Assembly: GCF_036895565.1 (NCBI RefSeq)
Contig: NZ_CP145904.1
Coordinates: forward strand, 496,001-560,000
Source: Flavobacterium sp. KS-LB2
GTDB lineage: Bacteria; Bacteroidota; Bacteroidia; Flavobacteriales; Flavobacteriaceae
Length of the DNA stretch: 64,000 nt
Direction: 5' to 3'
The notes beneath the pieces were generated by a model. It did no database searches and was not told the DNA's origin. It was given only the letters and a program-made list of their open reading frames with translations. Below, one piece after another: positions 1 to 64,000 of the stretch. Every line of letters starts with the position of its first letter. Within the stretch, counting starts at the first letter, position 1. The translations under genes and the position numbers were made by a program.

Positions 1-2
1 AA

Positions 3-1247
3 AAACGAGAATCACAACTAACGGGAATCTCTTCGTTGAAAATTTCTTTTAATAACGTTTTTGGCTATTACATTGAAGTTAGAAACATGCATAAGGACAA
101 AGTTCCTGTGGAATGGATTCGAAAACAAACTTTGGTCAATGCTGAACGCTACATCACCGAGGAATTAAAAGAATACGAAACTAAAATTCTTGGTGCTGAA
201 GAAAAAATTCATAAAATAGAAGTAGAATTGTTCGAACAATTAGTTGGTTGGATTGCTACGTATATCAAACCGGTTCAAATGAATGCTAATTTGGTGGCAC
301 AACTAGACTGTTTGTGTTCTTTCACGCAATTGGCCATCGAAAATAAATATGTTTGTCCAGAACTTGACGAAACATTCGAACTAGAAATTAAAAATGGTAG
401 GCATCCCGTTATCGAAAAACAATTGCCTGTTGGTATGCCTTACATTGCCAATGATGTTTTTTTGGATAGAGAAACACAACAATTGATTATGATTACGGGT
501 CCAAATATGTCTGGAAAGTCCGCTATTTTGCGTCAAACTGCCTTGATCGTGCTATTAGCTCAAATGGGAAGTTTTGTTCCTGCAGAAAGCGTGAGAATGG
601 GAGTTGTCGATAAAATATTCACTAGAGTAGGAGCCAGCGATAATATTTCGATGGGTGAATCTACGTTTATGGTCGAAATGAATGAAACGGCTTCTATCTT
701 AAATAACATTTCGGATCGAAGTTTAGTGCTTTTGGATGAAATTGGGAGAGGTACGAGTACTTATGATGGAATTTCTATTGCTTGGGCGATAGCTGAGTTT
801 TTACATGAGCATCCTTCAAAACCCAAAACATTATTTGCAACGCATTATCACGAGTTGAATGAAATGAGTGAATCATTGCCAAGAATTCAGAATTTTAATG
901 TGGCTGTTAAAGAATTGAAAGATACGGTGCTTTTTATTCGAAAATTGGTAAAAGGGGGAAGCGCACACAGTTTTGGAATACATGTAGCAAAGATGGCGGG
1001 AATGCCTCAGATTGTAATTTTGAAAGCACAAAAGCTTTTGAAGAAATTGGAAAAGAATCATTCTAGCGATGCCCTGAACGGAATTAAAGCGGCGCAAGAC
1101 GACATGCAAATGAGCTTTTTTAATCTAGATGATCCTTTATTGGAGGAAATCAAAGATGAGATTATAAGTCTGGATATAAATACGATTACGCCTATGGAGG
1201 CACTGATGAAACTCAATGAGATTAAAAGAATGTTGACTAGAAAATAA
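3..1247 (+). CDS. mutS: DNA mismatch repair protein MutS, C-terminal part (5' truncated by window)
   Basis: Mismatch-recognition ATPase of the MutHLS-type repair pathway. The frame is open from base 3 upstream of the first possible start, so the gene begins outside the window; about 415 codons of an expected 850 or so remain. The visible part starts in the lever/clamp region ([12 protein letters not shown], typical of MutS1) and runs through the ATPase domain: Walker A GPNMSGKS, the NISMGEST signature region, Walker [14 protein letters not shown] and the FATHYHEL motif. The C-terminal tail with a helix-rich dimer segment is present and ends normally at TAA. The N-terminal mismatch-binding Phe-x-Glu domain is not in the window. 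The clamp sequence and canonical ATPase argue for MutS1 rather than MutS2. Confidence 0.97.
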
Positions 1248-1316
1248 TTTATTTTGGTTTAAAGTTTACGGTATCAGAACATTACCTTTTATCTGTGATT
1301 TTTTTATAAAAAAGGC

Positions 1317-1346
1317 TTGTATAATTCAATAAATGTCCTAAATTTG
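1317..1346 (+). promoter_or_regulatory. Bacteroidota-type promoter of the tRNA-Gly/tRNA-Leu unit
   Basis: TTG at 1317-1319 and TAAATTTG at 1339-1346 are separated by 19 nt. This matches the -33 TTG / -7 TAnnTTTG pattern known for the Bacteroidota primary sigma factor. It lies about 50 nt upstream of the first tRNA. Confidence 0.65.
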
Positions 1347-1395
1347 CATCCGCAATACACAACAAGTATCGCGGTTCTTTCAAAGAATTGAAAAT

Positions 1396-1468
1396 GCGAA
1401 AATAGCTCAGTTGGTAGAGCGCGACCTTGCCAAGGTCGAGGTCGCGGGTTCGAGCCCCGTTTTTCGCT
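1396..1468 (+). tRNA. tRNA-Gly (anticodon GCC)
   Basis: Full cloverleaf. The acceptor stem GCGAAAA pairs with TTTTCGC. The D arm is GCTC...GAGC, the anticodon stem CGACC/GGTCG encloses loop TTGCCAA, and the T arm GCGGG/CCCGT encloses TTCGAGC. The next three bases are CCA, so the 3' end appears encoded. It is transcribed with the tRNA-Leu gene 15 nt downstream. Confidence 0.97.
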
Positions 1469-1483
1469 CCAACACCACATAAT

Positions 1484-1569
1484 GCTCGGATGGTGAAATT
1501 GGTAGACACGCTGGACTTAAAATCCAGTGAACAGCAATGTTCGTGCGGGTTCAAGTCCCGCTCTGAGTA
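1484..1569 (+). tRNA. tRNA-Leu (anticodon TAA)
   Basis: Class II tRNA with a long variable arm. The acceptor GCTCGGA pairs with TCTGAGT through two G-T wobbles. The anticodon stem TGGAC/ATCCA carries loop TTAAA with anticodon TAA, and the T arm GCGGG/CCCGC encloses TTCAAGT. CCA is not encoded. A terminator follows at once. Confidence 0.96.
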
Positions 1570-1573
1570 CTAA

Positions 1574-1602
1574 AAAAGCTTCAAACTATGTTTGGAGCTT
1601 TT
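1574..1602 (+). terminator. Rho-independent terminator after tRNA-Leu
   Basis: A 13-bp stem (1574-1586 with 1590-1602, one G-T pair) has a 3-nt loop and is followed by a T run. It ends the tRNA transcript. Confidence 0.85.
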
Positions 1603-1707
1603 TTTATTTTATAAGAATTTGTAACTCATAAGAAAGAGTTTCTGTAAAAGTAAATTCGAATCATTGTGTCTAGAATTCAAAAACGACAATCTAAAATCTA
1701 AAATTTC

Positions 1708-2055
1708 ATGGGAGCTTTTGTTATTAGTAAAAGATATAACGACGAGTATAAGTTTGTTTTTACTTCCAGGAAAGGAAAAGTTGTTTTTACAAGTTTAAGT
1801 TATGAACTTAAGTTTGAGTGCGAAGAGGACATTGAAAAATTTAAAGCTACAATTGGTTTGGCTGACTTTTTAAAGTTTAAATCTTCTAGTGGGAAATTCT
1901 ATTTTAAGTTAATGCTGGAAGGGAATCATTTTGCAACAAGTAGAAAATATACGACATCGTTGCGTTTGCAGAAAGGAATCGATGAAATCGTGCGATATGG
2001 TGCAAATTCAGAGGTATTGGATTTTTCTGGAAATGATTTTATTTTTTCGGATTAA
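1708..2055 (+). CDS. DUF1508/YegP-like protein
   Basis: A 115-residue soluble protein with no signal peptide. It contains two successive copies of the short YegP/DUF1508-type beta module. The first half has YKFVFTSRKGKVVFTS and the second KFYFKLMLEGNHFATSRKY, each followed by a helix-like segment ending in an acidic I-E-K or G-I-D-E-I stretch. Members of this family are small proteins of unknown biochemical role. The gene stands alone between the tRNA unit and a strong bidirectional terminator. Family assignment rests on the repeated F-x-S-x-x-G pattern and is fairly secure; function is not known. Confidence 0.7.
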   Translation: MGAFVISKRYNDEYKFVFTSRKGKVVFTSLSYELKFECEEDIEKFKATIGLADFLKFKSSSGKFYFKLMLEGNHFATSRKYTTSLRLQKGIDEIVRYGANSEVLDFSGNDFIFSD

Positions 2056-2080
2056 GGCACTCGGGTAAATATGTAAATAC

Positions 2081-2123
2081 AAAAAGCGAGTCTTGAAAAT
2101 TATATTTTCAAGACTCGCTTTTT
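2081..2123. terminator. Strong bidirectional hairpin terminator
   Basis: A perfect 20-bp inverted repeat (2081-2100 with 2104-2123) has a 3-nt loop. It is A-rich on the left and T-rich on the right, so it can stop transcription in both directions. It follows the DUF1508 gene. Confidence 0.88.
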
Positions 2124-2170
2124 TATTGATCTCTTATAAATGAGATAATTGGGAATTATACAAATTAAAA

Positions 2171-2196
2171 AAGCCATCTCGCATAGCGGATGGCTT
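2171..2196 (-). terminator. Terminator of the repeat-rich lipoprotein gene
   Basis: AAGCCATC (2171-2178) pairs with GATGGCTT (2189-2196). On the minus strand a T run follows. It lies 27 nt past the stop of the lipoprotein gene. Confidence 0.75.
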
Positions 2197-2222
2197 TAAA
2201 ATTTTTAGAATTTAAGTTCTAA

Positions 2223-2447
2223 TTATTTTTTTGCAGCTTCAGTAGCAGTAGCAGCAGCGTCAGTAGCAACAGCAGCAGCAGAATCAACAACAACAGCAGC
2301 AGAATCAACTACAGCAGCAGCAGAATCAACAACAGCAGCAGCAGAATCAACTACAGCAGCAGCGTCCTCAGCAGGAGCGTCAGCTTTTTTACATGATACA
2401 ACAGTCAAAACAGCAACAGCAGCTAAACTTAAAAATACTTTTTTCAT
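2223..2447 (-). CDS. Small Ala/Val/Asp repeat lipoprotein
   Basis: A 74-residue exported lipoprotein. A signal peptide with lipobox VVSC is cleaved before Cys19, followed by KK. The mature part is almost entirely Ala, Val, Asp, Ser and Thr. Residues 29-56 are four near-identical copies of the heptad AAAVVDS (the fourth reads AAVVVDS), grading into AAAVATD and AAATATE. A heptad of small residues with one Asp-Ser suggests an extended or amphipathic-helical surface stalk. It shares its signal peptide and C-K-K start with the lipoprotein at 8997-9248. Predicted to be anchored in the outer or inner membrane facing the periplasm; function unknown. It has its own -7 box and terminator. Confidence 0.8.
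   Translation of the reverse strand: MKKVFLSLAAVAVLTVVSCKKADAPAEDAAAVVDSAAAVVDSAAAVVDSAAVVVDSAAAVATDAAATATEAAKK
2280..2363 (-). repeat. 21-bp tandem repeat, 4 copies, inside the lipoprotein gene
   Basis: 84 bases consist of four in-frame 21-bp units encoding the heptad AAAVVDS. The units differ only by a few third-position changes, so copy number could vary by slippage without breaking the frame. Confidence 0.85.
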
Positions 2448-2484
2448 CTTAATTTAATATAAAAGGTTAATTATTAATTCGTGG

Positions 2485-2492
2485 CAAAGATA
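2485..2492 (-). promoter_or_regulatory. -7 box of the repeat lipoprotein gene
   Basis: TATCTTTG on the minus strand, 37 nt before the start codon, fits TAnnTTTG. No clear TTG was found at the -33 distance. Confidence 0.45.
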
Positions 2493-2635
2493 TAAATTTT
2501 TTAATATGTAAAATATTTTTTTATTTTTTTTTTAAAAAATAATATTTTTTGTCAACGCCGAAACAAATAACAATTATTATGCCAATTAAGACACATAATC
2601 AATAAATGCTTTATATCGTTGTTGATTCCTTGATT

Positions 2636-4804
2636 TTACTGTAAGTTTTTCTTTTTCAAAGGTTTACTTTTCTTTGGGTGAACTAGTTTTAGTTCACTTA
2701 TCAAATTTTTTGCACCAGCATATTTATCCATGATAAATAGGACGTAGCGTATGTCTACCATAATGTTTCTACAAATACTTGGGTCGTAATAGATGTCGCT
2801 CATGGTTCCTTCCCAAACCCTATCAAAATTAAGTCCTATTAAGTTTCCGTAAGCATCCATGGCTGGACTTCCTGAGTTACCTCCAGTAGTATGATTCGTA
2901 CCAATAAAACAAACCGGCATTTTCCCATTTTCGCTATATGGACCATAATCTTTTGTTTTGTAAAGATCAATTAATTTTCCAGGAACATCAAATTCGTAAT
3001 CACCTGGAATGTATTTTTCCATTACCCCATCTAAATAGGTTATTGGTGTGTATAGTGTAGCGTCTTTAGGCTCGTATCCTTTTACTTTTCCATAAGTTAC
3101 TCTTAGGGTACTGTTTGCATCTGGAAAAATGCGACCATCTGTATTCAACTCCAATTGCGCTTTCATATAGGTGCGTTGCAATGCTGTAATAGTTAAATTG
3201 ATTTCGTCGTATTTTGGCGCAATTTCTTTTGCGTATTTATCGGATAATTCTTTTACTAGAACAAAGCCTGGGTCGGCATTTAAGTTTGTTATGACCGTAC
3301 GAGCATCTCCGGATAGTAATTTTTTCAAACTGTCATAATTTTGAAGTTTGGATTTAGAATATATTTCCAATGCTAAATTTTTAGCATTGATATTGATCAA
3401 ACTTTGTGGCAAAAACTGTTTGGAAGATTTTGTAGCGTATAATTCAATCAATTGTTCAAAAACTCTTTCATCAACAGTTGCATTGAAGTTTTTGTAGAAA
3501 TCAGCTAGTCCGGTAATCAAATTGTTTTTTCTGTCATTGAACGCTTGCTCTCCTCTTGCATTGTAAACTTGCTCTAATTGGTACAATTTATATCCAGTGC
3601 TCAGTAATTCAGTATTGCGTTGAACTATTTCCATAAAATAGTCTCTTGCCAAAGCGTAAGGAGCGATTGCTGTGTAGTTTTTCTCGAAATCAGCTAATAG
3701 TGTTCCATATTCTTTTTCTTTTCCTGCTTTTGCTATTTTTTGCTGAAATGCTTTTTCAGTTTCTTTTTTTGCAGCTACCGCATTTGATTTTTTCAATCCT
3801 TGTGTTTCGCCAATCCATTTTTTCCAATAATTAGCGATACTCGCATATTTTGAAGCGTATTGAATTTTGATAGCGTTGTCTTTTCGCATAAAACCATCGG
3901 CAACTTTCAAAGCTTTGTCTCTAATCTCAATTTTTGCCGGATTTAATTCGTTTACAATTTGTTCAATTGCAACAGCAGGCAAATATTCATTTGTTTTTCC
4001 AGGATAACCAAATACCAAAGTAAAATCATCTTCGGCTACGCCATCAAGTGAGATAGGTAAAAAGTGTTTTGGAGTGTAAGGAACATTCTCTTTTGAATAT
4101 TTTGCTGGTCGATTATTTTTATCAGCATAGATTCTAAATAGAGAAAAATCTCCAGTATGACGTGGCCAAACCCAGTTGTCAGTATCAGAACCAAATTTTC
4201 CTATTGATGTAGGTGGAGCACCAACTAGACGAACATCAGTAAAAGTTTCGGTTACAAAGAGCATGTATTGATTTCCTTCATAAAATGTACGAATTTTATT
4301 TTCTTGCCAATTTTCTTTTGGTAAAGAAATGCTTAATGCCGAAATGTTTTCCTGAATTTTTTTCTGTTTTTCAGCTTCACTTGTAAGCGCAGCAGTTCCT
4401 TCCAGAACAGATACGGTTACATCTTCTATTTTGACAATGAAAGTTACAGTCAAACCTTCATTTGGCAATTCATCTTCCATTTTATAAGCCCAAAAACCGT
4501 CTGTCAGGTAATCGTTTTCTACAGTTGAATGTGATTGGATTTGAGAATATCCACAATGGTGATTGGTCAAAATCAATCCTTTTGGGGAAATAACTTCAGA
4601 GGTGCAACCGCCATTAAAGTGTGGAACGGCATCCTTCATACTTGATTGATTGACATCATAGATCTCTTTAATAGACATTTTCATGCCTAAATTTTTCATC
4701 TCGTTTTCATTCATTCCTTTTAATAAGGAAGGAATCCACATACCACCTTGTTGTGCCTGTGTCTGAATAACGAATAATAATAGGAATAGTTTTAAAAATT
4801 TCAT
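2636..4804 (-). CDS. S46 family dipeptidyl-peptidase, DPP11-like (Asp/Glu specific)
   Basis: Periplasmic serine dipeptidyl-peptidase that removes N-terminal dipeptides from imported oligopeptides. The 722 residues match the usual S46 length. A signal peptide ends near QTQAQ. The catalytic His lies in TNHHCGY (His82/His83), the Asp in the segment WPRHTGDFSLFRIY, and the nucleophile Ser644 in GGNSGSP. Eighteen residues after the nucleophile is Arg662 (in NFDRVWEGTM). In Porphyromonas this position is Arg673 in DPP11, which cuts after Asp/Glu, and Gly in DPP7, which cuts after hydrophobic residues; DPP11 specificity is therefore inferred. It is followed downstream on its strand only by the lipoprotein gene and preceded by a GNAT gene 23 nt away. 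Confidence 0.93.
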   Translation of the reverse strand: MKFLKLFLLLFVIQTQAQQGGMWIPSLLKGMNENEMKNLGMKMSIKEIYDVNQSSMKDAVPHFNGGCTSEVISPKGLILTNHHCGYSQIQSHSTVENDYLTDGFWAYKMEDELPNEGLTVTFIVKIEDVTVSVLEGTAALTSEAEKQKKIQENISALSISLPKENWQENKIRTFYEGNQYMLFVTETFTDVRLVGAPPTSIGKFGSDTDNWVWPRHTGDFSLFRIYADKNNRPAKYSKENVPYTPKHFLPISLDGVAEDDFTLVFGYPGKTNEYLPAVAIEQIVNELNPAKIEIRDKALKVADGFMRKDNAIKIQYASKYASIANYWKKWIGETQGLKKSNAVAAKKETEKAFQQKIAKAGKEKEYGTLLADFEKNYTAIAPYALARDYFMEIVQRNTELLSTGYKLYQLEQVYNARGEQAFNDRKNNLITGLADFYKNFNATVDERVFEQLIELYATKSSKQFLPQSLININAKNLALEIYSKSKLQNYDSLKKLLSGDARTVITNLNADPGFVLVKELSDKYAKEIAPKYDEINLTITALQRTYMKAQLELNTDGRIFPDANSTLRVTYGKVKGYEPKDATLYTPITYLDGVMEKYIPGDYEFDVPGKLIDLYKTKDYGPYSENGKMPVCFIGTNHTTGGNSGSPAMDAYGNLIGLNFDRVWEGTMSDIYYDPSICRNIMVDIRYVLFIMDKYAGAKNLISELKLVHPKKSKPLKKKNLQ

Positions 4805-4827
4805 GTTTATCTATTTAATTTGCAATT

Positions 4828-5274
4828 TTACTTGATTTTGTAGGTCATTAATTTCCGATTGTGTAATTCAAAACCGTTTGCAATATACAATTTTTGTGCG
4901 TTTTGATTGTGATTTTCTATTTCTAGATAGATTAATTTTAATGATAATTTTTTGCTTTCCTCTAAAACAAATTGTACGGCTTGACTTCCAATTCCAATTC
5001 CTCGGGCTTTTTCGTTCAAATATAATTCGTCTAAAAAAGCAATTTTACCTTGGTACTCAAAACTAAAAACAAAGGTTAGAATAACATAGCCTACAATTTC
5101 ATTATCAGATAAAATGAGCCATGATTTTCCCAGATTTTCATTCGAAATAAATTCTTTAAATAAAGTTCTGGAGACATCAACATCAATAGGATAATTATCA
5201 ATTGCATAAAATGCTTTCATCATGCTGACAACCGTTTCAATATCAGAAATTGCTACTGATTTAAATTGAATCAT
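4828..5274 (-). CDS. GNAT family N-acetyltransferase
   Basis: A 148-residue single-domain acetyltransferase that uses acetyl-CoA; substrate unknown. Motif A is visible as DELYLNEKARGIGIGSQAV, containing the R/Q-x-x-G-x-G/A pyrophosphate-binding turn. Motif B follows (LEIENHNQNAQKLYIANGF) with the Asn-Ala...Tyr-x-x-x-Gly-Phe pattern typical of small-molecule or N-terminal acetyltransferases. The start overlaps the end of waaA by 14 nt, so the two are probably translated from one message. Confidence 0.9.
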   Translation of the reverse strand: MIQFKSVAISDIETVVSMMKAFYAIDNYPIDVDVSRTLFKEFISNENLGKSWLILSDNEIVGYVILTFVFSFEYQGKIAFLDELYLNEKARGIGIGSQAVQFVLEESKKLSLKLIYLEIENHNQNAQKLYIANGFELHNRKLMTYKIK

Positions 5275-6505
5275 TTAAGATGTGTTTTAGAATGATACTT
5301 GTTGCACCCTTGTTCATTTGCACAAAAGTGCTACACATATGGCCCTTTTCTTGCCTGATATCATCATTTGTGATAAGGTTTTTTAATGCTTCGTCCAGCT
5401 TTTCAATAGTGTTAATAGAAATACAAGCTTCCATATTTACTAATGCGACTGCTTCTGCAAAATGCGAATAGTTAGGTCCGATGAGTACTGGAACTCCAAA
5501 AGTTGCTGGTTCCAACACATTGTGAATGCCAGAATTTCCGAAACCACCACCTACATACGCAATATCAGCATAACTGTAAATTTTTGTCAAAATACCAATA
5601 GTATCAATGATGAAAACGTCAAAATCAGCAGGATTTTTTCCTTCTTTTTCAGAGAATAAAATGGTTTTTTTAGTGATGCTGTCTTTTAATTGCTGAATTT
5701 GTTCTTCTTTGATATTGTGTGGTGCAATTATAAATTTGACCTTTAGTGTATTCGAATTAATAAAGTTCACTAGTAAATTTTCATCTTTTGGCCATGAGCT
5801 TCCTACAACGACTGTTAGCGTATTCTCTTTAAATTGAGCAATAAAATCTAAGGAATTGTCTTTGTCTAAAATTGTGGCAACTCTGTCAAATCGAGTATCG
5901 CCAGAAACCGAAACATTCGTTTTATCTATTTGTTGTAGTAGTTTTTTTGAAGTTTCATTTTGTACAAAAAAGTAAGTGAATGTGTTTAATGCTTTTCTGT
6001 AAAAGCCACCATACCATTTGAAAAACAGTTGGTTTTTTCTCAGAATTCCAGAAATTAAATAGGTTTTGGTATTTCGTTTTTTGAGTTCAGATAAATAATT
6101 TGGCCAGTATTCATATTTGATAAAAAATACTAAATCTGGATGAATGAGTTTCAAAAATTGGTATGCATTTTTTTTAGTATCCAAAGGCAAGTAGACCGTT
6201 ACATCAGCTACGGTGTTGTTTTTTCGAACCTCATAACCTGATGGCGAGAAAAAAGTCAGAATGATTTTATGTGATGGGAATTGCTCTTTTATTTTTTCAA
6301 TTACAGGTAAGCCCTGCTCATATTCGCCTAAGGAGGCAGCGTGGAACCAAATTGTTTTATCGGCAGGTTTTATTTTTTGTTCCAAAATTGTGAAAACCGG
6401 TTTACGACCTTCGACAAAAAGTTTCATTTTTGGACTGAAAAAAGCCGCTATTTTTAATAAAAAGCCAGCAAACTGAACCATTAAAGTATAAAGAAAAAGC
6501 ATCAT
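5261..6505 (-). CDS. waaA: 3-deoxy-D-manno-octulosonic acid (Kdo) transferase
   Basis: A GT30 glycosyltransferase that attaches Kdo from CMP-Kdo to lipid A at the inner face of the cytoplasmic membrane. The 414 residues match the family. It has an N-terminal hydrophobic anchor, then the GT-B fold: WFHAASLGEYEQGLPVI carries the conserved Glu catalytic region, TFFSPSGYE follows, then LVFFIKYEYWPN, and the C-terminal nucleotide-binding half has VLEPATFGVPVLIGP and YVGGGFGNSGIHN. It lies in a two-gene unit with the GNAT gene downstream. Whether one or two Kdo residues are added cannot be told from sequence. Confidence 0.93.
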   Translation of the reverse strand: MMLFLYTLMVQFAGFLLKIAAFFSPKMKLFVEGRKPVFTILEQKIKPADKTIWFHAASLGEYEQGLPVIEKIKEQFPSHKIILTFFSPSGYEVRKNNTVADVTVYLPLDTKKNAYQFLKLIHPDLVFFIKYEYWPNYLSELKKRNTKTYLISGILRKNQLFFKWYGGFYRKALNTFTYFFVQNETSKKLLQQIDKTNVSVSGDTRFDRVATILDKDNSLDFIAQFKENTLTVVVGSSWPKDENLLVNFINSNTLKVKFIIAPHNIKEEQIQQLKDSITKKTILFSEKEGKNPADFDVFIIDTIGILTKIYSYADIAYVGGGFGNSGIHNVLEPATFGVPVLIGPNYSHFAEAVALVNMEACISINTIEKLDEALKNLITNDDIRQEKGHMCSTFVQMNKGATSIILKHILNDSI

Positions 6506-6732
6506 TTAAATTTTGGGGCTAAAATACGTTTTCTTTATCTTTATTTCTTCCGCATCAATATAATAAATTTTAGGTGTCAGCAACTCGCTTTTTATCTCAT
6601 TGGAATAAAATCTTTTTTTAATGTGGGTTGCATTGGTTTAAACTCATAAATAACTATTTTTGTTCTTCGTTTTAAGAAAGTGTTTGTGGTTTCTAAAAAC
6701 TATAACCTTTCGAACATTAAACAAAAATTGCA

Positions 6733-7863
6733 ATGAAAAAAATCCAAATGGTTGACTTAAAAAGTCAATATGAAAAAATAAAAGATACCGTTAACCTTTC
6801 TATTCAGGAGGTTTTAGATACTAATACTTATATTAACGGACCTCAGGTACATCAATTCCAAAAATCTTTAGAAGAATATCTTGACGTAAAGCACGTAATT
6901 CCTTGTGCTAATGGGACTGATGCCTTACAGATTGCAATGATGGGATTGGATTTAAAACCAGGAGATGAGGTTATTACGGCCGACTTTACTTTTGCAGCGA
7001 CAGTGGAAGTAATTGCTTTATTGCAATTGACCCCCGTTTTAGTCGATGTAGATATGTATAATATGAATATTTCTATTGAAGGGATTAAAAAAGCGATTAC
7101 ACCTAAAACGAAAGCAATTGTACCCGTGCATTTGTTTGGTCGTGCTGCGAATATGGAAGCGATTATGGCTGTTGCCAAAGAATATAATTTATTCGTAATC
7201 GAAGATAATGCGCAAGCGATAGGTGCCAATTGTAAATTTTCTGATGGAACTAAAAAGAAAGCTGGAACTATTGGACATGTAGGCGCGACTTCGTTTTTTC
7301 CTTCCAAAAATCTAGGTTGCTACGGAGACGGTGGAGCAATTTTTACCAATGATGATGCGTTGGCTCATAAACTTCGTGGAATTGTAAATCACGGAATGTA
7401 CGAGCGATATCATCATGATGTTGTAGGTGTGAACTCAAGATTAGACAGTATTCAGGCCGCGGTTTTAAATGCTAAATTACCTTTGTTAGATCAATATGGT
7501 AAAGCTAGGCAAGATGCAGCCAGAAAATATTCAGCAGCTTTTGAAGGACATAAAAATATAATAGCACCTAGTATTTGTGAAATTTGTGATTGTCATGTTT
7601 TTCATCAATATACTTTACGAATTATAGATGCTGATAGAAATGGTTTAATGCAACACCTGTTAGAAAAAGGGATTCCGTGTGCTATATATTATCCAATTCC
7701 GCTGCATTCGCAAAAAGCATATTTGGATTCTAGGTATAAAGAAGAAGATTTTCCAGTTACTAATCAATTGGTTCAGGAAGTACTTTCATTGCCGATGCAT
7801 ACCGAATTGGATGACGAGCAAATTAAATTTATTACAGATAGCGTTTTAGAATTTTTGAAATAA
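6733..7863 (+). CDS. DegT/DnrJ/EryC1/StrS family sugar aminotransferase
   Basis: PLP-dependent aminotransferase that converts a nucleotide-activated keto-sugar to an amino-sugar for lipopolysaccharide or glycan assembly. The 376 residues fit the family. The conserved N-terminus VDLKSQYEKIK, the substrate loop CANGTDALQIAM, the cofactor-binding Asp in VIEDNAQAIGA, and the PLP lysine in SFFPSKNLGCYGDGG are all present. It resembles the WbpE/FdtB branch most, where the substrate is a 3-keto sugar, but the substrate cannot be fixed here. Its neighbour galE also handles UDP-sugars, which supports a role in surface polysaccharide precursors. Confidence 0.92.
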   Translation: MKKIQMVDLKSQYEKIKDTVNLSIQEVLDTNTYINGPQVHQFQKSLEEYLDVKHVIPCANGTDALQIAMMGLDLKPGDEVITADFTFAATVEVIALLQLTPVLVDVDMYNMNISIEGIKKAITPKTKAIVPVHLFGRAANMEAIMAVAKEYNLFVIEDNAQAIGANCKFSDGTKKKAGTIGHVGATSFFPSKNLGCYGDGGAIFTNDDALAHKLRGIVNHGMYERYHHDVVGVNSRLDSIQAAVLNAKLPLLDQYGKARQDAARKYSAAFEGHKNIIAPSICEICDCHVFHQYTLRIIDADRNGLMQHLLEKGIPCAIYYPIPLHSQKAYLDSRYKEEDFPVTNQLVQEVLSLPMHTELDDEQIKFITDSVLEFLK

Positions 7864-7866
7864 TGT

Positions 7867-7890
7867 AAAGACGCGATTTATCGCGTCTTT
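7867..7890 (+). terminator. Terminator after the DegT gene (GACGCGA hairpin)
   Basis: AAAGACGCGA (7867-7876), loop TTTA, and TCGCGTCTTT (7881-7890) are followed by more T. A decayed similar motif follows at about 7911-7930, so this may also be a copy of a dispersed repeat. Confidence 0.7.
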
Positions 7891-7947
7891 TTTATATGCG
7901 ATAAATATTAAGAGACGCTATAAATTGCGTTAATACAAATAAAAATC

Positions 7948-8961
7948 ATGAAAATATTAGTTACAGGAGGTTTAGGTTTTATTGGGTCTCACACAGTGGT
8001 AGAATTACAAAACGAAGGATATGAAGTCATCGTTGTAGATAATTTATCTAATACATCCTTGAATGTCTTGGATGGAATTCAGAATATTACGGGGAAAGTC
8101 CCAGCGTTCGAAAAATTAGATTTACGTGAAAAAGATAAAGTACAGGATTTTTTCAAAAGACATCATGATATTTCAGGTGTCATTCATTTTGCAGCTTCAA
8201 AAGCAGTGGGTGAAAGCGTAGAAAATCCGTTGTTGTATTATGAAAATAACATCAATGCGTTAGTTTATATTTTGCAGGAATTGCAGCAAAAACCAGAAGC
8301 GAGTTTTATTTTTAGTTCTTCTTGTACGGTGTACGGTCAAGCCGAAACGATGCCAATTACTGAAAACGCCTCTATTCAAACCGCGATGTCGCCTTACGGA
8401 AATACGAAACAAATAGGAGAGGAAATTATCACTGATACTGCCAAAGTAACTAATATCAATGCAATTTTATTGCGTTATTTTAATCCAATTGGGGCGCATC
8501 CATCCACAGAGATTGGAGAATTACCTATTGGAGTTCCTCAGAATTTGGTGCCATTTATTACGCAAACTGGTTTTGGATTACGAAAAGAATTAGCTGTTTA
8601 TGGGGATGATTACCCAACTCCAGATGGAACGGCTGTTCGTGATTATATTCACGTAGTCGATTTGGCAAAAGCCCACGTGATTGCTTTACAACGCCTATTG
8701 AATAAAAAAAATACGGCTAAAGTTGAAACTTTTAATTTGGGAACTGGAACAGGAAGTTCCGTTTTAGAAGTGATACATACTTTTGAAAAAGTAAGCGGTA
8801 AAAAACTGCCTTACAAAATTGTTGGTCGTAGAGAGGGAGATATTACATCGGCTTACGCCAATACGGATAAAGCCAATGATATTTTGGGATGGAAAGCGCA
8901 ATCCACTCTGGAAGAAGCGATGGCAAGTGCCTGGAAATGGGAACAGAAGATTAGAAAATAA
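7948..8961 (+). CDS. galE: UDP-glucose 4-epimerase
   Basis: Extended short-chain dehydrogenase that interconverts UDP-glucose and UDP-galactose using bound NAD. The 337 residues match GalE. The NAD fold starts with GGLGFIGS (residues 7-14), the VDNLSN loop follows, and the catalytic pair is Tyr150 and Lys154 in SPYGNTK with the partner Ser/Thr in SSSCTVYG. The substrate-binding LRYFNPIGAHPS and the C-terminal YTPDGT-like and VRDYIHVVDLA motifs are intact. It lies 84 nt after the DegT aminotransferase and ends at a strong bidirectional terminator. It probably supplies UDP-galactose-type precursors for surface glycans. Confidence 0.95.
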   Translation: MKILVTGGLGFIGSHTVVELQNEGYEVIVVDNLSNTSLNVLDGIQNITGKVPAFEKLDLREKDKVQDFFKRHHDISGVIHFAASKAVGESVENPLLYYENNINALVYILQELQQKPEASFIFSSSCTVYGQAETMPITENASIQTAMSPYGNTKQIGEEIITDTAKVTNINAILLRYFNPIGAHPSTEIGELPIGVPQNLVPFITQTGFGLRKELAVYGDDYPTPDGTAVRDYIHVVDLAKAHVIALQRLLNKKNTAKVETFNLGTGTGSSVLEVIHTFEKVSGKKLPYKIVGRREGDITSAYANTDKANDILGWKAQSTLEEAMASAWKWEQKIRK

Positions 8962-8992
8962 AAAAAGGGTTGTCTAATGACAACCCTTTTTT
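8961..8992. terminator. Bidirectional terminator between galE and a lipoprotein gene
   Basis: A perfect 14-bp stem (8961-8974 with 8979-8992) has loop TAAT, with A run on one side and T run on the other. It serves galE and the convergent lipoprotein gene. Confidence 0.88.
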
Positions 8993-8996
8993 TTAT

Positions 8997-9248
8997 TTAT
9001 TTTTTTGCTGCTTCTTTCAATTTTTGAGCAGCTTCATCCATTTTTTGAGCTCCTTTTTCAAGAGCTTCTCCTGCTTTAACTTTAGTAGAATCAGCTGCAG
9101 CATCAACTTTTACAGCGGCTGTATCGATAGCTTCTTCCATTTCATTACCAACGGCTTCTGTCGCCTCTTTAACTTCTTCCTTTGTTTCTTTTTTGCAAGA
9201 AGTCATTAAAATTGCCGCAAAAGATAATCCTAAAAGTACTTTTTTCAT
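8997..9248 (-). CDS. Small helical lipoprotein
   Basis: An 83-residue lipoprotein. Signal peptide MKKVLLGLSFAAILMTSC ends in lipobox MTSC, followed by KK. The mature part is rich in Ala, Glu, Lys and Asp with a 3-4 spacing of hydrophobic residues, so a long amphipathic helix or coiled coil is likely. It shares the start and the VVDS/AADS-like elements with the lipoprotein at 2223-2447, suggesting one family of periplasmic stalk-like proteins. No enzymatic motif is visible and the role is unknown. Confidence 0.8.
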   Translation of the reverse strand: MKKVLLGLSFAAILMTSCKKETKEEVKEATEAVGNEMEEAIDTAAVKVDAAADSTKVKAGEALEKGAQKMDEAAQKLKEAAKK

Positions 9249-9301
9249 TTTTTTTATTTTAAAAAGTGTATAATTGAGTGAACTCTTACTATAAAGATAA
9301 A

Positions 9302-9337
9302 CAAAATCCTCATAAACATAAGCTTATGAGGATTTTG
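9302..9337. terminator. Terminator of fabD
   Basis: A perfect 14-bp inverted repeat (9302-9315 with 9324-9337) lies 27 nt past the fabD stop. Its ends are A/T-rich, so it works in either direction. Confidence 0.8.
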
Positions 9338-9363
9338 TTTAGCAGTATCAATTGATTACTGTT

Positions 9364-10239
9364 TTATGCATTCGCAGTAACTGCTTCTTTATCTATTTTG
9401 CCAATTAATCCGGCTAATACTTTTCCAGGACCAACTTCGGTAAATAATGTAGCGCCGTCTTTTATCATTTGTTGAACAGATTGCGTCCATTTTACAGGAG
9501 CTGTCAATTGAATGATTAAGTTTTTCTTAATTTCGTCAGCATCAGATACTGCGCTTGCGGTTACATTTTGATATACTGGGCAAATAGGAGTAGCGAATGT
9601 CGTAGCTTCAATAGCTGCAGCGAGTTCTTCACGAGCCGGTTCCATCATTGGAGAGTGAAAAGCGCCTCCAACAGGTAATAATAATGCGCGTTTTGCACCA
9701 GCTGCTTTCATCGCTTCGCATGCTTTTTCGACTGCTGATGTTTCTCCTGAAATTACTAATTGTCCAGGACAGTTGTAATTTGCAGCTACTACAATTCCGT
9801 CAATCGAAGCGCAAACTTCCTCTACAATAGTGTCAGCTAATCCTAAAACAGCAGCCATAGTCGATGGTTTTATTTCGCAGGCTTTTTGCATTGCCAAAGC
9901 TCTTTGAGAAACTAACTTTAATCCGTCTTCAAAAGACAAAGCACCATTTGCTACCAATGCTGAGAATTCCCCTAGTGAATGTCCTGCTACCATTTCAGGT
10001 TTGAAATCTTCACCTAAGGTTTTTGCTAAAATCACCGAGTGCAAGAATACAGCTGGTTGGGTCACTTTAGTTTCTTTTAATTCTTCGGCAGTTCCTTCAA
10101 ACATGATGTCTGTGATGCGAAATCCTAAAATCTCATTTGCTTTCTCGAATAATTCTTTTGCAAGAGTAGAATTTTCATATAAGTCTTTACCCATTCCTGT
10201 GAATTGTGCGCCTTGACCTGGAAATACGTATGCTTTCAT
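9364..10239 (-). CDS. fabD: Malonyl-CoA:ACP transacylase
   Basis: Transfers malonyl from CoA to acyl-carrier protein, the entry step of type II fatty-acid synthesis in the cytoplasm. The 291 residues are of the usual length. The N-terminal PGQGAQ loop, the nucleophile Ser88 in GHSLGE, the conserved Arg in LVSQRALAMQ and the catalytic His in GGAFHSPMM are all visible, as is the C-terminal EVGPGKVLAGLI. It stands alone with its own -7 box and terminator rather than in a fab cluster. Confidence 0.96.
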   Translation of the reverse strand: MKAYVFPGQGAQFTGMGKDLYENSTLAKELFEKANEILGFRITDIMFEGTAEELKETKVTQPAVFLHSVILAKTLGEDFKPEMVAGHSLGEFSALVANGALSFEDGLKLVSQRALAMQKACEIKPSTMAAVLGLADTIVEEVCASIDGIVVAANYNCPGQLVISGETSAVEKACEAMKAAGAKRALLLPVGGAFHSPMMEPAREELAAAIEATTFATPICPVYQNVTASAVSDADEIKKNLIIQLTAPVKWTQSVQQMIKDGATLFTEVGPGKVLAGLIGKIDKEAVTANA

Positions 10240-10298
10240 GTGTCTGTTTTAAAGATTGAAAAAAATAAAGATTGAAAAATTAGCTTTCAATCGAAATG

Positions 10299-10306
10299 CA
10301 AAAATA
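10299..10306 (-). promoter_or_regulatory. -7 box of fabD
   Basis: TATTTTTG on the minus strand, 59 nt before the start codon, fits TAnnTTTG. The intergenic stretch holds nothing else I can name. Confidence 0.45.
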
Positions 10307-10398
10307 CTATTTTTTACGGTATTTAAAACTATCGGTGTTTCCCTTTTGTTACTGACAAATAGATTCCAGTTTTACAAATAGACATTTGGTCAAAAAAA

Positions 10399-10425
10399 AA
10401 TCCACTCGAATTAATCGAGTGGATT
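10399..10425 (-). terminator. Terminator of the bestrophin gene
   Basis: An 11-bp stem (10399-10409 with 10415-10425) is followed on the minus strand by a run of eight or more T (plus-strand A run 10392-10400). It lies about 20 nt past the stop. Confidence 0.85.
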
Positions 10426-10444
10426 AGCACTAAAAATCAAAATA

Positions 10445-11395
10445 CTAAAGAACGAAATATGCATTCTTTAACGGTTGAATCGCTTGATTCGATGATTGAT
10501 AAGGGTAAAATTCTTCCTCAAACTCATCTCTATATTCGTTTACCATTTGGGTTAGGTTCTTCTCAATTGTATTTGAAATTGCACTTACAGGAGTATCTGT
10601 AGGTCTGTTTTCAAATGGATCTTGCAAATGAATTGCCATTTTTTCGATTAAGAAAAAAGCTGCAGCAATTGTTGTCACTAATGGAATTTGTAGCCAGCCA
10701 ATGATATTGATCAATCCAAAAGGCAATAGGATTATAAATAAACACAACGCAAATCGAATATACATACTATACGTTGTTGGGAAAATGGTGTTTTTTATCC
10801 GTTCACATTTACCCATAGCATCACACAATCGTGTTAATGTATTGTCAATTTCAACTTGTTGGTATGCATTAATTTTATGGCTGATTAACGCTTTTTTTAA
10901 ATCTTTGGCGTGTAACATTAAAATGGCGTTTGGCACATGTTTGTGTCTTTTTACGAATCGTAATTCTTCTTCATTAAGCAACTCTTTTATGGGTTTAATA
11001 GGGTCTTTTTCTCGAAGTGATTGCCCTAAGCTATAGCACCAAGCCGCTTGTCTTTTTGCAAATTTTTCTTTAAAATCGTTTGCCTCAACAGAAAAATCAG
11101 GGTCGTTATAGAAAACAATAATTTGACGCAATAGTGTTCTGGAATCATTCACGATAGCACCCCATATTATTCTTGCTTCCCACCAGCGGTCATAGGCTTG
11201 ATTGGATTTGAATGCTAACAATAATGAGATAATTGTACCAATAATAGTAGGTATTGCGATAGGAATGTTCACCGAAACTGTTTTGAAGTAATAATGAAAA
11301 ACCTCAAAGGCGATACAAAACAGAATCACTAATGTTAGTTCTGTTTTTATTTTTCCCAACACATATTTCATTGGGATTTTCTTTTTTAATAGCAT
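10445..11395 (-). CDS. Bestrophin family (YneE-like) membrane protein
   Basis: A membrane protein of the bestrophin/UPF0187 family, whose bacterial members form pentameric ion channels. It has paired N-terminal hydrophobic helices (LTLVILFCIAFEVFHYYF and IPTIIGTIISLLLAF), the hallmark FKSNQAYDRWWEAR motif, IVNDSRTLLRQ, and two later hydrophobic segments before the DPFENRPTDTPV segment, which is highly conserved in the family. The chosen start MLLKKKIPMKYV at 11395 gives the usual length of about 316 residues; an in-frame start at 11449 would overlap the upstream gene and add an atypical extension. It is the last gene of a run behind a two-component pair and a USP-like gene. Confidence 0.88.
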   Translation of the reverse strand: MLLKKKIPMKYVLGKIKTELTLVILFCIAFEVFHYYFKTVSVNIPIAIPTIIGTIISLLLAFKSNQAYDRWWEARIIWGAIVNDSRTLLRQIIVFYNDPDFSVEANDFKEKFAKRQAAWCYSLGQSLREKDPIKPIKELLNEEELRFVKRHKHVPNAILMLHAKDLKKALISHKINAYQQVEIDNTLTRLCDAMGKCERIKNTIFPTTYSMYIRFALCLFIILLPFGLINIIGWLQIPLVTTIAAAFFLIEKMAIHLQDPFENRPTDTPVSAISNTIEKNLTQMVNEYRDEFEEEFYPYQSSNQAIQPLKNAYFVL

Positions 11396-11432
11396 ATATT
11401 TTGTTGTAAAATTGAAACAATCATTTTCTTTG

Positions 11433-12158
11433 TTAAGAAACCTCTTCATATAGGGAAAGAACGGGTAACCCTAATGTTTCGTTAAGTGCTTTCTTTTCTT
11501 TTTTAAGTCGTTTTAATTTTTTAGGTTTTCTAGTTTCAATCAAAATATCAATGTTGTTTTTTGATATGGCGTCAGCTAAAAGCGGATGTATTTCGTCACG
11601 TTTTCCCTCTTCATTTATCTTAGTTTCGCTAACGATTTTTAAAGAAAAAAGAGTGTTTATATACGCTTGAAGATCTTCGGTTTCTAGCATTGAATCTGAA
11701 TTTTTAAGATACATTGCTTGGCTGAATGTTTCTTTATCTAAGGTCTCGTTTGTGTGTAAAATGGGGCATTTGCTATTAGAAATAATTTGTACACACATTG
11801 AATTAATTTTCTTTTTAGAAGATTTAAAAGAAGGTGTAACAATGGTTAATCCAATAGTAAAATGCTCCAGAATATTTTTGAAAAGTGGAGCCGAAATACC
11901 ATATTGATGGTGGATTTTTAAGTTGCAATTGTTAGATTCTTGCGTTATTTCTCTGCATATCTCCAAAACATTTTCTTGGGTGGTAGTCAGTCCTTTATTG
12001 ATGCCTCGTAATAAACTAGACGAAGAAAAGGTATCAGGAATATCTGCAAGTAACATCAATATGAGCTGGCTTGGAGTTCCATTAGATGATTTTATAGCCG
12101 TTTTTACCGCATTGATAGTGTCGTTTTGTAATGTCGATGGGATAAGGATATTTTTCAT
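11433..12158 (-). CDS. Divergent universal-stress-protein-like protein
   Basis: A soluble protein of about 241 residues starting MKNILIPSTL at 12158. An upstream ATG at 12188 is possible, but the MKNILIP start fits the USP fold's first strand. The N-terminal half resembles a USP domain: strand NILIPST, helix with DTINAVKTAI, strand LILMLLADIP, and later LTIVTPSF and CPILHTNE. The canonical G-x2-G-x9-G-S/T ATP loop is not recognisable, so ATP binding is doubtful. The C-terminal half is Lys-rich with a second strand-helix pattern (NIDILIETRKPKK). It lies 37 nt before the bestrophin and 80 nt after the histidine kinase, so coregulation is likely. Family assignment is moderate. Confidence 0.6.
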   Translation of the reverse strand: MKNILIPSTLQNDTINAVKTAIKSSNGTPSQLILMLLADIPDTFSSSSLLRGINKGLTTTQENVLEICREITQESNNCNLKIHHQYGISAPLFKNILEHFTIGLTIVTPSFKSSKKKINSMCVQIISNSKCPILHTNETLDKETFSQAMYLKNSDSMLETEDLQAYINTLFSLKIVSETKINEEGKRDEIHPLLADAISKNNIDILIETRKPKKLKRLKKEKKALNETLGLPVLSLYEEVS

Positions 12159-12238
12159 ATGTATTAGATTTGATTTCTTTATACACACAAAATAAAAGCA
12201 CCTAGCTTATGGTAACCTTAAATTAAAATTAGAATATT

Positions 12239-13627
12239 CTAAGAATTAACATTAGAATTTTTAATGTTGGTAGTTTTAAAAGTAATGTTTACAATTGTCC
12301 CTTTGTCAGGCTCTGATTGTATTTGAAGTTCTCCATTATGCATTCGGATGATTTTCATGGCAAGTGGAAGTCCCAATCCGTAACCATTATATTTGGATGC
12401 TTTTTTTCCTCGAAAAAAGGGCTCGTAAAGATGCGGAATATCTTCTGCAGGAATACCAATGCCAATATCAGTAATTGAAATTTTAATGATTGAATTGTTG
12501 ACGGATAAAGTCACAAAGACGGTTTCGTTATCCGAATATTTTACACCATTGGCAATGATATTGTTCAACGAAAGTTCTAGTAAGGATTTGTTACAGGGAA
12601 TTTCCAATAAACTCGGGTCACTTGGAAATTTCATGAACTTTATTGTGACTCTGTTATTGGGATAAATTTTATCAATATCAGATTTTACATCCATAAGGAG
12701 TTCATCAATTCGAACAACATCTAATAATTGTTTTTTTCCATCATAACCACTTTGCGTCAGTTTCAAGAGGCTTTCGGTAAGGTCACCGAGTCGGGATGCC
12801 TGGCTGTGAATATTCTCTAAAGATACAATGTAATCCGAAACATTTCTTTCTTTCAAAAGCATGATTTCGGCTTCTGCAATTATGGTTGTTACGGGTGTCT
12901 TTAGTTCATGTGACGCATTATTGATAAAATTTGCTTGTATTTCAAATGAAGTTTCCAGTCGGTCCAACATGTTGTTAAAAGTCTTTGTCAAATCGCCAAT
13001 TTCATCTGAACTATTGGTTTCAGGAAGTCGGTTGTGGAGATTTGATGCGCTTATAATTTTTACTTCATCCGTAATTCGTGCTACTGGATTGATAACCCTT
13101 CGTGCTAGAAATCTACCTAGAAAGTAGGCCAATAATATAAAAGCTAATCCGCCAAAAAAGAGAATTTGAATGATATAAATGCTGCTAACATTTCCTCTGC
13201 GGTCTATTGCAGTAATGATTACAATATATTTTTGATTGGATTCTGTAAAAGTCTGGGCATAAAAATAACGGTTATTATCCTCAATCCAATTCGAACCATT
13301 CGCCATGACTTTCGAATAAAAGTCAGCTGGTAAATCAAGATTGGTGTTGTATTCAAAGGTATTTTTTCCGCTGACTTTTAAAACATAATTATTCTCATTA
13401 ATTAGTTCTTCAAGTCCATTAGCTTTAAATTCTTTGAAATAACGAGTTTTTACAGGATCATTTTGATAATGAATAGACGCCACAATTTTAGCTCGATCTT
13501 GTAATCTTTTCAAAAAATGATATTGGTTGTTTTGTTTAAACAAGAAAAAAACCACCAAACTTAGTAAAAGTGTGCTCAGGGTGGAAAGCGCAATATAGGT
13601 AAAAGTAATTTTTTTCTTAATCTGCAT
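12239..13627 (-). CDS. Sensor histidine kinase with HAMP domain
   Basis: Inner-membrane sensor of 462 residues. TM1 spans about 8-30, a periplasmic sensing domain about 31-150, TM2 about 152-175, HAMP about 176-228, then HisKA with phospho-acceptor His240 in NNASHELKTP, and a HATPase domain with N box NNIIANGVKYS, DIGIGIP and GYGLGLPL. The start is 2 nt after the stop of the response regulator, so the two are translationally linked and form one two-component system. The periplasmic domain has no named fold I recognise and the signal is unknown. The architecture resembles metal- or envelope-stress sensors, but this is only an analogy. Confidence 0.93.
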   Translation of the reverse strand: MQIKKKITFTYIALSTLSTLLLSLVVFFLFKQNNQYHFLKRLQDRAKIVASIHYQNDPVKTRYFKEFKANGLEELINENNYVLKVSGKNTFEYNTNLDLPADFYSKVMANGSNWIEDNNRYFYAQTFTESNQKYIVIITAIDRRGNVSSIYIIQILFFGGLAFILLAYFLGRFLARRVINPVARITDEVKIISASNLHNRLPETNSSDEIGDLTKTFNNMLDRLETSFEIQANFINNASHELKTPVTTIIAEAEIMLLKERNVSDYIVSLENIHSQASRLGDLTESLLKLTQSGYDGKKQLLDVVRIDELLMDVKSDIDKIYPNNRVTIKFMKFPSDPSLLEIPCNKSLLELSLNNIIANGVKYSDNETVFVTLSVNNSIIKISITDIGIGIPAEDIPHLYEPFFRGKKASKYNGYGLGLPLAMKIIRMHNGELQIQSEPDKGTIVNITFKTTNIKNSNVNS

Positions 13628-13629
13628 TT

Positions 13630-14304
13630 TTATAGTTTCAGTACATAACCTAAACCTTTCATGGTGTGAATCAGTTTAGTTTCGTATGGTTTGTCAATTT
13701 TTTTTCTTAAATAATTAATATAAACATCAATTACATTAGTATTCATATCGAAATTAATATCCCACACATTGTCTAAAAGTTGTTCACGGGATAAAATAGA
13801 TTCAGAGTTGATGGCTAGGTAATACAATAATTTAAATTCTTTAGCTGTCAATACAATGGAATCTCCATTTCTGGTCACAGATTTTGTTTTTGAATTGATT
13901 TGAAGATCAGCAATGCTTATGATTTCATTCGGTTTTTGTACTTGTCCGGCTCTTCTAGAAAGTGCATTAACTCTTGCATCAAGTTCTAAAAATTTAAACG
14001 GTTTTAATAAGTAATCATCGGCACCAGAATTCAATCCGTTGATTATATTTTCAGTACTTCCTAAAGCAGTTAAAAGTAAAATTGGAACAAAGTTTTCAGC
14101 AGCTCTCAAACGTCTACAAATTTCAATTCCATTAATGTCAGGTAACATTACATCTAATATCACCACATCAAAATTGTGATTCGAAAGCAAATCTAATGCA
14201 GTTGTACCATCAAGTGCAACACTTACTTCGTGGTTTTTTTCTGAAAATCCTTTACGGATAATAGACGAAAGATTTGGTTCATCTTCAACAATTAATAACT
14301 TCAT
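13630..14304 (-). CDS. OmpR-family response regulator
   Basis: A DNA-binding response regulator of 224 residues. The receiver domain has the acidic pocket E7-D8, phospho-acceptor Asp51 in VVILDVMLPD, Thr in LLTALG and Lys in YLLKPF. The C-terminal winged helix (LTAKEFKLLYYLA, SREQLLDNVWD, VYINYLRKKID, KLIHTMKGLGYVL) is of OmpR/PhoB type. Start ATG at 14304 is preferred over 14361 because the protein begins MKLLIVEDE and a -7 box lies at 14322-14329, between the two candidates. It is first in the unit regulator-kinase and probably also controls the USP-like and bestrophin genes. Confidence 0.95.
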   Translation of the reverse strand: MKLLIVEDEPNLSSIIRKGFSEKNHEVSVALDGTTALDLLSNHNFDVVILDVMLPDINGIEICRRLRAAENFVPILLLTALGSTENIINGLNSGADDYLLKPFKFLELDARVNALSRRAGQVQKPNEIISIADLQINSKTKSVTRNGDSIVLTAKEFKLLYYLAINSESILSREQLLDNVWDINFDMNTNVIDVYINYLRKKIDKPYETKLIHTMKGLGYVLKL

Positions 14305-14321
14305 TAGGATTACTCTTTTTA

Positions 14322-14329
14322 CAAATCTA
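14322..14329 (-). promoter_or_regulatory. -7 box of the two-component operon
   Basis: TAGATTTG on the minus strand ends 17 nt before the chosen start of the response regulator. It rules against the longer reading at 14361, whose start would lie upstream of the promoter. Confidence 0.55.
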
Positions 14330-14529
14330 ATGTTTAAACTTTTATTTTTTTTCCAAAACATAGGTGTTAAACTAATATTAACAAAACCTTATAATTTGTT
14401 GAAAGTTTCATTTTTCATTTTTAGATTTAAATAGAAGGAATCTTTTAGGCTTCAGTATTAAATTATTACGAACTTTTCCTGTAACATTTTTTATTTTTCG
14501 ATTACTAATAAAATATAAAAATTAGCTTT

Positions 14530-16173
14530 ATGAAAAAGATTTTCTCCATTGCTTTCTTACTCCTTTTTGGGTTGTTACTTTTTTACAGTAACCTGCCAGT
14601 GCTTCATTATGGCTTCACGGGTTTTGCTGTAATTTTATTGTTATTGGTGATTCTTGGGATTTTATTTTCTCTTGGTCTCTCGGTTTCACAACAAACTAAA
14701 CAAGTTAAGATTGTTTCTAAGCCAAACAAGGTTTGGTATATTCTTGCAGCAATACTTTTAGTGTATTGCACGGCACTCCCTTTTGTAACCAGCCTTAAAA
14801 TGTTCAGGAGTGATTCCTATCAAAAGTTAATAGGCGAAGTCAAAAACGGTCAAAAAATAACCAATCACATAGCTCCAATTTCTATTGATAAAATCCGTGT
14901 GGTCGATGAGGAGCTTGCACATCTTCTTGGCGAGAAAATTTTAGGTTCACAGCCTGCTTTGGGAAGTCAGGTAGAATTAGGTGATTTTTGCATCCAAAAA
15001 GTAAATAATGACTTGTACTGGGTTGCACCATTATTGCATTCGGGTTTTTTGAAATGGTTTAACAACCAAGAAGGAACTGCGGGATATGTTATGGTTTCTG
15101 CAACCAATGAACGTGATGTAAAATTAGTTCAGAGTATAGGAGGGAAGGATATCAAGATTAAATACCAGCAAGGCGCTTATTTTCAAAGCGACATTCACAG
15201 ACACGTTTATTTTAACGGAAATGCTACGGTTGGTTTGGCTGATTTTAGTTTTGAGATTGATGATGCTGGAAATCCGTTTTGGATTGTTACTAAATATGGG
15301 AAAAAAATTGGATTCTCCGGAAAAGAAGCTACTGGAGTTATTGTGGTTGATGCCCAATCTGGTGTTATAAACGAATATTCAATTGCTAAAACACCAAAAT
15401 GGATAGACCGTATTCAGCCTTTGGATTTCATCGAAGATCAGTTAAATGATTGGGGCGAATACATTCACGGATACTGGAATTTCTCTAATCAGGATAAACT
15501 CCAAATTACAGAAGGATTGACATTGGTTTACGGGAAAGACAATAAATCGTATTGGTATACTGGATTGACTTCGGTGGGGAAAGAAGAATCTGCCGTTGGT
15601 TTTGTTTTGGTGGATACCAGAACCAAAGAAACAACTTTTTATAAACAAGGTGGCGCAACAGAATATGCTGCCCAAAGCTCTGCCCAAGGAAAAGTTCAGG
15701 AAAAAGGATATAAGGCTTCTTTGCCAATTCCCTATAATATTAATAACATTCCCACGTATGTAATGACACTTAAAGATGATGGTGGACTGGTGAAAATGTT
15801 TGCAATGGTTGCTATTTCAGATTATACGATTGTTGGTGTGGGCAATACGATGCGAGAAACGTTGACTTCGTTTAAAAATGTGTATAATATGTCGGATAAC
15901 AAAATAAACCCGAATAGTATTTCTACTAAAAAATCGCTAAAATCCGTAGTGACCCGAATCCAAAATGATGTCAAAAACGGGAATAGCTTTTATTATTTCA
16001 AAGTGAAAGATTATCCAAATATTTTTGTAGGTTCCTCTCAAATATCGAACCAATTGCCAGTTACAATTGTAGGAGACAGTATTGAAATTTCTTTTGATGT
16101 GGACTTAGAGGAAGTAATTGATGTCTCCAGTTTTGAGAATATTAATATAAAGGCAAGTATGAAATCAAAGTAA
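14530..16173 (+). CDS. Conserved membrane protein of unknown function
   Basis: A 547-residue protein. Three hydrophobic segments lie near the N-terminus (about 4-22, 29-53 and 68-90). A large, mostly beta-type soluble domain follows, probably facing outward. Distinctive conserved-looking stretches are WVAPLLHSGFLKWF, GTAGYVMVSATN, FSFEIDDAGNPFWIVTKYG, TGVIVVDAQSGVINEYS, IPKWIDRIQPLDFI-like and WGEYIHGYWNFS. I believe related sequences occur in Firmicutes annotated only as membrane proteins, but cannot name the family. The next gene is convergent across a terminator, so this is a single-gene unit. No catalytic motif is evident. Confidence 0.8.
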   Translation: MKKIFSIAFLLLFGLLLFYSNLPVLHYGFTGFAVILLLLVILGILFSLGLSVSQQTKQVKIVSKPNKVWYILAAILLVYCTALPFVTSLKMFRSDSYQKLIGEVKNGQKITNHIAPISIDKIRVVDEELAHLLGEKILGSQPALGSQVELGDFCIQKVNNDLYWVAPLLHSGFLKWFNNQEGTAGYVMVSATNERDVKLVQSIGGKDIKIKYQQGAYFQSDIHRHVYFNGNATVGLADFSFEIDDAGNPFWIVTKYGKKIGFSGKEATGVIVVDAQSGVINEYSIAKTPKWIDRIQPLDFIEDQLNDWGEYIHGYWNFSNQDKLQITEGLTLVYGKDNKSYWYTGLTSVGKEESAVGFVLVDTRTKETTFYKQGGATEYAAQSSAQGKVQEKGYKASLPIPYNINNIPTYVMTLKDDGGLVKMFAMVAISDYTIVGVGNTMRETLTSFKNVYNMSDNKINPNSISTKKSLKSVVTRIQNDVKNGNSFYYFKVKDYPNIFVGSSQISNQLPVTIVGDSIEISFDVDLEEVIDVSSFENINIKASMKSK

Positions 16174-16174
16174 T

Positions 16175-16212
16175 AAAAAAGGGCTTAAAGTATTTTCTTT
16201 AAGCCCTTTTTT
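16175..16212. terminator. Bidirectional terminator
   Basis: A perfect 16-bp stem (16175-16190 with 16197-16212) with a 6-nt loop is flanked by A and T runs. It is shared by the 547-residue membrane protein gene and the convergent Cys-rich protein gene, whose stop it touches. Confidence 0.9.
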
Positions 16213-16535
16213 TATTTTTTAGGTAATAGTTTAAAAGAAGTGGCTTTGAAGCGATTATCGACAACTTTTCCAACTACTTCTGCTTTTCGAATAGCTGCGC
16301 AAAAACCATCACTAGCATGTGCATCTCCGTGAGAATCGATGGAAGATCCGTCAACAAAATAGGATTTTCCATCAATGCGAACTGCTAATTCGCAACCGTG
16401 TCCTTCCATTCCAAACTGGCATTGTCCGCACGAGGCTTCGACAATTTGAGGCTTTGGTTCTTCTTTTTTCTCTTTATCCTGAGCGCTTGCAAGTGTCGCA
16501 GAGAATAAAATAGCTAAGTATAGTAACTTTTTCAT
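16212..16535 (-). CDS. Exported Cys-rich protein, possibly metal binding
   Basis: A 107-residue protein with a cleavable signal peptide ending in TLASAQ. After a Lys/Glu/Pro-rich linker it has ASCGQCQFGMEGHGCELAV, then IDGKSYFVDG, then HGDAHASDGFC. Four Cys and three His in about 45 residues suggest a metal or disulfide cluster. I associate this C-G-x-C-x-F-G-M...C-x-L-A-V-R pattern with a family listed as DUF6370, from memory. The DUF983 gene lies upstream on the same strand 40 nt away. Periplasmic location is inferred. Confidence 0.7.
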   Translation of the reverse strand: MKKLLYLAILFSATLASAQDKEKKEEPKPQIVEASCGQCQFGMEGHGCELAVRIDGKSYFVDGSSIDSHGDAHASDGFCAAIRKAEVVGKVVDNRFKATSFKLLPKK

Positions 16536-16575
16536 AAAGATTTCAATTTTTACTTCAGCTAAGATACTGGTTTTT

Positions 16576-16938
16576 TTACATCGAATAATTTTTAAACATG
16601 TAAATCCACAATAATCTGGAAAGACGAATATTTATAGAAGCCATTGCAAGAATTACGACGGCAATAATCGGAATAATTCTTAAATCGAAAGTTTCTTTAA
16701 AGAAGAATTGAGCAATAACATAGGTAGCAATTCCTTGAGCCACTGTTAAACCATAATTTACATACATAGCTCCAAAAAAGTAACCAGGTTCTTTTTCGAA
16801 TTTATAGTTACAGTGAGAGCAATATTCATTCATTTTAGGGAATCCAAAATTGAAAAAGATACTTTTTTCATTGAAAACTTTGCCTTTAAGACAATGAGGG
16901 CAATCATTATTCAAGATATGTACAATAGAATTTGACAT
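16576..16938 (-). CDS. DUF983 family membrane protein
   Basis: A 120-residue protein starting MSNSIVHIL; the ATG at 16938 is better than the one at 16956 because it gives the compact family form. Two CxxC pairs (CPHC and CSHC) form a predicted zinc knuckle in the N-terminal half, with FEKEPGYFFGAMYVNY, the family signature, between them and the membrane part. Two hydrophobic helices follow (about 65-82 and 90-107). The biochemical role of DUF983 is unknown; some members sit next to cytochrome oxidase genes, which is not the case here. Confidence 0.85.
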   Translation of the reverse strand: MSNSIVHILNNDCPHCLKGKVFNEKSIFFNFGFPKMNEYCSHCNYKFEKEPGYFFGAMYVNYGLTVAQGIATYVIAQFFFKETFDLRIIPIIAVVILAMASINIRLSRLLWIYMFKNYSM

Positions 16939-17030
16939 CGTAATTATTTTTATCAAAGGTATTTCTTATTCATGTCATGGATGTTTTCTATATTCGCTAA
17001 TTATAGCACAATAAAGACATTTTCGCCAAA

Positions 17031-17894
17031 ATGAAAAAATATCCTATTTATAACATTCAACGGTTTAACTGTACTTCAGTGAATAGTGATTTGTATATTA
17101 ATACCTTTAAAAATCACTTAATTGATCATAGTTTTGTTGAGGAACCACATAGGCATAATTCGTATGTGTTGGTTTTTTTTACTAAAGGCTCGGGAACACA
17201 TGAAATTGATTTCGATATATTTACGATTCAGCCGGGAAGTATGTTTTTTCTGCAACCCGGACAAATGCATCATTGGAATTTATCTGATGACGTGGAAGGA
17301 TTTGTAATTTTCTACTCTCAGGAAATGTATAATCTTTATTTTGGGCAAAAAACAATCGCCGACTATCCATTTTATTCTTCGGTGGACAATAAGCCTGAAA
17401 TGGTTTTCAATGTATCCGAATTGAAAGCGATTCTGCCTTATTTTGAAAGTCTGATTGTAGAAATACAATCGAATCAGCTTTTGAAGCAAGATAAAATAAT
17501 GAATTTGTTGGATATTATTCACATTGAAATTGCTAGAAAATATAGTGAAACACATTTGCACGAAGCACATTCGTATAATGTGAAAATTAAAAATTTCGAA
17601 GTACTTTTAGAGCATAATTTTAAAACAGAAAAGGCGCCTTTTTTCTACGCTTCACAACTTACTATTACTTTGAAACACTTGAACAGGATTTGTAATGAAA
17701 TGTTGCAAAAAACCACAACCGAAGTGATTACAGCTAGAATTATCCTTGAAGCGAAACGCATGCTGATGGATAAAAAGTTTACTGTCAATGAAATTGCAAC
17801 GGAATTAGGCTTTGATGATTATTCGTATTTCACCCGATTGTTTAAAAAAAACACAGGAATGACTCCGACAGATTTTCGTATTTCTAAAAAGTAA
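17031..17894 (+). CDS. AraC family transcriptional regulator
   Basis: A 287-residue one-component regulator. The N-terminal half is a cupin-type ligand-binding domain (HRHNSYVLVFFTKGSG, IQPGSMFFLQPGQMHHW). The C-terminal 100 residues hold two helix-turn-helix units: YASQLTITLKHLNRICNEML and FTVNEIATELGFDDYSYFTRLFKK with the signature ending GMTPTDFR. The ligand is unknown. It has no obvious target next to it. It is followed by a large palindrome rather than an ordinary terminator. Confidence 0.93.
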   Translation: MKKYPIYNIQRFNCTSVNSDLYINTFKNHLIDHSFVEEPHRHNSYVLVFFTKGSGTHEIDFDIFTIQPGSMFFLQPGQMHHWNLSDDVEGFVIFYSQEMYNLYFGQKTIADYPFYSSVDNKPEMVFNVSELKAILPYFESLIVEIQSNQLLKQDKIMNLLDIIHIEIARKYSETHLHEAHSYNVKIKNFEVLLEHNFKTEKAPFFYASQLTITLKHLNRICNEMLQKTTTEVITARIILEAKRMLMDKKFTVNEIATELGFDDYSYFTRLFKKNTGMTPTDFRISKK

Positions 17895-17925
17895 TGGGGG
17901 ATCAATGTCGTTTCCTTAAGACGTG

Positions 17926-17983
17926 TGTCAAGTCGAGCGCAGTCGAGACTAAGCGTTGAGTCTCGACTGCGCTCGACTTGACA
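17926..17983. repeat. Perfect 25-bp inverted repeat with 8-nt loop
   Basis: Arms 17926-17950 and 17959-17983 are exact reverse complements. The loop is AAGCGTTG. Each arm holds a doubled AGTCGAG motif spaced by three bases. The arm is richer in G+C than the surroundings and has no T run after it, so it is not an ordinary terminator. It sits between the AraC gene and the 3' end of purT and may be a REP-like dispersed element. Confidence 0.85.
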
Positions 17984-18000
17984 ATACTATCGATATTAAA

Positions 18001-19161
18001 TTAAGAGTGCACGGTAACCAAACTGGCTGCTTTCTTCGCTTTTTCTACCACTTCTTCAATTGGAGTTTCTAAAGTATCATTGACTAAAGCCACAGCCATT
18101 CTTCTATACGGTCTTGAAGTTGGTTTGCCAAAGATTCTGAAATCCGTTTTTGGTAAGGAAGCAATATTTTCTATTCCGGAATAGGTTGGATTGGTTGAGT
18201 TTTCCGAAGCTAAAATTACAGCACTCGCTCCCGCTTTTTCTAATGTAATTTCGAAAATGGGCAAACTCAAAATGGCTCTTAAATGCAATTCGAATTCATT
18301 GAAGTTTTGTGTTCCCGCCAAAGTTACCATTCCGGTATCATGCGGACGAGGGGATAATTCCGAGAAATAAACACCATCATCAGCTAAGAAAAATTCTACG
18401 CCAAAAAGTCCTGCGCCACCCAAAGCTTCGGTAACTTTTTCGGCCATGTCTTGCGCTTCGTATAAATCCTTGTCGGATATTCTGGCGGGTTGCCAGCTTT
18501 CCTGATAATCGCCACGTTCTTGACGATGACCTATTGGCGCACAGAAAAGTGTTGGGTTATTATTTTGAACCACGGTTAATAATGTAATTTCCGAATTAAA
18601 TTTGACGAAAGCTTCTACAATTACTTCTACGACATCGCCGCGGGAACCTTGCACAGCATAATTCCATGCTTTTTCGATATCAGCTTCGGTTTTAATGGTT
18701 GATTGTCCTTTTCCGGACGAAGACATTAAGGGTTTTACCACGCAGGGCATTCCAACGGCTTCAACTCCTTTTTGCAATTCCTCGGCAGTGGTGGCGTAGC
18801 GATACTTGGCAGTTTTTAAACCTAATTCTTTAGACGCTAAATCCCGGATTGCTTTCCTATTCATCGTGAAGTTTGCCGCTTTCGCAGAAGGAACTACGGT
18901 GATTCCTTGTTTCTAGTAATCATAAAAACGCTCGGTTCTAATGGCTTCGATTTCAGGAACGATGAAATCTGGTTTGTGTTTGGCGACGATTTTGTCTAAC
19001 GCATCTCCGTCCAACATATTGATGACTTCAAAATCATGGGCAACTTGCATTGCCGGAGCATTTTCGTATCTGTCCACAGCGATTACGATTTGTCCGATGC
19101 GTTGTGCAGCGATTGTAAATTCTTTTCCTAATTCGCCTGATCCTAGAAGTAGTATTTTCAT
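18001..19161 (-). pseudogene. purT: purT (formate-dependent GAR transformylase) interrupted by one in-frame TAG
   Basis: PurT makes formyl-GAR from GAR, formate and ATP in purine synthesis. One frame runs from ATG at 19161 to the stop at 18001, 386 codons in all, close to the E. coli enzyme's 392. It is broken only by TAG at 18913-18915, codon 83. Upstream is the intact nucleotide-fold start [15 protein letters not shown]; downstream is [23 protein letters not shown] and the whole ATP-grasp part with [24 protein letters not shown] and [10 protein letters not shown]. No other lesion is visible. The downstream part could start at ATG 18864. The TAG differs by one base from GAG, CAG or AAG. A recent nonsense mutation, sequencing error, or stop readthrough are all possible. 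Confidence 0.9.
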
Positions 19162-19223
19162 TTTTTTGAAGTCTTAATTAGAATGTAAAAATACTAAATT
19201 GCTTTTTTATGACTGCCTATTCG

Positions 19224-19580
19224 CTACAAACTTTGCCCGAAAGTCAATAGATTATTATCCGGATCCAATATCGAAAATTCTTTTTGTCCCCAAGGTTTGA
19301 TTTCCAGAGGACCATTGGGATGAATGGCAACGCCGTTGTTCAAAAAGTTTTTATAAACGGTTTCGATATCCTGCACCCGAATGTAAACTCCTGAGTAATT
19401 TTCGACAGCATTAATGGTTGCAAACTCAAAAAAATGAATTTCAATGCTGTCTTTTTGTACCATCAAATACCCTTCAAAGTCTGCATTGCCCCATTCCTGA
19501 AAACCCAATTGGTTGATATAGAAATTCCGTGTAATCGTTTTGTTGCGCATGGGTAACTTTGGGTTGATGGCGGTTAGCAT
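19224..19580 (-). CDS. VOC superfamily (glyoxalase/bleomycin-resistance-like) protein
   Basis: A 118-residue single VOC module with two beta-alpha-beta-beta-beta units. It opens LTAINPKLPMRNKTITRNFYI, where substrate-binding residues are usual, and ends FSILDPDNNLLTFGQS, the common C-terminal strand with a metal-ligand Glu replaced (DPDNNLLTF instead of DPxGNxxEF). That loss suggests a bleomycin-resistance-type sequestering protein rather than a metalloenzyme. The substrate is unknown. Its start is 63 nt downstream of purT's start region on the same strand, so they may be transcribed together. Confidence 0.85.
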   Translation of the reverse strand: MLTAINPKLPMRNKTITRNFYINQLGFQEWGNADFEGYLMVQKDSIEIHFFEFATINAVENYSGVYIRVQDIETVYKNFLNNGVAIHPNGPLEIKPWGQKEFSILDPDNNLLTFGQSL

Positions 19581-19724
19581 GATGGTTTAGGTTTTGATTA
19601 GTTCTATAAATCTAGTTTGATCACTTGTTTTATTGCTGTTGTTTGTGGTAATAAAAGAATTTTATTTGCAAAGTTGGTTTAGTGATTTCAATTCATAGCT
19701 AGTGCTATGCTCTTAACTCTAGCT

Positions 19725-19737
19725 TTTGATGGTATTG
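19725..19737 (+). repeat. Left 13-bp direct repeat bounding the AT-rich cassette
   Basis: TTTGATGGTATTG, identical to 21415-21427 in the same orientation. Including the four bases before it, 15 of 17 positions match. It lies next to the 3' end of the membrane protein gene at 19740. Confidence 0.6.
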
Positions 19738-19739
19738 CT

Positions 19740-20216
19740 TTATTTAATTAATTTTCCGGATTTAATTACAAATTTTGAAAAGGTGTTAAATAAAATAACG
19801 AACGAAATTAGGGATAAAATTGAAAAATATAGTACAAAAGATTTTAAAATTGCCATTGTGGTAATTTCAGTTTCAAAAACTTTAAATATAGTTGGAATAT
19901 ATTTTTCAGGATATAAATTTAGTAAGACAATAAGACAAATAGTTGCTATAAAAAGTATCATAGATGTTTTAAACCTATCTACAAGTTCGTGAAGTAAAGT
20001 TTTAGAATTGTTTTTACTACTTTCTTGGTTATAAAGATTTTTTGAGAAAGGAGAAGTAGCAATAATTGATAATGCAGTGATTGAAAAACCTGTTGTTATT
20101 GATAAAAAAGTGGCAACAACTTCAAAAGCTTTATTATTCAAGTTAAAACTTATTGCAAAAAAGGATATTGCAAAAACTGAAATGAAAATTTTAAGTATTA
20201 TTTTAAGTGTTTTCAT
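19740..20216 (-). CDS. Small four-helix membrane protein of the AT-rich cassette
   Basis: A 158-residue integral membrane protein I do not recognise. Four hydrophobic segments are visible: about 5-25, 33-53, 84-103 and 124-147. A polar cytoplasmic-looking loop of about 30 residues (FSKNLYNQESSKNNSKTLLH) lies between helices 2 and 3. The start overlaps the end of the upstream 268-residue gene by 14 nt, so the two are translated together. The number of helices, small size and order after a soluble partner recall RexB and other membrane effectors, but there is no sequence match that I can see. The DNA is visibly AT-rich compared with neighbours. Confidence 0.75.
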   Translation of the reverse strand: MKTLKIILKIFISVFAISFFAISFNLNNKAFEVVATFLSITTGFSITALSIIATSPFSKNLYNQESSKNNSKTLLHELVDRFKTSMILFIATICLIVLLNLYPEKYIPTIFKVFETEITTMAILKSFVLYFSILSLISFVILFNTFSKFVIKSGKLIK

Positions 20217-21009
20217 TTTTTACTTTACTTATTAATATATTGTATACATCATCAGATGAAAACATTTCATCTTCATCAACTAGTGCCTCAATATCAATTT
20301 TTCGTGAAAAGCCTTCGGTATTAAAAAGCATTCCTAAATTATTTTCATCTTTACCTGAGATAACAATGCTTTTTAGTGAATTTTTTTGTTTAAATATTGA
20401 TTTAACTTTGTCGATTAAATAATTATTTGTCAATCTATTATTATAACTTAAACTTAAAGTGGCAACACTAGCCTCATATCCATTGATCTCTTCAGATAAA
20501 ATTTTGCTTAATAATCCTGAATCACTGAATAAATTCGGCACTGCAGAAATTTTTATATTATCAAGTGTTTTTAACATCTCGATGAATTGTGTTTCATCAT
20601 AAATTTCTTTTATAACAATTGATGAAGTAGGGAAATATCTTTTAAATAATTCTATTAAGGCAGTCCTCTTTTTCGAATTACTAATCCATAGAAAGCTAGT
20701 TTTAAAATCAATGATTGCAAAAGTTTGTCTAGGTTCAACTTGATTTTTTTGTCTAGGATTTGGCTCTTCTTCGTTTGTATTAAAATTATAAACATTTGGA
20801 TTTCTTGGTCCTACCATTCCTTCTCCAAAATTCATTTTCATGTAATTTTCTTCATATTCTATATTGAAAATTTGAACTTTACTATCATCATTGTTTGTAT
20901 ATGAACCCGTCGGAAGATTCTGTTGAAAATTATCAATATATAATCTTTCATCATTTAGATATAGAAAAACTCCGCTAAAAATTAAAGATTTCTTATTTGC
21001 TTTCTTCAT
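20203..21009 (-). CDS. Unknown soluble protein of the AT-rich cassette
   Basis: A 268-residue protein, no signal peptide or membrane helix, not recognised. The N-terminal 90 residues hold beta-like stretches (SLIFSGVFLYLNDERLYIDNF). Residues 65-90 are an Asn/Glu/Pro-rich linker. The remainder looks alpha/beta: FAIIDFKTSFLWISNSKKR, IDEALVDEDEM-like acidic end, and a central ISAVPNLF. The last third (VISGKDENNLGMLFNTEGFSRKIDIEALV) looks well ordered. Hand counts of two 60-base lines in the gene gave 17 and 23 percent G+C against 42 percent in lines of the flanking VOC and aspC genes. It overlaps the four-helix membrane protein downstream. A sensor/effector pair is a guess. Confidence 0.75.
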   Translation of the reverse strand: MKKANKKSLIFSGVFLYLNDERLYIDNFQQNLPTGSYTNNDDSKVQIFNIEYEENYMKMNFGEGMVGPRNPNVYNFNTNEEEPNPRQKNQVEPRQTFAIIDFKTSFLWISNSKKRTALIELFKRYFPTSSIVIKEIYDETQFIEMLKTLDNIKISAVPNLFSDSGLLSKILSEEINGYEASVATLSLSYNNRLTNNYLIDKVKSIFKQKNSLKSIVISGKDENNLGMLFNTEGFSRKIDIEALVDEDEMFSSDDVYNILISKVKNENT

Positions 21010-21235
21010 ATAATTTTTAAATTGTTATTTCTAAATTTATTGACTTCTTCCTTTTTTGTGTGTGCATTGTCGCTAGTTAACTTGCTGACAGGATTTATAT
21101 CGTTATTAAAATCTACCTAAATTTTGCGGCTTTAGGTAGCCAAACGAAATTTAAGTTAATCTCTTAAAAGTATAAAATTAAAAATACAAATCATCAGAAA
21201 TTTCATTGTTTTTTTGTTTGTGTTGAGAATTGTAA

Positions 21236-21255
21236 GGACTGCTCACGAGCAGTCC
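21236..21255. repeat. 9-bp palindromic hairpin
   Basis: GGACTGCTC (21236-21244), AC, GAGCAGTCC (21247-21255). It is a tight hairpin without a T run, about 230 nt upstream of the soluble cassette gene's start. Confidence 0.7.
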
Positions 21256-21290
21256 GTAACACATTAAAATAAACATGATTCTAGCAGGGT

Positions 21291-21380
21291 TTGCGTGAGG
21301 GAGTGAAGTGGAAATCCTTTATGTTTTTTCTTTAAAAATATAAAGATTGCAGCGGAAATCCCGACCCTTGTGGTCACGCC
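21291..21380. repeat. Dispersed Flavobacterium-type intergenic repeat element
   Basis: Two related half sites, 21301-21317 and 21345-21361 (13 of 17 positions equal, ending GGAAATCC), flank a small A/T stem (21317-21322 with 21340-21345). The outer ends read GCGTGAGG and GGTCACGC. From memory, elements of this form are scattered between genes in Flavobacterium genomes. No coding function seen. Confidence 0.55.
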
Positions 21381-21390
21381 CAAAAACAAG

Positions 21391-21417
21391 AAAACCCCAA
21401 GAATGTCTTGAGGCTTT
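21391..21417 (-). terminator. Terminator of aspC
   Basis: On the minus strand CCTCAAG pairs with CTTGGGG (one T-G pair) around a short loop, followed by TTTTCTTG. It lies about 55 nt past the aspC stop. Confidence 0.65.
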
Positions 21418-21427
21418 GATGGTATTG
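21415..21427 (+). repeat. Right 13-bp direct repeat bounding the AT-rich cassette
   Basis: TTTGATGGTATTG, identical to 19725-19737. It lies between the aspC stop and its terminator, overlapping the stem by 3 nt. Confidence 0.6.
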
Positions 21428-21473
21428 TAAGTTGGATTTTTGAGTTTCTAACTTTCGATTTTATGAGGTTTGA

Positions 21474-22661
21474 CTATAGTGCCAAAGCATCTTTGATTCT
21501 TTTTAATGCTTCTTTCAAGATCTCGTCGCTGGTTGCATATGAGAAACGGATGCAGTCAGGATTTCCAAAAGCGTCACCTGTTACCGTTGCTACGTTAGCT
21601 TCGGCCAAAAGGTACATTGATAAATCCATTGCATTTTTGATTTCGGTTCCTTTCAAAGTTTTTCCGAAGAAAGAAGAAATGTCCGGGAATACGTAAAAAG
21701 CTCCTTCAGGAACGTTGATTTTTACGCCTGGAATTTCTTTTAATAATCCTACCACTAAATCTCTACGGCTATGGAAGGCATCAACCATGTGTTTCAATAC
21801 ACTTGGATCAGCATCTACTGCTGTAATAGTAGCGCGTTGTGCGATAGAATTTGCCCCTGAGGTTACTTGGCCTTGAATTTTTGTACATGCTTTTGCAATG
21901 AATTCTGGTGCGCCAATATATCCAATTCTCCATCCTGTCATGGCGAAAGCTTTAGCAACTCCATTTACGGTAATTGTTCTTTCTAACATTCCCGGGATAG
22001 ATGCGATGCTGCAAAAAGTCCCTGAGAAATTGATGTGCTCATAGATTTCATCAGCTACAATATATACATGCGGATATTTCTCCAAAACTTTGGCTAATGC
22101 CGTCAATTCTTCTCTGTTGTACACCGATCCACTTGGATTACAAGGAGAACTGAACCACATCATTTTTGTTTTAGGTGTAATCGCTGCTTCTAATTGTTCA
22201 GGTGTGATTTTGAAATCAGTATCTACAGATGTAGGAACTTCTACAGGGACTCCACCGGATAATTTCACGATTTCGAAATATGAAACCCAGTAAGGTGCCG
22301 GTAAAATTACTTCGTCACCGTCGTTTAGCATTACTTGTGCAATGTTGTATAAGGACTGTTTTGCTCCAGTTGAAACTACAATTTGAGACGGTTTGTACTC
22401 TAAATTATTGTCTCTTTTGAATTTTCTGCAGATGGCTTCTTTTAATTCAGCATATCCTTCTACCGGAGAATAAGTACTGTAATTTTCGTCAATCGCTTTT
22501 TTCGCTGCTTCTTTGATGAAATCAGGCGTATTAAAGTCAGGTTCGCCTAAACTTAAGCTGATAATGTCTTTTCCTTGTGCTTTTAATTCTCTGGCTAAAG
22601 CAGCCATTGCTAGTGTTTGTGATGTTGCTAGATTGTTAATTCTATCGGATAATGGATTCAT
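21474..22661 (-). CDS. aspC: Aspartate aminotransferase (class I PLP aminotransferase)
   Basis: Transfers the amino group of aspartate to 2-oxoglutarate, linking the TCA cycle with amino-acid synthesis; fold-type I PLP enzyme of the 1-gamma/AspAT subgroup. The 395 residues have the N-terminal LSLGEPDFNTP substrate loop, the STGAKQSLYN cofactor turn, the Asn-Pro pair in SPCNPSG, the DEIYEH Asp, the PLP lysine in VNGVAKAFAMTGWRIGY and the C-terminal Arg in CIRFSYA. Related prephenate or aromatic aminotransferases cannot be fully excluded. It is a single-gene unit. Confidence 0.92.
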   Translation of the reverse strand: MNPLSDRINNLATSQTLAMAALARELKAQGKDIISLSLGEPDFNTPDFIKEAAKKAIDENYSTYSPVEGYAELKEAICRKFKRDNNLEYKPSQIVVSTGAKQSLYNIAQVMLNDGDEVILPAPYWVSYFEIVKLSGGVPVEVPTSVDTDFKITPEQLEAAITPKTKMMWFSSPCNPSGSVYNREELTALAKVLEKYPHVYIVADEIYEHINFSGTFCSIASIPGMLERTITVNGVAKAFAMTGWRIGYIGAPEFIAKACTKIQGQVTSGANSIAQRATITAVDADPSVLKHMVDAFHSRRDLVVGLLKEIPGVKINVPEGAFYVFPDISSFFGKTLKGTEIKNAMDLSMYLLAEANVATVTGDAFGNPDCIRFSYATSDEILKEALKRIKDALAL

Positions 22662-22693
22662 TGTAATAGGTTGTAGTTAGTTTATTAATTAGT

Positions 22694-22717
22694 AGAGATG
22701 CACCGCAGTGCATCTCT
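22694..22717. repeat. 10-bp hairpin (AGAGATGCAC / GTGCATCTCT)
   Basis: Arms 22694-22703 and 22708-22717 enclose CGCA. It resembles the GACGCGA hairpin at 7867-7890 in form (A-G-A-x-x-x-G-C arms). It lies 13 nt past the desaturase stop and so may serve as its terminator, though there is no T run. Confidence 0.6.
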
Positions 22718-22730
22718 TGGTGTTATATGA

Positions 22731-23825
22731 CTATGTAAGTTCCGGTTTCATTCCCAATTCTTTCAAATGCTTGAAATGAGCAATAACAGCACTTCGCATT
22801 GTTTTGTATTCATAATACGGCAAGTTGCATTCCTGCGCAGTTTCTTTTACGATACTGGCAATTTTACCATAATGTACGTGACTGATATTTGGAAAAATAT
22901 GGTGCTCAATTTGGTGATTTAATCCGCCAGTGTACCAGTTTACGATTGCGTTTTTTGGAGCAAAATTAGTAGTGGTAAATAATTGGTGTATCGCCCAAGT
23001 ATTGTCCATTTCACCTAATTCATTTGGAGATGGATTAATTGTTTCTTCTACAACGTGTGCTAATTGGAACACAACGCTTAATATTAAACCAGCTGTGTAA
23101 TGCATCACGAAGAAACCAATAAGCACTTTCCACCATGTAATTCCAATAACGATTGGTAAAACAATCCAGATAGAAACATAAATTATTTTTGTAATAATTA
23201 AGGTAGTCCAAAGTGTTTTTGGGCTTTTTGCTTCTCCGTACGATAATTTTCTTTTCAAGTAGCTTCTCATCTGTTTGAAATCAGTTGTGATGGCCCAGTT
23301 GAACGTTAGTAATCCGTATAGAAAAACAGAATAATATTGTTGAAAACGGTGAAAATTATACCATTTTGCTTCTTTAGTAAAACGTATAACACGTCCAGCA
23401 TCTAAATCCTCATCGTGACCAGGAATGTTCGTATAGGTATGATGTAAAACATTGTGTTGCACTTGCCAGTTGTATACATTTCCTGCCAAAACATAAATAG
23501 TTCCACCCATGAATTTGTTGACCCAGGTTTTATTAGAATACGATCCGTGATTTCCATCGTGCATCACATTCATTCCGACACCAGCCATTCCAATTCCCAT
23601 AACGATGGCTAACAGAAGATGTGCCCAAAATGGCATTCCAAGTGTTAGAATTAAAAAATAAGGTGCAAGAAAAACGGAGAAGAGAATTATAGTTTTCAAA
23701 TAGAGTTTCCAGTTTCCAGTTTTTTGAATGTTGTTTTCTTTGAAGTAATTGTTAACCCGTGAGTTAAGTGTTCTAAAAAACTTTAGGCTATCTTGCTTAG
23801 CAAATGTTGGCGCATTATTATTCAT
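22731..23825 (-). CDS. Membrane fatty-acid (acyl-lipid) desaturase
   Basis: An integral membrane di-iron desaturase of 364 residues that inserts a double bond into acyl chains, adjusting membrane fluidity. The three histidine boxes are intact: HDGNH, HNVLHH, and QIEHH with Gln in place of the first His. A Q-x-x-H-H third box marks front-end (linoleoyl-CoA/delta-6-like) desaturases. Unlike eukaryotic front-end enzymes there is no cytochrome b5 domain, so an external electron donor is needed. Several hydrophobic helices lie between the boxes. The position of desaturation cannot be read from sequence. Confidence 0.92.
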   Translation of the reverse strand: MNNNAPTFAKQDSLKFFRTLNSRVNNYFKENNIQKTGNWKLYLKTIILFSVFLAPYFLILTLGMPFWAHLLLAIVMGIGMAGVGMNVMHDGNHGSYSNKTWVNKFMGGTIYVLAGNVYNWQVQHNVLHHTYTNIPGHDEDLDAGRVIRFTKEAKWYNFHRFQQYYSVFLYGLLTFNWAITTDFKQMRSYLKRKLSYGEAKSPKTLWTTLIITKIIYVSIWIVLPIVIGITWWKVLIGFFVMHYTAGLILSVVFQLAHVVEETINPSPNELGEMDNTWAIHQLFTTTNFAPKNAIVNWYTGGLNHQIEHHIFPNISHVHYGKIASIVKETAQECNLPYYEYKTMRSAVIAHFKHLKELGMKPELT

Positions 23826-23842
23826 ATATTTTCAATAAAGTT

Positions 23843-23850
23843 CAAAGGTA
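23843..23850 (-). promoter_or_regulatory. -7 box of the desaturase gene
   Basis: TACCTTTG on the minus strand, 17 nt before the start codon, fits TAnnTTTG. A TTTTG lies about 23 nt further upstream. Confidence 0.5.
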
Positions 23851-23907
23851 ATTATTATAAATTTTTCGATATACAAAATTGAGATAAAAATTTTAACTGT
23901 AAAGTAT

Positions 23908-23915
23908 TACTTTTG
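23908..23915 (+). promoter_or_regulatory. -7 box of rsmG
   Basis: TACTTTTG ends 16 nt before the rsmG start and fits TAnnTTTG. The divergent desaturase promoter lies 57 nt away. Confidence 0.5.
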
Positions 23916-23931
23916 TTAAAAAAAATAATAG

Positions 23932-24561
23932 ATGGACGAGATTCTTAAGTATTTTCCTAATTTAACTGACATTCAGAAAGAACAGTTCGAAAAATTAGAT
24001 TTTTTATACCATGATTGGAATGAAAAAATCAATGTTATTTCGAGAAAAGATATTGACGCATTGTACACCAAACATATTCTGCATTCCTTGGGAATAGCTA
24101 AAATTATAAAATTCGAACCGGGAACTTATGTTTTAGATGTTGGGACTGGAGGTGGTTTTCCAGGAATTCCATTGGCGATTCTTTTTCCAGAAACACGTTT
24201 TTATTTGATTGATGTCATTGCAAAAAAAATAAAAGTGGTTCAGGCTGTTGCCGAAGGATTGGAATTGAAAAATGTAAAAGCAGAGCAAATACGTGCCGAA
24301 AATGTAAAAGGTGATTTCGATTTTATCGTCAGTCGTGCCGTAACTAATATGCCAGATTTTGTTTCTTGGGTAAAAACCAAAATCAAAAAGAACAACAAAC
24401 ACGAATTGAAAAACGGAATTTTGTATCTAAAAGGAGGCGATTTAACCGAAGAATTAAAGGATTTCCCAAAGGCGACGGAATATAATCTAGCTGATTTCTT
24501 CGAAGATGAATTCTTTGAAACTAAGAAAGTGGTGCATTTGCCGTTGAAGTTTCAATCGTAA
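23932..24561 (+). CDS. rsmG: 16S rRNA m7G527 methyltransferase
   Basis: Methylates N7 of G527 in 16S rRNA using SAM; loss gives low-level streptomycin resistance in other bacteria. The 209 residues show the family start WNEKINVISRKDIDALYTKHILHSLG-type region, the SAM loop VLDVGTGGGFPGIPLAI, the LIDVIAKKIKVVQAV segment and the DFIVSRAV motif. It is a single gene divergent from the desaturase, ending at a shared terminator. Confidence 0.96.
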   Translation: MDEILKYFPNLTDIQKEQFEKLDFLYHDWNEKINVISRKDIDALYTKHILHSLGIAKIIKFEPGTYVLDVGTGGGFPGIPLAILFPETRFYLIDVIAKKIKVVQAVAEGLELKNVKAEQIRAENVKGDFDFIVSRAVTNMPDFVSWVKTKIKKNNKHELKNGILYLKGGDLTEELKDFPKATEYNLADFFEDEFFETKKVVHLPLKFQS

Positions 24562-24614
24562 TCATAAGGTTGAAAGTCATATAGCCGAAAAATAAAAGCG
24601 GGTAAAAAAATACA

Positions 24615-24646
24615 AAAAGCCGAATCTAATTTTAGATTCGGCTTTT
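24615..24646. terminator. Bidirectional terminator between rsmG and pruA
   Basis: A perfect 14-bp stem (24615-24628 with 24633-24646) has loop ATTT and is flanked by A and T. It serves both convergent genes. Confidence 0.85.
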
Positions 24647-24696
24647 ATATTTACAAAGTCCGTTAAGACTTTTGACTTTCAAACTTTAGGACTGAT

Positions 24697-26325
24697 TTAT
24701 TCTCCTAAAAACGGATATCTGTAATCAACCGGAGTAATAAAAGTTTCTTTGATGGTTCTTGGCGAAGCCCAACGTAATAAGTTCAATGCTGAACCTGCTT
24801 TATCGTTAGTTCCTGATGCTCTTGCGCCACCAAAAGGTTGCATTCCTACAACAGCTCCCGTTGGTTTATCATTGATGTAGAAATTACCGGCCGCATTTTG
24901 CAATTTGGTAGTCGCTTGCTCAATTGCATAACGATCTTGGCTGAAAACTGCACCTGTTAATGCATATTCTGAAGTGGTATCAACTAGTTCTAATGTTTCT
25001 TCCCATTGGTCGTCTTCGTAAACGAAAATCGTCATTACAGGTCCGAACAATTCCGTTTCCATGGTTGAGTAATGAGGATTTGTGGTTACGATAATCGTTG
25101 GTTCAATAAAATAACCAACAGATTTGTCATAATTTCCTCCAACGATAATTTCGGCATCGGCATCTTTTTTAGCTTGGTCAATAAAACCAGCCAATTTGTC
25201 GAAAGAACCTTCGTGAATAACCGCAGTAATAAAGTTTCCGAAATCTTCAGGAGAACCCATTTTCATCGATTTTGTATCGGTGATTAATTGCTCTTTTATA
25301 GCTGGCCACAAACTTTGTGGAACATAAGCTCTTGAAGCTGCAGAACATTTTTGACCTTGAAATTCAAATGCACCACGAACAATTCCTGTTGCTACTTGTT
25401 TTGGATTCGAACTTGGATGAGCGATGATAAAATCTTTTCCTCCAGTTTCACCAACAATTCTTGGGTAAGTTTTGTAATGGTGAATGTTTGTTCCAATTTT
25501 TGCCCAGATATCTTTAAATACGTGAGTTGAACCTGTAAAGTGAATTCCAGCGAAATCACGGCTTGCTAAAACAGTATCCGTAATCATCAAAGCATCTCCA
25601 AAAACAACGTTGATAACGCCATCAGGAACTCCTGCTTCTTTGAAAACTTCAATGATGATTTGTGCAGAGAAAACTTGGCTGTCGCTTGGTTTCCAAATCA
25701 CAACATTTCCCATCATAGCAGCACTTGCAGGAAGATTTCCGGCAATAGCAGTAAAGTTGAACGGTGTAATCGCGTACACAAAACCTTCAAGAGGTCTGTA
25801 CTCTAAACGGTTCCACATATCCGAATTTGATTTAGGCTGATCGTTGTAAATTTGGGTCATAAATTCTACGTTGAAACGTAAAAAATCGATAAATTCACAG
25901 GAAGCATCAATTTCGGCTTGGTGTATGTTTTTTGATTGCGCAATCATTGTTGCGGCATTTATTCTTGCTCTGTATGGACCAGCGATTAATTCAGCTGCTT
26001 TTAGGAAGATAGCTGCTCTTTGTTCCCAAGCCATATTTGCCCATGCAGTTTTCGCTTCTAATGCGTTTGCAATCGCTTTTTCAACATGAGATTTTTCGGC
26101 TAAATGATACGTTCCTACGACATGTTTATGGTCGTGAGGCGCAGTCATGTTTTTTGTGTTTCCAGTTCTAATTTCTTCGCTTCCGATATATAAAGGTACA
26201 TCGATTGTTGAATTCCACATTTTTGTGTAAGCTGCTTGTACAGCTGCTTTTTCTGGTGAATTTGGTGCGTATCCTTTTACTGGTTCGTTTACCGCTTTTG
26301 GTACATGAAAAAATCCTTTTAACAT
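24697..26325 (-). CDS. pruA: 1-pyrroline-5-carboxylate dehydrogenase
   Basis: Oxidises glutamate semialdehyde (from proline breakdown) to glutamate with NAD. The 542 residues are the stand-alone P5CDH form rather than a PutA fusion. Aldehyde-dehydrogenase motifs are complete: ITPFNFTAIAGNLPASAAMMGN for cofactor binding, the GETGGKDF glutamate site, and the catalytic Cys in FEFQGQKCSAASRAY. The C-terminal TGAVVGMQPFGGARASGTNDKAG is the P5CDH-specific signature. There is no partner prodh gene in the window. Confidence 0.96.
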   Translation of the reverse strand: MLKGFFHVPKAVNEPVKGYAPNSPEKAAVQAAYTKMWNSTIDVPLYIGSEEIRTGNTKNMTAPHDHKHVVGTYHLAEKSHVEKAIANALEAKTAWANMAWEQRAAIFLKAAELIAGPYRARINAATMIAQSKNIHQAEIDASCEFIDFLRFNVEFMTQIYNDQPKSNSDMWNRLEYRPLEGFVYAITPFNFTAIAGNLPASAAMMGNVVIWKPSDSQVFSAQIIIEVFKEAGVPDGVINVVFGDALMITDTVLASRDFAGIHFTGSTHVFKDIWAKIGTNIHHYKTYPRIVGETGGKDFIIAHPSSNPKQVATGIVRGAFEFQGQKCSAASRAYVPQSLWPAIKEQLITDTKSMKMGSPEDFGNFITAVIHEGSFDKLAGFIDQAKKDADAEIIVGGNYDKSVGYFIEPTIIVTTNPHYSTMETELFGPVMTIFVYEDDQWEETLELVDTTSEYALTGAVFSQDRYAIEQATTKLQNAAGNFYINDKPTGAVVGMQPFGGARASGTNDKAGSALNLLRWASPRTIKETFITPVDYRYPFLGE

Positions 26326-26377
26326 ATTTGTAAAATTATAAAATTAGAAATGGTTTAGTATGTTTTGAAATATTACA

Positions 26378-26385
26378 CAAAAGTA
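26378..26385 (-). promoter_or_regulatory. -7 box of pruA
   Basis: TACTTTTG on the minus strand, 52 nt before the start codon, fits TAnnTTTG. A TTG lies about 22 nt further upstream on that strand (26408-26410). The rest of the 289-base gap up to 26614 holds nothing I can name. Confidence 0.5.
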
Positions 26386-26614
26386 CGAAGGATTGTTTGA
26401 AAAAAGACAATTTTTGAAGTAAACTAAGAGGGATGTGTATTGAAGTTGTGTAATAGCCCAGATAGAAATGGAAAGCTTTTTGTGATCTCGTTATATTTTT
26501 TCTTGCAGAATAAGAGCGACTTTAGAAGCTCCTTATTGTGCTTAGAAAAAAATAAAGGAGAGGGCAAAAACTTGAAATGTATAGCTGGATAAGCTCCTTG
26601 AGGAAAAAGTAATT

Positions 26615-27001
26615 TTAATTTAAAGCAAAAGGGGCACATAACCTAAAAGTAGGCACGATAACTTTGAAATTCTTTGTGGAGGTGAAGTTAATCATATTGA
26701 AATATCCTTTCATTGCGCCATAAGGGGATGAAAGTAAACAGCCAGAGCTATAGGTGTGAAATTCGCCTGGTTTTAGAACAGGTTTTTTCCCAATTACTCC
26801 TTCTCCGTCAACAATCTCGATATCATTTAGGGAATCGATGATTTCCCAATGGCGAGAAATCAATTGAACAGAGTCTTTACTGTGATTTTCAATTGTAATT
26901 ACATAACTAAAAGCAAAGTGAATCTTGTAGTTTTTGAAGTACGTTCCTTCAAAACTAGTCAAAACGGAAATTTTTATGCCTCTTGTTATTTGAGAAACCA
27001 T
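26615..27001 (-). CDS. apaG: ApaG family protein
   Basis: A 128-residue beta-sandwich protein related to fibronectin type III. Genetic work in enterobacteria links ApaG to Co/Mg resistance, and it also occurs as an F-box-protein domain; the molecular role is unknown. The sequence begins VSQITRGIKISVLTSFEGTY, has the FSYVITIENHSKDSVQLISRHW pattern and the diagnostic GEGVIGKKPVLKPGEFHTYSSGC loop. The GxGxxG there is typical of the family. Its own -7 box lies just upstream; it is not in the usual ksgA or apaH context. Confidence 0.93.
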   Translation of the reverse strand: MVSQITRGIKISVLTSFEGTYFKNYKIHFAFSYVITIENHSKDSVQLISRHWEIIDSLNDIEIVDGEGVIGKKPVLKPGEFHTYSSGCLLSSPYGAMKGYFNMINFTSTKNFKVIVPTFRLCAPFALN

Positions 27002-27033
27002 GATTAAATGGATGAATATGTGTTTATTATTGA

Positions 27034-27041
27034 CAAATTTA
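27034..27041 (-). promoter_or_regulatory. -7 box of apaG
   Basis: TAAATTTG on the minus strand, 32 nt before the start codon, fits TAnnTTTG. Confidence 0.45.
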
Positions 27042-27082
27042 CAAAAAATGAACTCGTTTTACTAAATTTTTGAAAAGTTTTT

Positions 27083-28348
27083 TTAGTTGGTGATGTTTAT
27101 TGAATTAGCTACTCCTTTTCCAACAACTCTATCGTATCGTTCTGTATTTTCTCGGTAATAAACTAATATAGTATAGTCATTTTCCGTTTGATAAAAATTC
27201 CCGTCAATTGCATTTTCATAGTCAATAATTCCTTTGTCATCAGCCACAATGTATTGATAGTTTGTAAATCCTTGTTTTACTAAAACGGCTTTTTCATAAA
27301 GGTCCTTTTGAGAATTATAATCCATTTTGTATTCTGGTGTGAAATTGTAGTTATTAAACATTCCACCTATATAAATATTTTTTTTAAGTCTGAAAGTAGG
27401 GGCAGAAAGGCTGAAATAAATCCAAACATAATCCGCTTCAATTTCGGGATTAGTGGAGTTTATGTTATTAACAACAAAATCACCATTGACATCTTGAGTA
27501 AAGGAGTAAGGGAAATTTGTTCGTGCGGCATTGGTGTACAGATAAGAACCGTAAATAGCGGTATTAGAATCTATTTTTGCTATGTTGTTTGCTGCAGAAC
27601 GTATGTCTTTGTTTTCAAAAAACAAAAATTCATTGCCAGCCCAAAACTGTGTTTCGGTGTCGTATTTATAGATTAAATCATTCCCAATGGTGTATTGTGG
27701 GAGGATACCTTTTATGGCGGTGTTAAATTGTCCGTTTTGAAGAAGCACCACTCTAACGTTTTTCATAGGATTTTGAAACGTTATTAGGCTTGATTTTACA
27801 GTGAATTCTAAATTGTGTTTCAGTTCTATATTGCTTGTGGTTCGTGCTCGTTTTACCTGCATGGGAACTGTAACCTGATCTTCAAATAAAATAAATTTTC
27901 TTGAAAATACAACTTCTTTGTTTTCATCTAAAACTTTAATGATGTAATTCCCGCTGATTCGCAACTGTTGTGTAAACTGATTGGGAATTGATAATTTGTA
28001 GTGGGAATAGATTTGTAATGTATTAAAGGAGTTAGTGTAATCCTGAATTCTTTGGTTGTCAAAACCTTGTAGGTATTCGTTTTTTGGTATTTGAGTTGGT
28101 ACCCAGTTGTAGTCACAATGAATTATTTCGTAATAATAATTTGCTTCGTTGCCAAAGAGGTCGTCAAACTGCAGTTGAAATCCTTCTCCTAATTTGAAAA
28201 TTGGAATGACATTTCGATCACTTTGTAAAAAAGAAATTGTTTTGATATTGTAAGGCGCGGTTATTTCTTTTTCTACTTGTGCAGAGGTAGAATTGACCGT
28301 GAAAATCAAAAGAAAAAAGGCAACTATTTTAAAAAAAGTTTTTGTCAT
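27083..28348 (-). CDS. Type 9 secretion system plug protein (DUF5103)
   Basis: A 421-residue exported protein. A signal peptide ends near STSAQ. It belongs to the family first listed as DUF5103 and later identified as the plug that seals the periplasmic side of the giant SprA translocon in Flavobacterium johnsoniae. Supporting stretches are KTISFLQSDRNVIPIFKLGE, LQFDDLFGNEANYYYEIIHCDYNW, SIPNQFTQQLRISGNYIIKV and VWIYFSLSAPTFRL. It indicates that the organism has a type 9 system, although no other T9SS component lies in the window. Confidence 0.88.
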   Translation of the reverse strand: MTKTFFKIVAFFLLIFTVNSTSAQVEKEITAPYNIKTISFLQSDRNVIPIFKLGEGFQLQFDDLFGNEANYYYEIIHCDYNWVPTQIPKNEYLQGFDNQRIQDYTNSFNTLQIYSHYKLSIPNQFTQQLRISGNYIIKVLDENKEVVFSRKFILFEDQVTVPMQVKRARTTSNIELKHNLEFTVKSSLITFQNPMKNVRVVLLQNGQFNTAIKGILPQYTIGNDLIYKYDTETQFWAGNEFLFFENKDIRSAANNIAKIDSNTAIYGSYLYTNAARTNFPYSFTQDVNGDFVVNNINSTNPEIEADYVWIYFSLSAPTFRLKKNIYIGGMFNNYNFTPEYKMDYNSQKDLYEKAVLVKQGFTNYQYIVADDKGIIDYENAIDGNFYQTENDYTILVYYRENTERYDRVVGKGVANSINITN

Positions 28349-28515
28349 TTTACAGCGCTTAAGATTTTGTAAATATAAGGAATACTCTTCGTTTTTATCG
28401 GATAATGCTTTTCAAAGCGTAAATATATTTTGTATGTAATTTCTGTTAATTAAAATATAATATTGTCAAATATTAGTAGTAATCGTATTATTTTTACTTC
28501 AAATAAACAAAACCT

Positions 28516-31326
28516 ATGAAAAAAATCAACAATTTAGTATTCGGAATCATGCTGTTTCCATTAGCTGTTTTTGCACAGCAAATGGATTATTCAAAAGCAA
28601 TTCCTTTTGATCCAAGTGTAAAAACAGGGAAGCTTGAAAATGGCTTGACCTATTACATCAAGAAAAATGCCAAACCAGAGAATAAAGTAGATCTTAGGTT
28701 GGTAGTTAATGCTGGTTCTATCCTTGAGGAGGATGACCAACAAGGATTGGCTCACTTTATGGAGCATATGTGTTTTAATGGAACGAAGCGTTTTCCTAAA
28801 AATCAATTAGTTGATTATTTGCAAAGTATTGGTGTAAAGTTTGGACAACATTTAAATGCTTATACAAGTTTTGATGAAACGGTTTATTTTTTACCTATTC
28901 CTTCTGATAGCCCTGAAAAATTAGAAAAAGGATTTCAAATTATCGAGGATTGGGCTTTTAATACGGTATTGACACCAGAAGAAATCGATAAAGAAAGAGG
29001 CGTTGTTCTAGAAGAATATAGATTGGGTTTAGGTGCTCAAAAAAGGATGTTGGGACGTTATATTTCAAAGATGATGCATGAATCACATTATGCGGAGCGT
29101 TTGCCAATAGGTCAAAAAGAGATTTTAGAAAAATTCAAACACCAATCGTTAATTAATTTCTACAAAGATTGGTATCGTCCTAATTTGATGAGTGTAATTG
29201 TTGTTGGAGATATTGATGTTGCCGAAATGGAGAAGAAAATTATTTCTCATTTTTCAGGTTATAAAAATCCAGCAAAAGAAAAGCCAAGAAAATTTTACGA
29301 TGTTCCTAATCACAAGGAAACTTTTGTAGCTGTTGAAAGTGATAAAGAAGCATCTAGTGCTCAAGTACAATTGATTTATAAAGATTATGCAGCTCCAAAA
29401 CCAATTGTAAATTTAGGAGATTTCAAAAATTACATTGTTGAGGGATTGTTTTCTACGCTTTTAAATACGCGATTAGATGAACTAACCAATTCAGCAACTC
29501 CGCCATTTACCTATGGATATTCGTATTATGGTGGTACTTTTGCAAGAAATAAAAAAGCATATCAATCTGTGGCAATGTCTCAAGAAGATAAGCAATTGAG
29601 TGCCTTGAAAGTATTGGTGACTGAAAATGAAAGAGCTAAGAAATTTGGATTTACGCAAGGGGAATTAGATCGTTCAAAGTTAGATTTCTTGGCTTCTATT
29701 GAAAAAGCATACAACGACAGAGAAAAGACGAATTCAGTTAATTTTGTGGGAGAATACCAAGCTAATTTTTTAGAGAAAGAACCAGTTCCTGGAATTGAAT
29801 GGACGTATCAAACGATGAAACAAGTAATGCCTTTGATTACTTTAGCCGATGTAAATAGTTTGATTAAAGATTATGTAAAAGAAGACAATCGTGTCATTAT
29901 TCTTACTGGTCCAGAAAAAGAAGGTTTAAAAAAAGCGACAGAACAGCAAGTTCTTGATGCTTTAAAAGTAAATGTAGACGACCTTAAACCTTATGAAGAT
30001 GCCGCGGTGGCAACAAGTTTAATACGAAACGAAGTAAAACCGGGTACTATTGTTACACGTGAGAACAATGCTAAAATTGGTACAAAGACGCTAGTCTTAT
30101 CTAATGGTGTGAAAGTGACGTATAAGAATACTGATTTCAAAAATGATGAGGTTCTTTTTGAGGCAGTCAGTCTAGGAGGAACTAATTTGTACTCTAACGA
30201 GGATTTGAAAAAAGTTCAATTTGCTAATGGCGCTTTGGCAGAAGCTGGATTTTCAGGATTAAAATTGAATGATATTAATAAATTCATGACGGGTAAAATA
30301 GCACGAGTAAGTCCTTATATTGGGACTGCTACTGAAGGTTTGAGAGGAAATGCTACGCCTAAGGATTTAGAATATTTATTCCAAATGACGCATGCTTATT
30401 TCACTGACTTAAATATGGATGTTACTGCTTTTGAAGGCTACAAGCAAAAACAATCTGCTTTCTTTAATAATATGGCTTCAACTCCTAATTTTTATTTTCA
30501 GCAAGAGTTTTATTCGTATTTAAATAAAGAAAATCCAAGATTTAACGGGTTGATTCCTAATGAAAAAACATGGGGAGAAACGGATTATGCATTAGCATAC
30601 AAGAAATACAAAGAGCGTTTTGCTAATGCTGCTGATTTTGAGTTTTACTTTGTAGGTAACATAGATGATAAAACTATGGAAGCCTATGCGGTTAAATATT
30701 TAGCCTCGTTGCCAGCTACGGACAAAAAAGAAAAAGCTGTAGATTTAGGATACAGAATGCTAAAAGGAGACTTGAAAAAAGTGGTTAATAAAGGAACAGA
30801 TCCTAAAAGTAATGTGACTATCATGTATTATGGAGATGCGAAGTATTCCGCTAAAGATGCGATGAGCATGCAAGCATTAGGGGAAGTTTTGACTATAAAA
30901 CTGATCGAGCAATTACGTGAAAACGAAAGCGGTGTTTATGGTGTTTCTGCAAGAGGAAGCATGAATAAAGTTCCAAGTGGATCGTACAACTTTACGATAG
31001 GTTTCCCATGCGGACCAGATAATGCTGAAAAATTGACTGCTTCTGCTTTGAAAGAACTTCAAAACATTATTGATAAAGGACCAGATGAAAAAGATGTGGC
31101 TAAATTTAAAGAAGGGGAATTAGCTGATTTTAGAAAAGACAGTAAAGAAAACAGATACTGGTTGTCTAATTTCACAAGATCGTATACCAATGGAAGTAGT
31201 GCTGAAGAGGTATTGAAGTTTGAAGAAACTGTAAATGCAGTAACGGCTAAGGATATTCAAGACATTGCCAAAAAATACCTTACTAAAGATAAAGTAATTG
31301 GAATGTTGATGCCGGAGAAAAAATAA
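28516..31326 (+). CDS. M16 family zinc metallopeptidase (insulinase/pitrilysin type)
   Basis: A 936-residue exported double-length M16 peptidase. A signal peptide ends at VFAQQ. The inverted zinc motif HxxEH is at residues 80-84 (HFMEH), with the downstream Glu in the VLEEYRLG region. The second half (from about residue 520) repeats the fold without a zinc motif, as usual for such clamshell enzymes. It probably degrades peptides in the periplasm or at the outer membrane. Single-gene unit ending at a clear terminator. Confidence 0.93.
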   Translation: MKKINNLVFGIMLFPLAVFAQQMDYSKAIPFDPSVKTGKLENGLTYYIKKNAKPENKVDLRLVVNAGSILEEDDQQGLAHFMEHMCFNGTKRFPKNQLVDYLQSIGVKFGQHLNAYTSFDETVYFLPIPSDSPEKLEKGFQIIEDWAFNTVLTPEEIDKERGVVLEEYRLGLGAQKRMLGRYISKMMHESHYAERLPIGQKEILEKFKHQSLINFYKDWYRPNLMSVIVVGDIDVAEMEKKIISHFSGYKNPAKEKPRKFYDVPNHKETFVAVESDKEASSAQVQLIYKDYAAPKPIVNLGDFKNYIVEGLFSTLLNTRLDELTNSATPPFTYGYSYYGGTFARNKKAYQSVAMSQEDKQLSALKVLVTENERAKKFGFTQGELDRSKLDFLASIEKAYNDREKTNSVNFVGEYQANFLEKEPVPGIEWTYQTMKQVMPLITLADVNSLIKDYVKEDNRVIILTGPEKEGLKKATEQQVLDALKVNVDDLKPYEDAAVATSLIRNEVKPGTIVTRENNAKIGTKTLVLSNGVKVTYKNTDFKNDEVLFEAVSLGGTNLYSNEDLKKVQFANGALAEAGFSGLKLNDINKFMTGKIARVSPYIGTATEGLRGNATPKDLEYLFQMTHAYFTDLNMDVTAFEGYKQKQSAFFNNMASTPNFYFQQEFYSYLNKENPRFNGLIPNEKTWGETDYALAYKKYKERFANAADFEFYFVGNIDDKTMEAYAVKYLASLPATDKKEKAVDLGYRMLKGDLKKVVNKGTDPKSNVTIMYYGDAKYSAKDAMSMQALGEVLTIKLIEQLRENESGVYGVSARGSMNKVPSGSYNFTIGFPCGPDNAEKLTASALKELQNIIDKGPDEKDVAKFKEGELADFRKDSKENRYWLSNFTRSYTNGSSAEEVLKFEETVNAVTAKDIQDIAKKYLTKDKVIGMLMPEKK

Positions 31327-31346
31327 ACCGACTCCTAATAAATTAA

Positions 31347-31376
31347 AAACCTGCTAAAAGTAATTTTAGCAGGTTT
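31347..31376 (+). terminator. Terminator of the M16 peptidase gene
   Basis: A perfect 13-bp stem (31347-31359 with 31364-31376) with loop GTAA is followed by T. Confidence 0.88.
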
Positions 31377-31390
31377 TTTTATGATGTATA

Positions 31391-32161
31391 TTATTTAAAA
31401 CAAACTGGAATAATTTCTCCTTTTGCTAAACAATATTTTGCAACTAATTCAGGAGCGATTTTATTGGTATAATCCTCTTCAACTACTGTAAAACCAATGC
31501 TTCGTAGTTTATCAAAATAATCACGTCCATAAATACGAACATGATCGTATTGCCCAAAAATCTTAGCGCGTTCTTTTTGATCAGTAATCGTATCATCAGC
31601 AAATGTCGTCGCTCTTTTTAAATCCTGTGGAATTTGTAAAATTGCCATTCCACCAGGTTTCAAGACACGATATAATTCCTGCATGGCCTTGGTGTCATCC
31701 GGAATGTGTTCTAAAACGTGGTTGCAAAGAATAACATCATATTGATTGTCTTCAAAAGGCAAATTACAAATGTCTGCTTTCACATCCGCCAAAGGCGAAA
31801 ATAAATCGGTTGTGGTGTATTCCAGATTTTTCTGGTTTCGAAACAATTTATAAAAAGCTTGCTCTGGTGCAAAATGCAATACTTTCTTTTTTGCTGTCGA
31901 AGTAAAAAAATCAGTTTGTTCATTCAAATATAGCCAAAGCAAACGATGTCTCTCTAATGAAAGTGTACTTGGTGAAAGCACGTTGTTGCGTTGTGTTTCA
32001 TATCCGTAAGGCAACATCGATTTGAAGCTTTTCCCGTCGATTGGATCCGTAAAATTAGTTCCTCTTAATGAAAAAGCGATAATAGGACGGGCTACATAGC
32101 TCAACCTGATTAATAAAGGACGAGGAATCGTATTAAGTATAAGTTTAAAAAGTTTTTTCAT
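31391..32161 (-). CDS. SAM-dependent methyltransferase
   Basis: A 256-residue class I methyltransferase of the Methyltransf_11 type. The SAM-binding region is VLHFAPEQAFYKLF (replacing the usual G-x-G-x-G) followed by YTTTDLF, DICNLPFEDNQYDVILCNHVLEHIPDD and RVLKPGGMAIL. The N-terminal 90 residues are basic and probably bind the substrate. Its start overlaps the map stop by one base (TAATG), so it is translated with map. The substrate is unknown. Confidence 0.88.
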   Translation of the reverse strand: MKKLFKLILNTIPRPLLIRLSYVARPIIAFSLRGTNFTDPIDGKSFKSMLPYGYETQRNNVLSPSTLSLERHRLLWLYLNEQTDFFTSTAKKKVLHFAPEQAFYKLFRNQKNLEYTTTDLFSPLADVKADICNLPFEDNQYDVILCNHVLEHIPDDTKAMQELYRVLKPGGMAILQIPQDLKRATTFADDTITDQKERAKIFGQYDHVRIYGRDYFDKLRSIGFTVVEEDYTNKIAPELVAKYCLAKGEIIPVCFK

Positions 32162-32979
32162 TACAGAACCAAAGGTTTTTGTCTAAACTCATCTTCTTCA
32201 TTACTAACAATTCCTAACGCTTTGTAGATGTATCCAAAAGTCGATAAAATCTCTGGTTTCCCATCAATAATTGCAACATCATGTTCAAAATGAGCGCTTG
32301 GTTTCCCATCGGCAGTAAGGATTGTCCAGCCGTCTTTTAGTTGTTTTATGTTACGGGTTCCCATGTTAATCATAGGTTCAATAGCGACAACCATTCCTTC
32401 TACAAAAAGTTTTCCTCTTCCTTTTTTACCATAATTAGGCATTTCAGGATCTTCATGCATTTTTTGTCCTACGCCATGACCTACTAATTCACGAACTACA
32501 CCATAACCATGCGCTTCGGTGTATTTTTGAATTGCATTTCCTACGTCTTCCACGCGGTTTCCTAATTTGAATTCGCGGATTCCAACGTATAATGACTCTT
32601 TAGTTACTTGCAATAATTTTTTAGTTTCAGGAGCAACTTCACCTATTTCAAAAGAATAGGCATGATCACCATGGTATCCGTTTTTATATGCGCCACAATC
32701 TACAGAGATTACATCACCACTTTTTAAAGGCGTATTGTTTGGGATTCCATGAACAACTTGAGCGTTTGGACTCATGCAAAGTGAATTTGGGAAACCATAT
32801 AATCCAAGAAAACTTGGTTCAGCCCCATGATCACGAATGAATTCTTCAGCTAATTTGTCCAGATATAAAGTAGTAACTCCTTCTTTGATTTCAGAAGCAA
32901 TCATCCCTAATGTTTTTGATACGATTAACGCACTTTCGCGCATCAATTCTATTTCTTCACGTGATTTTACAATAATCAT
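32161..32979 (-). CDS. map: Methionine aminopeptidase, type I
   Basis: Removes the initiator methionine from nascent proteins. The 272 residues show the pita-bread fold with the metal ligands in VISVDCGAYKNGYHGDHAYSF (two Asp), the His in RELVGHGVGQKMHEDPE, and the C-terminal Glu ligands in VVAIEPMIN and SAHFEHDVAI. No zinc-finger N-terminal extension, so it is the short bacterial type Ia. It forms a two-gene unit with the methyltransferase. Confidence 0.96.
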   Translation of the reverse strand: MIIVKSREEIELMRESALIVSKTLGMIASEIKEGVTTLYLDKLAEEFIRDHGAEPSFLGLYGFPNSLCMSPNAQVVHGIPNNTPLKSGDVISVDCGAYKNGYHGDHAYSFEIGEVAPETKKLLQVTKESLYVGIREFKLGNRVEDVGNAIQKYTEAHGYGVVRELVGHGVGQKMHEDPEMPNYGKKGRGKLFVEGMVVAIEPMINMGTRNIKQLKDGWTILTADGKPSAHFEHDVAIIDGKPEILSTFGYIYKALGIVSNEEDEFRQKPLVL

Positions 32980-32999
32980 AATTTCGAATTTTCAGTTTG

Positions 33000-33007
33000 C
33001 AAAAGTA
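33000..33007 (-). promoter_or_regulatory. -7 box of map
   Basis: TACTTTTG on the minus strand, 20 nt before the start codon, fits TAnnTTTG. It lies 17 nt past the TolC-type gene stop. Confidence 0.5.
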
Positions 33008-33023
33008 CGATTTTATAAATTAT

Positions 33024-34412
33024 TTAATCCGGATTAGCCATAATTTTAAAAAGCTCTGAATTTGAGATGTAAAAACGGTTCTCCAAAGCGATCTTTGAAA
33101 GCTGTGCAAGTACTAAATTATTCTCTCGGGTGTTGATTAAAAATAAAGAGCTTTCGCCAAAAGAAAACAAACGCTCTTCAGAATTTAACATTGTGATATT
33201 GTCTTGAACCAAACTTTTGATTAATGCTTTTTGTTTTAAAAGCGATTCAATTTCCATTTTTTGGGCATTAATTTTATTGGTTAATTGCACTTTTTCTAGA
33301 TCCAATACAAATTCGGTTTCCTGTACTTTGTACTTCGCCAATTTCAAGCTTCCACGTTCTTTGCGCAGAAATAAAGGAAAATAAAAATCCAATCCAATTT
33401 TATAATCCTCAAATTGATAATTGTCAATATAACTGGGTTCTGATAAATAAGAGTATCCAATATCAATTTTTGGCAACAGCATATTGGCCTTTAATTTCTT
33501 TTCCACGTTTAACATATCAATTTTGCTCTGTAACGCATTGATTTTTGGATGATTGGTGATCGAGAAGTCAGTATTCAATAAATCATTGGTTTTTAAACTT
33601 TCTTGGATCGTAAATTCTAATTGTATTTCTGGAATTAATTCATCTGCCAATTCAAGTGGAATGTTGTTTTCCAACCAAAGAAAATTAGCGAGTTCTAATT
33701 TGGCTTTAGCCAATTTAAGTTTGGAATCTTCTAAATTCAATATTCGGTTTTTTACAATAATACCGGCTTCAACACTATCGATTGCCGGTTTGTCTCCTTG
33801 CTTGATCAATGATTGAATTCCTTTAAGCCTAATTTGTGCATTTTCATTATACTCTTCGTACAACTGCACTTCATTGAAGTTTTTTTTCCAATTAAAATAA
33901 GCCAAGGAAGCATCGTATAAAACTGTGATAGCTTGCAGTTTTCTTTCGGATTGGCTTAGTTGCATTTGCATTTTTGCTTTTCTTACATCGGCCATTCTTT
34001 GATTGATAAACAACCCTTGTCCCAGCGGAATCGTTACTCCAAGAGAAGTTAATCCTTGATTGGGCACCGTATTTTCTGGATTGAGATAAACGCCTTCGTT
34101 GTTGTCAAAGCCCGCTTTAATCTCAATTCCATACCAAGTTGGAATTTTGAAGCTACTGTTCAAAATCGAGTAATATTCAGTGTCTTTGAATTGTTTTTTG
34201 CTAAAATCAACTTCTATTTTTGGATCAAAGCCACCGCGGGCCATCATCAAATTAGCCTGTGCTTTATTGATTTCTAAGTTGGCATTTTTAACTAACGGAT
34301 GGTATTTCTTTACATAACCCAGAAATTCAGTATACGTGAATTCTTTTGAGGATATACCTTGTGCTGTGGCAGCAAATCCAAAGAATAAAAATGCTAAAAA
34401 TACTTGTTTCAT
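33024..34412 (-). CDS. TolC family outer-membrane channel protein
   Basis: A 462-residue outer-membrane efflux channel. The start is ATG at 34412, sharing one base with the HlyD stop (TAATG) and giving the signal peptide MKQVFLAFLFFGFAATAQ; a longer frame reaching 34562 lies inside the HlyD gene and has no signal. The tandem TolC repeats show as long amphipathic helices (KKYHPLVKNANLEINKAQ, HPKINALQSKIDML) and beta segments. It is the last gene of the TetR-ABC-HlyD-TolC operon and would form the outer duct of the exporter. Confidence 0.92.
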   Translation of the reverse strand: MKQVFLAFLFFGFAATAQGISSKEFTYTEFLGYVKKYHPLVKNANLEINKAQANLMMARGGFDPKIEVDFSKKQFKDTEYYSILNSSFKIPTWYGIEIKAGFDNNEGVYLNPENTVPNQGLTSLGVTIPLGQGLFINQRMADVRKAKMQMQLSQSERKLQAITVLYDASLAYFNWKKNFNEVQLYEEYNENAQIRLKGIQSLIKQGDKPAIDSVEAGIIVKNRILNLEDSKLKLAKAKLELANFLWLENNIPLELADELIPEIQLEFTIQESLKTNDLLNTDFSITNHPKINALQSKIDMLNVEKKLKANMLLPKIDIGYSYLSEPSYIDNYQFEDYKIGLDFYFPLFLRKERGSLKLAKYKVQETEFVLDLEKVQLTNKINAQKMEIESLLKQKALIKSLVQDNITMLNSEERLFSFGESSLFLINTRENNLVLAQLSKIALENRFYISNSELFKIMANPD

Positions 34413-35758
34413 TATTTCTTTTCTTTTGTAGTTTTGGCTGATGGTTTGTAATAATTTGGAGGAAATCCATTTAGGGTTCTCCACAATTCGAACCACACCG
34501 GAACATTGTCTAATAAGGCAATAGTTTGCGCTCCTGCACCTATACTCAGTTGTTTGGGCCATTTGTCTTCGTTTTTATCAGGTGCAATTAACACGCGGTA
34601 TTTCCCGTTTTCACTGATAAAATTTTCGATAGCAACAATTTCACCACCAAATGTTCCATAGGACATATCTGGCCATCCTGAAAAGACGATTGTTGGCCAT
34701 CCATCAAACCAAACTCGAACCTTTTCTCCTTTGGTTAATAACGGCAAATCAATTGGGTTTACAAAAGTCTCTACGGCAATATCATATTCGGATGGCATTA
34801 TAGTAGCTATTGGCGTTCCTTCTTTGATAGTTTCTCCTATACCAGATTGAAGCGCTCTATTGACATATCCATTTTGTGAAGCTTTGATGTAATACATGCC
34901 ATTTCGAATGCTGTAATTTGCATATTGATTAGCAAGTTTATTCACTTGTGCATCCGTATCGTACTGACTGCTTAGCGCGGTAAATTTATCACTATTTGCT
35001 TTAGAAACTTTCTCTGCATATTCAGCACCAATTCTGTTTATTTCAACTTTAGCATTAATTAACTCGTTTTTGCTGGTTAACAATTTGTTTTCCTGAGTGA
35101 TAATTTTTGCTTCGACTTCTTGTAATTTCAGTCTTTTTTCTTCAATATCAGTGAGTGGTTTTAAGCCTTCTTTATTCAACTCAACCGAACGATTGTATTG
35201 TGTGTTGGCTATTTTTAGTTGTGTCTTTACAGCCACTAAATCCATGCTGTCACTTTTTATTTTTAAAAATGATTGTTTGATTTTATTTTGTGCTTGTTCT
35301 AGTTTTAAGATTTTTTCTCTTTCAATTGCTTGAATTTGACCTGAAAGTGTATTTACTTTTGATCCATAGGATTGTAAGGATTGTTTTTTGGCATCCATTT
35401 GGTTTTTTGTGTTTTGCACTAAGTTTGGGTCCATATAATCCTCTTTTATTTCAGATATAAATAGGATTGTATCGCCTTTTTTGACAAAATCACCTTCTTG
35501 TACGTACCATTTTTCAAGTCTACCAGAAATTACACTTTGAATCGATTGAGGGCGTTGGTCTGGTTTTAATGTAGTCACGCTTCCAGTTCCAGAAATATTT
35601 TGTGTCCAGGGTAGAAAAAGCGCCACTAAAACCAGAATAGAAACTCCAGCTATAATTTTATTTAAAATTTTATAATGTGGTCTGTTTGTTAAATTTTTTA
35701 TGGTTGTAAATCGGTCGAGTAACGGCAATTTTGTTTTGTTATCGGATATGTTTAGCAT
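34412..35758 (-). CDS. HlyD-family periplasmic adaptor (membrane fusion protein)
   Basis: A 448-residue adaptor. A single N-terminal anchor helix (about 33-50) is followed by the first half of the lipoyl/barrel-sandwich domain (QSIQSVISGRLEKWYVQEGDFVKKGDTILFI), a long coiled-coil hairpin (about residues 85-260) and the second half (YYIKASQNGYVNRALQSGIGETIKEGTPIATIMP), then a beta-barrel. It bridges the ABC subunit and the TolC-type channel. It starts 2 nt after the ABC gene. Confidence 0.92.
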   Translation of the reverse strand: MLNISDNKTKLPLLDRFTTIKNLTNRPHYKILNKIIAGVSILVLVALFLPWTQNISGTGSVTTLKPDQRPQSIQSVISGRLEKWYVQEGDFVKKGDTILFISEIKEDYMDPNLVQNTKNQMDAKKQSLQSYGSKVNTLSGQIQAIEREKILKLEQAQNKIKQSFLKIKSDSMDLVAVKTQLKIANTQYNRSVELNKEGLKPLTDIEEKRLKLQEVEAKIITQENKLLTSKNELINAKVEINRIGAEYAEKVSKANSDKFTALSSQYDTDAQVNKLANQYANYSIRNGMYYIKASQNGYVNRALQSGIGETIKEGTPIATIMPSEYDIAVETFVNPIDLPLLTKGEKVRVWFDGWPTIVFSGWPDMSYGTFGGEIVAIENFISENGKYRVLIAPDKNEDKWPKQLSIGAGAQTIALLDNVPVWFELWRTLNGFPPNYYKPSAKTTKEKK

Positions 35759-35760
35759 GA

Positions 35761-37422
35761 CTAATTATTTTTTAAATCGAGTTGAATAGCTCCGTTTTGC
35801 ATGATGATTTTTCTATTACATTTAGTTTTCCAATGCGGATTTTTAGATGAAACAATAATCGTCCATTTGTTTTTTTCGGAAGTAATGAAATCAATAATTT
35901 CATTAGCCACTTTTTCATCCATCATATCAGTTGGATCCTCATAAAAAAGTATTCTGGGCTTATGAATAATACTTCTTGCTAATAGCATTTTTTGCGCATT
36001 GGATGACGATAATTGTTTTCCTTCAGGATAAATGCGAGTCTCCAGACCTTTTGGTAATGATTTGATGAATCCAGAAAGTTGTACGCCATCAATTGCCCAT
36101 TTTAGATCTTCACTGCTTATTGAATTGTCATTGAAAGTAATATTTTCTAATAAGGTGCCTTCAAAAGGTGTTTCGCTGTGGATAATGCTTCCTATTTGAG
36201 ATCTGTATTGTTTTAGGTTGATTTTTCTAAATGTGTCATCATTTATGTAAAAAGAACCAGATGTGGGTTGCAATAAACCGGATAATATTCGAATAAGAGT
36301 TGTTTTTCCAGATCCATTTTCTCCTTCAATGGCTATTTTATCGCCTTGTTCAATTTTTAGTGAAATAGCAGTTAATATTTCTTTATCTGAATCTGGGAAT
36401 TTAAAGTTGAGGTTTTCTGTCTCTAAGGAAATATTTGTGTAGCAGGTGTCACTTTCAAAAGTAGTCTCTTCTTCTAAATGTAAGTCAGTTACTTGTCCAA
36501 TTTTTTCAATAGAGGTTAGCACGTCATAGAATGTTTCCAGTCCGAGTATTATTTTTTCTACTGAATTTATAACCAATAAAATGATAATTTCTGCGGCTAC
36601 AAATTGCCCAATATTCATTTGTTGGGACAACACTAAAAACCCACCAATTGACAATAAACTCGCAGTTATTATGATTTTAAAAATAATTAATTGGCTGAAT
36701 TGTCTTTGCATTACTTTAAAATGTTTTTCTCGATAATTCAAATAATCACCAACTAGGCTGTTGTTTTTTTGCAAACCATAATTATAGTTGAGGTCATTTT
36801 TAAAACTAAAATTATTTCGAGCCATTTCTTGCAACCAGCTGGCTACTTTATATTTGAATTTTGATTCTTTTAAGCTGGTTTCCAGTCCTGATTTATAAGA
36901 GAATTTAAAGATGAAATACAGAAGAAAAAATAGCAAAACACCAAATATAATAAAGTACGGATGATACAATGACAATAAAATTATTCCGAAAACGATTTGT
37001 AAGAGCGCTGCCGAAAAATCGATTAAAAGCTTTGACGTCCCTTTTTGGATTGTCATCGTGTCAAAAAAGCGATTGGCTAATTCTGGTGGATAGGTGTTGT
37101 ATAATTCGTCCATCTTTATTTTTGGCAAGCGAGCTGCGAATTCAAATGAAGAACGAACAAATATTTTTTGTTGTAAATTTTCAGTAATACGCAGTTGCAT
37201 TAAAGATAGAATTCCAACTAATGCAACACCAAAAACCACTAAAATAATTAAGACAATCCAAGAAGCACTAACTCGTCCTGATTGTATAAAGTTTGTGATT
37301 GCTTGAATTCCGAGTGGTAATGACAAGCTGATTATTCCTGCAAATATGGCATAGAAGAAAATTTGATAAACATCTTTTCGGTCTAGTGCAAGTAAGTTAT
37401 AAAAACGTTTTAATGGAGTCAT
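35761..37422 (-). CDS. ABC transporter permease-ATPase with degenerate ATPase motifs
   Basis: A fused type I exporter half-transporter of 553 residues: six hydrophobic helices in about 15-290 and a nucleotide-binding domain from about 330. There is no N-terminal peptidase domain. Walker A is intact (GENGSGKTT, 367-375). The other motifs are altered: Q-loop Gln is His415, the LSGGQ signature reads LSSSN (471-475), Walker B Asp-Glu reads Glu495-Asp496, and the H-loop His is Ser526. ATP may bind but hydrolysis is doubtful. The gene is cotranscribed with TetR, HlyD and TolC genes, so an export role remains likely. Confidence 0.88.
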   Translation of the reverse strand: MTPLKRFYNLLALDRKDVYQIFFYAIFAGIISLSLPLGIQAITNFIQSGRVSASWIVLIILVVFGVALVGILSLMQLRITENLQQKIFVRSSFEFAARLPKIKMDELYNTYPPELANRFFDTMTIQKGTSKLLIDFSAALLQIVFGIILLSLYHPYFIIFGVLLFFLLYFIFKFSYKSGLETSLKESKFKYKVASWLQEMARNNFSFKNDLNYNYGLQKNNSLVGDYLNYREKHFKVMQRQFSQLIIFKIIITASLLSIGGFLVLSQQMNIGQFVAAEIIILLVINSVEKIILGLETFYDVLTSIEKIGQVTDLHLEEETTFESDTCYTNISLETENLNFKFPDSDKEILTAISLKIEQGDKIAIEGENGSGKTTLIRILSGLLQPTSGSFYINDDTFRKINLKQYRSQIGSIIHSETPFEGTLLENITFNDNSISSEDLKWAIDGVQLSGFIKSLPKGLETRIYPEGKQLSSSNAQKMLLARSIIHKPRILFYEDPTDMMDEKVANEIIDFITSEKNKWTIIVSSKNPHWKTKCNRKIIMQNGAIQLDLKNN

Positions 37423-37440
37423 AATGGCTTTTTTAATGGT

Positions 37441-38112
37441 TTAGAGAAGGACATTTTCTACAAGATTCAGATAAAATTGAGTCGTAGTAACAGATTCATT
37501 ACAATCTGTAATCGTTTTTAAATGCTCCGTCAAAAAGTGCTGATGCAAGCTTCCTTCAACAATTGTTGAAATTAGTGATTTAGCATAAGGATATTCCGGG
37601 TCGACTTCGTTTACAAAGCCTACAATTCGATTAATGACTCTTTTATAAATCAGAAAAAAACCTTCTTTGTTTTCTTGATCTACTTCTTTTGTTTGTAATG
37701 TCTTAGTAAATTCAGCTATAATGATTTTATTTAAAATAGATTCATTAATGTGCTCCGTGTTGTTATCATCAGTAACTTTTTCTGTTACGATAGTTATTGC
37801 TTTTTTGAGTTTTTCTTTTGGGTCTAAAATATTTGTTGTTGAAAAAACCAGTTTGTATTCCATCCAGCTCCAGTACCATGAGGATAAATATACCAATAGT
37901 TTATGTTTGTTTTCAAAATAACGATAAATGGAACTTTCATTGGATCCAATTTTCTCCCCTAATTTTTTGAATGTAAAATTATCAAATCCAATTTGGTCTA
38001 TTAAAAGGATACTTTGTTCTACAATTTTTTTACCTAAAGGAGACGTTTCCGGATCCTTAACATAGATTTTCTCGTTGACTTGTATTTTTAAATTGGATAG
38101 TATTGTATTCAT
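37441..38112 (-). CDS. TetR family repressor of the export operon
   Basis: A 223-residue regulator. The start at 38112 (MNTILSNL) is preferred; the -7 box at 38131-38138 lies upstream of it and overlaps the longer alternative at 38133. The N-terminal helix-turn-helix is IDQIGFDNFTFKKLGEKIGS with recognition helix NESSIYRYFENK. The C-terminal ligand-binding domain is unrelated to any I can name. It precedes the ABC gene by 18 nt, and a 17-bp palindrome overlaps its promoter, so it likely represses its own operon. Confidence 0.9.
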   Translation of the reverse strand: MNTILSNLKIQVNEKIYVKDPETSPLGKKIVEQSILLIDQIGFDNFTFKKLGEKIGSNESSIYRYFENKHKLLVYLSSWYWSWMEYKLVFSTTNILDPKEKLKKAITIVTEKVTDDNNTEHINESILNKIIIAEFTKTLQTKEVDQENKEGFFLIYKRVINRIVGFVNEVDPEYPYAKSLISTIVEGSLHQHFLTEHLKTITDCNESVTTTQFYLNLVENVLL

Positions 38113-38130
38113 AATTGATAATATTTTATG

Positions 38131-38138
38131 CAAATATA
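38131..38138 (-). promoter_or_regulatory. -7 box of the TetR-ABC-HlyD-TolC operon
   Basis: TATATTTG on the minus strand, 18 nt before the start, fits TAnnTTTG. It overlaps the operator palindrome by 2 nt. Confidence 0.55.
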
Positions 38139-38153
38139 ATAGTATTACTATTA
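38137..38153. promoter_or_regulatory. Candidate TetR operator (17-bp perfect palindrome)
   Basis: TAATAGTA (38137-38144), centre T, TACTATTA (38146-38153). It covers the spacer just upstream of the -7 box of the operon that begins with the TetR gene, where bound repressor would block polymerase. Length and symmetry fit TetR operators. Confidence 0.6.
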
Positions 38154-38182
38154 ATAATGAGATTTTAACTTTTATTTATCAA

Positions 38183-38209
38183 AAAAGCTACTCGTATGGA
38201 GTAGCTTTT
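38183..38209 (-). terminator. Terminator of gpmI
   Basis: A perfect 11-bp stem (38183-38193 with 38199-38209) has loop GTATG, with the A run becoming a T run on the minus strand. It lies 26 nt past the gpmI stop. Confidence 0.85.
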
Positions 38210-38235
38210 AATTCAAATATTTATAGTTAATTTGT

Positions 38236-39753
38236 TTAAAGTAAAGAATGGCAAGTCATTACCTCTGGTTTTTCAACTCCCATTAATTCCAAGATAGTAG
38301 GAGCAATATCGCCAAGAACTCCATCATGAATCGCTCTTAAGTCTTTGTCTACTAGAATAATTGGAACTGGATTTGTAGTATGCGCTGTATTGGGACTGCC
38401 GTCAGGATTAATCATTGTTTCGCAATTTCCATGATCTGCAATTACTATTGTTGTGTAATTATGGGCTAGTGCAGTTGTGATTACTTTTTCTACGCATTGA
38501 TCAACAGCTTCACAGGCCTTTATGGCTGCACTCATAATCCCAGTATGTCCTACCATATCGCCGTTGGCAAAGTTCAAACAAACAAAATCTACTTCTTCTT
38601 TCTCTAATTCAGGAACTAAAGCATCTGTCAATTCAAAGGCGCTCATTTCCGGTTGTAAATCATAAGTAGCCACTTTTGGAGAGTTTTTCAAGATGCGGCT
38701 TTCGCCTAGAAATGGTAGCTCTCTTCCTCCAGAAAAGAAAAAAGTAACGTGTGGATATTTCTCTGTTTCGGCAATACGAATTTGCGTTTTATGCGCTTTT
38801 TCTAAAACTTCACCTAAAGTTTCAGTGATGTTATCTTTGTTATAAACGACTTTTACATTTTGGTACGTTTCGTCATAATTAGTAAGCGTAACATAATACA
38901 AATTGAGTTTGTGCATGTTTTGTTCATGACAATCCATTTGAGTTAAAACTTCCGTTAATTCTCTTCCTCTGTCCGTTCTAAAGTTAAAGAAAATAACCAC
39001 ATCATCTTCTTCAATTGTGGCCAATGGCTTGTCATCTTCATCAACAATAACTGTTGGATGAATAAATTCATCGGTTACATTAACTTCATAACTTTCTTCG
39101 ATAGAAGCAACTGCATTTGTTGAATGAGTTCCAATTCCGTTTACTAATAAATCGTAAGCGAGTTTCACTCTTTCCCAACGTCTGTCTCGATCCATGGCAT
39201 AATAACGTCCCACAACCGAAGCCAGTTTTACGGTAGTAGTAGCAATATAATCTTGTAAATCCTGAATGTAGTGTTTGCCGGATTTTGGGTCTACGTCACG
39301 GCCGTCAGTAAAGGCATGAACGAAAACTTTTTGCAATCCATGTTGTTGTGTAGCGTCGATTAAGCCGCGTAAATGTGATGTATGAGAATGTACACCACCA
39401 TCTGAAACTAGACCTAAAAAGTGTACTTTTTTATTGTTTGTTTTCGCATACGTAAAAGCATCAACTAAAACTTGCTCTTTTGCTAAAGTGTCATGTGCAA
39501 CGGCAAGGTTAATTTTGGCTAAATCCTGATAGACAATTCTACCGGCGCCCAGATTCATGTGTCCTACCTCGCTGTTTCCCATTTGTCCTTCAGGAAGTCC
39601 AACATTCAAACCGTCTGTTCTAAGTTGGGCGCTAGGATAATTTCTATATAAACTGTTAATAAATGGCACATTAGCATTATCAATAGCAGATACTTTTGGA
39701 TCTGGAGATTTTCCCCAACCATCCAAAATCATAAGAATTACTTTTTTGTTCAT
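38236..39753 (-). CDS. gpmI: 2,3-bisphosphoglycerate-independent phosphoglycerate mutase
   Basis: Interconverts 3- and 2-phosphoglycerate in glycolysis and gluconeogenesis with two Mn ions. The 505 residues match iPGM. Metal and nucleophile motifs are MILDGWG with Asp11, GQMGNSEVGHMNLGAGR with the phospho-Ser61, HAFTDGRDVDPKSG, RYYAMDRDRRWER, and the C-terminal metal site NFANGDMVGHTG with IVIADHGNCE. Single-gene unit. Confidence 0.97.
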   Translation of the reverse strand: MNKKVILMILDGWGKSPDPKVSAIDNANVPFINSLYRNYPSAQLRTDGLNVGLPEGQMGNSEVGHMNLGAGRIVYQDLAKINLAVAHDTLAKEQVLVDAFTYAKTNNKKVHFLGLVSDGGVHSHTSHLRGLIDATQQHGLQKVFVHAFTDGRDVDPKSGKHYIQDLQDYIATTTVKLASVVGRYYAMDRDRRWERVKLAYDLLVNGIGTHSTNAVASIEESYEVNVTDEFIHPTVIVDEDDKPLATIEEDDVVIFFNFRTDRGRELTEVLTQMDCHEQNMHKLNLYYVTLTNYDETYQNVKVVYNKDNITETLGEVLEKAHKTQIRIAETEKYPHVTFFFSGGRELPFLGESRILKNSPKVATYDLQPEMSAFELTDALVPELEKEEVDFVCLNFANGDMVGHTGIMSAAIKACEAVDQCVEKVITTALAHNYTTIVIADHGNCETMINPDGSPNTAHTTNPVPIILVDKDLRAIHDGVLGDIAPTILELMGVEKPEVMTCHSLL

Positions 39754-39769
39754 TGTACTATATTTTAAA

Positions 39770-39777
39770 CAAAGATA
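39770..39777 (-). promoter_or_regulatory. -7 box of gpmI
   Basis: TATCTTTG on the minus strand, 16 nt before the start codon, fits TAnnTTTG. Confidence 0.5.
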
Positions 39778-39893
39778 AAGTATTTCTAAAAATGTTCGAA
39801 TGAATGAAAATCACTATTATACATTCGGAGGCTAAGAATAACAAATAATGATTATTTTGTTGTGGAACCTTGTCTTTTTTAAAATTAATGCAT

Positions 39894-42311
39894 TTAGAAT
39901 TTATTCTTAACTTGATTGTAATCTATAAAATAACGCACACTAATAGAGAAAACATGACTTAACGCATCATTATTTAATAGATTGGTAACATTATCGTTGA
40001 ATTTTTTATTGATTTCTCTTTCAAATGCCCCAGCATTGTTTCGGTACAAGACTGAAACTTGACTTCCTGGTGCAAACCACCAAGAAAAAGACAAATCAGC
40101 ATTCCAAGAATAGAAACTCGAATTTTTATTAGTTGTATATCCTGTAAAATCAGCCAGTCTTCCGTTTTGTTCTAATGATAAAGTATTTTTATTTTCGGCA
40201 TACGACCAGTATTGACGCAGCGAAATATTAAAGGTCATTTGGCTGTTTAACGAATACTTTCCAGAAAGGGTATTCGAATAGGTAATTACGTTTCTATTGG
40301 CAAAAACAATTGTGTTTGGCGTAGCCGAATTCATGTCGTCATTAATACTGTCAATGTACCCTTTATTATTGTTCTGTCTGAAAAAATTGAAGTTATAATT
40401 CAGCGATAATTTGTCATTAAACCGATATCTTGGACCGATTGAAAAACCATAAGAATTTCGTCCTGCCTCATCAAAAACGGCATAGGATGGATTCAAATCA
40501 ATAGCAAAAGCATTATTATAATTAGTTGAAATATAAACAAATCCGCCTATTTTTGTAGGTCTGATTACGTACCTATTTGCCGCTCTTGGTTCATAGTAAT
40601 CAAATGTTTCTATAGGATTGACATCAAAGCCGATTCCGAAATAGTGATTTTTTTTCGTGTTTGAATTAATCTGAAAGTTAATGTTGCTAGCTTGTATTTT
40701 TCCAGTCTCTTTTTGAAATTGTGAATAGCCGTTTATTCTAGCATTGAATGAGTTAAAAATTTTAGTAGGGTTCAGAATTCGATAGCTGGAATTGGCATAA
40801 ATACTGTAGTAATTTGTTTCAAAATTAATGCCTAAATCATTGTTATCGAAATCCTTTGTCATAATATCAGCGCCTATTCCATAACGAAATTTTCCGCTAG
40901 TTTCTGAGAAATTTAATTGTGAATTAATTCCTTTTTTGTCCTCTAGATCATTGATATAGCTGTATTTAAAATCACCTGAAAGGTTATATGTATTTTTCTT
41001 AGTATTTAAATCCCAAACCAATGCGGTTACATTTCCATCTCTAAAACTCCCGTTTCTAGTTACATTAGTATTTACAAATGCTACTGAGGAGTTTTTGCGA
41101 AAGCGTTGATCTAGTACTAAAACATTGTAATTTGCAAGTGGTTCAACTATTTCTTTTCTGATTTCTTGAGTGTCATTATTTCGAATTGATGCAGCTGTTT
41201 TTTCAGTAACGGCATTTAAAATTCCAACGCCTAATCCGTTTTTAGTTCTTCCTGAAACTTTCAACGCGTTTATAAGATTGACACTTGCGGGATTATCAAT
41301 TATTTCTTCATTGGGTTGAGTGGTTGGGTAATTGCTTGGGTTTCCACCAATGCGTCTCGAGTACACTAGGTTTCCTTTGCTAAACAAGTCGGTTCCTTCT
41401 GTAAAAAAAGGTCTATTTTCATTGAACTGTTGCTCAAATGGACCTAAATTCAATATTTGATCGTCGTATTTGGTTTGGCCAAAATCAGGAATCAAAATCA
41501 TATCCAGTGTAAAAGCATCGTTTATACCATATTTTAAATCGAGTCCCCCTTTTAGAGTTCCCTTTGTTTTTTGACGCGAATTAGCATCTACGTAAAAGGA
41601 AGAATAGGGTAGAAGAAAAAGTCGAGTAGGTGGTTTTATGTTTTCAATTCCTTCTAGTATTCCTGTTTGTTGGGTAAAAGTACCAAGTTTTGAATCGATG
41701 AAATTCCAAGTGTATTTGAAACGATCTCGTCTCACTTCTCTAAAAAAATTAAGTCCCCAAGTTTGTTTATTCTCTGCTGAAAAGCGTAATGCTGCATAAG
41801 GAATTCTCATTTCTACAATCCAGCCTTTGTCGGTAATTACGGCTTTGCTTTTCCAAACGGCATCCCATGAATAGTCTTCTCCATTGGTGTCAGTGGTGAT
41901 ACAGTCTGCTTGACCATCTGCGGCATTTACAAAAAATTGAAAATCTTGTTGACCGTCATTGAAACCATTTATAAAAACACCAAAAATATCTGATGTCCCA
42001 AAATCGTCTCGCTGTGTAATCTCTCGTAATATTTTATCAGGATTATCATCATACATCATGGCGCCTATATAAATAGCGTCATTATCGTATAAAACTTTCA
42101 CTTCCGTTTTTTTATTTTCAGGAATGGGTTTACCATTATCTGGTTCAAATGTTATAAAATCACTTGCTATTGAAGCTGATTGCCAAATGTCTTCGTTAAG
42201 TTTTCCGTCGATTTCAACTTTCTCCGAAATGAATTTTGTTTGTAAGACTTTTTTTTGGCTGTAGCCAAAGAATGACAACAGTAGAAAACAAAATAAAAGA
42301 TAATTTTTCAT
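39894..42311 (-). CDS. DUF5916 protein: CBM9-like domain plus outer-membrane beta-barrel (paralogue A)
   Basis: A large exported protein of 805 residues. Start ATG at 42311 gives the signal peptide MKNYLLFCFLLLSFFGYSQ; an upstream in-frame ATG at 42374 would add a non-signal leader. The N-terminal 200 residues form a CBM9-like/DOMON module (ISEKVEIDGKLNEDIWQSA, DAIYIGAMMYD, WIVEMRIPYAALRF). The remainder is amphipathic beta strands ending ISVRYFIDYNQVKNKF, with a C-terminal Phe, typical of outer-membrane barrels. The ligand is unknown, possibly a carbohydrate or heme-type compound. It is tandem with paralogue B. Confidence 0.85.
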   Translation of the reverse strand: MKNYLLFCFLLLSFFGYSQKKVLQTKFISEKVEIDGKLNEDIWQSASIASDFITFEPDNGKPIPENKKTEVKVLYDNDAIYIGAMMYDDNPDKILREITQRDDFGTSDIFGVFINGFNDGQQDFQFFVNAADGQADCITTDTNGEDYSWDAVWKSKAVITDKGWIVEMRIPYAALRFSAENKQTWGLNFFREVRRDRFKYTWNFIDSKLGTFTQQTGILEGIENIKPPTRLFLLPYSSFYVDANSRQKTKGTLKGGLDLKYGINDAFTLDMILIPDFGQTKYDDQILNLGPFEQQFNENRPFFTEGTDLFSKGNLVYSRRIGGNPSNYPTTQPNEEIIDNPASVNLINALKVSGRTKNGLGVGILNAVTEKTAASIRNNDTQEIRKEIVEPLANYNVLVLDQRFRKNSSVAFVNTNVTRNGSFRDGNVTALVWDLNTKKNTYNLSGDFKYSYINDLEDKKGINSQLNFSETSGKFRYGIGADIMTKDFDNNDLGINFETNYYSIYANSSYRILNPTKIFNSFNARINGYSQFQKETGKIQASNINFQINSNTKKNHYFGIGFDVNPIETFDYYEPRAANRYVIRPTKIGGFVYISTNYNNAFAIDLNPSYAVFDEAGRNSYGFSIGPRYRFNDKLSLNYNFNFFRQNNNKGYIDSINDDMNSATPNTIVFANRNVITYSNTLSGKYSLNSQMTFNISLRQYWSYAENKNTLSLEQNGRLADFTGYTTNKNSSFYSWNADLSFSWWFAPGSQVSVLYRNNAGAFEREINKKFNDNVTNLLNNDALSHVFSISVRYFIDYNQVKNKF

Positions 42312-42438
42312 GAAACGATTGATTGGTTGATTGATGCGAAATTTAGTAAAACCAAATAGCTTCAAACGGAGCAATTACCAATCCACTGAATAGTTTGAGT
42401 TAATAGACTCTCTTTTCAATTGAATGTTACAGTTTAAA

Positions 42439-44832
42439 TTAAAATTTATTTTTCACGGCATTGTAATCAATAAAATAGCGAATGCTTACTGAGAGTACAT
42501 TGGTTAGGTCGCTATTAAAAATACTTTTTAGATTTCTAGATAAATCTTTTTCCACTATAGCAGCTCTTTCTAGTCCATAGTTACGGTACAAAATGGATAT
42601 TTCACTTCCGGGTGCAAACCACCACGAGTACGATAAATCAAAGTTCCAAGAATTAAAATTTCGATCCTTGTTTTGTGCATAGCTAGTATTTGGAGTTAAA
42701 TAACCGCTGTTTTGTAAGGTAAAGAATTCATGATTTTTAGAATACGACCAATAATAGCGAGCCGTTAAGTTAATGGTCATTTTGTTGTTTAAGGAATATT
42801 TTCCAGTAAGATCGTTTTGAAGAATTTCTCGGTTTCGTTCGGCAAATATAATTCCAGAATCATCAAAATCAACCCATCCACGATCATTATTCATTTTGGT
42901 GTATTCAGCTGCGAATGCTAAAGAAAATTTGTCGCTGAATCGGTATTTTGGACCTAAATAAAAGCCATAATTATTTCTACCACTCTCATTGTATTTTGTA
43001 AATGCAGGTTGGATAATTAGTGTAAAAGGATTGTTGTCGTTTGACGTGAAATTTAGAATGGTAATCACTTTTTCTGGAAGAAATACATATTTGCCATATT
43101 CACGTGGCTCGTAAAAATCGAATGTTTTGACGGGTGTTAATTCGAATAAAAGCTCTAAAGAATCATTCCCTAATGTTGTCGCCCGTATTTCTGTCCCAAA
43201 AGCACCAGTTTGTAATTTTTTAGACGTGTTGTCCACTTCAAAATTTATATATTCATTTAATCTGAAAGTGTTAAAAATTTTGGTTGGATTTACTATTCTA
43301 TAGCTTGCATGTCCATAGGCATTGTGATAATTAGAATAAAAATTGATGCCTAAATCATTCACATCGTAATTTTCAGAAAGATATTTTCCAGAAAAACCGT
43401 ATCTATATTGTCCACTTGTTTTTTCAAAACCAATTTCTGTTTTAAATCCATCATAGTCTTTAATAGTATTGATCGAGCTGTATTTAAAGTCACCGTATAG
43501 ATTATAGGTATTTGATTTTGTGTTTAAATCAAACAATACTGCCGCAACATTTGCATCTCTAAAATTACCGTTTCTGGTAGTATTTGCATTGACAAAAGTC
43601 ACAGAAGAGTTTTGATTAAAGCGTTGGTCTAGGACAAACATATTGTAATTGGTCAAAGGTTCAATGACTTCTTTTCTAGTGTCACCAGTGTCATTGTTTA
43701 AAATAGTAGCTTTAGTTTTTTCAGTAACGGCATTCAAGAATCCAATTCCTAAACCCTTTTGAGTTCGACCAGATATTTTTATTGCATTTAGTAAATTGAC
43801 TGTACTAGGGTAATTAATGATTTCTTCATTTGCTGCGGTTGTTGGTTCGGTACTTGGAGCACCGCCAATTCTTCGCGAATAAAACAAACCTCCTTTGTTA
43901 AACAAATCTGTTCCTTCTGTAAAGAAAGGTCTGTTTTCTTCAAATCTTTGTTCAAAAGGCAATAGGTTTAAGATAGCATTGTCAAATTTTGTCTGTCCAA
44001 AATCAGGTACTAAAATAGCATCTAATGTAAAGGAGTCGTTAATTCCATATTTTATATCTAATCCGGCTTTGAAAGTTCTGTCAGAGCCAATATCGCTTTG
44101 CTGATAGTAGGCGGATGTATATGGAATTATAAAAAGTCGGGTAGGAGTTTGTATTTTTTCAATTCCTTGAAGGATTCCTGCTTGTGGAATTACAGCGCCA
44201 ATTTTAGTGTCAATTCTATTCCAAGTATATTTTTGTACGTCACGCTTTATTTCACGCATGAAGTTTAAACCCCAAGTTTGTGTATCTGCTTTCGAGAATC
44301 GTAAAGCTGCATAAGGAATTTTCATTTCTACAACCCAACCAAATTCAGTTACGCTTACTTCGCTGTCCCAAATAGCATCCCAAGTAAAATCTTCAAAATC
44401 TTCTGTTGCCAAACAATCCATTTGAACACCTGCGGCACTTACAAAAAAACGGAAATCCTGTTGACCATCATTGAATCCGTTTATATAAACTGAAAAGTGA
44501 TCTGATACTCCAAAAACATCTCTCTCTGTTATTTCGCGTTGAATTTTATTGGGTTCATTGTCATAAAGCAATGCCGATATGTAAATGGCATTGTTATCGT
44601 AAAGCACTTTTACTTCTGTTTTTTTATCGGTGCTTATTGGTTTTCCATTATCCGGTTCAAACATTACAAAATCGGTAGCAATTGAAGCAGTTTCCCAAAT
44701 TTTTTCATTTATCTTTCCATCAATTGTTATGTTTTCAGTTATGGATTTTGCCTGAAGCGTCTTTTTTTGGCTGTAAGCGGTAGAACTAATGAATATTAAA
44801 AAAAAGATACTAATAGAATGTAATTTTGACAT
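42439..44832 (-). CDS. DUF5916 protein: CBM9-like domain plus outer-membrane beta-barrel (paralogue B)
   Basis: A 797-residue close paralogue of the next gene downstream. Both share the module order and many identical runs: ASIA-DF, FEPDNGKPI, YINGFNDGQQDF, IPYAALRFS, FDNA/DD-I-LNL-PFEQ and ENRPFFTEGTDLF. The signal peptide ends STAYSQ. The C-terminus VSIRYFIDYNAVKNKF matches paralogue A except for one or two residues. The two genes lie 127 nt apart on one strand and probably arose by duplication; each may bind a different ligand. A -7 box lies 20 nt upstream of this gene, so it leads the unit. Confidence 0.85.
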   Translation of the reverse strand: MSKLHSISIFFLIFISSTAYSQKKTLQAKSITENITIDGKINEKIWETASIATDFVMFEPDNGKPISTDKKTEVKVLYDNNAIYISALLYDNEPNKIQREITERDVFGVSDHFSVYINGFNDGQQDFRFFVSAAGVQMDCLATEDFEDFTWDAIWDSEVSVTEFGWVVEMKIPYAALRFSKADTQTWGLNFMREIKRDVQKYTWNRIDTKIGAVIPQAGILQGIEKIQTPTRLFIIPYTSAYYQQSDIGSDRTFKAGLDIKYGINDSFTLDAILVPDFGQTKFDNAILNLLPFEQRFEENRPFFTEGTDLFNKGGLFYSRRIGGAPSTEPTTAANEEIINYPSTVNLLNAIKISGRTQKGLGIGFLNAVTEKTKATILNNDTGDTRKEVIEPLTNYNMFVLDQRFNQNSSVTFVNANTTRNGNFRDANVAAVLFDLNTKSNTYNLYGDFKYSSINTIKDYDGFKTEIGFEKTSGQYRYGFSGKYLSENYDVNDLGINFYSNYHNAYGHASYRIVNPTKIFNTFRLNEYINFEVDNTSKKLQTGAFGTEIRATTLGNDSLELLFELTPVKTFDFYEPREYGKYVFLPEKVITILNFTSNDNNPFTLIIQPAFTKYNESGRNNYGFYLGPKYRFSDKFSLAFAAEYTKMNNDRGWVDFDDSGIIFAERNREILQNDLTGKYSLNNKMTINLTARYYWSYSKNHEFFTLQNSGYLTPNTSYAQNKDRNFNSWNFDLSYSWWFAPGSEISILYRNYGLERAAIVEKDLSRNLKSIFNSDLTNVLSVSIRYFIDYNAVKNKF

Positions 44833-44852
44833 AAATTGGGATTGATTCTAAA

Positions 44853-44860
44853 CAAAAATA
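44853..44860 (-). promoter_or_regulatory. -7 box of the DUF5916 pair
   Basis: TATTTTTG on the minus strand, 20 nt before the start of paralogue B, fits TAnnTTTG. Confidence 0.45.
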
Positions 44861-44977
44861 ACAAAATTAACATAGAAATTGTGTTTTTTGTGGTTTTTCA
44901 CTCAATATTTGGTCAAGTTAAACGTTGTATAGGAACTAATATTTTGTTAAAAATGTTTCAATTCTTATTTTTTGCTG

Positions 44978-44985
44978 TAGGTTTG
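44978..44985 (+). promoter_or_regulatory. -7 box of the YkuD_2 gene
   Basis: TAGGTTTG ends 35 nt before the start codon and fits TAnnTTTG. Confidence 0.4.
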
Positions 44986-45020
44986 CAATCCCGAATTTAT
45001 TTATAACTTAAAGATAGTCA

Positions 45021-45743
45021 ATGATTTATAACTTATTTCCTACTATTATGTTTTTACTATTTGCTTTTTCTTCTAGTAAAACAAGCTTTCCTGAATCAAG
45101 TCATGTTAAACCAGTGGTTTATACCAAAGTGGTAGCGTCTAATGTTGAGGCTAAAATTGAAATGGCGTATAGTAATTTACATTCTGATAAATTTGCTTTG
45201 CCTAAATTAGAAAGTTTTGCAGAGGCTTTAAAAGGATATTATTCGTTGAAAGAAAAAGGATTAATTAAGAAAGATATTTTAACATTAATTGATTTTAGTT
45301 TGTCTTCGAATACCAAAAGACTTTGGGTAATTAATCTTGTTACTGGAGATATATTGTTTCATTCTCTTGTTGCTCATGGAAGAAATACAGGTGATGAGTA
45401 TGCCTCAAATTTTTCAAATGCAGCAGAATCGTATAAAAGCAGTTTAGGTTTTTATGCTACAGGTGAAATATATAATGGTAAACACGGTATGTCACTTAGG
45501 TTAGATGGTTTAGAAAAAGGGGTTAATGACAACGCAAGAGCTAGAGGTGTGGTAATGCACGCGGCTGATTATGTCTCTAATTCATTTATAAAAAACAATC
45601 ATAGATTAGGAAGAAGTCAAGGTTGTCCCGCTGTGCCGGTAGAATTGTCTAAAGAAATTATTAGTGCAATAAAAAACAAATCTTGTTTTTTTATTTATCA
45701 TCCTTCAAGAGTTTCTAAATTTGGAGCACAATCAATTTCTTAA
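45021..45743 (+). CDS. Murein L,D-transpeptidase-like protein (YkuD_2 type)
   Basis: A 240-residue exported protein. A hydrophobic N-terminal segment (about 4-18) acts as signal peptide or anchor. The catalytic domain has the L,D-transpeptidase order but in the YkuD_2 variant: LWVINLVTGDILFHSLVAHG, GFYATGEIYNGKHGMSLRLDG, VVMHAADYVS with the His, and RSQGCPAVP with the nucleophile Cys. It probably makes or edits 3-3 peptidoglycan cross-links or anchors a protein. It ends inside the 3' end of the convergent larger transpeptidase gene, overlapping by 12 nt. Confidence 0.88.
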   Translation: MIYNLFPTIMFLLFAFSSSKTSFPESSHVKPVVYTKVVASNVEAKIEMAYSNLHSDKFALPKLESFAEALKGYYSLKEKGLIKKDILTLIDFSLSSNTKRLWVINLVTGDILFHSLVAHGRNTGDEYASNFSNAAESYKSSLGFYATGEIYNGKHGMSLRLDGLEKGVNDNARARGVVMHAADYVSNSFIKNNHRLGRSQGCPAVPVELSKEIISAIKNKSCFFIYHPSRVSKFGAQSIS

Positions 45744-47321
45744 TTTAGTGTATAAATCGGCATCTAGATTGTAAATATCATCTCTGAAAATAAGTTTGTT
45801 GTTTTTGCTCCAAGCAGTCCAATATAATAAGTGAAAGGAAACTTCTTTTTTGATTTTTACGAATTTTGTTTTTTCGCTTTGTAGAATTTCTGTGATTTTC
45901 CCAAGATTCCAATTGACGGGATCATTCAATAAATATTCAGTTAATTCTAATGGGTTGTCAACTCTAACGCAACCGGAACTCAACGAACGATCTATTTTGT
46001 CGAAATAATCCCTGTGATTAGTATCGTGTAAGTAAACAGAAAATCGGTTTGGGAAAATAATCTTAATCATTCCCAGTGAATTAAAAGTGCCAGGGCTTTG
46101 TACATAACGATACCTTTTGGCCTGGGATAGTTGCCATTCGTATGGACCTATAATTTTTCCGTTGTAATCATATACCTTGATGTTTGATTTAGTGAGATAG
46201 CTTCTGTTTTTTAAAATAGCAGGAATAACATCTTCCCGCAAAATAGTGGGTGGGACAGTCCAAGTTGGATTAAAAACAACCTGAGTTAATTTCGACGATA
46301 ATATTGGACTTTTTCTTTTCGCTCTTCCTACTATTACTTTGTGTGTTCTTAGTGTGTCTTTATCTTTTATTAATGACAATCTATAGTCGGGAATATTTAT
46401 GATTGCATATTCTTTCCCCATTTCTTTAGGATACCATTTCCAACGTTCCAGATTTACTATGATTTGCTGAATTCGTTGTTTTTTAGAAATATTGAGACAG
46501 GAAATTGTTTTAGGACCAATTATTCCATCAATTGCTAAGCCATGACGCTCTTGAAATTTTTTTAGTGCCCGTATTGTTTCTTTCTCGTAGATTGGGGTTA
46601 AGCTATCTTGGGTTTCTAATTCTTTCCAGTAATTCAATCTTTTTTTAATGTCAATTATAGATGGATTTGTATCGTTTGGGGTAATTATTCCAGCAATTTT
46701 TAATGCTTTAAAATTATCTTTAGGGAAAGTATGAATTAATTGCAGTGCTTTTTTTAATTTTTTGTAAACAATATGATTGGGTTTTAATTGTTCTATTTTA
46801 TCTGCTAGTGAGTCGCTGGCCAATAAATTGGTCAAAGTTTCATTTAGGTCAATGTAGTTTTCTTTTAAATCCCAGTTTTTGTATAATTTTCTTGGATTTA
46901 ATGTGCCGTTAGTCAAGTGTGCAATGTATTTTTGAAAACTGGACGTAAGTAGAATGTCGTATTTCACTAAATCAGAATTGTTTAATGTTGTTGATTTTTT
47001 TTCGAAATCACTTAATGTTTTTATTTTATAATCGTCTGGATTTAAGCCTTCTTCATCAGATTTAAGGAGTGCTTTTAGAATTATTTTCCTCTTATTTTCA
47101 GATTGCCAAATTGCTCTGTAATTAGTAGATTTATAGAAGTCAGAAAGTGTTTTATTATTAAAAGAATGTAGTAGAACAGTGTCAATTCTAATTGATTTTT
47201 CGACAATTAAGTCAGGAGAATTTTTGATCTCATTATAGGAGAATGCCTCGCTTTTTAGTTTTTCCTTTTGGCAACTAATAGTTGCGTAAATTAATAGTAC
47301 AACAGCTAACGTTTTCATCAT
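45732..47321 (-). CDS. L,D-transpeptidase, YcbB/LdtD type with peptidoglycan-binding domain
   Basis: A 529-residue enzyme forming 3-3 cross-links in murein. A short leader ends ATISC, a possible lipobox, so it may be a lipoprotein. The scaffold domain occupies about 50-215; a PG_binding_1 module follows (TIRALKKFQERHGLAIDGIIGPKT), then the YkuD domain with GRAKRKSPIL, the Trp/Pro-rich lid VFNPTWTVPPTI, the His in YLHDTNHRDYFD and nucleophile Cys in LSSGCVRV. The order scaffold-PGBD-YkuD is that of E. coli LdtD. Convergent with the YkuD_2 gene. Promoter not identified. Confidence 0.9.
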   Translation of the reverse strand: MMKTLAVVLLIYATISCQKEKLKSEAFSYNEIKNSPDLIVEKSIRIDTVLLHSFNNKTLSDFYKSTNYRAIWQSENKRKIILKALLKSDEEGLNPDDYKIKTLSDFEKKSTTLNNSDLVKYDILLTSSFQKYIAHLTNGTLNPRKLYKNWDLKENYIDLNETLTNLLASDSLADKIEQLKPNHIVYKKLKKALQLIHTFPKDNFKALKIAGIITPNDTNPSIIDIKKRLNYWKELETQDSLTPIYEKETIRALKKFQERHGLAIDGIIGPKTISCLNISKKQRIQQIIVNLERWKWYPKEMGKEYAIINIPDYRLSLIKDKDTLRTHKVIVGRAKRKSPILSSKLTQVVFNPTWTVPPTILREDVIPAILKNRSYLTKSNIKVYDYNGKIIGPYEWQLSQAKRYRYVQSPGTFNSLGMIKIIFPNRFSVYLHDTNHRDYFDKIDRSLSSGCVRVDNPLELTEYLLNDPVNWNLGKITEILQSEKTKFVKIKKEVSFHLLYWTAWSKNNKLIFRDDIYNLDADLYTKLRN

Positions 47322-47815
47322 TCGATTTTTTAAATAAAAAAGTGTCCTCTAATTTATTTTAAGAGAGAATTAGTTGGTTTCAAGGTATTAAATGCCTTCT
47401 TTTTGAGTGTTGCACCTCGTTATGGTGAAGTGTCTTTTTGACTTGAGAAGGGGTTCTATTGTAATAAATTAATTTGTTTTACTTCTAATGATGGAATAAT
47501 GCGGGTTGACTATTTTGTCAAACACGCTAAAATGAAATGCTATAGGTATAGGAACTCGATCAAAATGACAACTTTTAATTAATTTTTCAGTCCGAAATAC
47601 TTTATGTTTTACTGAAAATTCTCTAAAGCAGTGATTTTTTTAATTTTATTTTTAATTTTATTTTAAGCATAATAAAGGTATAATAATTTCATAATAAATT
47701 CTTTAGGATTTTTATATGCTTTTGAAAAAAAGAAGCAGTCACTAAGTTTGTGATTTTTTAATAAAAAAACTTGCATTGAAGCAAACTTATTAAGTATATT
47801 TGCACTGTTGTTAAT
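47322..47815. other. 494-base gene-free stretch upstream of the tRNA-Gly(TCC) pair
   Basis: No credible coding frame was seen on either strand. The sequence is strongly AT-rich. A tRNA promoter lies at its right end. A few short inverted repeats occur but no clear terminator or known RNA. Confidence 0.7.
47771..47802 (+). promoter_or_regulatory. Promoter of the first tRNA-Gly(TCC)
   Basis: TATATTTG at 47795-47802 fits the -7 box, 13 nt before the tRNA. TTG occurs at 47771-47773 and 47776-47778, spacers 21 and 16 nt; the -33 choice is unclear. Confidence 0.55.
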
Positions 47816-47888
<73 letters not shown>

Positions 47889-47890
47889 CT

Positions 47891-47916
47891 AAGCCTCAAA
47901 TTAAAGTTTGAGGTTT
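47891..47916 (+). terminator. Terminator between the two tRNA-Gly genes
   Basis: Stem 47891-47900 with 47907-47916 (one G-T pair), followed by T. It would allow copy 2 only partial readthrough from the promoter of copy 1. Confidence 0.7.
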
Positions 47917-47935
47917 TTTATTTTTACTATTTAAT

Positions 47936-48008
<73 letters not shown>

Positions 48009-48012
48009 CTTT

Positions 48013-48040
48013 AAAGCCGAAACATAATTGTTTCGGCTTT
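48013..48040 (+). terminator. Terminator after tRNA-Gly copy 2
   Basis: A perfect 12-bp stem (48013-48024 with 48029-48040) with loop TAAT is followed by T. Confidence 0.88.
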
Positions 48041-48058
48041 TTTTGTGCCGTTCTTGGA

Positions 48059-48766
48059 TTACTTTAAAGAACTTAAATCGCTTCCACTTTCTAATTCCTC
48101 GGGTGTATGGTTTTGTCTAAACAGTCGAGCTGTCAAATCACCTTTTAAAGTAATTGTGTCTCCTTTTACATCCAGCCAACTTCCCTCTCTTAATCCTAAA
48201 ACTGGTGCCGAATTATAAGCGTGAAACTCGTTTATTCTGGTTTCACGAGTTTCTCCCATGTGTTTAGAATTGGTGTCGGGGTCTAAATAATGCGGATTTA
48301 AATTAAAAGGAATTAATCCTAATGTTTTAAAACTTGGAGGATAAACAATTGGCATGTCATTTGTTGTTTGCATCGTAAGTCCGCAAATGTTACTTCCTGC
48401 GCTAGTCCCTAAATATGGCGTTCCATTTTTTACAACTTCAGCTAGGATTTCCATAGTATTGTTTTTGTATAATTGAGACACTAAAACAAATGTGCTTCCG
48501 CCTCCAGTAAAAATTCCTTCCGCGTTTTTTAAAGCTTTTCCAGCATCTTCAAATTCATGTATTCCAATTACTTTTTTATTTATTTTGGCAAAAGCCAAAC
48601 CTACCGTTGCAGTATATTCCTCATGGGAAATGCCTCCTGGTCGCGCGTAAGGAATAAAAAGAATAGTAGTACAGTCTTGAAAATGCACTTGTAATTCAGG
48701 TAATAAATAGTCCAGATAATTCTGGTTGGCAAGAGTAGAAGTGCTTGCGATTAGTATATTTTTCAT
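48059..48766 (-). CDS. pepE: Dipeptidase E (alpha-aspartyl dipeptidase)
   Basis: Cytoplasmic S51 peptidase that cleaves Asp-X dipeptides. The 235 residues show FIPYARPGG, the IFTGGGSTF loop and the nucleophile Ser in YLGTSAGSNICG, with the His in NPHYLDPD. This pairs functionally with the DPP11-like enzyme, which releases X-Asp/Glu dipeptides, though PepE needs Asp in first position. Its stop lies 18 nt from the terminator of the tRNA unit. Single gene. Confidence 0.94.
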   Translation of the reverse strand: MKNILIASTSTLANQNYLDYLLPELQVHFQDCTTILFIPYARPGGISHEEYTATVGLAFAKINKKVIGIHEFEDAGKALKNAEGIFTGGGSTFVLVSQLYKNNTMEILAEVVKNGTPYLGTSAGSNICGLTMQTTNDMPIVYPPSFKTLGLIPFNLNPHYLDPDTNSKHMGETRETRINEFHAYNSAPVLGLREGSWLDVKGDTITLKGDLTARLFRQNHTPEELESGSDLSSLK

Positions 48767-48913
48767 TTTTCAGTCGATAATTTGTGCTAAAGGTATTAAA
48801 TCAGTCTTTTTGATTTCACATTTTTAATTAACATTTTTTTACCAACCTATTAGCAATTAATTTGGAACGCATTAAGATACTTTTACGAGCTGTCACTAAT
48901 GTATTAAATAAGG

Positions 48914-49669
48914 ATGATTAGAATTGTGTGCTTGTATTTGGCTTTTGTAGCAACAAATGTTGTCGCACAAGAAACCCCTCGAATAAAATTAAAAGGAAAA
49001 GTGACCGCTGATGCTACTGTTTTAGAAGGTATTTATGTGATAAATTTAAAAAGTGAGCAGGCATTAGTAACAGATAAAGAGGGTGATTTTTCTATTTTGG
49101 CTAAAGTTGGAGATACATTATTATTCACCGAAGGGCAGTTTAAAGAAGTTAGAATTGCCTTAACCCAAAAGGATTTTGAACAAGAAATGCTTTCTGTGAA
49201 AATGATGCCGATAGTAAATCAATTGCGCGAAGTTATTGTAAGAAGCGGTATCAATGCAGTATCAATGGGGATAATTCCAAAGGGACAAAAAATATACACT
49301 CCCGCAGAACGAAAGTTATATACTGCCAGTAATCTTAATGCCACTGCTAATGCAGGCTCGATGATGGGTGGTTCAATCTCAGCGGATCCATTATTGAATT
49401 GGTTTTCAGGAAGGACTAAAATGCTTAAAAAAGAAGTTGAAGTCGAAAAGAAAGAATCGTATATGAGGCAATTAGAGAATATGTTTACTATTGATTATTT
49501 TGTAAATACATTAAAAATACCTTCTGAATATGTCAAAGGCTTTGAATACTATATTGTGGAGAACGAAAGATTCGTGACGATTTTGAAATCTAAAAATGTT
49601 GCCATGACTACTTTCTTAATTGGGGAATTAGCAACTAAGTATAAAGAAATAATTGCAAGTGAAAATTAA
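48914..49669 (+). CDS. Carboxypeptidase-regulatory-like exported protein, paralogue 1
   Basis: A 251-residue protein with signal peptide ending VVAQ. The N-terminal 85 residues are a CarboxypepD-reg-like beta-sandwich (KLKGKVTADATVLEGIYVIN, VTDKEGDFSILAKVGDTLLF), followed by a conserved IPKGQKIYTPAERKLYTAS motif and an alpha-helical C-terminal part with KMLKKEVEVEKKE. The PAERK-LYTA motif recurs in paralogue 2. It is the first gene in an array of three with a fourth remnant. No TonB-dependent receptor follows, so it is not a SusC plug. The function is unknown, likely periplasmic. Confidence 0.82.
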   Translation: MIRIVCLYLAFVATNVVAQETPRIKLKGKVTADATVLEGIYVINLKSEQALVTDKEGDFSILAKVGDTLLFTEGQFKEVRIALTQKDFEQEMLSVKMMPIVNQLREVIVRSGINAVSMGIIPKGQKIYTPAERKLYTASNLNATANAGSMMGGSISADPLLNWFSGRTKMLKKEVEVEKKESYMRQLENMFTIDYFVNTLKIPSEYVKGFEYYIVENERFVTILKSKNVAMTTFLIGELATKYKEIIASEN

Positions 49670-50387
49670 AATTACGCTACAGCTTATTGTCTTTTTCTTC
49701 GTTCAAGTTTTTTTTGCCCAAGCTGGAAGCATAAAAGAACTTCGAGGAAAAATTATCGCCGATTCTGTTGCGGTTGATCGCATTACTATTGAGAATGTAA
49801 CAACGGATAAAACTGCTTTTTCGGATGCGAATGGTTTCTTTACTATAGCAGTAAGAGAAGGTGATGTTTTAGTGTTTACTGCTGTTAATTTAGAAGGTCT
49901 CCGAAAGAAAATTGACAAGCAGGATTTATTGCAGGAAAGTATTACGGTACTCATGATGCCAAAAAGTATTATTTTGAAGGAAGTCATCATAAGTGAATCG
50001 TCTATTACAGCAGAGAGTTTGGGCATAATACCGTATGGTCAAAAAAAATATACGCCAGCAGAGAGGAAATTATACACAGCGACTTCTGGTAATGGTATTG
50101 ATGGATTACTCAATGCTATTTCAGGACGGAAAGCCATGCTAAAAAAGGAAATTATTGTGGAGAAAAAAGAACAATTATTAGCCAGAATCGAAGTTCTTTT
50201 TGAAGACAAATATTACATTGAAACCTTAAAAATTCCCAATGATTACATTAGAGGATTTCAATATTATTGTATTGATGACGCTGGTTTTGCAAATGCATTG
50301 CGAGCTAAAAACAAGACATTGACGATGTTTCTAATTGTGAAGTTGGCGGAAAATTATAATGAAATTATTGCGGGTGAAAATAAATAA
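49659..50387 (+). CDS. Carboxypeptidase-regulatory-like exported protein, paralogue 2
   Basis: A 242-residue protein starting at GTG 49659, which overlaps the previous gene's stop by 11 nt; a TTG two codons earlier is also possible. The signal peptide ends FFAQA. Same order as paralogue 1: beta domain with IENVTTDKTAFSDANGFFTI and VLVFTAVN, then IPYGQKKYTPAERKLYTA, GRKAMLKKEI and the C-terminal helices with IRGFQYYCIDD. Clear duplication of its neighbour. Probably translationally coupled to it. Confidence 0.82.
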   Translation: MKIKITLQLIVFFFVQVFFAQAGSIKELRGKIIADSVAVDRITIENVTTDKTAFSDANGFFTIAVREGDVLVFTAVNLEGLRKKIDKQDLLQESITVLMMPKSIILKEVIISESSITAESLGIIPYGQKKYTPAERKLYTATSGNGIDGLLNAISGRKAMLKKEIIVEKKEQLLARIEVLFEDKYYIETLKIPNDYIRGFQYYCIDDAGFANALRAKNKTLTMFLIVKLAENYNEIIAGENK

Positions 50388-50585
50388 ATTACTGCCTATT
50401 CTTTTGTTTTCAATGTGCCAAATTTATTTTGGACAAACTCCTGCTGAAAAGTTACTTTAATGTTAGAATTAGTGTGAATTCTACTAATATAAGTGAAATA
50501 AATGTCTTAAATTTAGGAAACGAAAAAAATAGCCCTCACAATCAAAGACGGGGAATTTTTTATTTTAGCGAAAGTGAAGCACTAA
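50374..50585 (+). pseudogene. Eroded remnant of a fourth paralogue in the array
   Basis: GTG at 50374 overlaps paralogue 2's stop in the same way as paralogue 2 overlaps paralogue 1 (overlap 14 and 11 nt). It encodes a signal-peptide-like KINKLLPILLFSMCQIYFGQ, then a stop after TPAEKLL. In a second frame follow VNSTNISEINVLNLGNEK-like residues, and in the third frame ALTIKDGEFFILAKVKH before TAA at 50583, which aligns with ALVTDKEGDFSILAKVGD of paralogue 1. The C-terminal two-thirds of the gene are gone. Confidence 0.7.
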
Positions 50586-50616
50586 GTTTAAAATAACATT
50601 TTAAAAACAATCCAAG

Positions 50617-51372
50617 ATGAAAACCAAAATAAGAATTCTTTGTTTGATTTTCTTTTGCCAATTTTCTTTTGGTCAAAACGAAAATAGGAAGTCGCTGCAC
50701 GGTCAGTTTACAAATGAATCTGCAACTGTAGATAACGGGTATGTTTTTAATTTAAATTCAAAAACGAGAACCTTTATAAGCGATCAAGGTTTTTTTGATA
50801 TTTTGGCGAAAGCCAAAGACACTTTGTTGGTTTCAAGCGCCGCTTTCAAGTCTAAAAAAATTGTGATTCAAGATAAGGATTTTTCGAAACCTTTGTTTGA
50901 GGTTAATTTAGATACGCAAACGACCTTGTTAAAAGAAGTTCTCGTGAAGCGCAAAGCAGAGCTGAAACCAATAAAAGGAAATACGCAAGGTATTGTTGAT
51001 TTACAGTTTTTTGACGATGCAAAATCTTCACCAGTAAATAGAACAATGCCATCGGATGGGAGTATAGAAAACGGAATGGATTTTGTTAGAATTTATAAAA
51101 TGGTTTCTAAATTGTTCACGAAGGATTCAGCTAAAAAAATCGATTTGGATTCTAATTTAGATTTTTCTAATGTTGTTTCTAAAGGAATTGATACGTATTT
51201 TTTTACCAATACCTTGAAGTTGAAAAATGAAGAAATTGGACTTTTTCTGGATTATTGCGAGAATGATTCAAAATCAAAAAGCCTTTTGAAACAAGAAGAC
51301 GAATTTTTACTAATTGATTTTTTAATCACCAAGAACGAAGAGTTTAAAAGAATTACTACTTTTGAAAAATGA
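50617..51372 (+). CDS. Carboxypeptidase-regulatory-like exported protein, paralogue 3
   Basis: A 251-residue divergent member with signal peptide ending FSFGQ. The N-terminal domain keeps YVFNLNSKTRTFISDQGFFDILAKAKDTLLVSSAAF and the VLVKRKAELKP strand. The PAERKLYTA motif is missing and the middle has instead NTQGIVDLQFFDDAK. The C-terminal part (VSKGIDTYFFTNTLKL, LIDFLITKNEEFKR) matches the others' ends (FVNTLKIPSEYVKGF, TFLIGELATKYKEI). It precedes the DUF6702-type gene by 81 nt and may share its transcript. Confidence 0.8.
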   Translation: MKTKIRILCLIFFCQFSFGQNENRKSLHGQFTNESATVDNGYVFNLNSKTRTFISDQGFFDILAKAKDTLLVSSAAFKSKKIVIQDKDFSKPLFEVNLDTQTTLLKEVLVKRKAELKPIKGNTQGIVDLQFFDDAKSSPVNRTMPSDGSIENGMDFVRIYKMVSKLFTKDSAKKIDLDSNLDFSNVVSKGIDTYFFTNTLKLKNEEIGLFLDYCENDSKSKSLLKQEDEFLLIDFLITKNEEFKRITTFEK

Positions 51373-51453
51373 AATCGCCATGATTTCAGAATACAAATAC
51401 TATTGAAGAATGGCGATGCCATATTCCGAAAAAAAAATAAATAGAATCTTCGA

Positions 51454-51960
51454 ATGAAAAAAACAATCTTAATTACTTTTTTTGGGTTATTATTTTTAAC
51501 GTTGACCTCTTTTAGTGTACATAAATTTTATGTAGCATTATATCAAGTTAATTATGCTCCCCAAAAGAAAATGCTTCAAATTACCGCTCGTATTTTTGTT
51601 GATGATTTGAATAGCGCAGTAGGAAAAAAATATGCTAAAAAAGTCAATTTGGGTTCTGAAAAAGAAACCGATGAGGATTTAATTTTATTGAAAAAGTATT
51701 TAAACGAAAAATTCTCTATTAAAATTAATGGACAATCTAAAGCTATTAATTTTTTAAGTAAAGAAATGGAAGGAGACGTACTTATCTGTTATTTAAGTAT
51801 GAAGGAGATTCCTAAAGTTAATTCATTAGAGATTTATAACGCAGTTATCACAGAAGGAAATTCAGAGCAACAGAATATTATGCATTTTAACGTGAGTGGG
51901 ATAAAAAACACCTTACTTTTTACAGAATCTACATCAAAGGGAATGTTAAAATATGAATAA
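51454..51960 (+). CDS. DUF6702-type exported protein
   Basis: A 168-residue protein with a signal peptide (ends near TLTSFS). The mature part starts HKFYVALYQVNYAPQKKMLQITARIFVDDLN, which is the family pattern: a His-x-F/Y-x-V start then an A-R-I-F-x-D-D-L strand. A C-terminal segment NIMHFNVSGIKNTLLFT completes a beta-rich fold. The role is unknown. Placement between the regulatory-like array and the M1 peptidase recurs, as I recall, in other Flavobacteria. The DUF number is from memory. Confidence 0.72.
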   Translation: MKKTILITFFGLLFLTLTSFSVHKFYVALYQVNYAPQKKMLQITARIFVDDLNSAVGKKYAKKVNLGSEKETDEDLILLKKYLNEKFSIKINGQSKAINFLSKEMEGDVLICYLSMKEIPKVNSLEIYNAVITEGNSEQQNIMHFNVSGIKNTLLFTESTSKGMLKYE

Positions 51961-52020
51961 ATTAAGATAAATGTATTTTTAATTATTATTTTCACGCACT
52001 GAATAACCAGATTTCTACCT

Positions 52021-54264
52021 ATGAAAAAAATCACCTTATTATTACTGCTTCCGGCAATGTTATTTGCCCAAGAGAAAACGGCACCTGTTGCGCCAAAACA
52101 AACAGGAAAATACGATACCAATAAGTTTAGTCAAATGTATGACCTGTTAGCAACACCTAACATGTTTCGTACAGCTTCAGGAGCGCCAGGTCCAGCGTAT
52201 TATCAGCAACAAGCTGACTACAAGATAAATGTAGAGTTAGATGATAAAAAGTCTACATTAATAGGTTCAGAAACCGTTACGTATTATAACAATTCTCCGG
52301 ATACTTTAGAGTATTTATGGGTACAGTTAGACCAAAATCAAGCTGCTAAAACCTCTCAAACTCCTTTGGCGGAAAGCCAAAGAATGGAACAGGTTTTTCC
52401 TGCTGGAAATTTTGCAAACAAGTTTTTAAAACAAGAACAAGAGCGTGGTTTTAATATTGAATTCGTAAAAGATGTAAAAGGGAATCCTTTGTCTTATTCG
52501 ATAAATCAAACTATGATGCGTATTAATTTAACGACTCCAATGAAACCAGGTGAAAAATTTACTTTTTCTATCAATTGGTGGTATAACATAAATAACTACC
52601 GAGCAGAAGGCGGTCGTTCAGGTTATGAGTTGTTCGAAAAAGAAGGAAACAAATTATATGTAATTGCTCAGTTCTATCCTAGAATGGCAGTGTATAATGA
52701 TGTTGAAGGATGGCAGAATATGCAATTTTGGGGAACGGGAGAATTTACGTTGCCTTTCGGGAATTTTGATGTAAATATCACTGTGCCTGCAGATCACGTT
52801 ATGGAAGCTACGGGAGAATTAATGAATCGAAGTGAAGTGTTTACTGCTGAGCAGGTAAAAAGATATGAGCTGGCTCAAAAATCTTTTGACAAACCAGTTG
52901 TAATTGTTACTCAAGCAGAAGCAGAAGCAAGTGAAAAAGGGTTTTCAGAAAAGAAAAAAACATGGAAATTTAGCGCTAAAAACGTAAGAGATTTTGGTAT
53001 TGCTACTTCTAGAAAGTTTATTCTAGATGCAATGGCAGTTCAATTGACGAACAAAACTGTTATGGCAATTTCAGTTTATCCTAAAGAAAGTAATCCACTT
53101 TGGGGAGAAACATCAACTAGAACTGTTGCTCATACTTTAAAAAGTTATTCTGCTCATACATTTGATTATCCTTATCCAAAAGCAGTTTCAGTTTCGGCAG
53201 AAGATCAAGGGATGGAATATCCAATGATTTGCTGGAATTATGGTCGACCTGATGAAAAAGGAGTAACTAGCGAACGAACAAAAAACGGAATGATTGGAGT
53301 GGTTATACATGAAGTAGGACACAATTTCTTTCCTATGATTGTAAATTCTGACGAGCGTCAGTGGTCTTGGATGGATGAAGGTTTGAATACTTTTATGCAA
53401 TATATGGCTGAACAAGAAATGGGTACAAATTTCCCTTCTAGTCGTGGACCAGCGAGTAAAATTGTTCCTTACATGAGTGGCGATCAAAAATTCTTGGAGC
53501 CTATTATGTCAAACTCTGAAACGATAGTTCAATTTGGTGCGAATGCTTATGGTAAGCCAGCAACAGGTTTAAATATTCTTAGAGAAACGATTATGGGAAG
53601 AGAATTGTTTGACCATGCTTTCAAAGTATATGCAAACAGATGGAAATTTAAGCATCCTACACCAGAAGATTTTTTTAGAACTATGGAAGATGCATCGGCA
53701 GTAGATTTAGATTGGTTTTTCAGAGGATGGTTTTACTCTACTGATTTTGTAGATATCGGAGTGAAAGAAGTTAAACAATATTATGTTTCTGAGACGGCAA
53801 CTAAAGAATTAAAAGACGCAGTAGTTAGAAGAGGGCGTTTTGGTCAAGAAAAAGGACCTTTTGTTTATTTAGTTCCTGGTACAAGTGAGGAATTATCCGC
53901 TAAGGATAAGAAAGCATTAGCAATAGCAGATGTAAATTTACTATCAGAGTACGTTAATCAAAATTTTTCTGCGGATGAAAAAACAAAATTAAAATCTCCT
54001 AAATATTTCTATGAAGTAGAGTTTAATAAGCCTGGAGGAATGTTAATGCCAATCATCGTTGAATTGACTTACGAAGATGATACGAAAGAAACATTTAAAT
54101 ATCCAGCTCAAATTTGGAGAAAAAATAACGATACCGCTAAGAAAGTGTATGCAACTGAAAAAGCAATCAAAAAGATTCAGATTGACCCGAAATTAGAAAC
54201 AGCTGATATTGATGTGACTAATAACACTTGGCCTAAAGAAGAAGTGAAATCTAAATTTGATTAA
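52021..54264 (+). CDS. M1 family metallo-aminopeptidase
   Basis: A 747-residue exported aminopeptidase. A signal peptide ends LFAQE. The zinc motif is HEVGH at 430-434 with the third ligand Glu453, which is the usual HExxH-18-E. The GxMEN exopeptidase loop reads GMEYPM here, so it belongs to the branch seen in Bacteroidota where that loop is altered. The C-terminal region has beta strands and helices with WFFRGWFYSTDFVDIGV. Likely removes N-terminal residues from peptides in the periplasm. Confidence 0.92.
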   Translation: MKKITLLLLLPAMLFAQEKTAPVAPKQTGKYDTNKFSQMYDLLATPNMFRTASGAPGPAYYQQQADYKINVELDDKKSTLIGSETVTYYNNSPDTLEYLWVQLDQNQAAKTSQTPLAESQRMEQVFPAGNFANKFLKQEQERGFNIEFVKDVKGNPLSYSINQTMMRINLTTPMKPGEKFTFSINWWYNINNYRAEGGRSGYELFEKEGNKLYVIAQFYPRMAVYNDVEGWQNMQFWGTGEFTLPFGNFDVNITVPADHVMEATGELMNRSEVFTAEQVKRYELAQKSFDKPVVIVTQAEAEASEKGFSEKKKTWKFSAKNVRDFGIATSRKFILDAMAVQLTNKTVMAISVYPKESNPLWGETSTRTVAHTLKSYSAHTFDYPYPKAVSVSAEDQGMEYPMICWNYGRPDEKGVTSERTKNGMIGVVIHEVGHNFFPMIVNSDERQWSWMDEGLNTFMQYMAEQEMGTNFPSSRGPASKIVPYMSGDQKFLEPIMSNSETIVQFGANAYGKPATGLNILRETIMGRELFDHAFKVYANRWKFKHPTPEDFFRTMEDASAVDLDWFFRGWFYSTDFVDIGVKEVKQYYVSETATKELKDAVVRRGRFGQEKGPFVYLVPGTSEELSAKDKKALAIADVNLLSEYVNQNFSADEKTKLKSPKYFYEVEFNKPGGMLMPIIVELTYEDDTKETFKYPAQIWRKNNDTAKKVYATEKAIKKIQIDPKLETADIDVTNNTWPKEEVKSKFD

Positions 54265-54281
54265 ATTAAAGACATAAATTT

Positions 54282-54309
54282 AAAAAAGACTCTGAAAAGA
54301 GTCTTTTTT
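54282..54309 (+). terminator. Terminator of the M1 peptidase gene
   Basis: A perfect 12-bp stem (54282-54293 with 54298-54309) with loop GAAA is followed by T. Confidence 0.88.
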
Positions 54310-54346
54310 TTATGAAAAAATTAAAAGTCAAAGATTCAAAATTAGG

Positions 54347-54354
54347 TATATTTG
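54347..54354 (+). promoter_or_regulatory. -7 box of tatA
   Basis: TATATTTG ends 21 nt before the tatA start and fits TAnnTTTG. Confidence 0.5.
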
Positions 54355-54375
54355 TAGCACTAAAAAATAAGAAAT

Positions 54376-54777
54376 ATGTTTGGCATAGGAGGAGGCGAAT
54401 TAATTTTCATCATGTTTATCGTACTGATGCTTTTTGGATCGGATAAAGTACCAGAAATAGCCCGCACCATGGGTAAAGCAATGGCACAATTAAAAAATGC
54501 CACGAATGACATAAAAAGTGAAATTCAAAAAGGCGCAGAAGCAAATGGATTTGATGCACAGACACTAACCGATTTTAGAGGAAGTATTACATCAGAAATC
54601 AATAAAGCTAAGGAAAACCTATTGGGAGATACCTCTCAAATGAGCGACATAACTGGAAGCATTACTTCAGAAATTAATAAAGTTAAAGACGGTATAGTTG
54701 GCGACACAACCACTCAAATAGAAACTACTAAAGAAGTAATAGAAGAAGTTACAGGACCTATAAAACGTCAGATGTAA
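54376..54777 (+). CDS. tatA: Twin-arginine translocase subunit TatA/TatB with repeat tail
   Basis: A 133-residue Tat pore component for export of folded proteins. It starts MFGIGGGELIFIMFIVLMLFG with a membrane helix, then the amphipathic helix VPEIARTMGKAMAQLK, typical of TatA/TatB. The acidic-Glu8 position and the FG hinge (FGSDKVPEIAR) are intact. TatB cannot be excluded, as the C-terminal tail is long. The tail carries two near copies of a 19-residue unit (69-87 and 94-112). It overlaps the PAP2 gene by one base (TAATG). Confidence 0.9.
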   Translation: MFGIGGGELIFIMFIVLMLFGSDKVPEIARTMGKAMAQLKNATNDIKSEIQKGAEANGFDAQTLTDFRGSITSEINKAKENLLGDTSQMSDITGSITSEINKVKDGIVGDTTTQIETTKEVIEEVTGPIKRQM

Positions 54778-55352
54778 TGCTGGATAAATTACTGTCTTTA
54801 GATGTAAAATTGTTTGTATTTTTGAATGGACTAGGATCGGAAACCTATGACGGTCTATGGTTGTTTATTACCAAACAAAGCAACTGGATTCCGCTTTTTT
54901 TGCTCCTTTTGTATGTTATTTATAAAAAACTTGGCGCTAAGCAAACCTTGTATTTGTTGCTTTTTGTAGCGGTCTTGGTTACAATTACAGATCAAACAAC
55001 AAACTTATTCAAAAATGGATTTCAAAGGTTACGCCCTTGTAATAATCCCGAAATAAATTCCTTTATACGTATCGTTCAAGTCAGAAACTCCTTTAGTTTT
55101 TTCTCTGGACACGCAGCAAATTCAATGGCAGTAGCTACATTTTTGTTTTTTAATTTTAAGGATAAAATCAAATTTTTCGGTTTCCTGTTTCTTTGGCCAC
55201 TAATCTTTGCTTACAGTAGAATTTATCTTGGATTGCATTACCCATTAGACATACTGACAGGTTATTTCGTTGGATTTACCTCGGGTTTTTTGATGTATAA
55301 AGTATACAAAATGGCCCAACAAAAGTATTTTCCGTTAAAGTTAAAGGACTAG
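54777..55352 (+). CDS. PAP2 superfamily membrane phosphatase
   Basis: A 191-residue membrane enzyme that hydrolyses lipid phosphates, such as undecaprenyl diphosphate or phosphatidyl-glycerol-phosphate. Five or six hydrophobic helices. Phosphatase motifs: C1 KNGFQRLRPC, C2 FFSGHAAN with the His, C3 SRIYLGLHYPLD with the nucleophile His. The first base is the last base of tatA's stop, so it is translationally coupled. UppP or PgpB activity cannot be separated by sequence. Confidence 0.92.
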   Translation: MLDKLLSLDVKLFVFLNGLGSETYDGLWLFITKQSNWIPLFLLLLYVIYKKLGAKQTLYLLLFVAVLVTITDQTTNLFKNGFQRLRPCNNPEINSFIRIVQVRNSFSFFSGHAANSMAVATFLFFNFKDKIKFFGFLFLWPLIFAYSRIYLGLHYPLDILTGYFVGFTSGFLMYKVYKMAQQKYFPLKLKD

Positions 55353-55430
55353 GAGCAATTTCCTGCTGTACGCTGTATCCACGCAAAAAGGCGTGGGATG
55401 CCGCTTCCATCAGGGGTAGGCAGTTGTCTT
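55353..55430 (+). repeat. Flavobacterium-type intergenic repeat with variable stem
   Basis: CCTGCTGTACGCTGTATC (55362-55379) and GGATGCCGCTTCC (55396-55408) flank a small stem CCACGC/GCGTGG (55379-55384 with 55391-55396) around AAAAAG. It is built like the element at 21291-21380: half site, stem, half site. From memory, such units recur between genes in Flavobacterium genomes. No coding function. Confidence 0.5.
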
Positions 55431-55448
55431 CAAAAGGAATAGTTGAAT

Positions 55449-56090
55449 TTACAAGACTCTACTCACCGTTAAACCATCGCGTATAGGCAATAAAACGGTT
55501 TCTATCCTAGGATCATTTGCCAGCAATTGATTATATTCCAACAATATTTTTGTGCTCAAATCTTTAGGATTCAGTGGTTCTAATACTTTACCGCTCCACA
55601 GCACATTATCGGATAATATGATACCACCCTTATTCATTTTTGGCAGGATTAATTCAAAATAGTTGAGGTAATTTTCCTTGTCGGCATCGATAAAAACCAA
55701 ATCAAATTTCATGTCAAGCGTGGGGATAATAGCAACTGCTTCTCCTAAATGTTGTACAATTTGCTTTCCCCAAGGAGATTTGTCAAAATGTTTTCGTTGA
55801 AAATCAACTAATTCTTCTTTGATGTCAATCGTGTGCAATTGTCCGTTCTCCTGAATGCCTTCGCACAAACACAATGCCGAATAGCCTGTGTAAGTGCCAA
55901 TTTCAAGGATGTTTACTGGTCGAATCAATTTAGATAACATACTCAAAACCCGCCCTTGAAAATGTCCGCTCAACATTCGAGGCAGCAGAATTTTTTGGTA
56001 GGTTTCTTTATTTAACGCAGCGAGTAAAGCAGGTTCTTTTTGAGAATGTTGTTCGATATAATCTTCTAAATCTTGAGAAATGAAATGCAT
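55449..56090 (-). CDS. SAM-dependent O-methyltransferase (COMT-like)
   Basis: A 213-residue cytosolic methyltransferase of the caffeoyl-CoA/catechol O-methyltransferase family. The start ATG at 56090 (MHFISQDLEDYIEQHS) is preferred to a TTG at 56108. Motifs: SAM loop NILEIGTYTGYSALCLCE, metal-binding Asp in DLVFIDADKENYLNYFE, LSDNVLWSGKV, and the C-terminal LLPIRDGLTVSRV. The substrate is unknown. Divergent from rlmN. Confidence 0.9.
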   Translation of the reverse strand: MHFISQDLEDYIEQHSQKEPALLAALNKETYQKILLPRMLSGHFQGRVLSMLSKLIRPVNILEIGTYTGYSALCLCEGIQENGQLHTIDIKEELVDFQRKHFDKSPWGKQIVQHLGEAVAIIPTLDMKFDLVFIDADKENYLNYFELILPKMNKGGIILSDNVLWSGKVLEPLNPKDLSTKILLEYNQLLANDPRIETVLLPIRDGLTVSRVL

Positions 56091-56188
56091 TATTTGATTT
56101 TTTTTCAATGATTGGCAAAGTTATTAAATTATCAAATCAACATACGAGCATTTATTCGAATTGATGAAATAAATCAACAAATTGTCAT

Positions 56189-56196
56189 TAAATTTG
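56189..56196 (+). promoter_or_regulatory. -7 box of rlmN, very close to the start codon
   Basis: TAAATTTG ends 4 nt before the ATG and fits TAnnTTTG. Transcription would begin at or next to the start codon, implying a leaderless or near-leaderless mRNA. Confidence 0.5.
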
Positions 56197-56200
56197 CACC

Positions 56201-57244
56201 ATGGAAATCGAGAAAAAAGACATACGATCCTTATCAAAAGAACAATTACGTGATTTTTTCGTCGCTAATAGTGACAAAGCCTTTCGTGGGAATCAAGTGT
56301 ATGAGTGGCTGTGGAGCAAAGGAGCACATAGTTTTGAGGATATGACCAATGTTTCTAAGGCAACACGTACAATGCTTGAAACGCATTTTGTTATCAATCA
56401 CATCAAAGTAGATACGATGCAGCGCAGTGAAGACGGAACCGTGAAAAATGCGGTACGTTTGCATGATGGTTTGGTAGTAGAATCGGTTTTGATACCTACA
56501 AATACACGAACAACAGCTTGCGTATCGAGTCAAGTAGGCTGTAGTTTGGATTGTAATTTTTGCGCTACAGCACGATTAAAAAGAATGCGTAATCTGGAAC
56601 CGGCTGAAATCTATGATCAGGTAATTGCCATTGATAAAGAAAGCCGTTTGTATTACAATCATCCGTTATCGAATATTGTTTTCATGGGAATGGGCGAACC
56701 GCTTATGAACTATAATAATGTGTTGAAAGCAATCGAAATGATTACGTCTCCTGAAGGTTTAGGTATGTCACCTAAACGTATTATGGTTTCGACTTCGGGA
56801 GTTCCTAAAATGATAAAAAAACTCGCTGATGATGATGTGAAATTCAAATTAGCCGTTTCGCTACACTCTGCAATAGATGAAATTCGTTCTAGAATTATGC
56901 CGTTTAGTGCTAATTTTCCTTTGGCAGATTTACGCGAATCATTAGAATATTGGTACCGAAAAACCAAAAGTAAAATTTCCTACGAATATGTCGTTTGGAA
57001 AGATATAAATGATAACAAAGCTTCCATAGATGCTTTGGTGAAGTTCTGTAAATACGTTCCTTGCAAAGTAAATCTTATCGAATATAATCCAATTGATGAC
57101 GGTGAATTTCAACAAGCTTCTGAAGAATCAATTAATGCGTACATAAAGGCACTTGAAGCTAGCGGAATTGTGGTAAAAGTGAGAAGAAGCCGAGGAAAAG
57201 ATATTGACGCTGCTTGTGGGCAATTGGCAAACAAAGAAGCGTAA
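56201..57244 (+). CDS. rlmN: Dual-specificity 23S rRNA/tRNA adenine C2-methyltransferase
   Basis: Radical SAM enzyme that methylates C2 of A2503 in 23S rRNA and of A37 in some tRNAs. The 347 residues match RlmN. The iron-sulfur Cys triad is in CSLDCNFC; further motifs are NIVFMGMGEPLMNYNNVLKA, KRIMVSTSGVPKMI and LAVSLHSA. The methyl-carrying Cys lies near the C-terminus in DIDAACGQLA, and the other catalytic Cys in RTTACVSSQVG. Single gene. Confidence 0.97.
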   Translation: MEIEKKDIRSLSKEQLRDFFVANSDKAFRGNQVYEWLWSKGAHSFEDMTNVSKATRTMLETHFVINHIKVDTMQRSEDGTVKNAVRLHDGLVVESVLIPTNTRTTACVSSQVGCSLDCNFCATARLKRMRNLEPAEIYDQVIAIDKESRLYYNHPLSNIVFMGMGEPLMNYNNVLKAIEMITSPEGLGMSPKRIMVSTSGVPKMIKKLADDDVKFKLAVSLHSAIDEIRSRIMPFSANFPLADLRESLEYWYRKTKSKISYEYVVWKDINDNKASIDALVKFCKYVPCKVNLIEYNPIDDGEFQQASEESINAYIKALEASGIVVKVRRSRGKDIDAACGQLANKEA

Positions 57245-57308
57245 TGATTTTCTTTTCGAAAAATATTCAAAAGAATGCTAGCATTAGTAAGATTGCAGGC
57301 TAAAATTG

Positions 57309-57316
57309 TATCTTTG
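57309..57316 (+). promoter_or_regulatory. -7 box of the polyprenyl synthase gene
   Basis: TATCTTTG ends 7 nt before the ATG at 57324 and fits TAnnTTTG. A TTG 13 nt upstream is too close for a proper -33. A very short leader is implied. Confidence 0.45.
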
Positions 57317-57323
57317 GATTCTA

Positions 57324-58301
57324 ATGAATATTACTTCACAAATAAAACAGCCGATTTTCAATGAAATGGAACTTTTTGAAAAAAAGTTCTATGAATCGAT
57401 GAGTTCGCAAGTGGCTTTGTTGAACAGAATCACGTACTATATTGTAAATAGGAAAGGAAAGCAAATGCGACCTATGTTTGTTTTTCTGACAGCCAAAATG
57501 GTTTCGGCAGGAATTGTTAATGAACGAACCTATCGTGGTGCTTGTGTTATTGAATTGATTCATACTGCGACATTAGTTCATGATGATGTAGTGGATGACA
57601 GTAATCGCAGAAGAGGTTTTTTTTCGTTGAATGCACTTTGGAAAAATAAAATTGCGGTACTTGTGGGTGATTATTTATTGTCCAAAGGATTGTTACTTTC
57701 TATAGATAATGGAGATTTCGATTTGCTACGAATTATTTCTGTCGCTGTACGCGAAATGAGTGAAGGCGAATTACTTCAAATTGAAAAAGCCCGAAGACTT
57801 GACATCACAGAAGATATTTACTATGAAATCATCCGAAAAAAGACAGCGACACTTATTGCTGCCTGTTGCGCTCTTGGTGCAAGATCCGTTATTGAAGATG
57901 AAGTTCAGGTAGAAAATATGCGAAAATTTGGAGAACTTATCGGGATGGCTTTTCAGATAAAAGATGATTTATTCGATTATACCGATGAAGCCATTGGGAA
58001 ACCTACCGGAATTGACATCAAAGAACAAAAAATGACGCTGCCTCTTATTCATGTTTTGAATACGTGTACTTCCAAAGAGAAAACATGGCTGATCAATTCT
58101 ATTAAAAACCATAATAAAGATAAAAAACGCGTCAAAGAAGTTATTGCTTTTGTAAAAAACAATAATGGATTGCTTTATGCAGAACAAAAAATGGTAGAAT
58201 TCCAGCAAGAAGCCCTTTTGCTTTTAGATAATTATTCGGATTCTGAGTTTAAAGACGCGCTGATTTTGATGGTGAATTATGTGATTGAAAGAAAAAAATA
58301 A
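57324..58301 (+). CDS. Long-chain polyprenyl diphosphate synthase
   Basis: Trans-isoprenyl transferase making the C35-C45 side chain of menaquinone from FPP and IPP. The chosen ATG at 57324 starts MNITSQIKQPIFNEM; a TTG six codons earlier would place the gene start on the -7 box. The 325 residues include the first Asp-rich motif DDVVDDSNRRRG, the second DDLFDYTDE, and the RKGKQMRP motif. The position before the first motif (LIHTATLVH) suits a long-chain product. Chain length and quinone type are inferred. Confidence 0.92.
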   Translation: MNITSQIKQPIFNEMELFEKKFYESMSSQVALLNRITYYIVNRKGKQMRPMFVFLTAKMVSAGIVNERTYRGACVIELIHTATLVHDDVVDDSNRRRGFFSLNALWKNKIAVLVGDYLLSKGLLLSIDNGDFDLLRIISVAVREMSEGELLQIEKARRLDITEDIYYEIIRKKTATLIAACCALGARSVIEDEVQVENMRKFGELIGMAFQIKDDLFDYTDEAIGKPTGIDIKEQKMTLPLIHVLNTCTSKEKTWLINSIKNHNKDKKRVKEVIAFVKNNNGLLYAEQKMVEFQQEALLLLDNYSDSEFKDALILMVNYVIERKK

Positions 58302-58449
58302 CTTTTTTTAAATTATTTTTCTCTCGTTAACTACTGCTTTTATTGACTTTTTTTGGTTTTAAATTGTAGAACCAGAAAAAAATCTATTTATGATGCAACC
58401 TTTTTGCATTGCCAATCGTCTATACTTATAGAAACACTTTATAAAGATT

Positions 58450-59010
58450 TTGAAAGTAATCAACTTATATCAGGAGGAAAATGAATTAATCGAGTTAGCT
58501 GTCGAGAATAATCGGCAGGCACAACAGAAAATTTATACCCAGTTTTCTCCAAAAATGTTAAGTGTTTGCCGCCAATACATAAAAGACATTCATCAGGCCG
58601 AAGATATCATGATTACTGCTTTTATGAAAGTGTTTACGAATCTGAAGAATTTTCAGCACAAAGGAAGTTTTGAAGGTTGGATTAGAAGGATCATGGTTAA
58701 TGAATGTATTTCTTTTATCCGAGTGGAGAAAAAGCTAAAATATAGTGAAGATGAAACCTATTTTGAAGAAAGCTTCAATAACATTGAAAGCCAATTTTCA
58801 ATAGCTGATATTCAATTTTTGATAGACAGTTTGCCGGATGGGTATAAAATGGTTTTTAATCTATATGCAATTGAAGGATTCAAACATCAAGAAATTGCCA
58901 GTATGTTAGGGATTACTGAAGGAACATCAAAGTCACAATTGTCACATGCCAGAAAAATGCTTCAAGGACAGATTAACAAGTTAAAAAATTACAGTAATGG
59001 AACCGAATAA
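58450..59010 (+). CDS. ECF-type RNA polymerase sigma factor
   Basis: A 186-residue sigma-70-family factor of the extracytoplasmic-function group. Region 2 is in FSPKMLSVCRQYIKDIHQAEDIMITAFMKVFTNLKNF with the GSFEGWIRRIMVNECISFIR segment; region 4 is FKHQEIASMLGITEGTSKSQLSHARKML. The start is a TTG at 58450 in the context KVINLYQEENE; homologues I recall use the same point. The stop overlaps the next gene's start by 14 nt. With that gene and the outer-membrane protein it forms the usual Flavobacterium sigma / anti-sigma / barrel trio. Confidence 0.92.
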   Translation: MKVINLYQEENELIELAVENNRQAQQKIYTQFSPKMLSVCRQYIKDIHQAEDIMITAFMKVFTNLKNFQHKGSFEGWIRRIMVNECISFIRVEKKLKYSEDETYFEESFNNIESQFSIADIQFLIDSLPDGYKMVFNLYAIEGFKHQEIASMLGITEGTSKSQLSHARKMLQGQINKLKNYSNGTE

Positions 59011-59767
59011 ATTAGAAAAACAGTTCAAAGAGCAATTGAATTCTCGGGAGATCCAACCGTCAGAAATGGCGTGGAGCAGACTAGATTCAATGCTTACTGC
59101 TGCTGACCCGAGCAATAGCGAACAGGCGAAGCGAAAATCCAAAACTAAATTTCCTTGGATGTATATAGCTGCGAGTTTTATTGGATTTCTATTGATAGGA
59201 ACAGTTTATTTCAGTCAAAATAAAAATGCTATTGAAAATCAGATGCAGGAGGTTGTTATTCAAAATTCAGCGACTCCAGAAATTACTGTAGTTCCTGATA
59301 ATAAAGTAAAACTAAAAACAGAGGGTGAAAAAATTACAAGTACTACTGTCGTTTCAAAAACAAATTCGGGAAGTGCTAAAAGTCCAATTTTAAAAGAAAA
59401 ATCGAATATAGTTGCTACTAATTTAAATCAAAGTCAAGTTGCAGAAGTTTCAATCAGAAATCATTCAAAAGAAAATAGGGCTAGTGATAATTATTTTCAA
59501 GATAAAAATTATCAATCAACAGGTAGTAATAGATACGTTTCAGCAGAAAAATTATTAGCAGAAGTTACGAATACTAAATTTGAACCAAACGCTACCGATA
59601 AAGTAATTGAAAAAAGTAGAAAAGCTATTTCTGTAAATCCAAATAGTCTGTTATCAAGTGCTGAAACAGAATTAAATCAATCTTTTAGAGAATCTGCATT
59701 AAACAGATTGAACAAAAATTTTAATGCTATAAAAACAGTTTTAGTTAATAGAAATTACGAGGAATAA
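58997..59767 (+). CDS. Putative anti-sigma factor, membrane anchored
   Basis: A 256-residue protein overlapping the sigma-factor gene by 14 nt. The N-terminal 50 residues are cytoplasmic with QPSEMAWSRLDSML, a pattern seen in the cognate anti-sigma proteins of this trio. A single membrane helix spans about 52-72. The rest is a low-complexity, Lys/Asn/Ser-rich periplasmic part with no fold I recognise. Role assigned from context rather than homology. Confidence 0.75.
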   Translation: MEPNKLEKQFKEQLNSREIQPSEMAWSRLDSMLTAADPSNSEQAKRKSKTKFPWMYIAASFIGFLLIGTVYFSQNKNAIENQMQEVVIQNSATPEITVVPDNKVKLKTEGEKITSTTVVSKTNSGSAKSPILKEKSNIVATNLNQSQVAEVSIRNHSKENRASDNYFQDKNYQSTGSNRYVSAEKLLAEVTNTKFEPNATDKVIEKSRKAISVNPNSLLSSAETELNQSFRESALNRLNKNFNAIKTVLVNRNYEE

Positions 59768-59801
59768 ATAAAAATCAATCATCAATCAAAAAACGAAAAT
59801 C

Positions 59802-61394
59802 ATGCAAAAAATTATTTTAATCACAACAATTGTGTTGCTTTCCTTACTAAGTAAGGTAAATGCTCAAGGAGTAGACGCTATAAAAAATAGTTCAGACTGG
59901 CATTATAGGGGTTCAAAAGCAGAAAGTTATGAAATGGGATCAGATGCAGGCGCTGAAAAAAACAACCAGACGGTTTACAAAATTAAATCGATTCCAAGTA
60001 AAACGAATGGTTTTGGGACTATAATGAAAACCATACAACCGAATGCATTTTTAGGAAAAACAGTTAAAATGACTGCGTATGTAAAAAGTGAAAATGTAAA
60101 GTCATGGGCAGGGTTGTGGATGCGAGTAGATTATTATACTGCAGCAGTTTTAGCTTTTGATAATATGCAACGAAGACCTATCAAAGGAACTAAGAATTGG
60201 ACTAAATATGAGGTGATTTTATATGTCCCAACTGAGGCAACAGCTATTTCGTATGGTGTTTTATTAAATGAAACTGGACAAATTTTGTTTAAGGATGTAG
60301 CAATTGAAATAGTTGATGACTCCCTTGAAGAAACTGGACAAAATAAAGGAAGAGATCATAAAGTAATTTCCTTTGAAACCAAAGCCAAAGCTATTAGTAA
60401 CGAAATTAAAGCCATTACAGATAATGAAAAAAATGCCCTAAAAGTGGCTGTAGAATTAATTGACAGGGACTTAGAAAAAGGTGTTATCACTAAGGAGCAA
60501 GCAAGTAACCTTAAAATGGATAAGGCAAAAATTCATGCTGCGGCCATTGAGGCAAAAGTGGGTGTTGAACAAGCAAAGTTAAATCAATTGGTACAAGATA
60601 AAGTCGATGGGAAAGTAGCAGATGAAAAGGATCGTAGAAGCGGAGGCCGAACTATTATTCTAGGTAACAACCCAAATTCAATTGGTTCTCAAACCGAAAT
60701 TAATATCACCTCCATGAAGGTTTATAATGGTCAGGAAGATAAAGAAGAGCGCCAATCCAAAAGAACTACTTCACAATTTGTATTCGCCACAGGATTAAAT
60801 AATGTAGTGACTGATGGCTCTGTACAAAAATCAGATTTTAGGTATTTGGGCTCTCATTTTTACGAGTGGGGATTGAGTTATAATACTAGAATTTTAAAAA
60901 ACAACAATCTATTGCATGCAAAATATGGGTTTTCTGTAATGTACAATAATTTGCGAGCTACAGACAATAGGTATTTTGTAGTAGATGGAAACCAAACAAA
61001 CCTTCAGGTAAATCCTATTCATCAGGATGATTCTCGTTTCAAGAATGTAAATTTAGTATTTCCAATGCACTTAGAATTTGACTTCACAAAATCCAAAGAA
61101 AGAGATGGGAAGACTTATTTTAAAACACACGATAGTTTCCGTATTGGTTTAGGAGGGTACGTGGGTACAAATCTAAAATCGAAGCAATATATCAATTATA
61201 ATATTGATGGGTATAAATCAAGAGAAATAACTAAAGGTGATTTTAATGTTGATAGTTTTATATATGGATTAAGCACTTATGTAGGATATAAATCTACCAG
61301 TTTGTACTTGAAATATGACTTGAATCCTTTATTTAAAGATAATGCAGTAAAACAAAATAATGTTTCATTAGGACTACGTTTTGATTTTAATTAG
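59802..61394 (+). CDS. Chimeric outer-membrane protein: carbohydrate-binding-like domain, coiled coil, beta-barrel
   Basis: A 530-residue exported protein, signal peptide ending VNAQG. Residues about 28-172 match the beta-sandwich that usually accompanies AraC-type regulators and transpeptidase-like proteins: NGFGTIMKTIQPNAFLGK, VKSWAGLWMRVD, AFDNMQRRPIKGTKNWTKY and YGVLLNETGQ. Residues about 185-272 form a Lys/Glu-rich coiled coil (ITDNEKNALKVAVELIDRD). Residues about 323-530 form a beta-barrel beginning TSQFVFATGLNNVVTDGS and ending SLGLRFDFN. The barrel and coil match the normal third member of the trio; the N-terminal module is extra. Ends at a terminator. Confidence 0.83.
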   Translation: MQKIILITTIVLLSLLSKVNAQGVDAIKNSSDWHYRGSKAESYEMGSDAGAEKNNQTVYKIKSIPSKTNGFGTIMKTIQPNAFLGKTVKMTAYVKSENVKSWAGLWMRVDYYTAAVLAFDNMQRRPIKGTKNWTKYEVILYVPTEATAISYGVLLNETGQILFKDVAIEIVDDSLEETGQNKGRDHKVISFETKAKAISNEIKAITDNEKNALKVAVELIDRDLEKGVITKEQASNLKMDKAKIHAAAIEAKVGVEQAKLNQLVQDKVDGKVADEKDRRSGGRTIILGNNPNSIGSQTEINITSMKVYNGQEDKEERQSKRTTSQFVFATGLNNVVTDGSVQKSDFRYLGSHFYEWGLSYNTRILKNNNLLHAKYGFSVMYNNLRATDNRYFVVDGNQTNLQVNPIHQDDSRFKNVNLVFPMHLEFDFTKSKERDGKTYFKTHDSFRIGLGGYVGTNLKSKQYINYNIDGYKSREITKGDFNVDSFIYGLSTYVGYKSTSLYLKYDLNPLFKDNAVKQNNVSLGLRFDFN

Positions 61395-61422
61395 AAATTG
61401 TTTTAGTTAGTTTTATGCTTTG

Positions 61423-61448
61423 AAAAGCACTTTGAAAGAAGTGCTTTT
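61423..61448 (+). terminator. Terminator of the sigma-factor operon
   Basis: A 10-bp stem (61423-61432 with 61439-61448) with loop TGAAAG is followed by T. Confidence 0.85.
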
Positions 61449-61525
61449 TTTATTTTAGATATTGAATTATAAACTTTGATTTGCGTATTTTTACACACTT
61501 TTCAATAATTAAATTTCCATATATT

Positions 61526-63499
61526 TTGATTTCAAAAGCCACTGTAGATACTGTTTTCGAAACTGCTCGTGTAGAGGAGGTTATTGGCGATTTTGTACAT
61601 TTGAAACGTGCGGGAAGTAACTTCAAGGGACTGAGTCCCTTTTCTGAAGAGCGTTCTCCGTCGTTTATGGTTTCTCCTGCCAAAGGGATTTGGAAAGATT
61701 TTAGTTCTGGTAAAGGAGGAAACTCTGTGGCTTTTTTAATGGAACATGAAAAATTTACGTATCCGGAAGCCATTCGCTATTTGGCTAAAAAATACAATAT
61801 AGAAATTGAAGAAACGGAGCAGACGGATGAAGAGAAAGCCAATACAGATGTTCGAGAAAGTATGTATTTGGTTTCAGAATTTGCAAAAACGTATTTCCAT
61901 AACACACTTTTGAATTCTGAAGAAGGGAAAGCAATTGGCTATTCTTATTTTAAAGAACGTGGCTTTACAAATGAAACCATTAAGAAATTTGGATTAGGTT
62001 ATTCCCCAGAAGCTTGGGATGCTTTTACTAAAGAAGCATTAGGAAAAGGATATAAATTAGAATTCCTAGAAAGTACAGGACTTACAATTCCTCGCGATGA
62101 CAGACCTTTCGATAGGTTCAAAGGACGTGTGATGTTCCCAATACAAAGTATGTCAGGAAGAGTGCTTGGTTTTGGAGGTCGTATTCTTACTAATGATAAA
62201 AAAGCAGCAAAATACCTGAATTCACCAGAGAGTGAATTGTACCATAAAAGCAAAGTTCTTTATGGAATTTTTCAGGCCAAACAGTCAATAGCGAAATTAA
62301 ATAATTGCTACTTAGTAGAAGGATATACGGATGTAATTCAGTTCAACCAATCTGGAATTGAGAATGTAGTGGCTTCTTCAGGAACTGCATTAACACCAGA
62401 CCAAATCCGATTAATAAATAGGTTAACAAAGAATATTACAGTGCTTTTTGATGGTGATGCGGCTGGTTTGCGTGCTTCCATTCGAGGAATTGATTTGATT
62501 CTTGAAGAAGGAATGAATGTAAAAGTATGCACATTTCCTGACGGAGAAGACCCAGACAGTTTTGCCAAAAAAACGTCTTACGATGATTTGGTTTTATATC
62601 TAGAAAATAATGCCAAGGATTTTATTCAGTTCAAAGCATCGCTTTTGATGAATGAAGCCAAAAATGATCCAATAAAAAAAGCAGATTTGATTCGGGATAT
62701 GGTAGTCAGTATTTCTAAAATTCCGGATAGAATTCAACGCGAAATTTATATCCAAGAATGTTCTAGAATTATGGATATCTCGGAGCAAGTTTTGGTGAGT
62801 ACGTTAGCACAATTAGTACAAAAAGACATTGTAGAAGTTGGCAAAAAGCAAAAACAAGAGCAAAAAGCTTTTGAAGTTGTAAAAAATGAAAATCCTGTTG
62901 ATGCGGAGAAGGTAGATATTTTATATCGTTTGGAAAGAAAAATTATTGAGATTCTATTGTTGTATGGAAACAAGAATGAAGAATTTGAAGATACATTTTT
63001 GAGAACAAATACTGAAGGTGAGATTGAAACTGTCGTTGAAAAAAGAGAGTATAAAGTATATCAAAGAATTTATTTGAGTTTGCAAGAGGATGAAGTTGAA
63101 CTGGCAAATCCATTGTTTCGAGACATATTTAATAACTTGATCAACTATTATCATCAGAATGAGAGTTTTAGTTTAGAACAATATCTCATGCACTTACAAG
63201 TTGAATTTGCACAAGAAGTTACAGATATTTTGATGGAAGATGAACGAGTTATTTTGCACAATTGGGAGGGGCAAAATATTTTTCCAAAATCTAAAAACGA
63301 TACAATTAGTCAAAATGTATCTGAAACTATTTTAACACTAAGATGGTATTTGGTAGGTAAAATAATTGAAGAATTAAAAAGCTCTCTATCATCCGAAGTT
63401 GATTCAGATAATACAGAGCCTTTATCTATGGTTATGGATTATAATATATTGATCCATTCCTTTTCAAAAAAATTAGGGAGAGTTATGTCGCGGTACTAA
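61526..63499 (+). CDS. dnaG: DNA primase lacking zinc-finger ligands
   Basis: Synthesises RNA primers for replication. The start is TTG at 61526 (ISKATVDTVFETARVEEVIGDFV follows), giving 657 residues; an upstream frame extension to 61481 has no conserved residues. The N-terminal CHC2-type module keeps the fold (SNFKGLSPFSEERSPSFMVSP, KDFSSGKGG) but the four metal ligands are replaced by Ser37, Ser40, Asp58 and Ser61. The TOPRIM part is intact: YLVEGYTDVIQ, SSGTALT, LFDGDAAGLRAS. The C-terminal helicase-binding region follows. Its stop overlaps that of the convergent regulator gene by 3 nt. Confidence 0.95.
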   Translation: MISKATVDTVFETARVEEVIGDFVHLKRAGSNFKGLSPFSEERSPSFMVSPAKGIWKDFSSGKGGNSVAFLMEHEKFTYPEAIRYLAKKYNIEIEETEQTDEEKANTDVRESMYLVSEFAKTYFHNTLLNSEEGKAIGYSYFKERGFTNETIKKFGLGYSPEAWDAFTKEALGKGYKLEFLESTGLTIPRDDRPFDRFKGRVMFPIQSMSGRVLGFGGRILTNDKKAAKYLNSPESELYHKSKVLYGIFQAKQSIAKLNNCYLVEGYTDVIQFNQSGIENVVASSGTALTPDQIRLINRLTKNITVLFDGDAAGLRASIRGIDLILEEGMNVKVCTFPDGEDPDSFAKKTSYDDLVLYLENNAKDFIQFKASLLMNEAKNDPIKKADLIRDMVVSISKIPDRIQREIYIQECSRIMDISEQVLVSTLAQLVQKDIVEVGKKQKQEQKAFEVVKNENPVDAEKVDILYRLERKIIEILLLYGNKNEEFEDTFLRTNTEGEIETVVEKREYKVYQRIYLSLQEDEVELANPLFRDIFNNLINYYHQNESFSLEQYLMHLQVEFAQEVTDILMEDERVILHNWEGQNIFPKSKNDTISQNVSETILTLRWYLVGKIIEELKSSLSSEVDSDNTEPLSMVMDYNILIHSFSKKLGRVMSRY

Positions 63500-64000
63500 A
63501 CGATCTCTAAAGTTTTTGCTTTGTTTACCAAGTCTACTAAATTAGTAACATTTAGTTTTGTAAGTAATCGTAACTTGTATGTACTAATTGTTTTTTCGTT
63601 TAGTTTTAGAATATCAGCTATTTCATGATTTTTCTTTCCATCACTTAGATAGCGCAAAACTTCTACTTCACGATTAGAAAGCTTACGATACAATCGCTCG
63701 CTCTTACTTTGTTTTGCAATTAATGCTAGATTTTTCTTTACGGTTTCATTAATAATTATCTTGCCTTGGTGGACTTTGATAATTGAAATTCCTAAAGTTT
63801 CTAGTTTTTCCTTTTTGTGGATGAATCCTGACACTCCTGCTTTAATAGCGTTGGGTGCATAGATTTGTTCTGAAAGACCACTGAAGATGATAATTTTAGT
63901 TTTTGGAAAATTTTTCAAGACTGCTTTGACCTCAAAAATACTGGAAAGACCCTCCAGCTCCAAATCTAAAACGAGCACATCAATCTCTTTAGTTAAAAGT
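63496..64000 (-). CDS. NarL/LuxR-type response regulator, 5' end outside the window
   Basis: Minus-strand gene entering from beyond base 64000. The visible 167 codons begin inside the receiver domain. The phospho-acceptor Asp is in IDVLVLDLELEG; the Thr/Ser switch is in IIIFSGLSEQ, and the Lys in GFIHKKEKLET. The C-terminal four-helix HTH is LSNREVEVLRYLSDGKKNHEIADILKLNEKTISTYKLRLLTKL, the LuxR/GerE type. Convergent with dnaG, overlapping it by 4 nt. The sensor kinase is not in the window. Confidence 0.92.
   Translation of the reverse strand, partial: LLTKEIDVLVLDLELEGLSSIFEVKAVLKNFPKTKIIIFSGLSEQIYAPNAIKAGVSGFIHKKEKLETLGISIIKVHQGKIIINETVKKNLALIAKQSKSERLYRKLSNREVEVLRYLSDGKKNHEIADILKLNEKTISTYKLRLLTKLNVTNLVDLVNKAKTLEIV

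Follow-up and report, generated by a model that had tools for sequence, protein, structure and literature searches.

In Flavobacterium sp. KS-LB2, two overlapping genes, here called P1 and P2, stand between genes that we take to be purT and an aspC-type aminotransferase gene, and they raise the question of what the pair does and how it came to this site. Both points were addressed from the window, the whole stretch of 64,000 nucleotides analysed, and from relatives of its genes in other genomes. The reading we favour, with a probability of roughly 0.7, is that P1-P2 is a RexAB-type abortive-infection module.

The Gene Pair and Its Surroundings

Regarding their organization, P1 encodes 268 and P2 158 amino acids, and the 14-nt overlap described in the initial annotation was found in the ORF list of the window (Table 1). 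Its remark on base composition was borne out too: G+C content is 26.1% in P1 and 23.1% in P2 against 39.0% in aspC, 41.8% in the C-terminal part of purT and 33.7% in the window, and the dip is visible from about 19,650 to 21,150. P1 and P2 adjoin at all five loci read; the overlap is again 14 nt in F. petrolei, F. xueshanense and F. magnum, and 8 nt in Chlorobium sp. BLA1.

In KS-LB2, purT is broken by an in-frame stop between two ORFs, and it is a single ORF in F. petrolei and F. xueshanense. The gene of the VOC family is probably broken in F. xueshanense, judging from the alignment: its DNA (L005, about 9270-9660) aligns at 86-93% per 200-nt step, with no ORF of at least 80 amino acids.

Table 1. 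Features of the purT-aspC region (window positions)
Feature	Position	Strand	Basis
purT (assumed), left slot flank	18001..19161	-	ORF list
VOC-family gene, left neighbor, in some relatives only	19224..19580	-	ORF list; family name from the initial annotation
Tract nearly identical in F. petrolei	19620..21210, edges approximate		stepwise identity
Left 13-mer, within the F. petrolei-shared tract, missing from F. xueshanense	19725..19737		sequence comparison
P2, predicted four-helix membrane protein, proposed effector	19740..20216	-	ORF list; model; hydropathy; 225 homologues
Gene overlap, 14 nt	20203..20216	-	ORF list; overlap also in 4 other loci
P1, soluble protein, proposed sensor	20203..21009	-	ORF list; model; 63 homologues
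Hairpin repeat by aspC terminator, right slot shoulder	21285..21412		own-genome matches
Right 13-mer, belongs to aspC 3' region	21415..21427		sequence comparison
aspC-type aminotransferase gene (assumed), right slot flank	21474..22661	-	ORF list

Predicted Structures and Homologues

The structure model of P1 (pLDDT 89.9) is predicted to have the two-domain RexA/RdgC fold that characterizes a RexAB-type sensor. Its best solved structures were lambda RexA and RdgC: RexA was the best among the solved structures compared, RdgC was the top Foldseek match in the PDB (E 7e-6), and RdgC-type proteins were present among the viral matches. P1 is therefore probably of RexA/RdgC fold, and the claim made here is of a RexAB-like way of working, not of membership in the RexA sequence family: Pfam gave P1 no match to RdgC, to PF15969 (RexA) or to DUF4747, and a profile comparison of the P1 family with 30 RexA proteins showed no similarity (probability 0.2%).

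As for P2, its model (pLDDT 81.5) contains helices at residues 2-23, 28-54, 74-100 and 120-156, each with a hydrophobic stretch by hydropathy, in agreement with the four-helix membrane protein of the initial annotation; P1 thus has alongside it the gene of a small protein with four predicted transmembrane helices, as expected for RexAB. The most conserved residues concentrate in helix 2 and in the loop joining helices 2 and 3, and 15 of the 42 near-invariant positions lie within residues 54-83. P2 therefore has the conserved central loop of a RexAB membrane partner, a loop that would lie in the cytoplasm. The P2 family had no sequence or profile similarity to lambda RexB, taken as a single sequence.

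A large protein database held 63 homologues of P1 and 225 of P2 at E ≤ 0.001, with no functional name among the 63 P1 matches listed or the 120 of 225 P2 matches listed. The initial annotation had also proposed structure prediction and a comparison with defence databases; the former gave the fold described above, and in the latter the PADLOC models returned no family for either window protein at E ≤ 1. The PADLOC candidate PDC-M53B was weakly matched by 11 of 88 P2 relatives (best 7e-5, alignment A1), and not by P2 of the window; no M53 model was among the matches of the P1 family, and the term PDC-M53 was absent from the literature searched.

Distribution

Of the 398 Flavobacterium genomes sampled, three carry P1 (KS-LB2, G670 and F. 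magnum, G506). Across the family it was found in 1 of 397 genomes (KS-LB2 alone) and across the phylum, with the P1 family profile, in 2 of 296 (KS-LB2 and Chlorobium sp. BLA1, G984). Two further candidates, G032 in the genus sample and G148 in the family sample, were rejected as chance matches. Among the named organisms with a relative of P1 or P2 are F. magnum, F. qiangtangense, F. inviolabile, Myroides sp. DW712 and Chlorobium sp. BLA1; no relative turned up in records of phages or plasmids or in IMG/VR.

Recent Transfer and the Flanking Repeats

In F. petrolei and F. xueshanense the pair occupies the same place as in the window. Compared with F. petrolei in steps of 30 nt, the window matches at 29-30/30 positions in every step listed for 19,620-19,859 and 20,940-21,209. 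The 200-nt steps between these two stretches are 99-100% identical, and past about 21,210 the match falls to 23/30; the left junction with F. xueshanense is at window position 19741, inside the P2 stop codon. The synonymous divergence (dS) from F. petrolei is 0.013 for P1 and 0.019 for P2, with 0.270 for aspC, 0.332 for the desaturase gene and 0.278 for the C-terminal part of purT; the corresponding values from F. xueshanense are 0.112 and 0.114, with 0.661, 0.559 and 0.697. At synonymous sites, the divergence of the pair is thus smaller than that of the flanking genes in the two sister species by a factor of roughly 5 to 25, and it follows from this low dS that the pair is younger at the site than the species split, by transfer or by recombination.

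The initial annotation had seen in two copies of a 13-mer, TTTGATGGTATTG, the possible edges of an insertion. Both copies are where it had placed them, with no third in the window at up to one mismatch; in shuffles 0.31 matches were expected, at least two occurred in 5 of 100, and the window contains 20 exact direct repeats of at least 13 nt within 2 kb of each other. The right copy adjoins the aspC terminator. Among the 19 relatives scanned, two have it exactly, L039 with other cargo in the slot and L040 with the slot empty, and in both the distance to it from the start of a hairpin repeat is 125 nt. The stretch fetched from F. petrolei has one exact copy, that from F. xueshanense none. The right 13-mer is thus, on this comparison, older at the site than the gene pair, and its role as one half of an insertion duplication was rejected: it belongs to the aspC 3' region, about 200 nt beyond the transferred tract ending near 21,210, and is present in relatives that lack the pair. 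A transposon-like insertion with target-site duplication was likewise set aside, as no direct repeat stands exactly at both edges.

The hairpin-forming repeat next to the right 13-mer has 17 matches in its own genome, itself included, and 18 of the 19 relatives scanned have its start motif near aspC.

The Slot between aspC and purT

The surroundings of the best aspC matches gave 39 loci, of which the 33 showing both aspC and purT were counted as resolved. The slot was empty, with no ORF of at least 90 amino acids between the two genes, at 12 of the 33; this supplies the empty site foreseen in the initial annotation, in a form other than the single-13-mer site it had envisaged. The P1-P2 pair was in the slot at one locus (L047, F. 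xueshanense), and 13 had other contents: nine a gene of 618-624 amino acids, presumably for a U32-type peptidase, alone or beside further genes, and four other genes.

At the remaining 7 of 33 loci, the slot held other defence-like cargo. L039 (1532-2811) carries the pair PDC-M24A/B (3.7e-80 and 4.1e-102; DUF6978 with DUF1828/1829), and the same pair was recognized in L041 and L046 by ORFs matching those of L039; L042 (1600-3402) has an OLD/GajA-like ATPase (2e-63), L051 has PDC-S01, L088 (1381-2591) has PDC-M21A/B (2e-45 and 5.8e-50), and L084 has a HipA-like gene with a partner lacking a match. An AbiEii-like gene is also among the slot cargo in relatives. The aspC-purT slot of Flavobacterium is variable, with defence-like cargo in some relatives, in a survey of this one slot.

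Carriage by an Integron and an Apparent Prophage

In F. magnum, the pair is part of an extended chromosomal array: the 59.9 kb read (G506:C1:3070000-3129900; L079, L058 and L080) contain 76 attC-like repeats. In 75 of 75 cassettes, 6-10 nt at the 5' start, a fixed GTT included, are complementary to the outer arm of the attC of that cassette; the shuffled control gave 17.1 on average and at most 25. The cassette of the pair is a two-gene cassette that starts at L058:9753 and has its attC at 11,066, with 10 matching bases. Ahead of the array is a tyrosine recombinase of 349 amino acids (L079:4333-5382), in which the integron-integrase model matched two stretches, both below cut-off; because of these scores, and because the model gives some match in 14 of 14 control genomes, the recombinase is a candidate IntI only. 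The F. magnum copy therefore has the marks of an integron cassette: attC-like sites with a complementary 5' start, beside a tyrosine recombinase. The window copy, examined for the same feature, had no inverted match of at least 9 nt between 19,561-19,760 and 21,001-21,300.

In Chlorobium sp. BLA1, the G+C content of the pair is 25.9%, with 51.4% and 53.0% in stretches farther out on either side; an adjoining gene of 232 amino acids has likewise low G+C. Portal, terminase, endolysin and major head genes lie beside the pair, a 22-nt repeat of the tmRNA 3' end (95% identical) occurs at L078:8986 and L101:19341, and the far end has an integrase gene (G984:C4:61869-62384) just inside it. From the genes of the near half and from the two ends, the element appears to be a prophage that occupies ssrA and spans about 30 kb (G984:C4, about 32,985-63,260), with the pair at the end opposite the integrase.

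By these comparisons, the pair is mobile, its two genes having been transferred together between genomes. The initial annotation had interpreted it as a defence or exclusion module, recently acquired and of RexA-RexB layout: the low dS, the RexA/RdgC-like predicted fold, the slot with other defence-like genes in relatives and the integron and apparent-prophage carriage all speak for this; the 13-bp boundary marker has to be given up.

Proposed Mechanism and Alternatives

For an abortive-infection module of RexAB type, the following scheme is proposed. With its predicted RexA/RdgC fold, P1 would act as a dimeric DNA clamp that recognizes phage DNA or replication complexes; on binding it would change conformation and activate P2, which would permeabilize the membrane, so that the infected cell stops growing and makes no phage. 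We infer the dimeric clamp, the activation of P2 by P1, the membrane damage and the phage trigger by analogy with the lambda and Pseudomonas putida systems; the pairing, the predicted fold, the predicted helices and the mobility are what was observed. The sensing step is the least certain, because the DNA binding of lambda RexA did not track with exclusion (PMC11077077).

The roles of the two proteins may also be reversed, with P1 as a DNA-acting effector that P2, its membrane partner, keeps inactive until infection. Such a scheme was described for gp30/gp31 of mycobacteriophage Butters, as summarized in PMC12894663, and the anatomy of the pair fits it as well as a membrane-effector scheme; however, the other four of the five systems counted there are described as working through the membrane partner, and the conserved helix 2 and central loop of P2 resemble a working part. 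We consider this arrangement unlikely.

It is also improbable that the pair is a membrane-acting toxin-antitoxin or stress-response system on mobile elements, with phages not the target. Two-gene integron cassettes are often toxin-antitoxin pairs, and the HipA-like and AbiEii-like genes in the slot of relatives point the same way, but typical antitoxins are smaller than P1, the predicted fold of P1 is RexA/RdgC-like, and the order of the genes, sensor and then membrane protein, is that of RexAB. Finally, an RdgC-like modulator of recombination or replication, membrane-anchored and kept for DNA metabolism, would account for the strongest Foldseek match of P1 and its RdgC-type viral matches, but is very improbable given the lack of a Pfam RdgC match, the presence of P1 in just 3 of the 398 genus genomes, own included, the integron-cassette and apparent-prophage carriage and the recent transfer.

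Relation to Known Systems

RexAB-type action, the preferred reading, is best compared with lambda RexA-RexB (PF15969). There, too, a soluble protein of about 270-280 amino acids, with the fold predicted for P1, precedes a membrane protein of about 150 amino acids with four predicted helices. Unlike it, P1 and P2 lack sequence or profile similarity to the lambda proteins, their genes overlap, and the family is found in a chromosomal slot and an integron cassette as well as in an apparent prophage; neither an adjoining CI-like repressor nor a phage immunity region was seen at the window copy, where the ORFs from 15,000 to 26,000 appear by eye to be housekeeping genes.

Compared by description, RexABpp of P. 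putida prophage P1 (PP_5643-5644) differs in being prophage-encoded, 3' of a CI-like repressor and experimentally proven, whereas the window pair is predicted. The pairs of Sbash (gp30/gp31), CarolAnn (gp44/gp43) and Butters (gp30/gp31), also compared by description, are similar in consisting of two genes, for a soluble protein and its membrane partner, and Sbash gp31 has a conserved central loop, as P2 does; unlike the window pair they are phage-encoded, and Sbash gp30 has a DUF4747 motif that P1 does not match. RdgC differs from P1, which lacks a Pfam RdgC match, has a membrane partner at every locus read and shows a rare, mobile distribution.

Implications

Five RexAB-like systems are counted in PMC12894663, and those named there come from phages or a prophage; PMC11077077 mentions that some RexA homologues of bacterial genomes lack a RexB partner and/or lie outside prophages. 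Titles and abstract openings, in a literature with few subscription journals, described no RexAB system from Bacteroidota or from an integron. We lean towards the view that P1-P2 represents a RexAB family novel in sequence and not tied to phages, which would circulate in Bacteroidota as a small mobile unit, moving among cassettes of integrons, the ends of prophages and a defence slot of the chromosome. RexAB would then be more than a prophage accessory, namely a general bacterial immune module.

A complete RexAB-like pair outside a phage, as in an integron cassette and a chromosomal slot, could hardly serve a CI-Cro switch and would thereby separate defence from a role in lysogeny. PMC11077077 asks whether exclusion is the true function of RexAB or a by-product, and if P1-P2 is such a pair, this old question would become directly testable. 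Integron cassettes carrying defence are known in Vibrio (PMC12409362), and the F. magnum cassette would, if the reading is true, add a Bacteroidota example to the candidate integron defence cassettes. In Flavobacterium, the aspC-purT slot is a place to seek further candidate defence genes.
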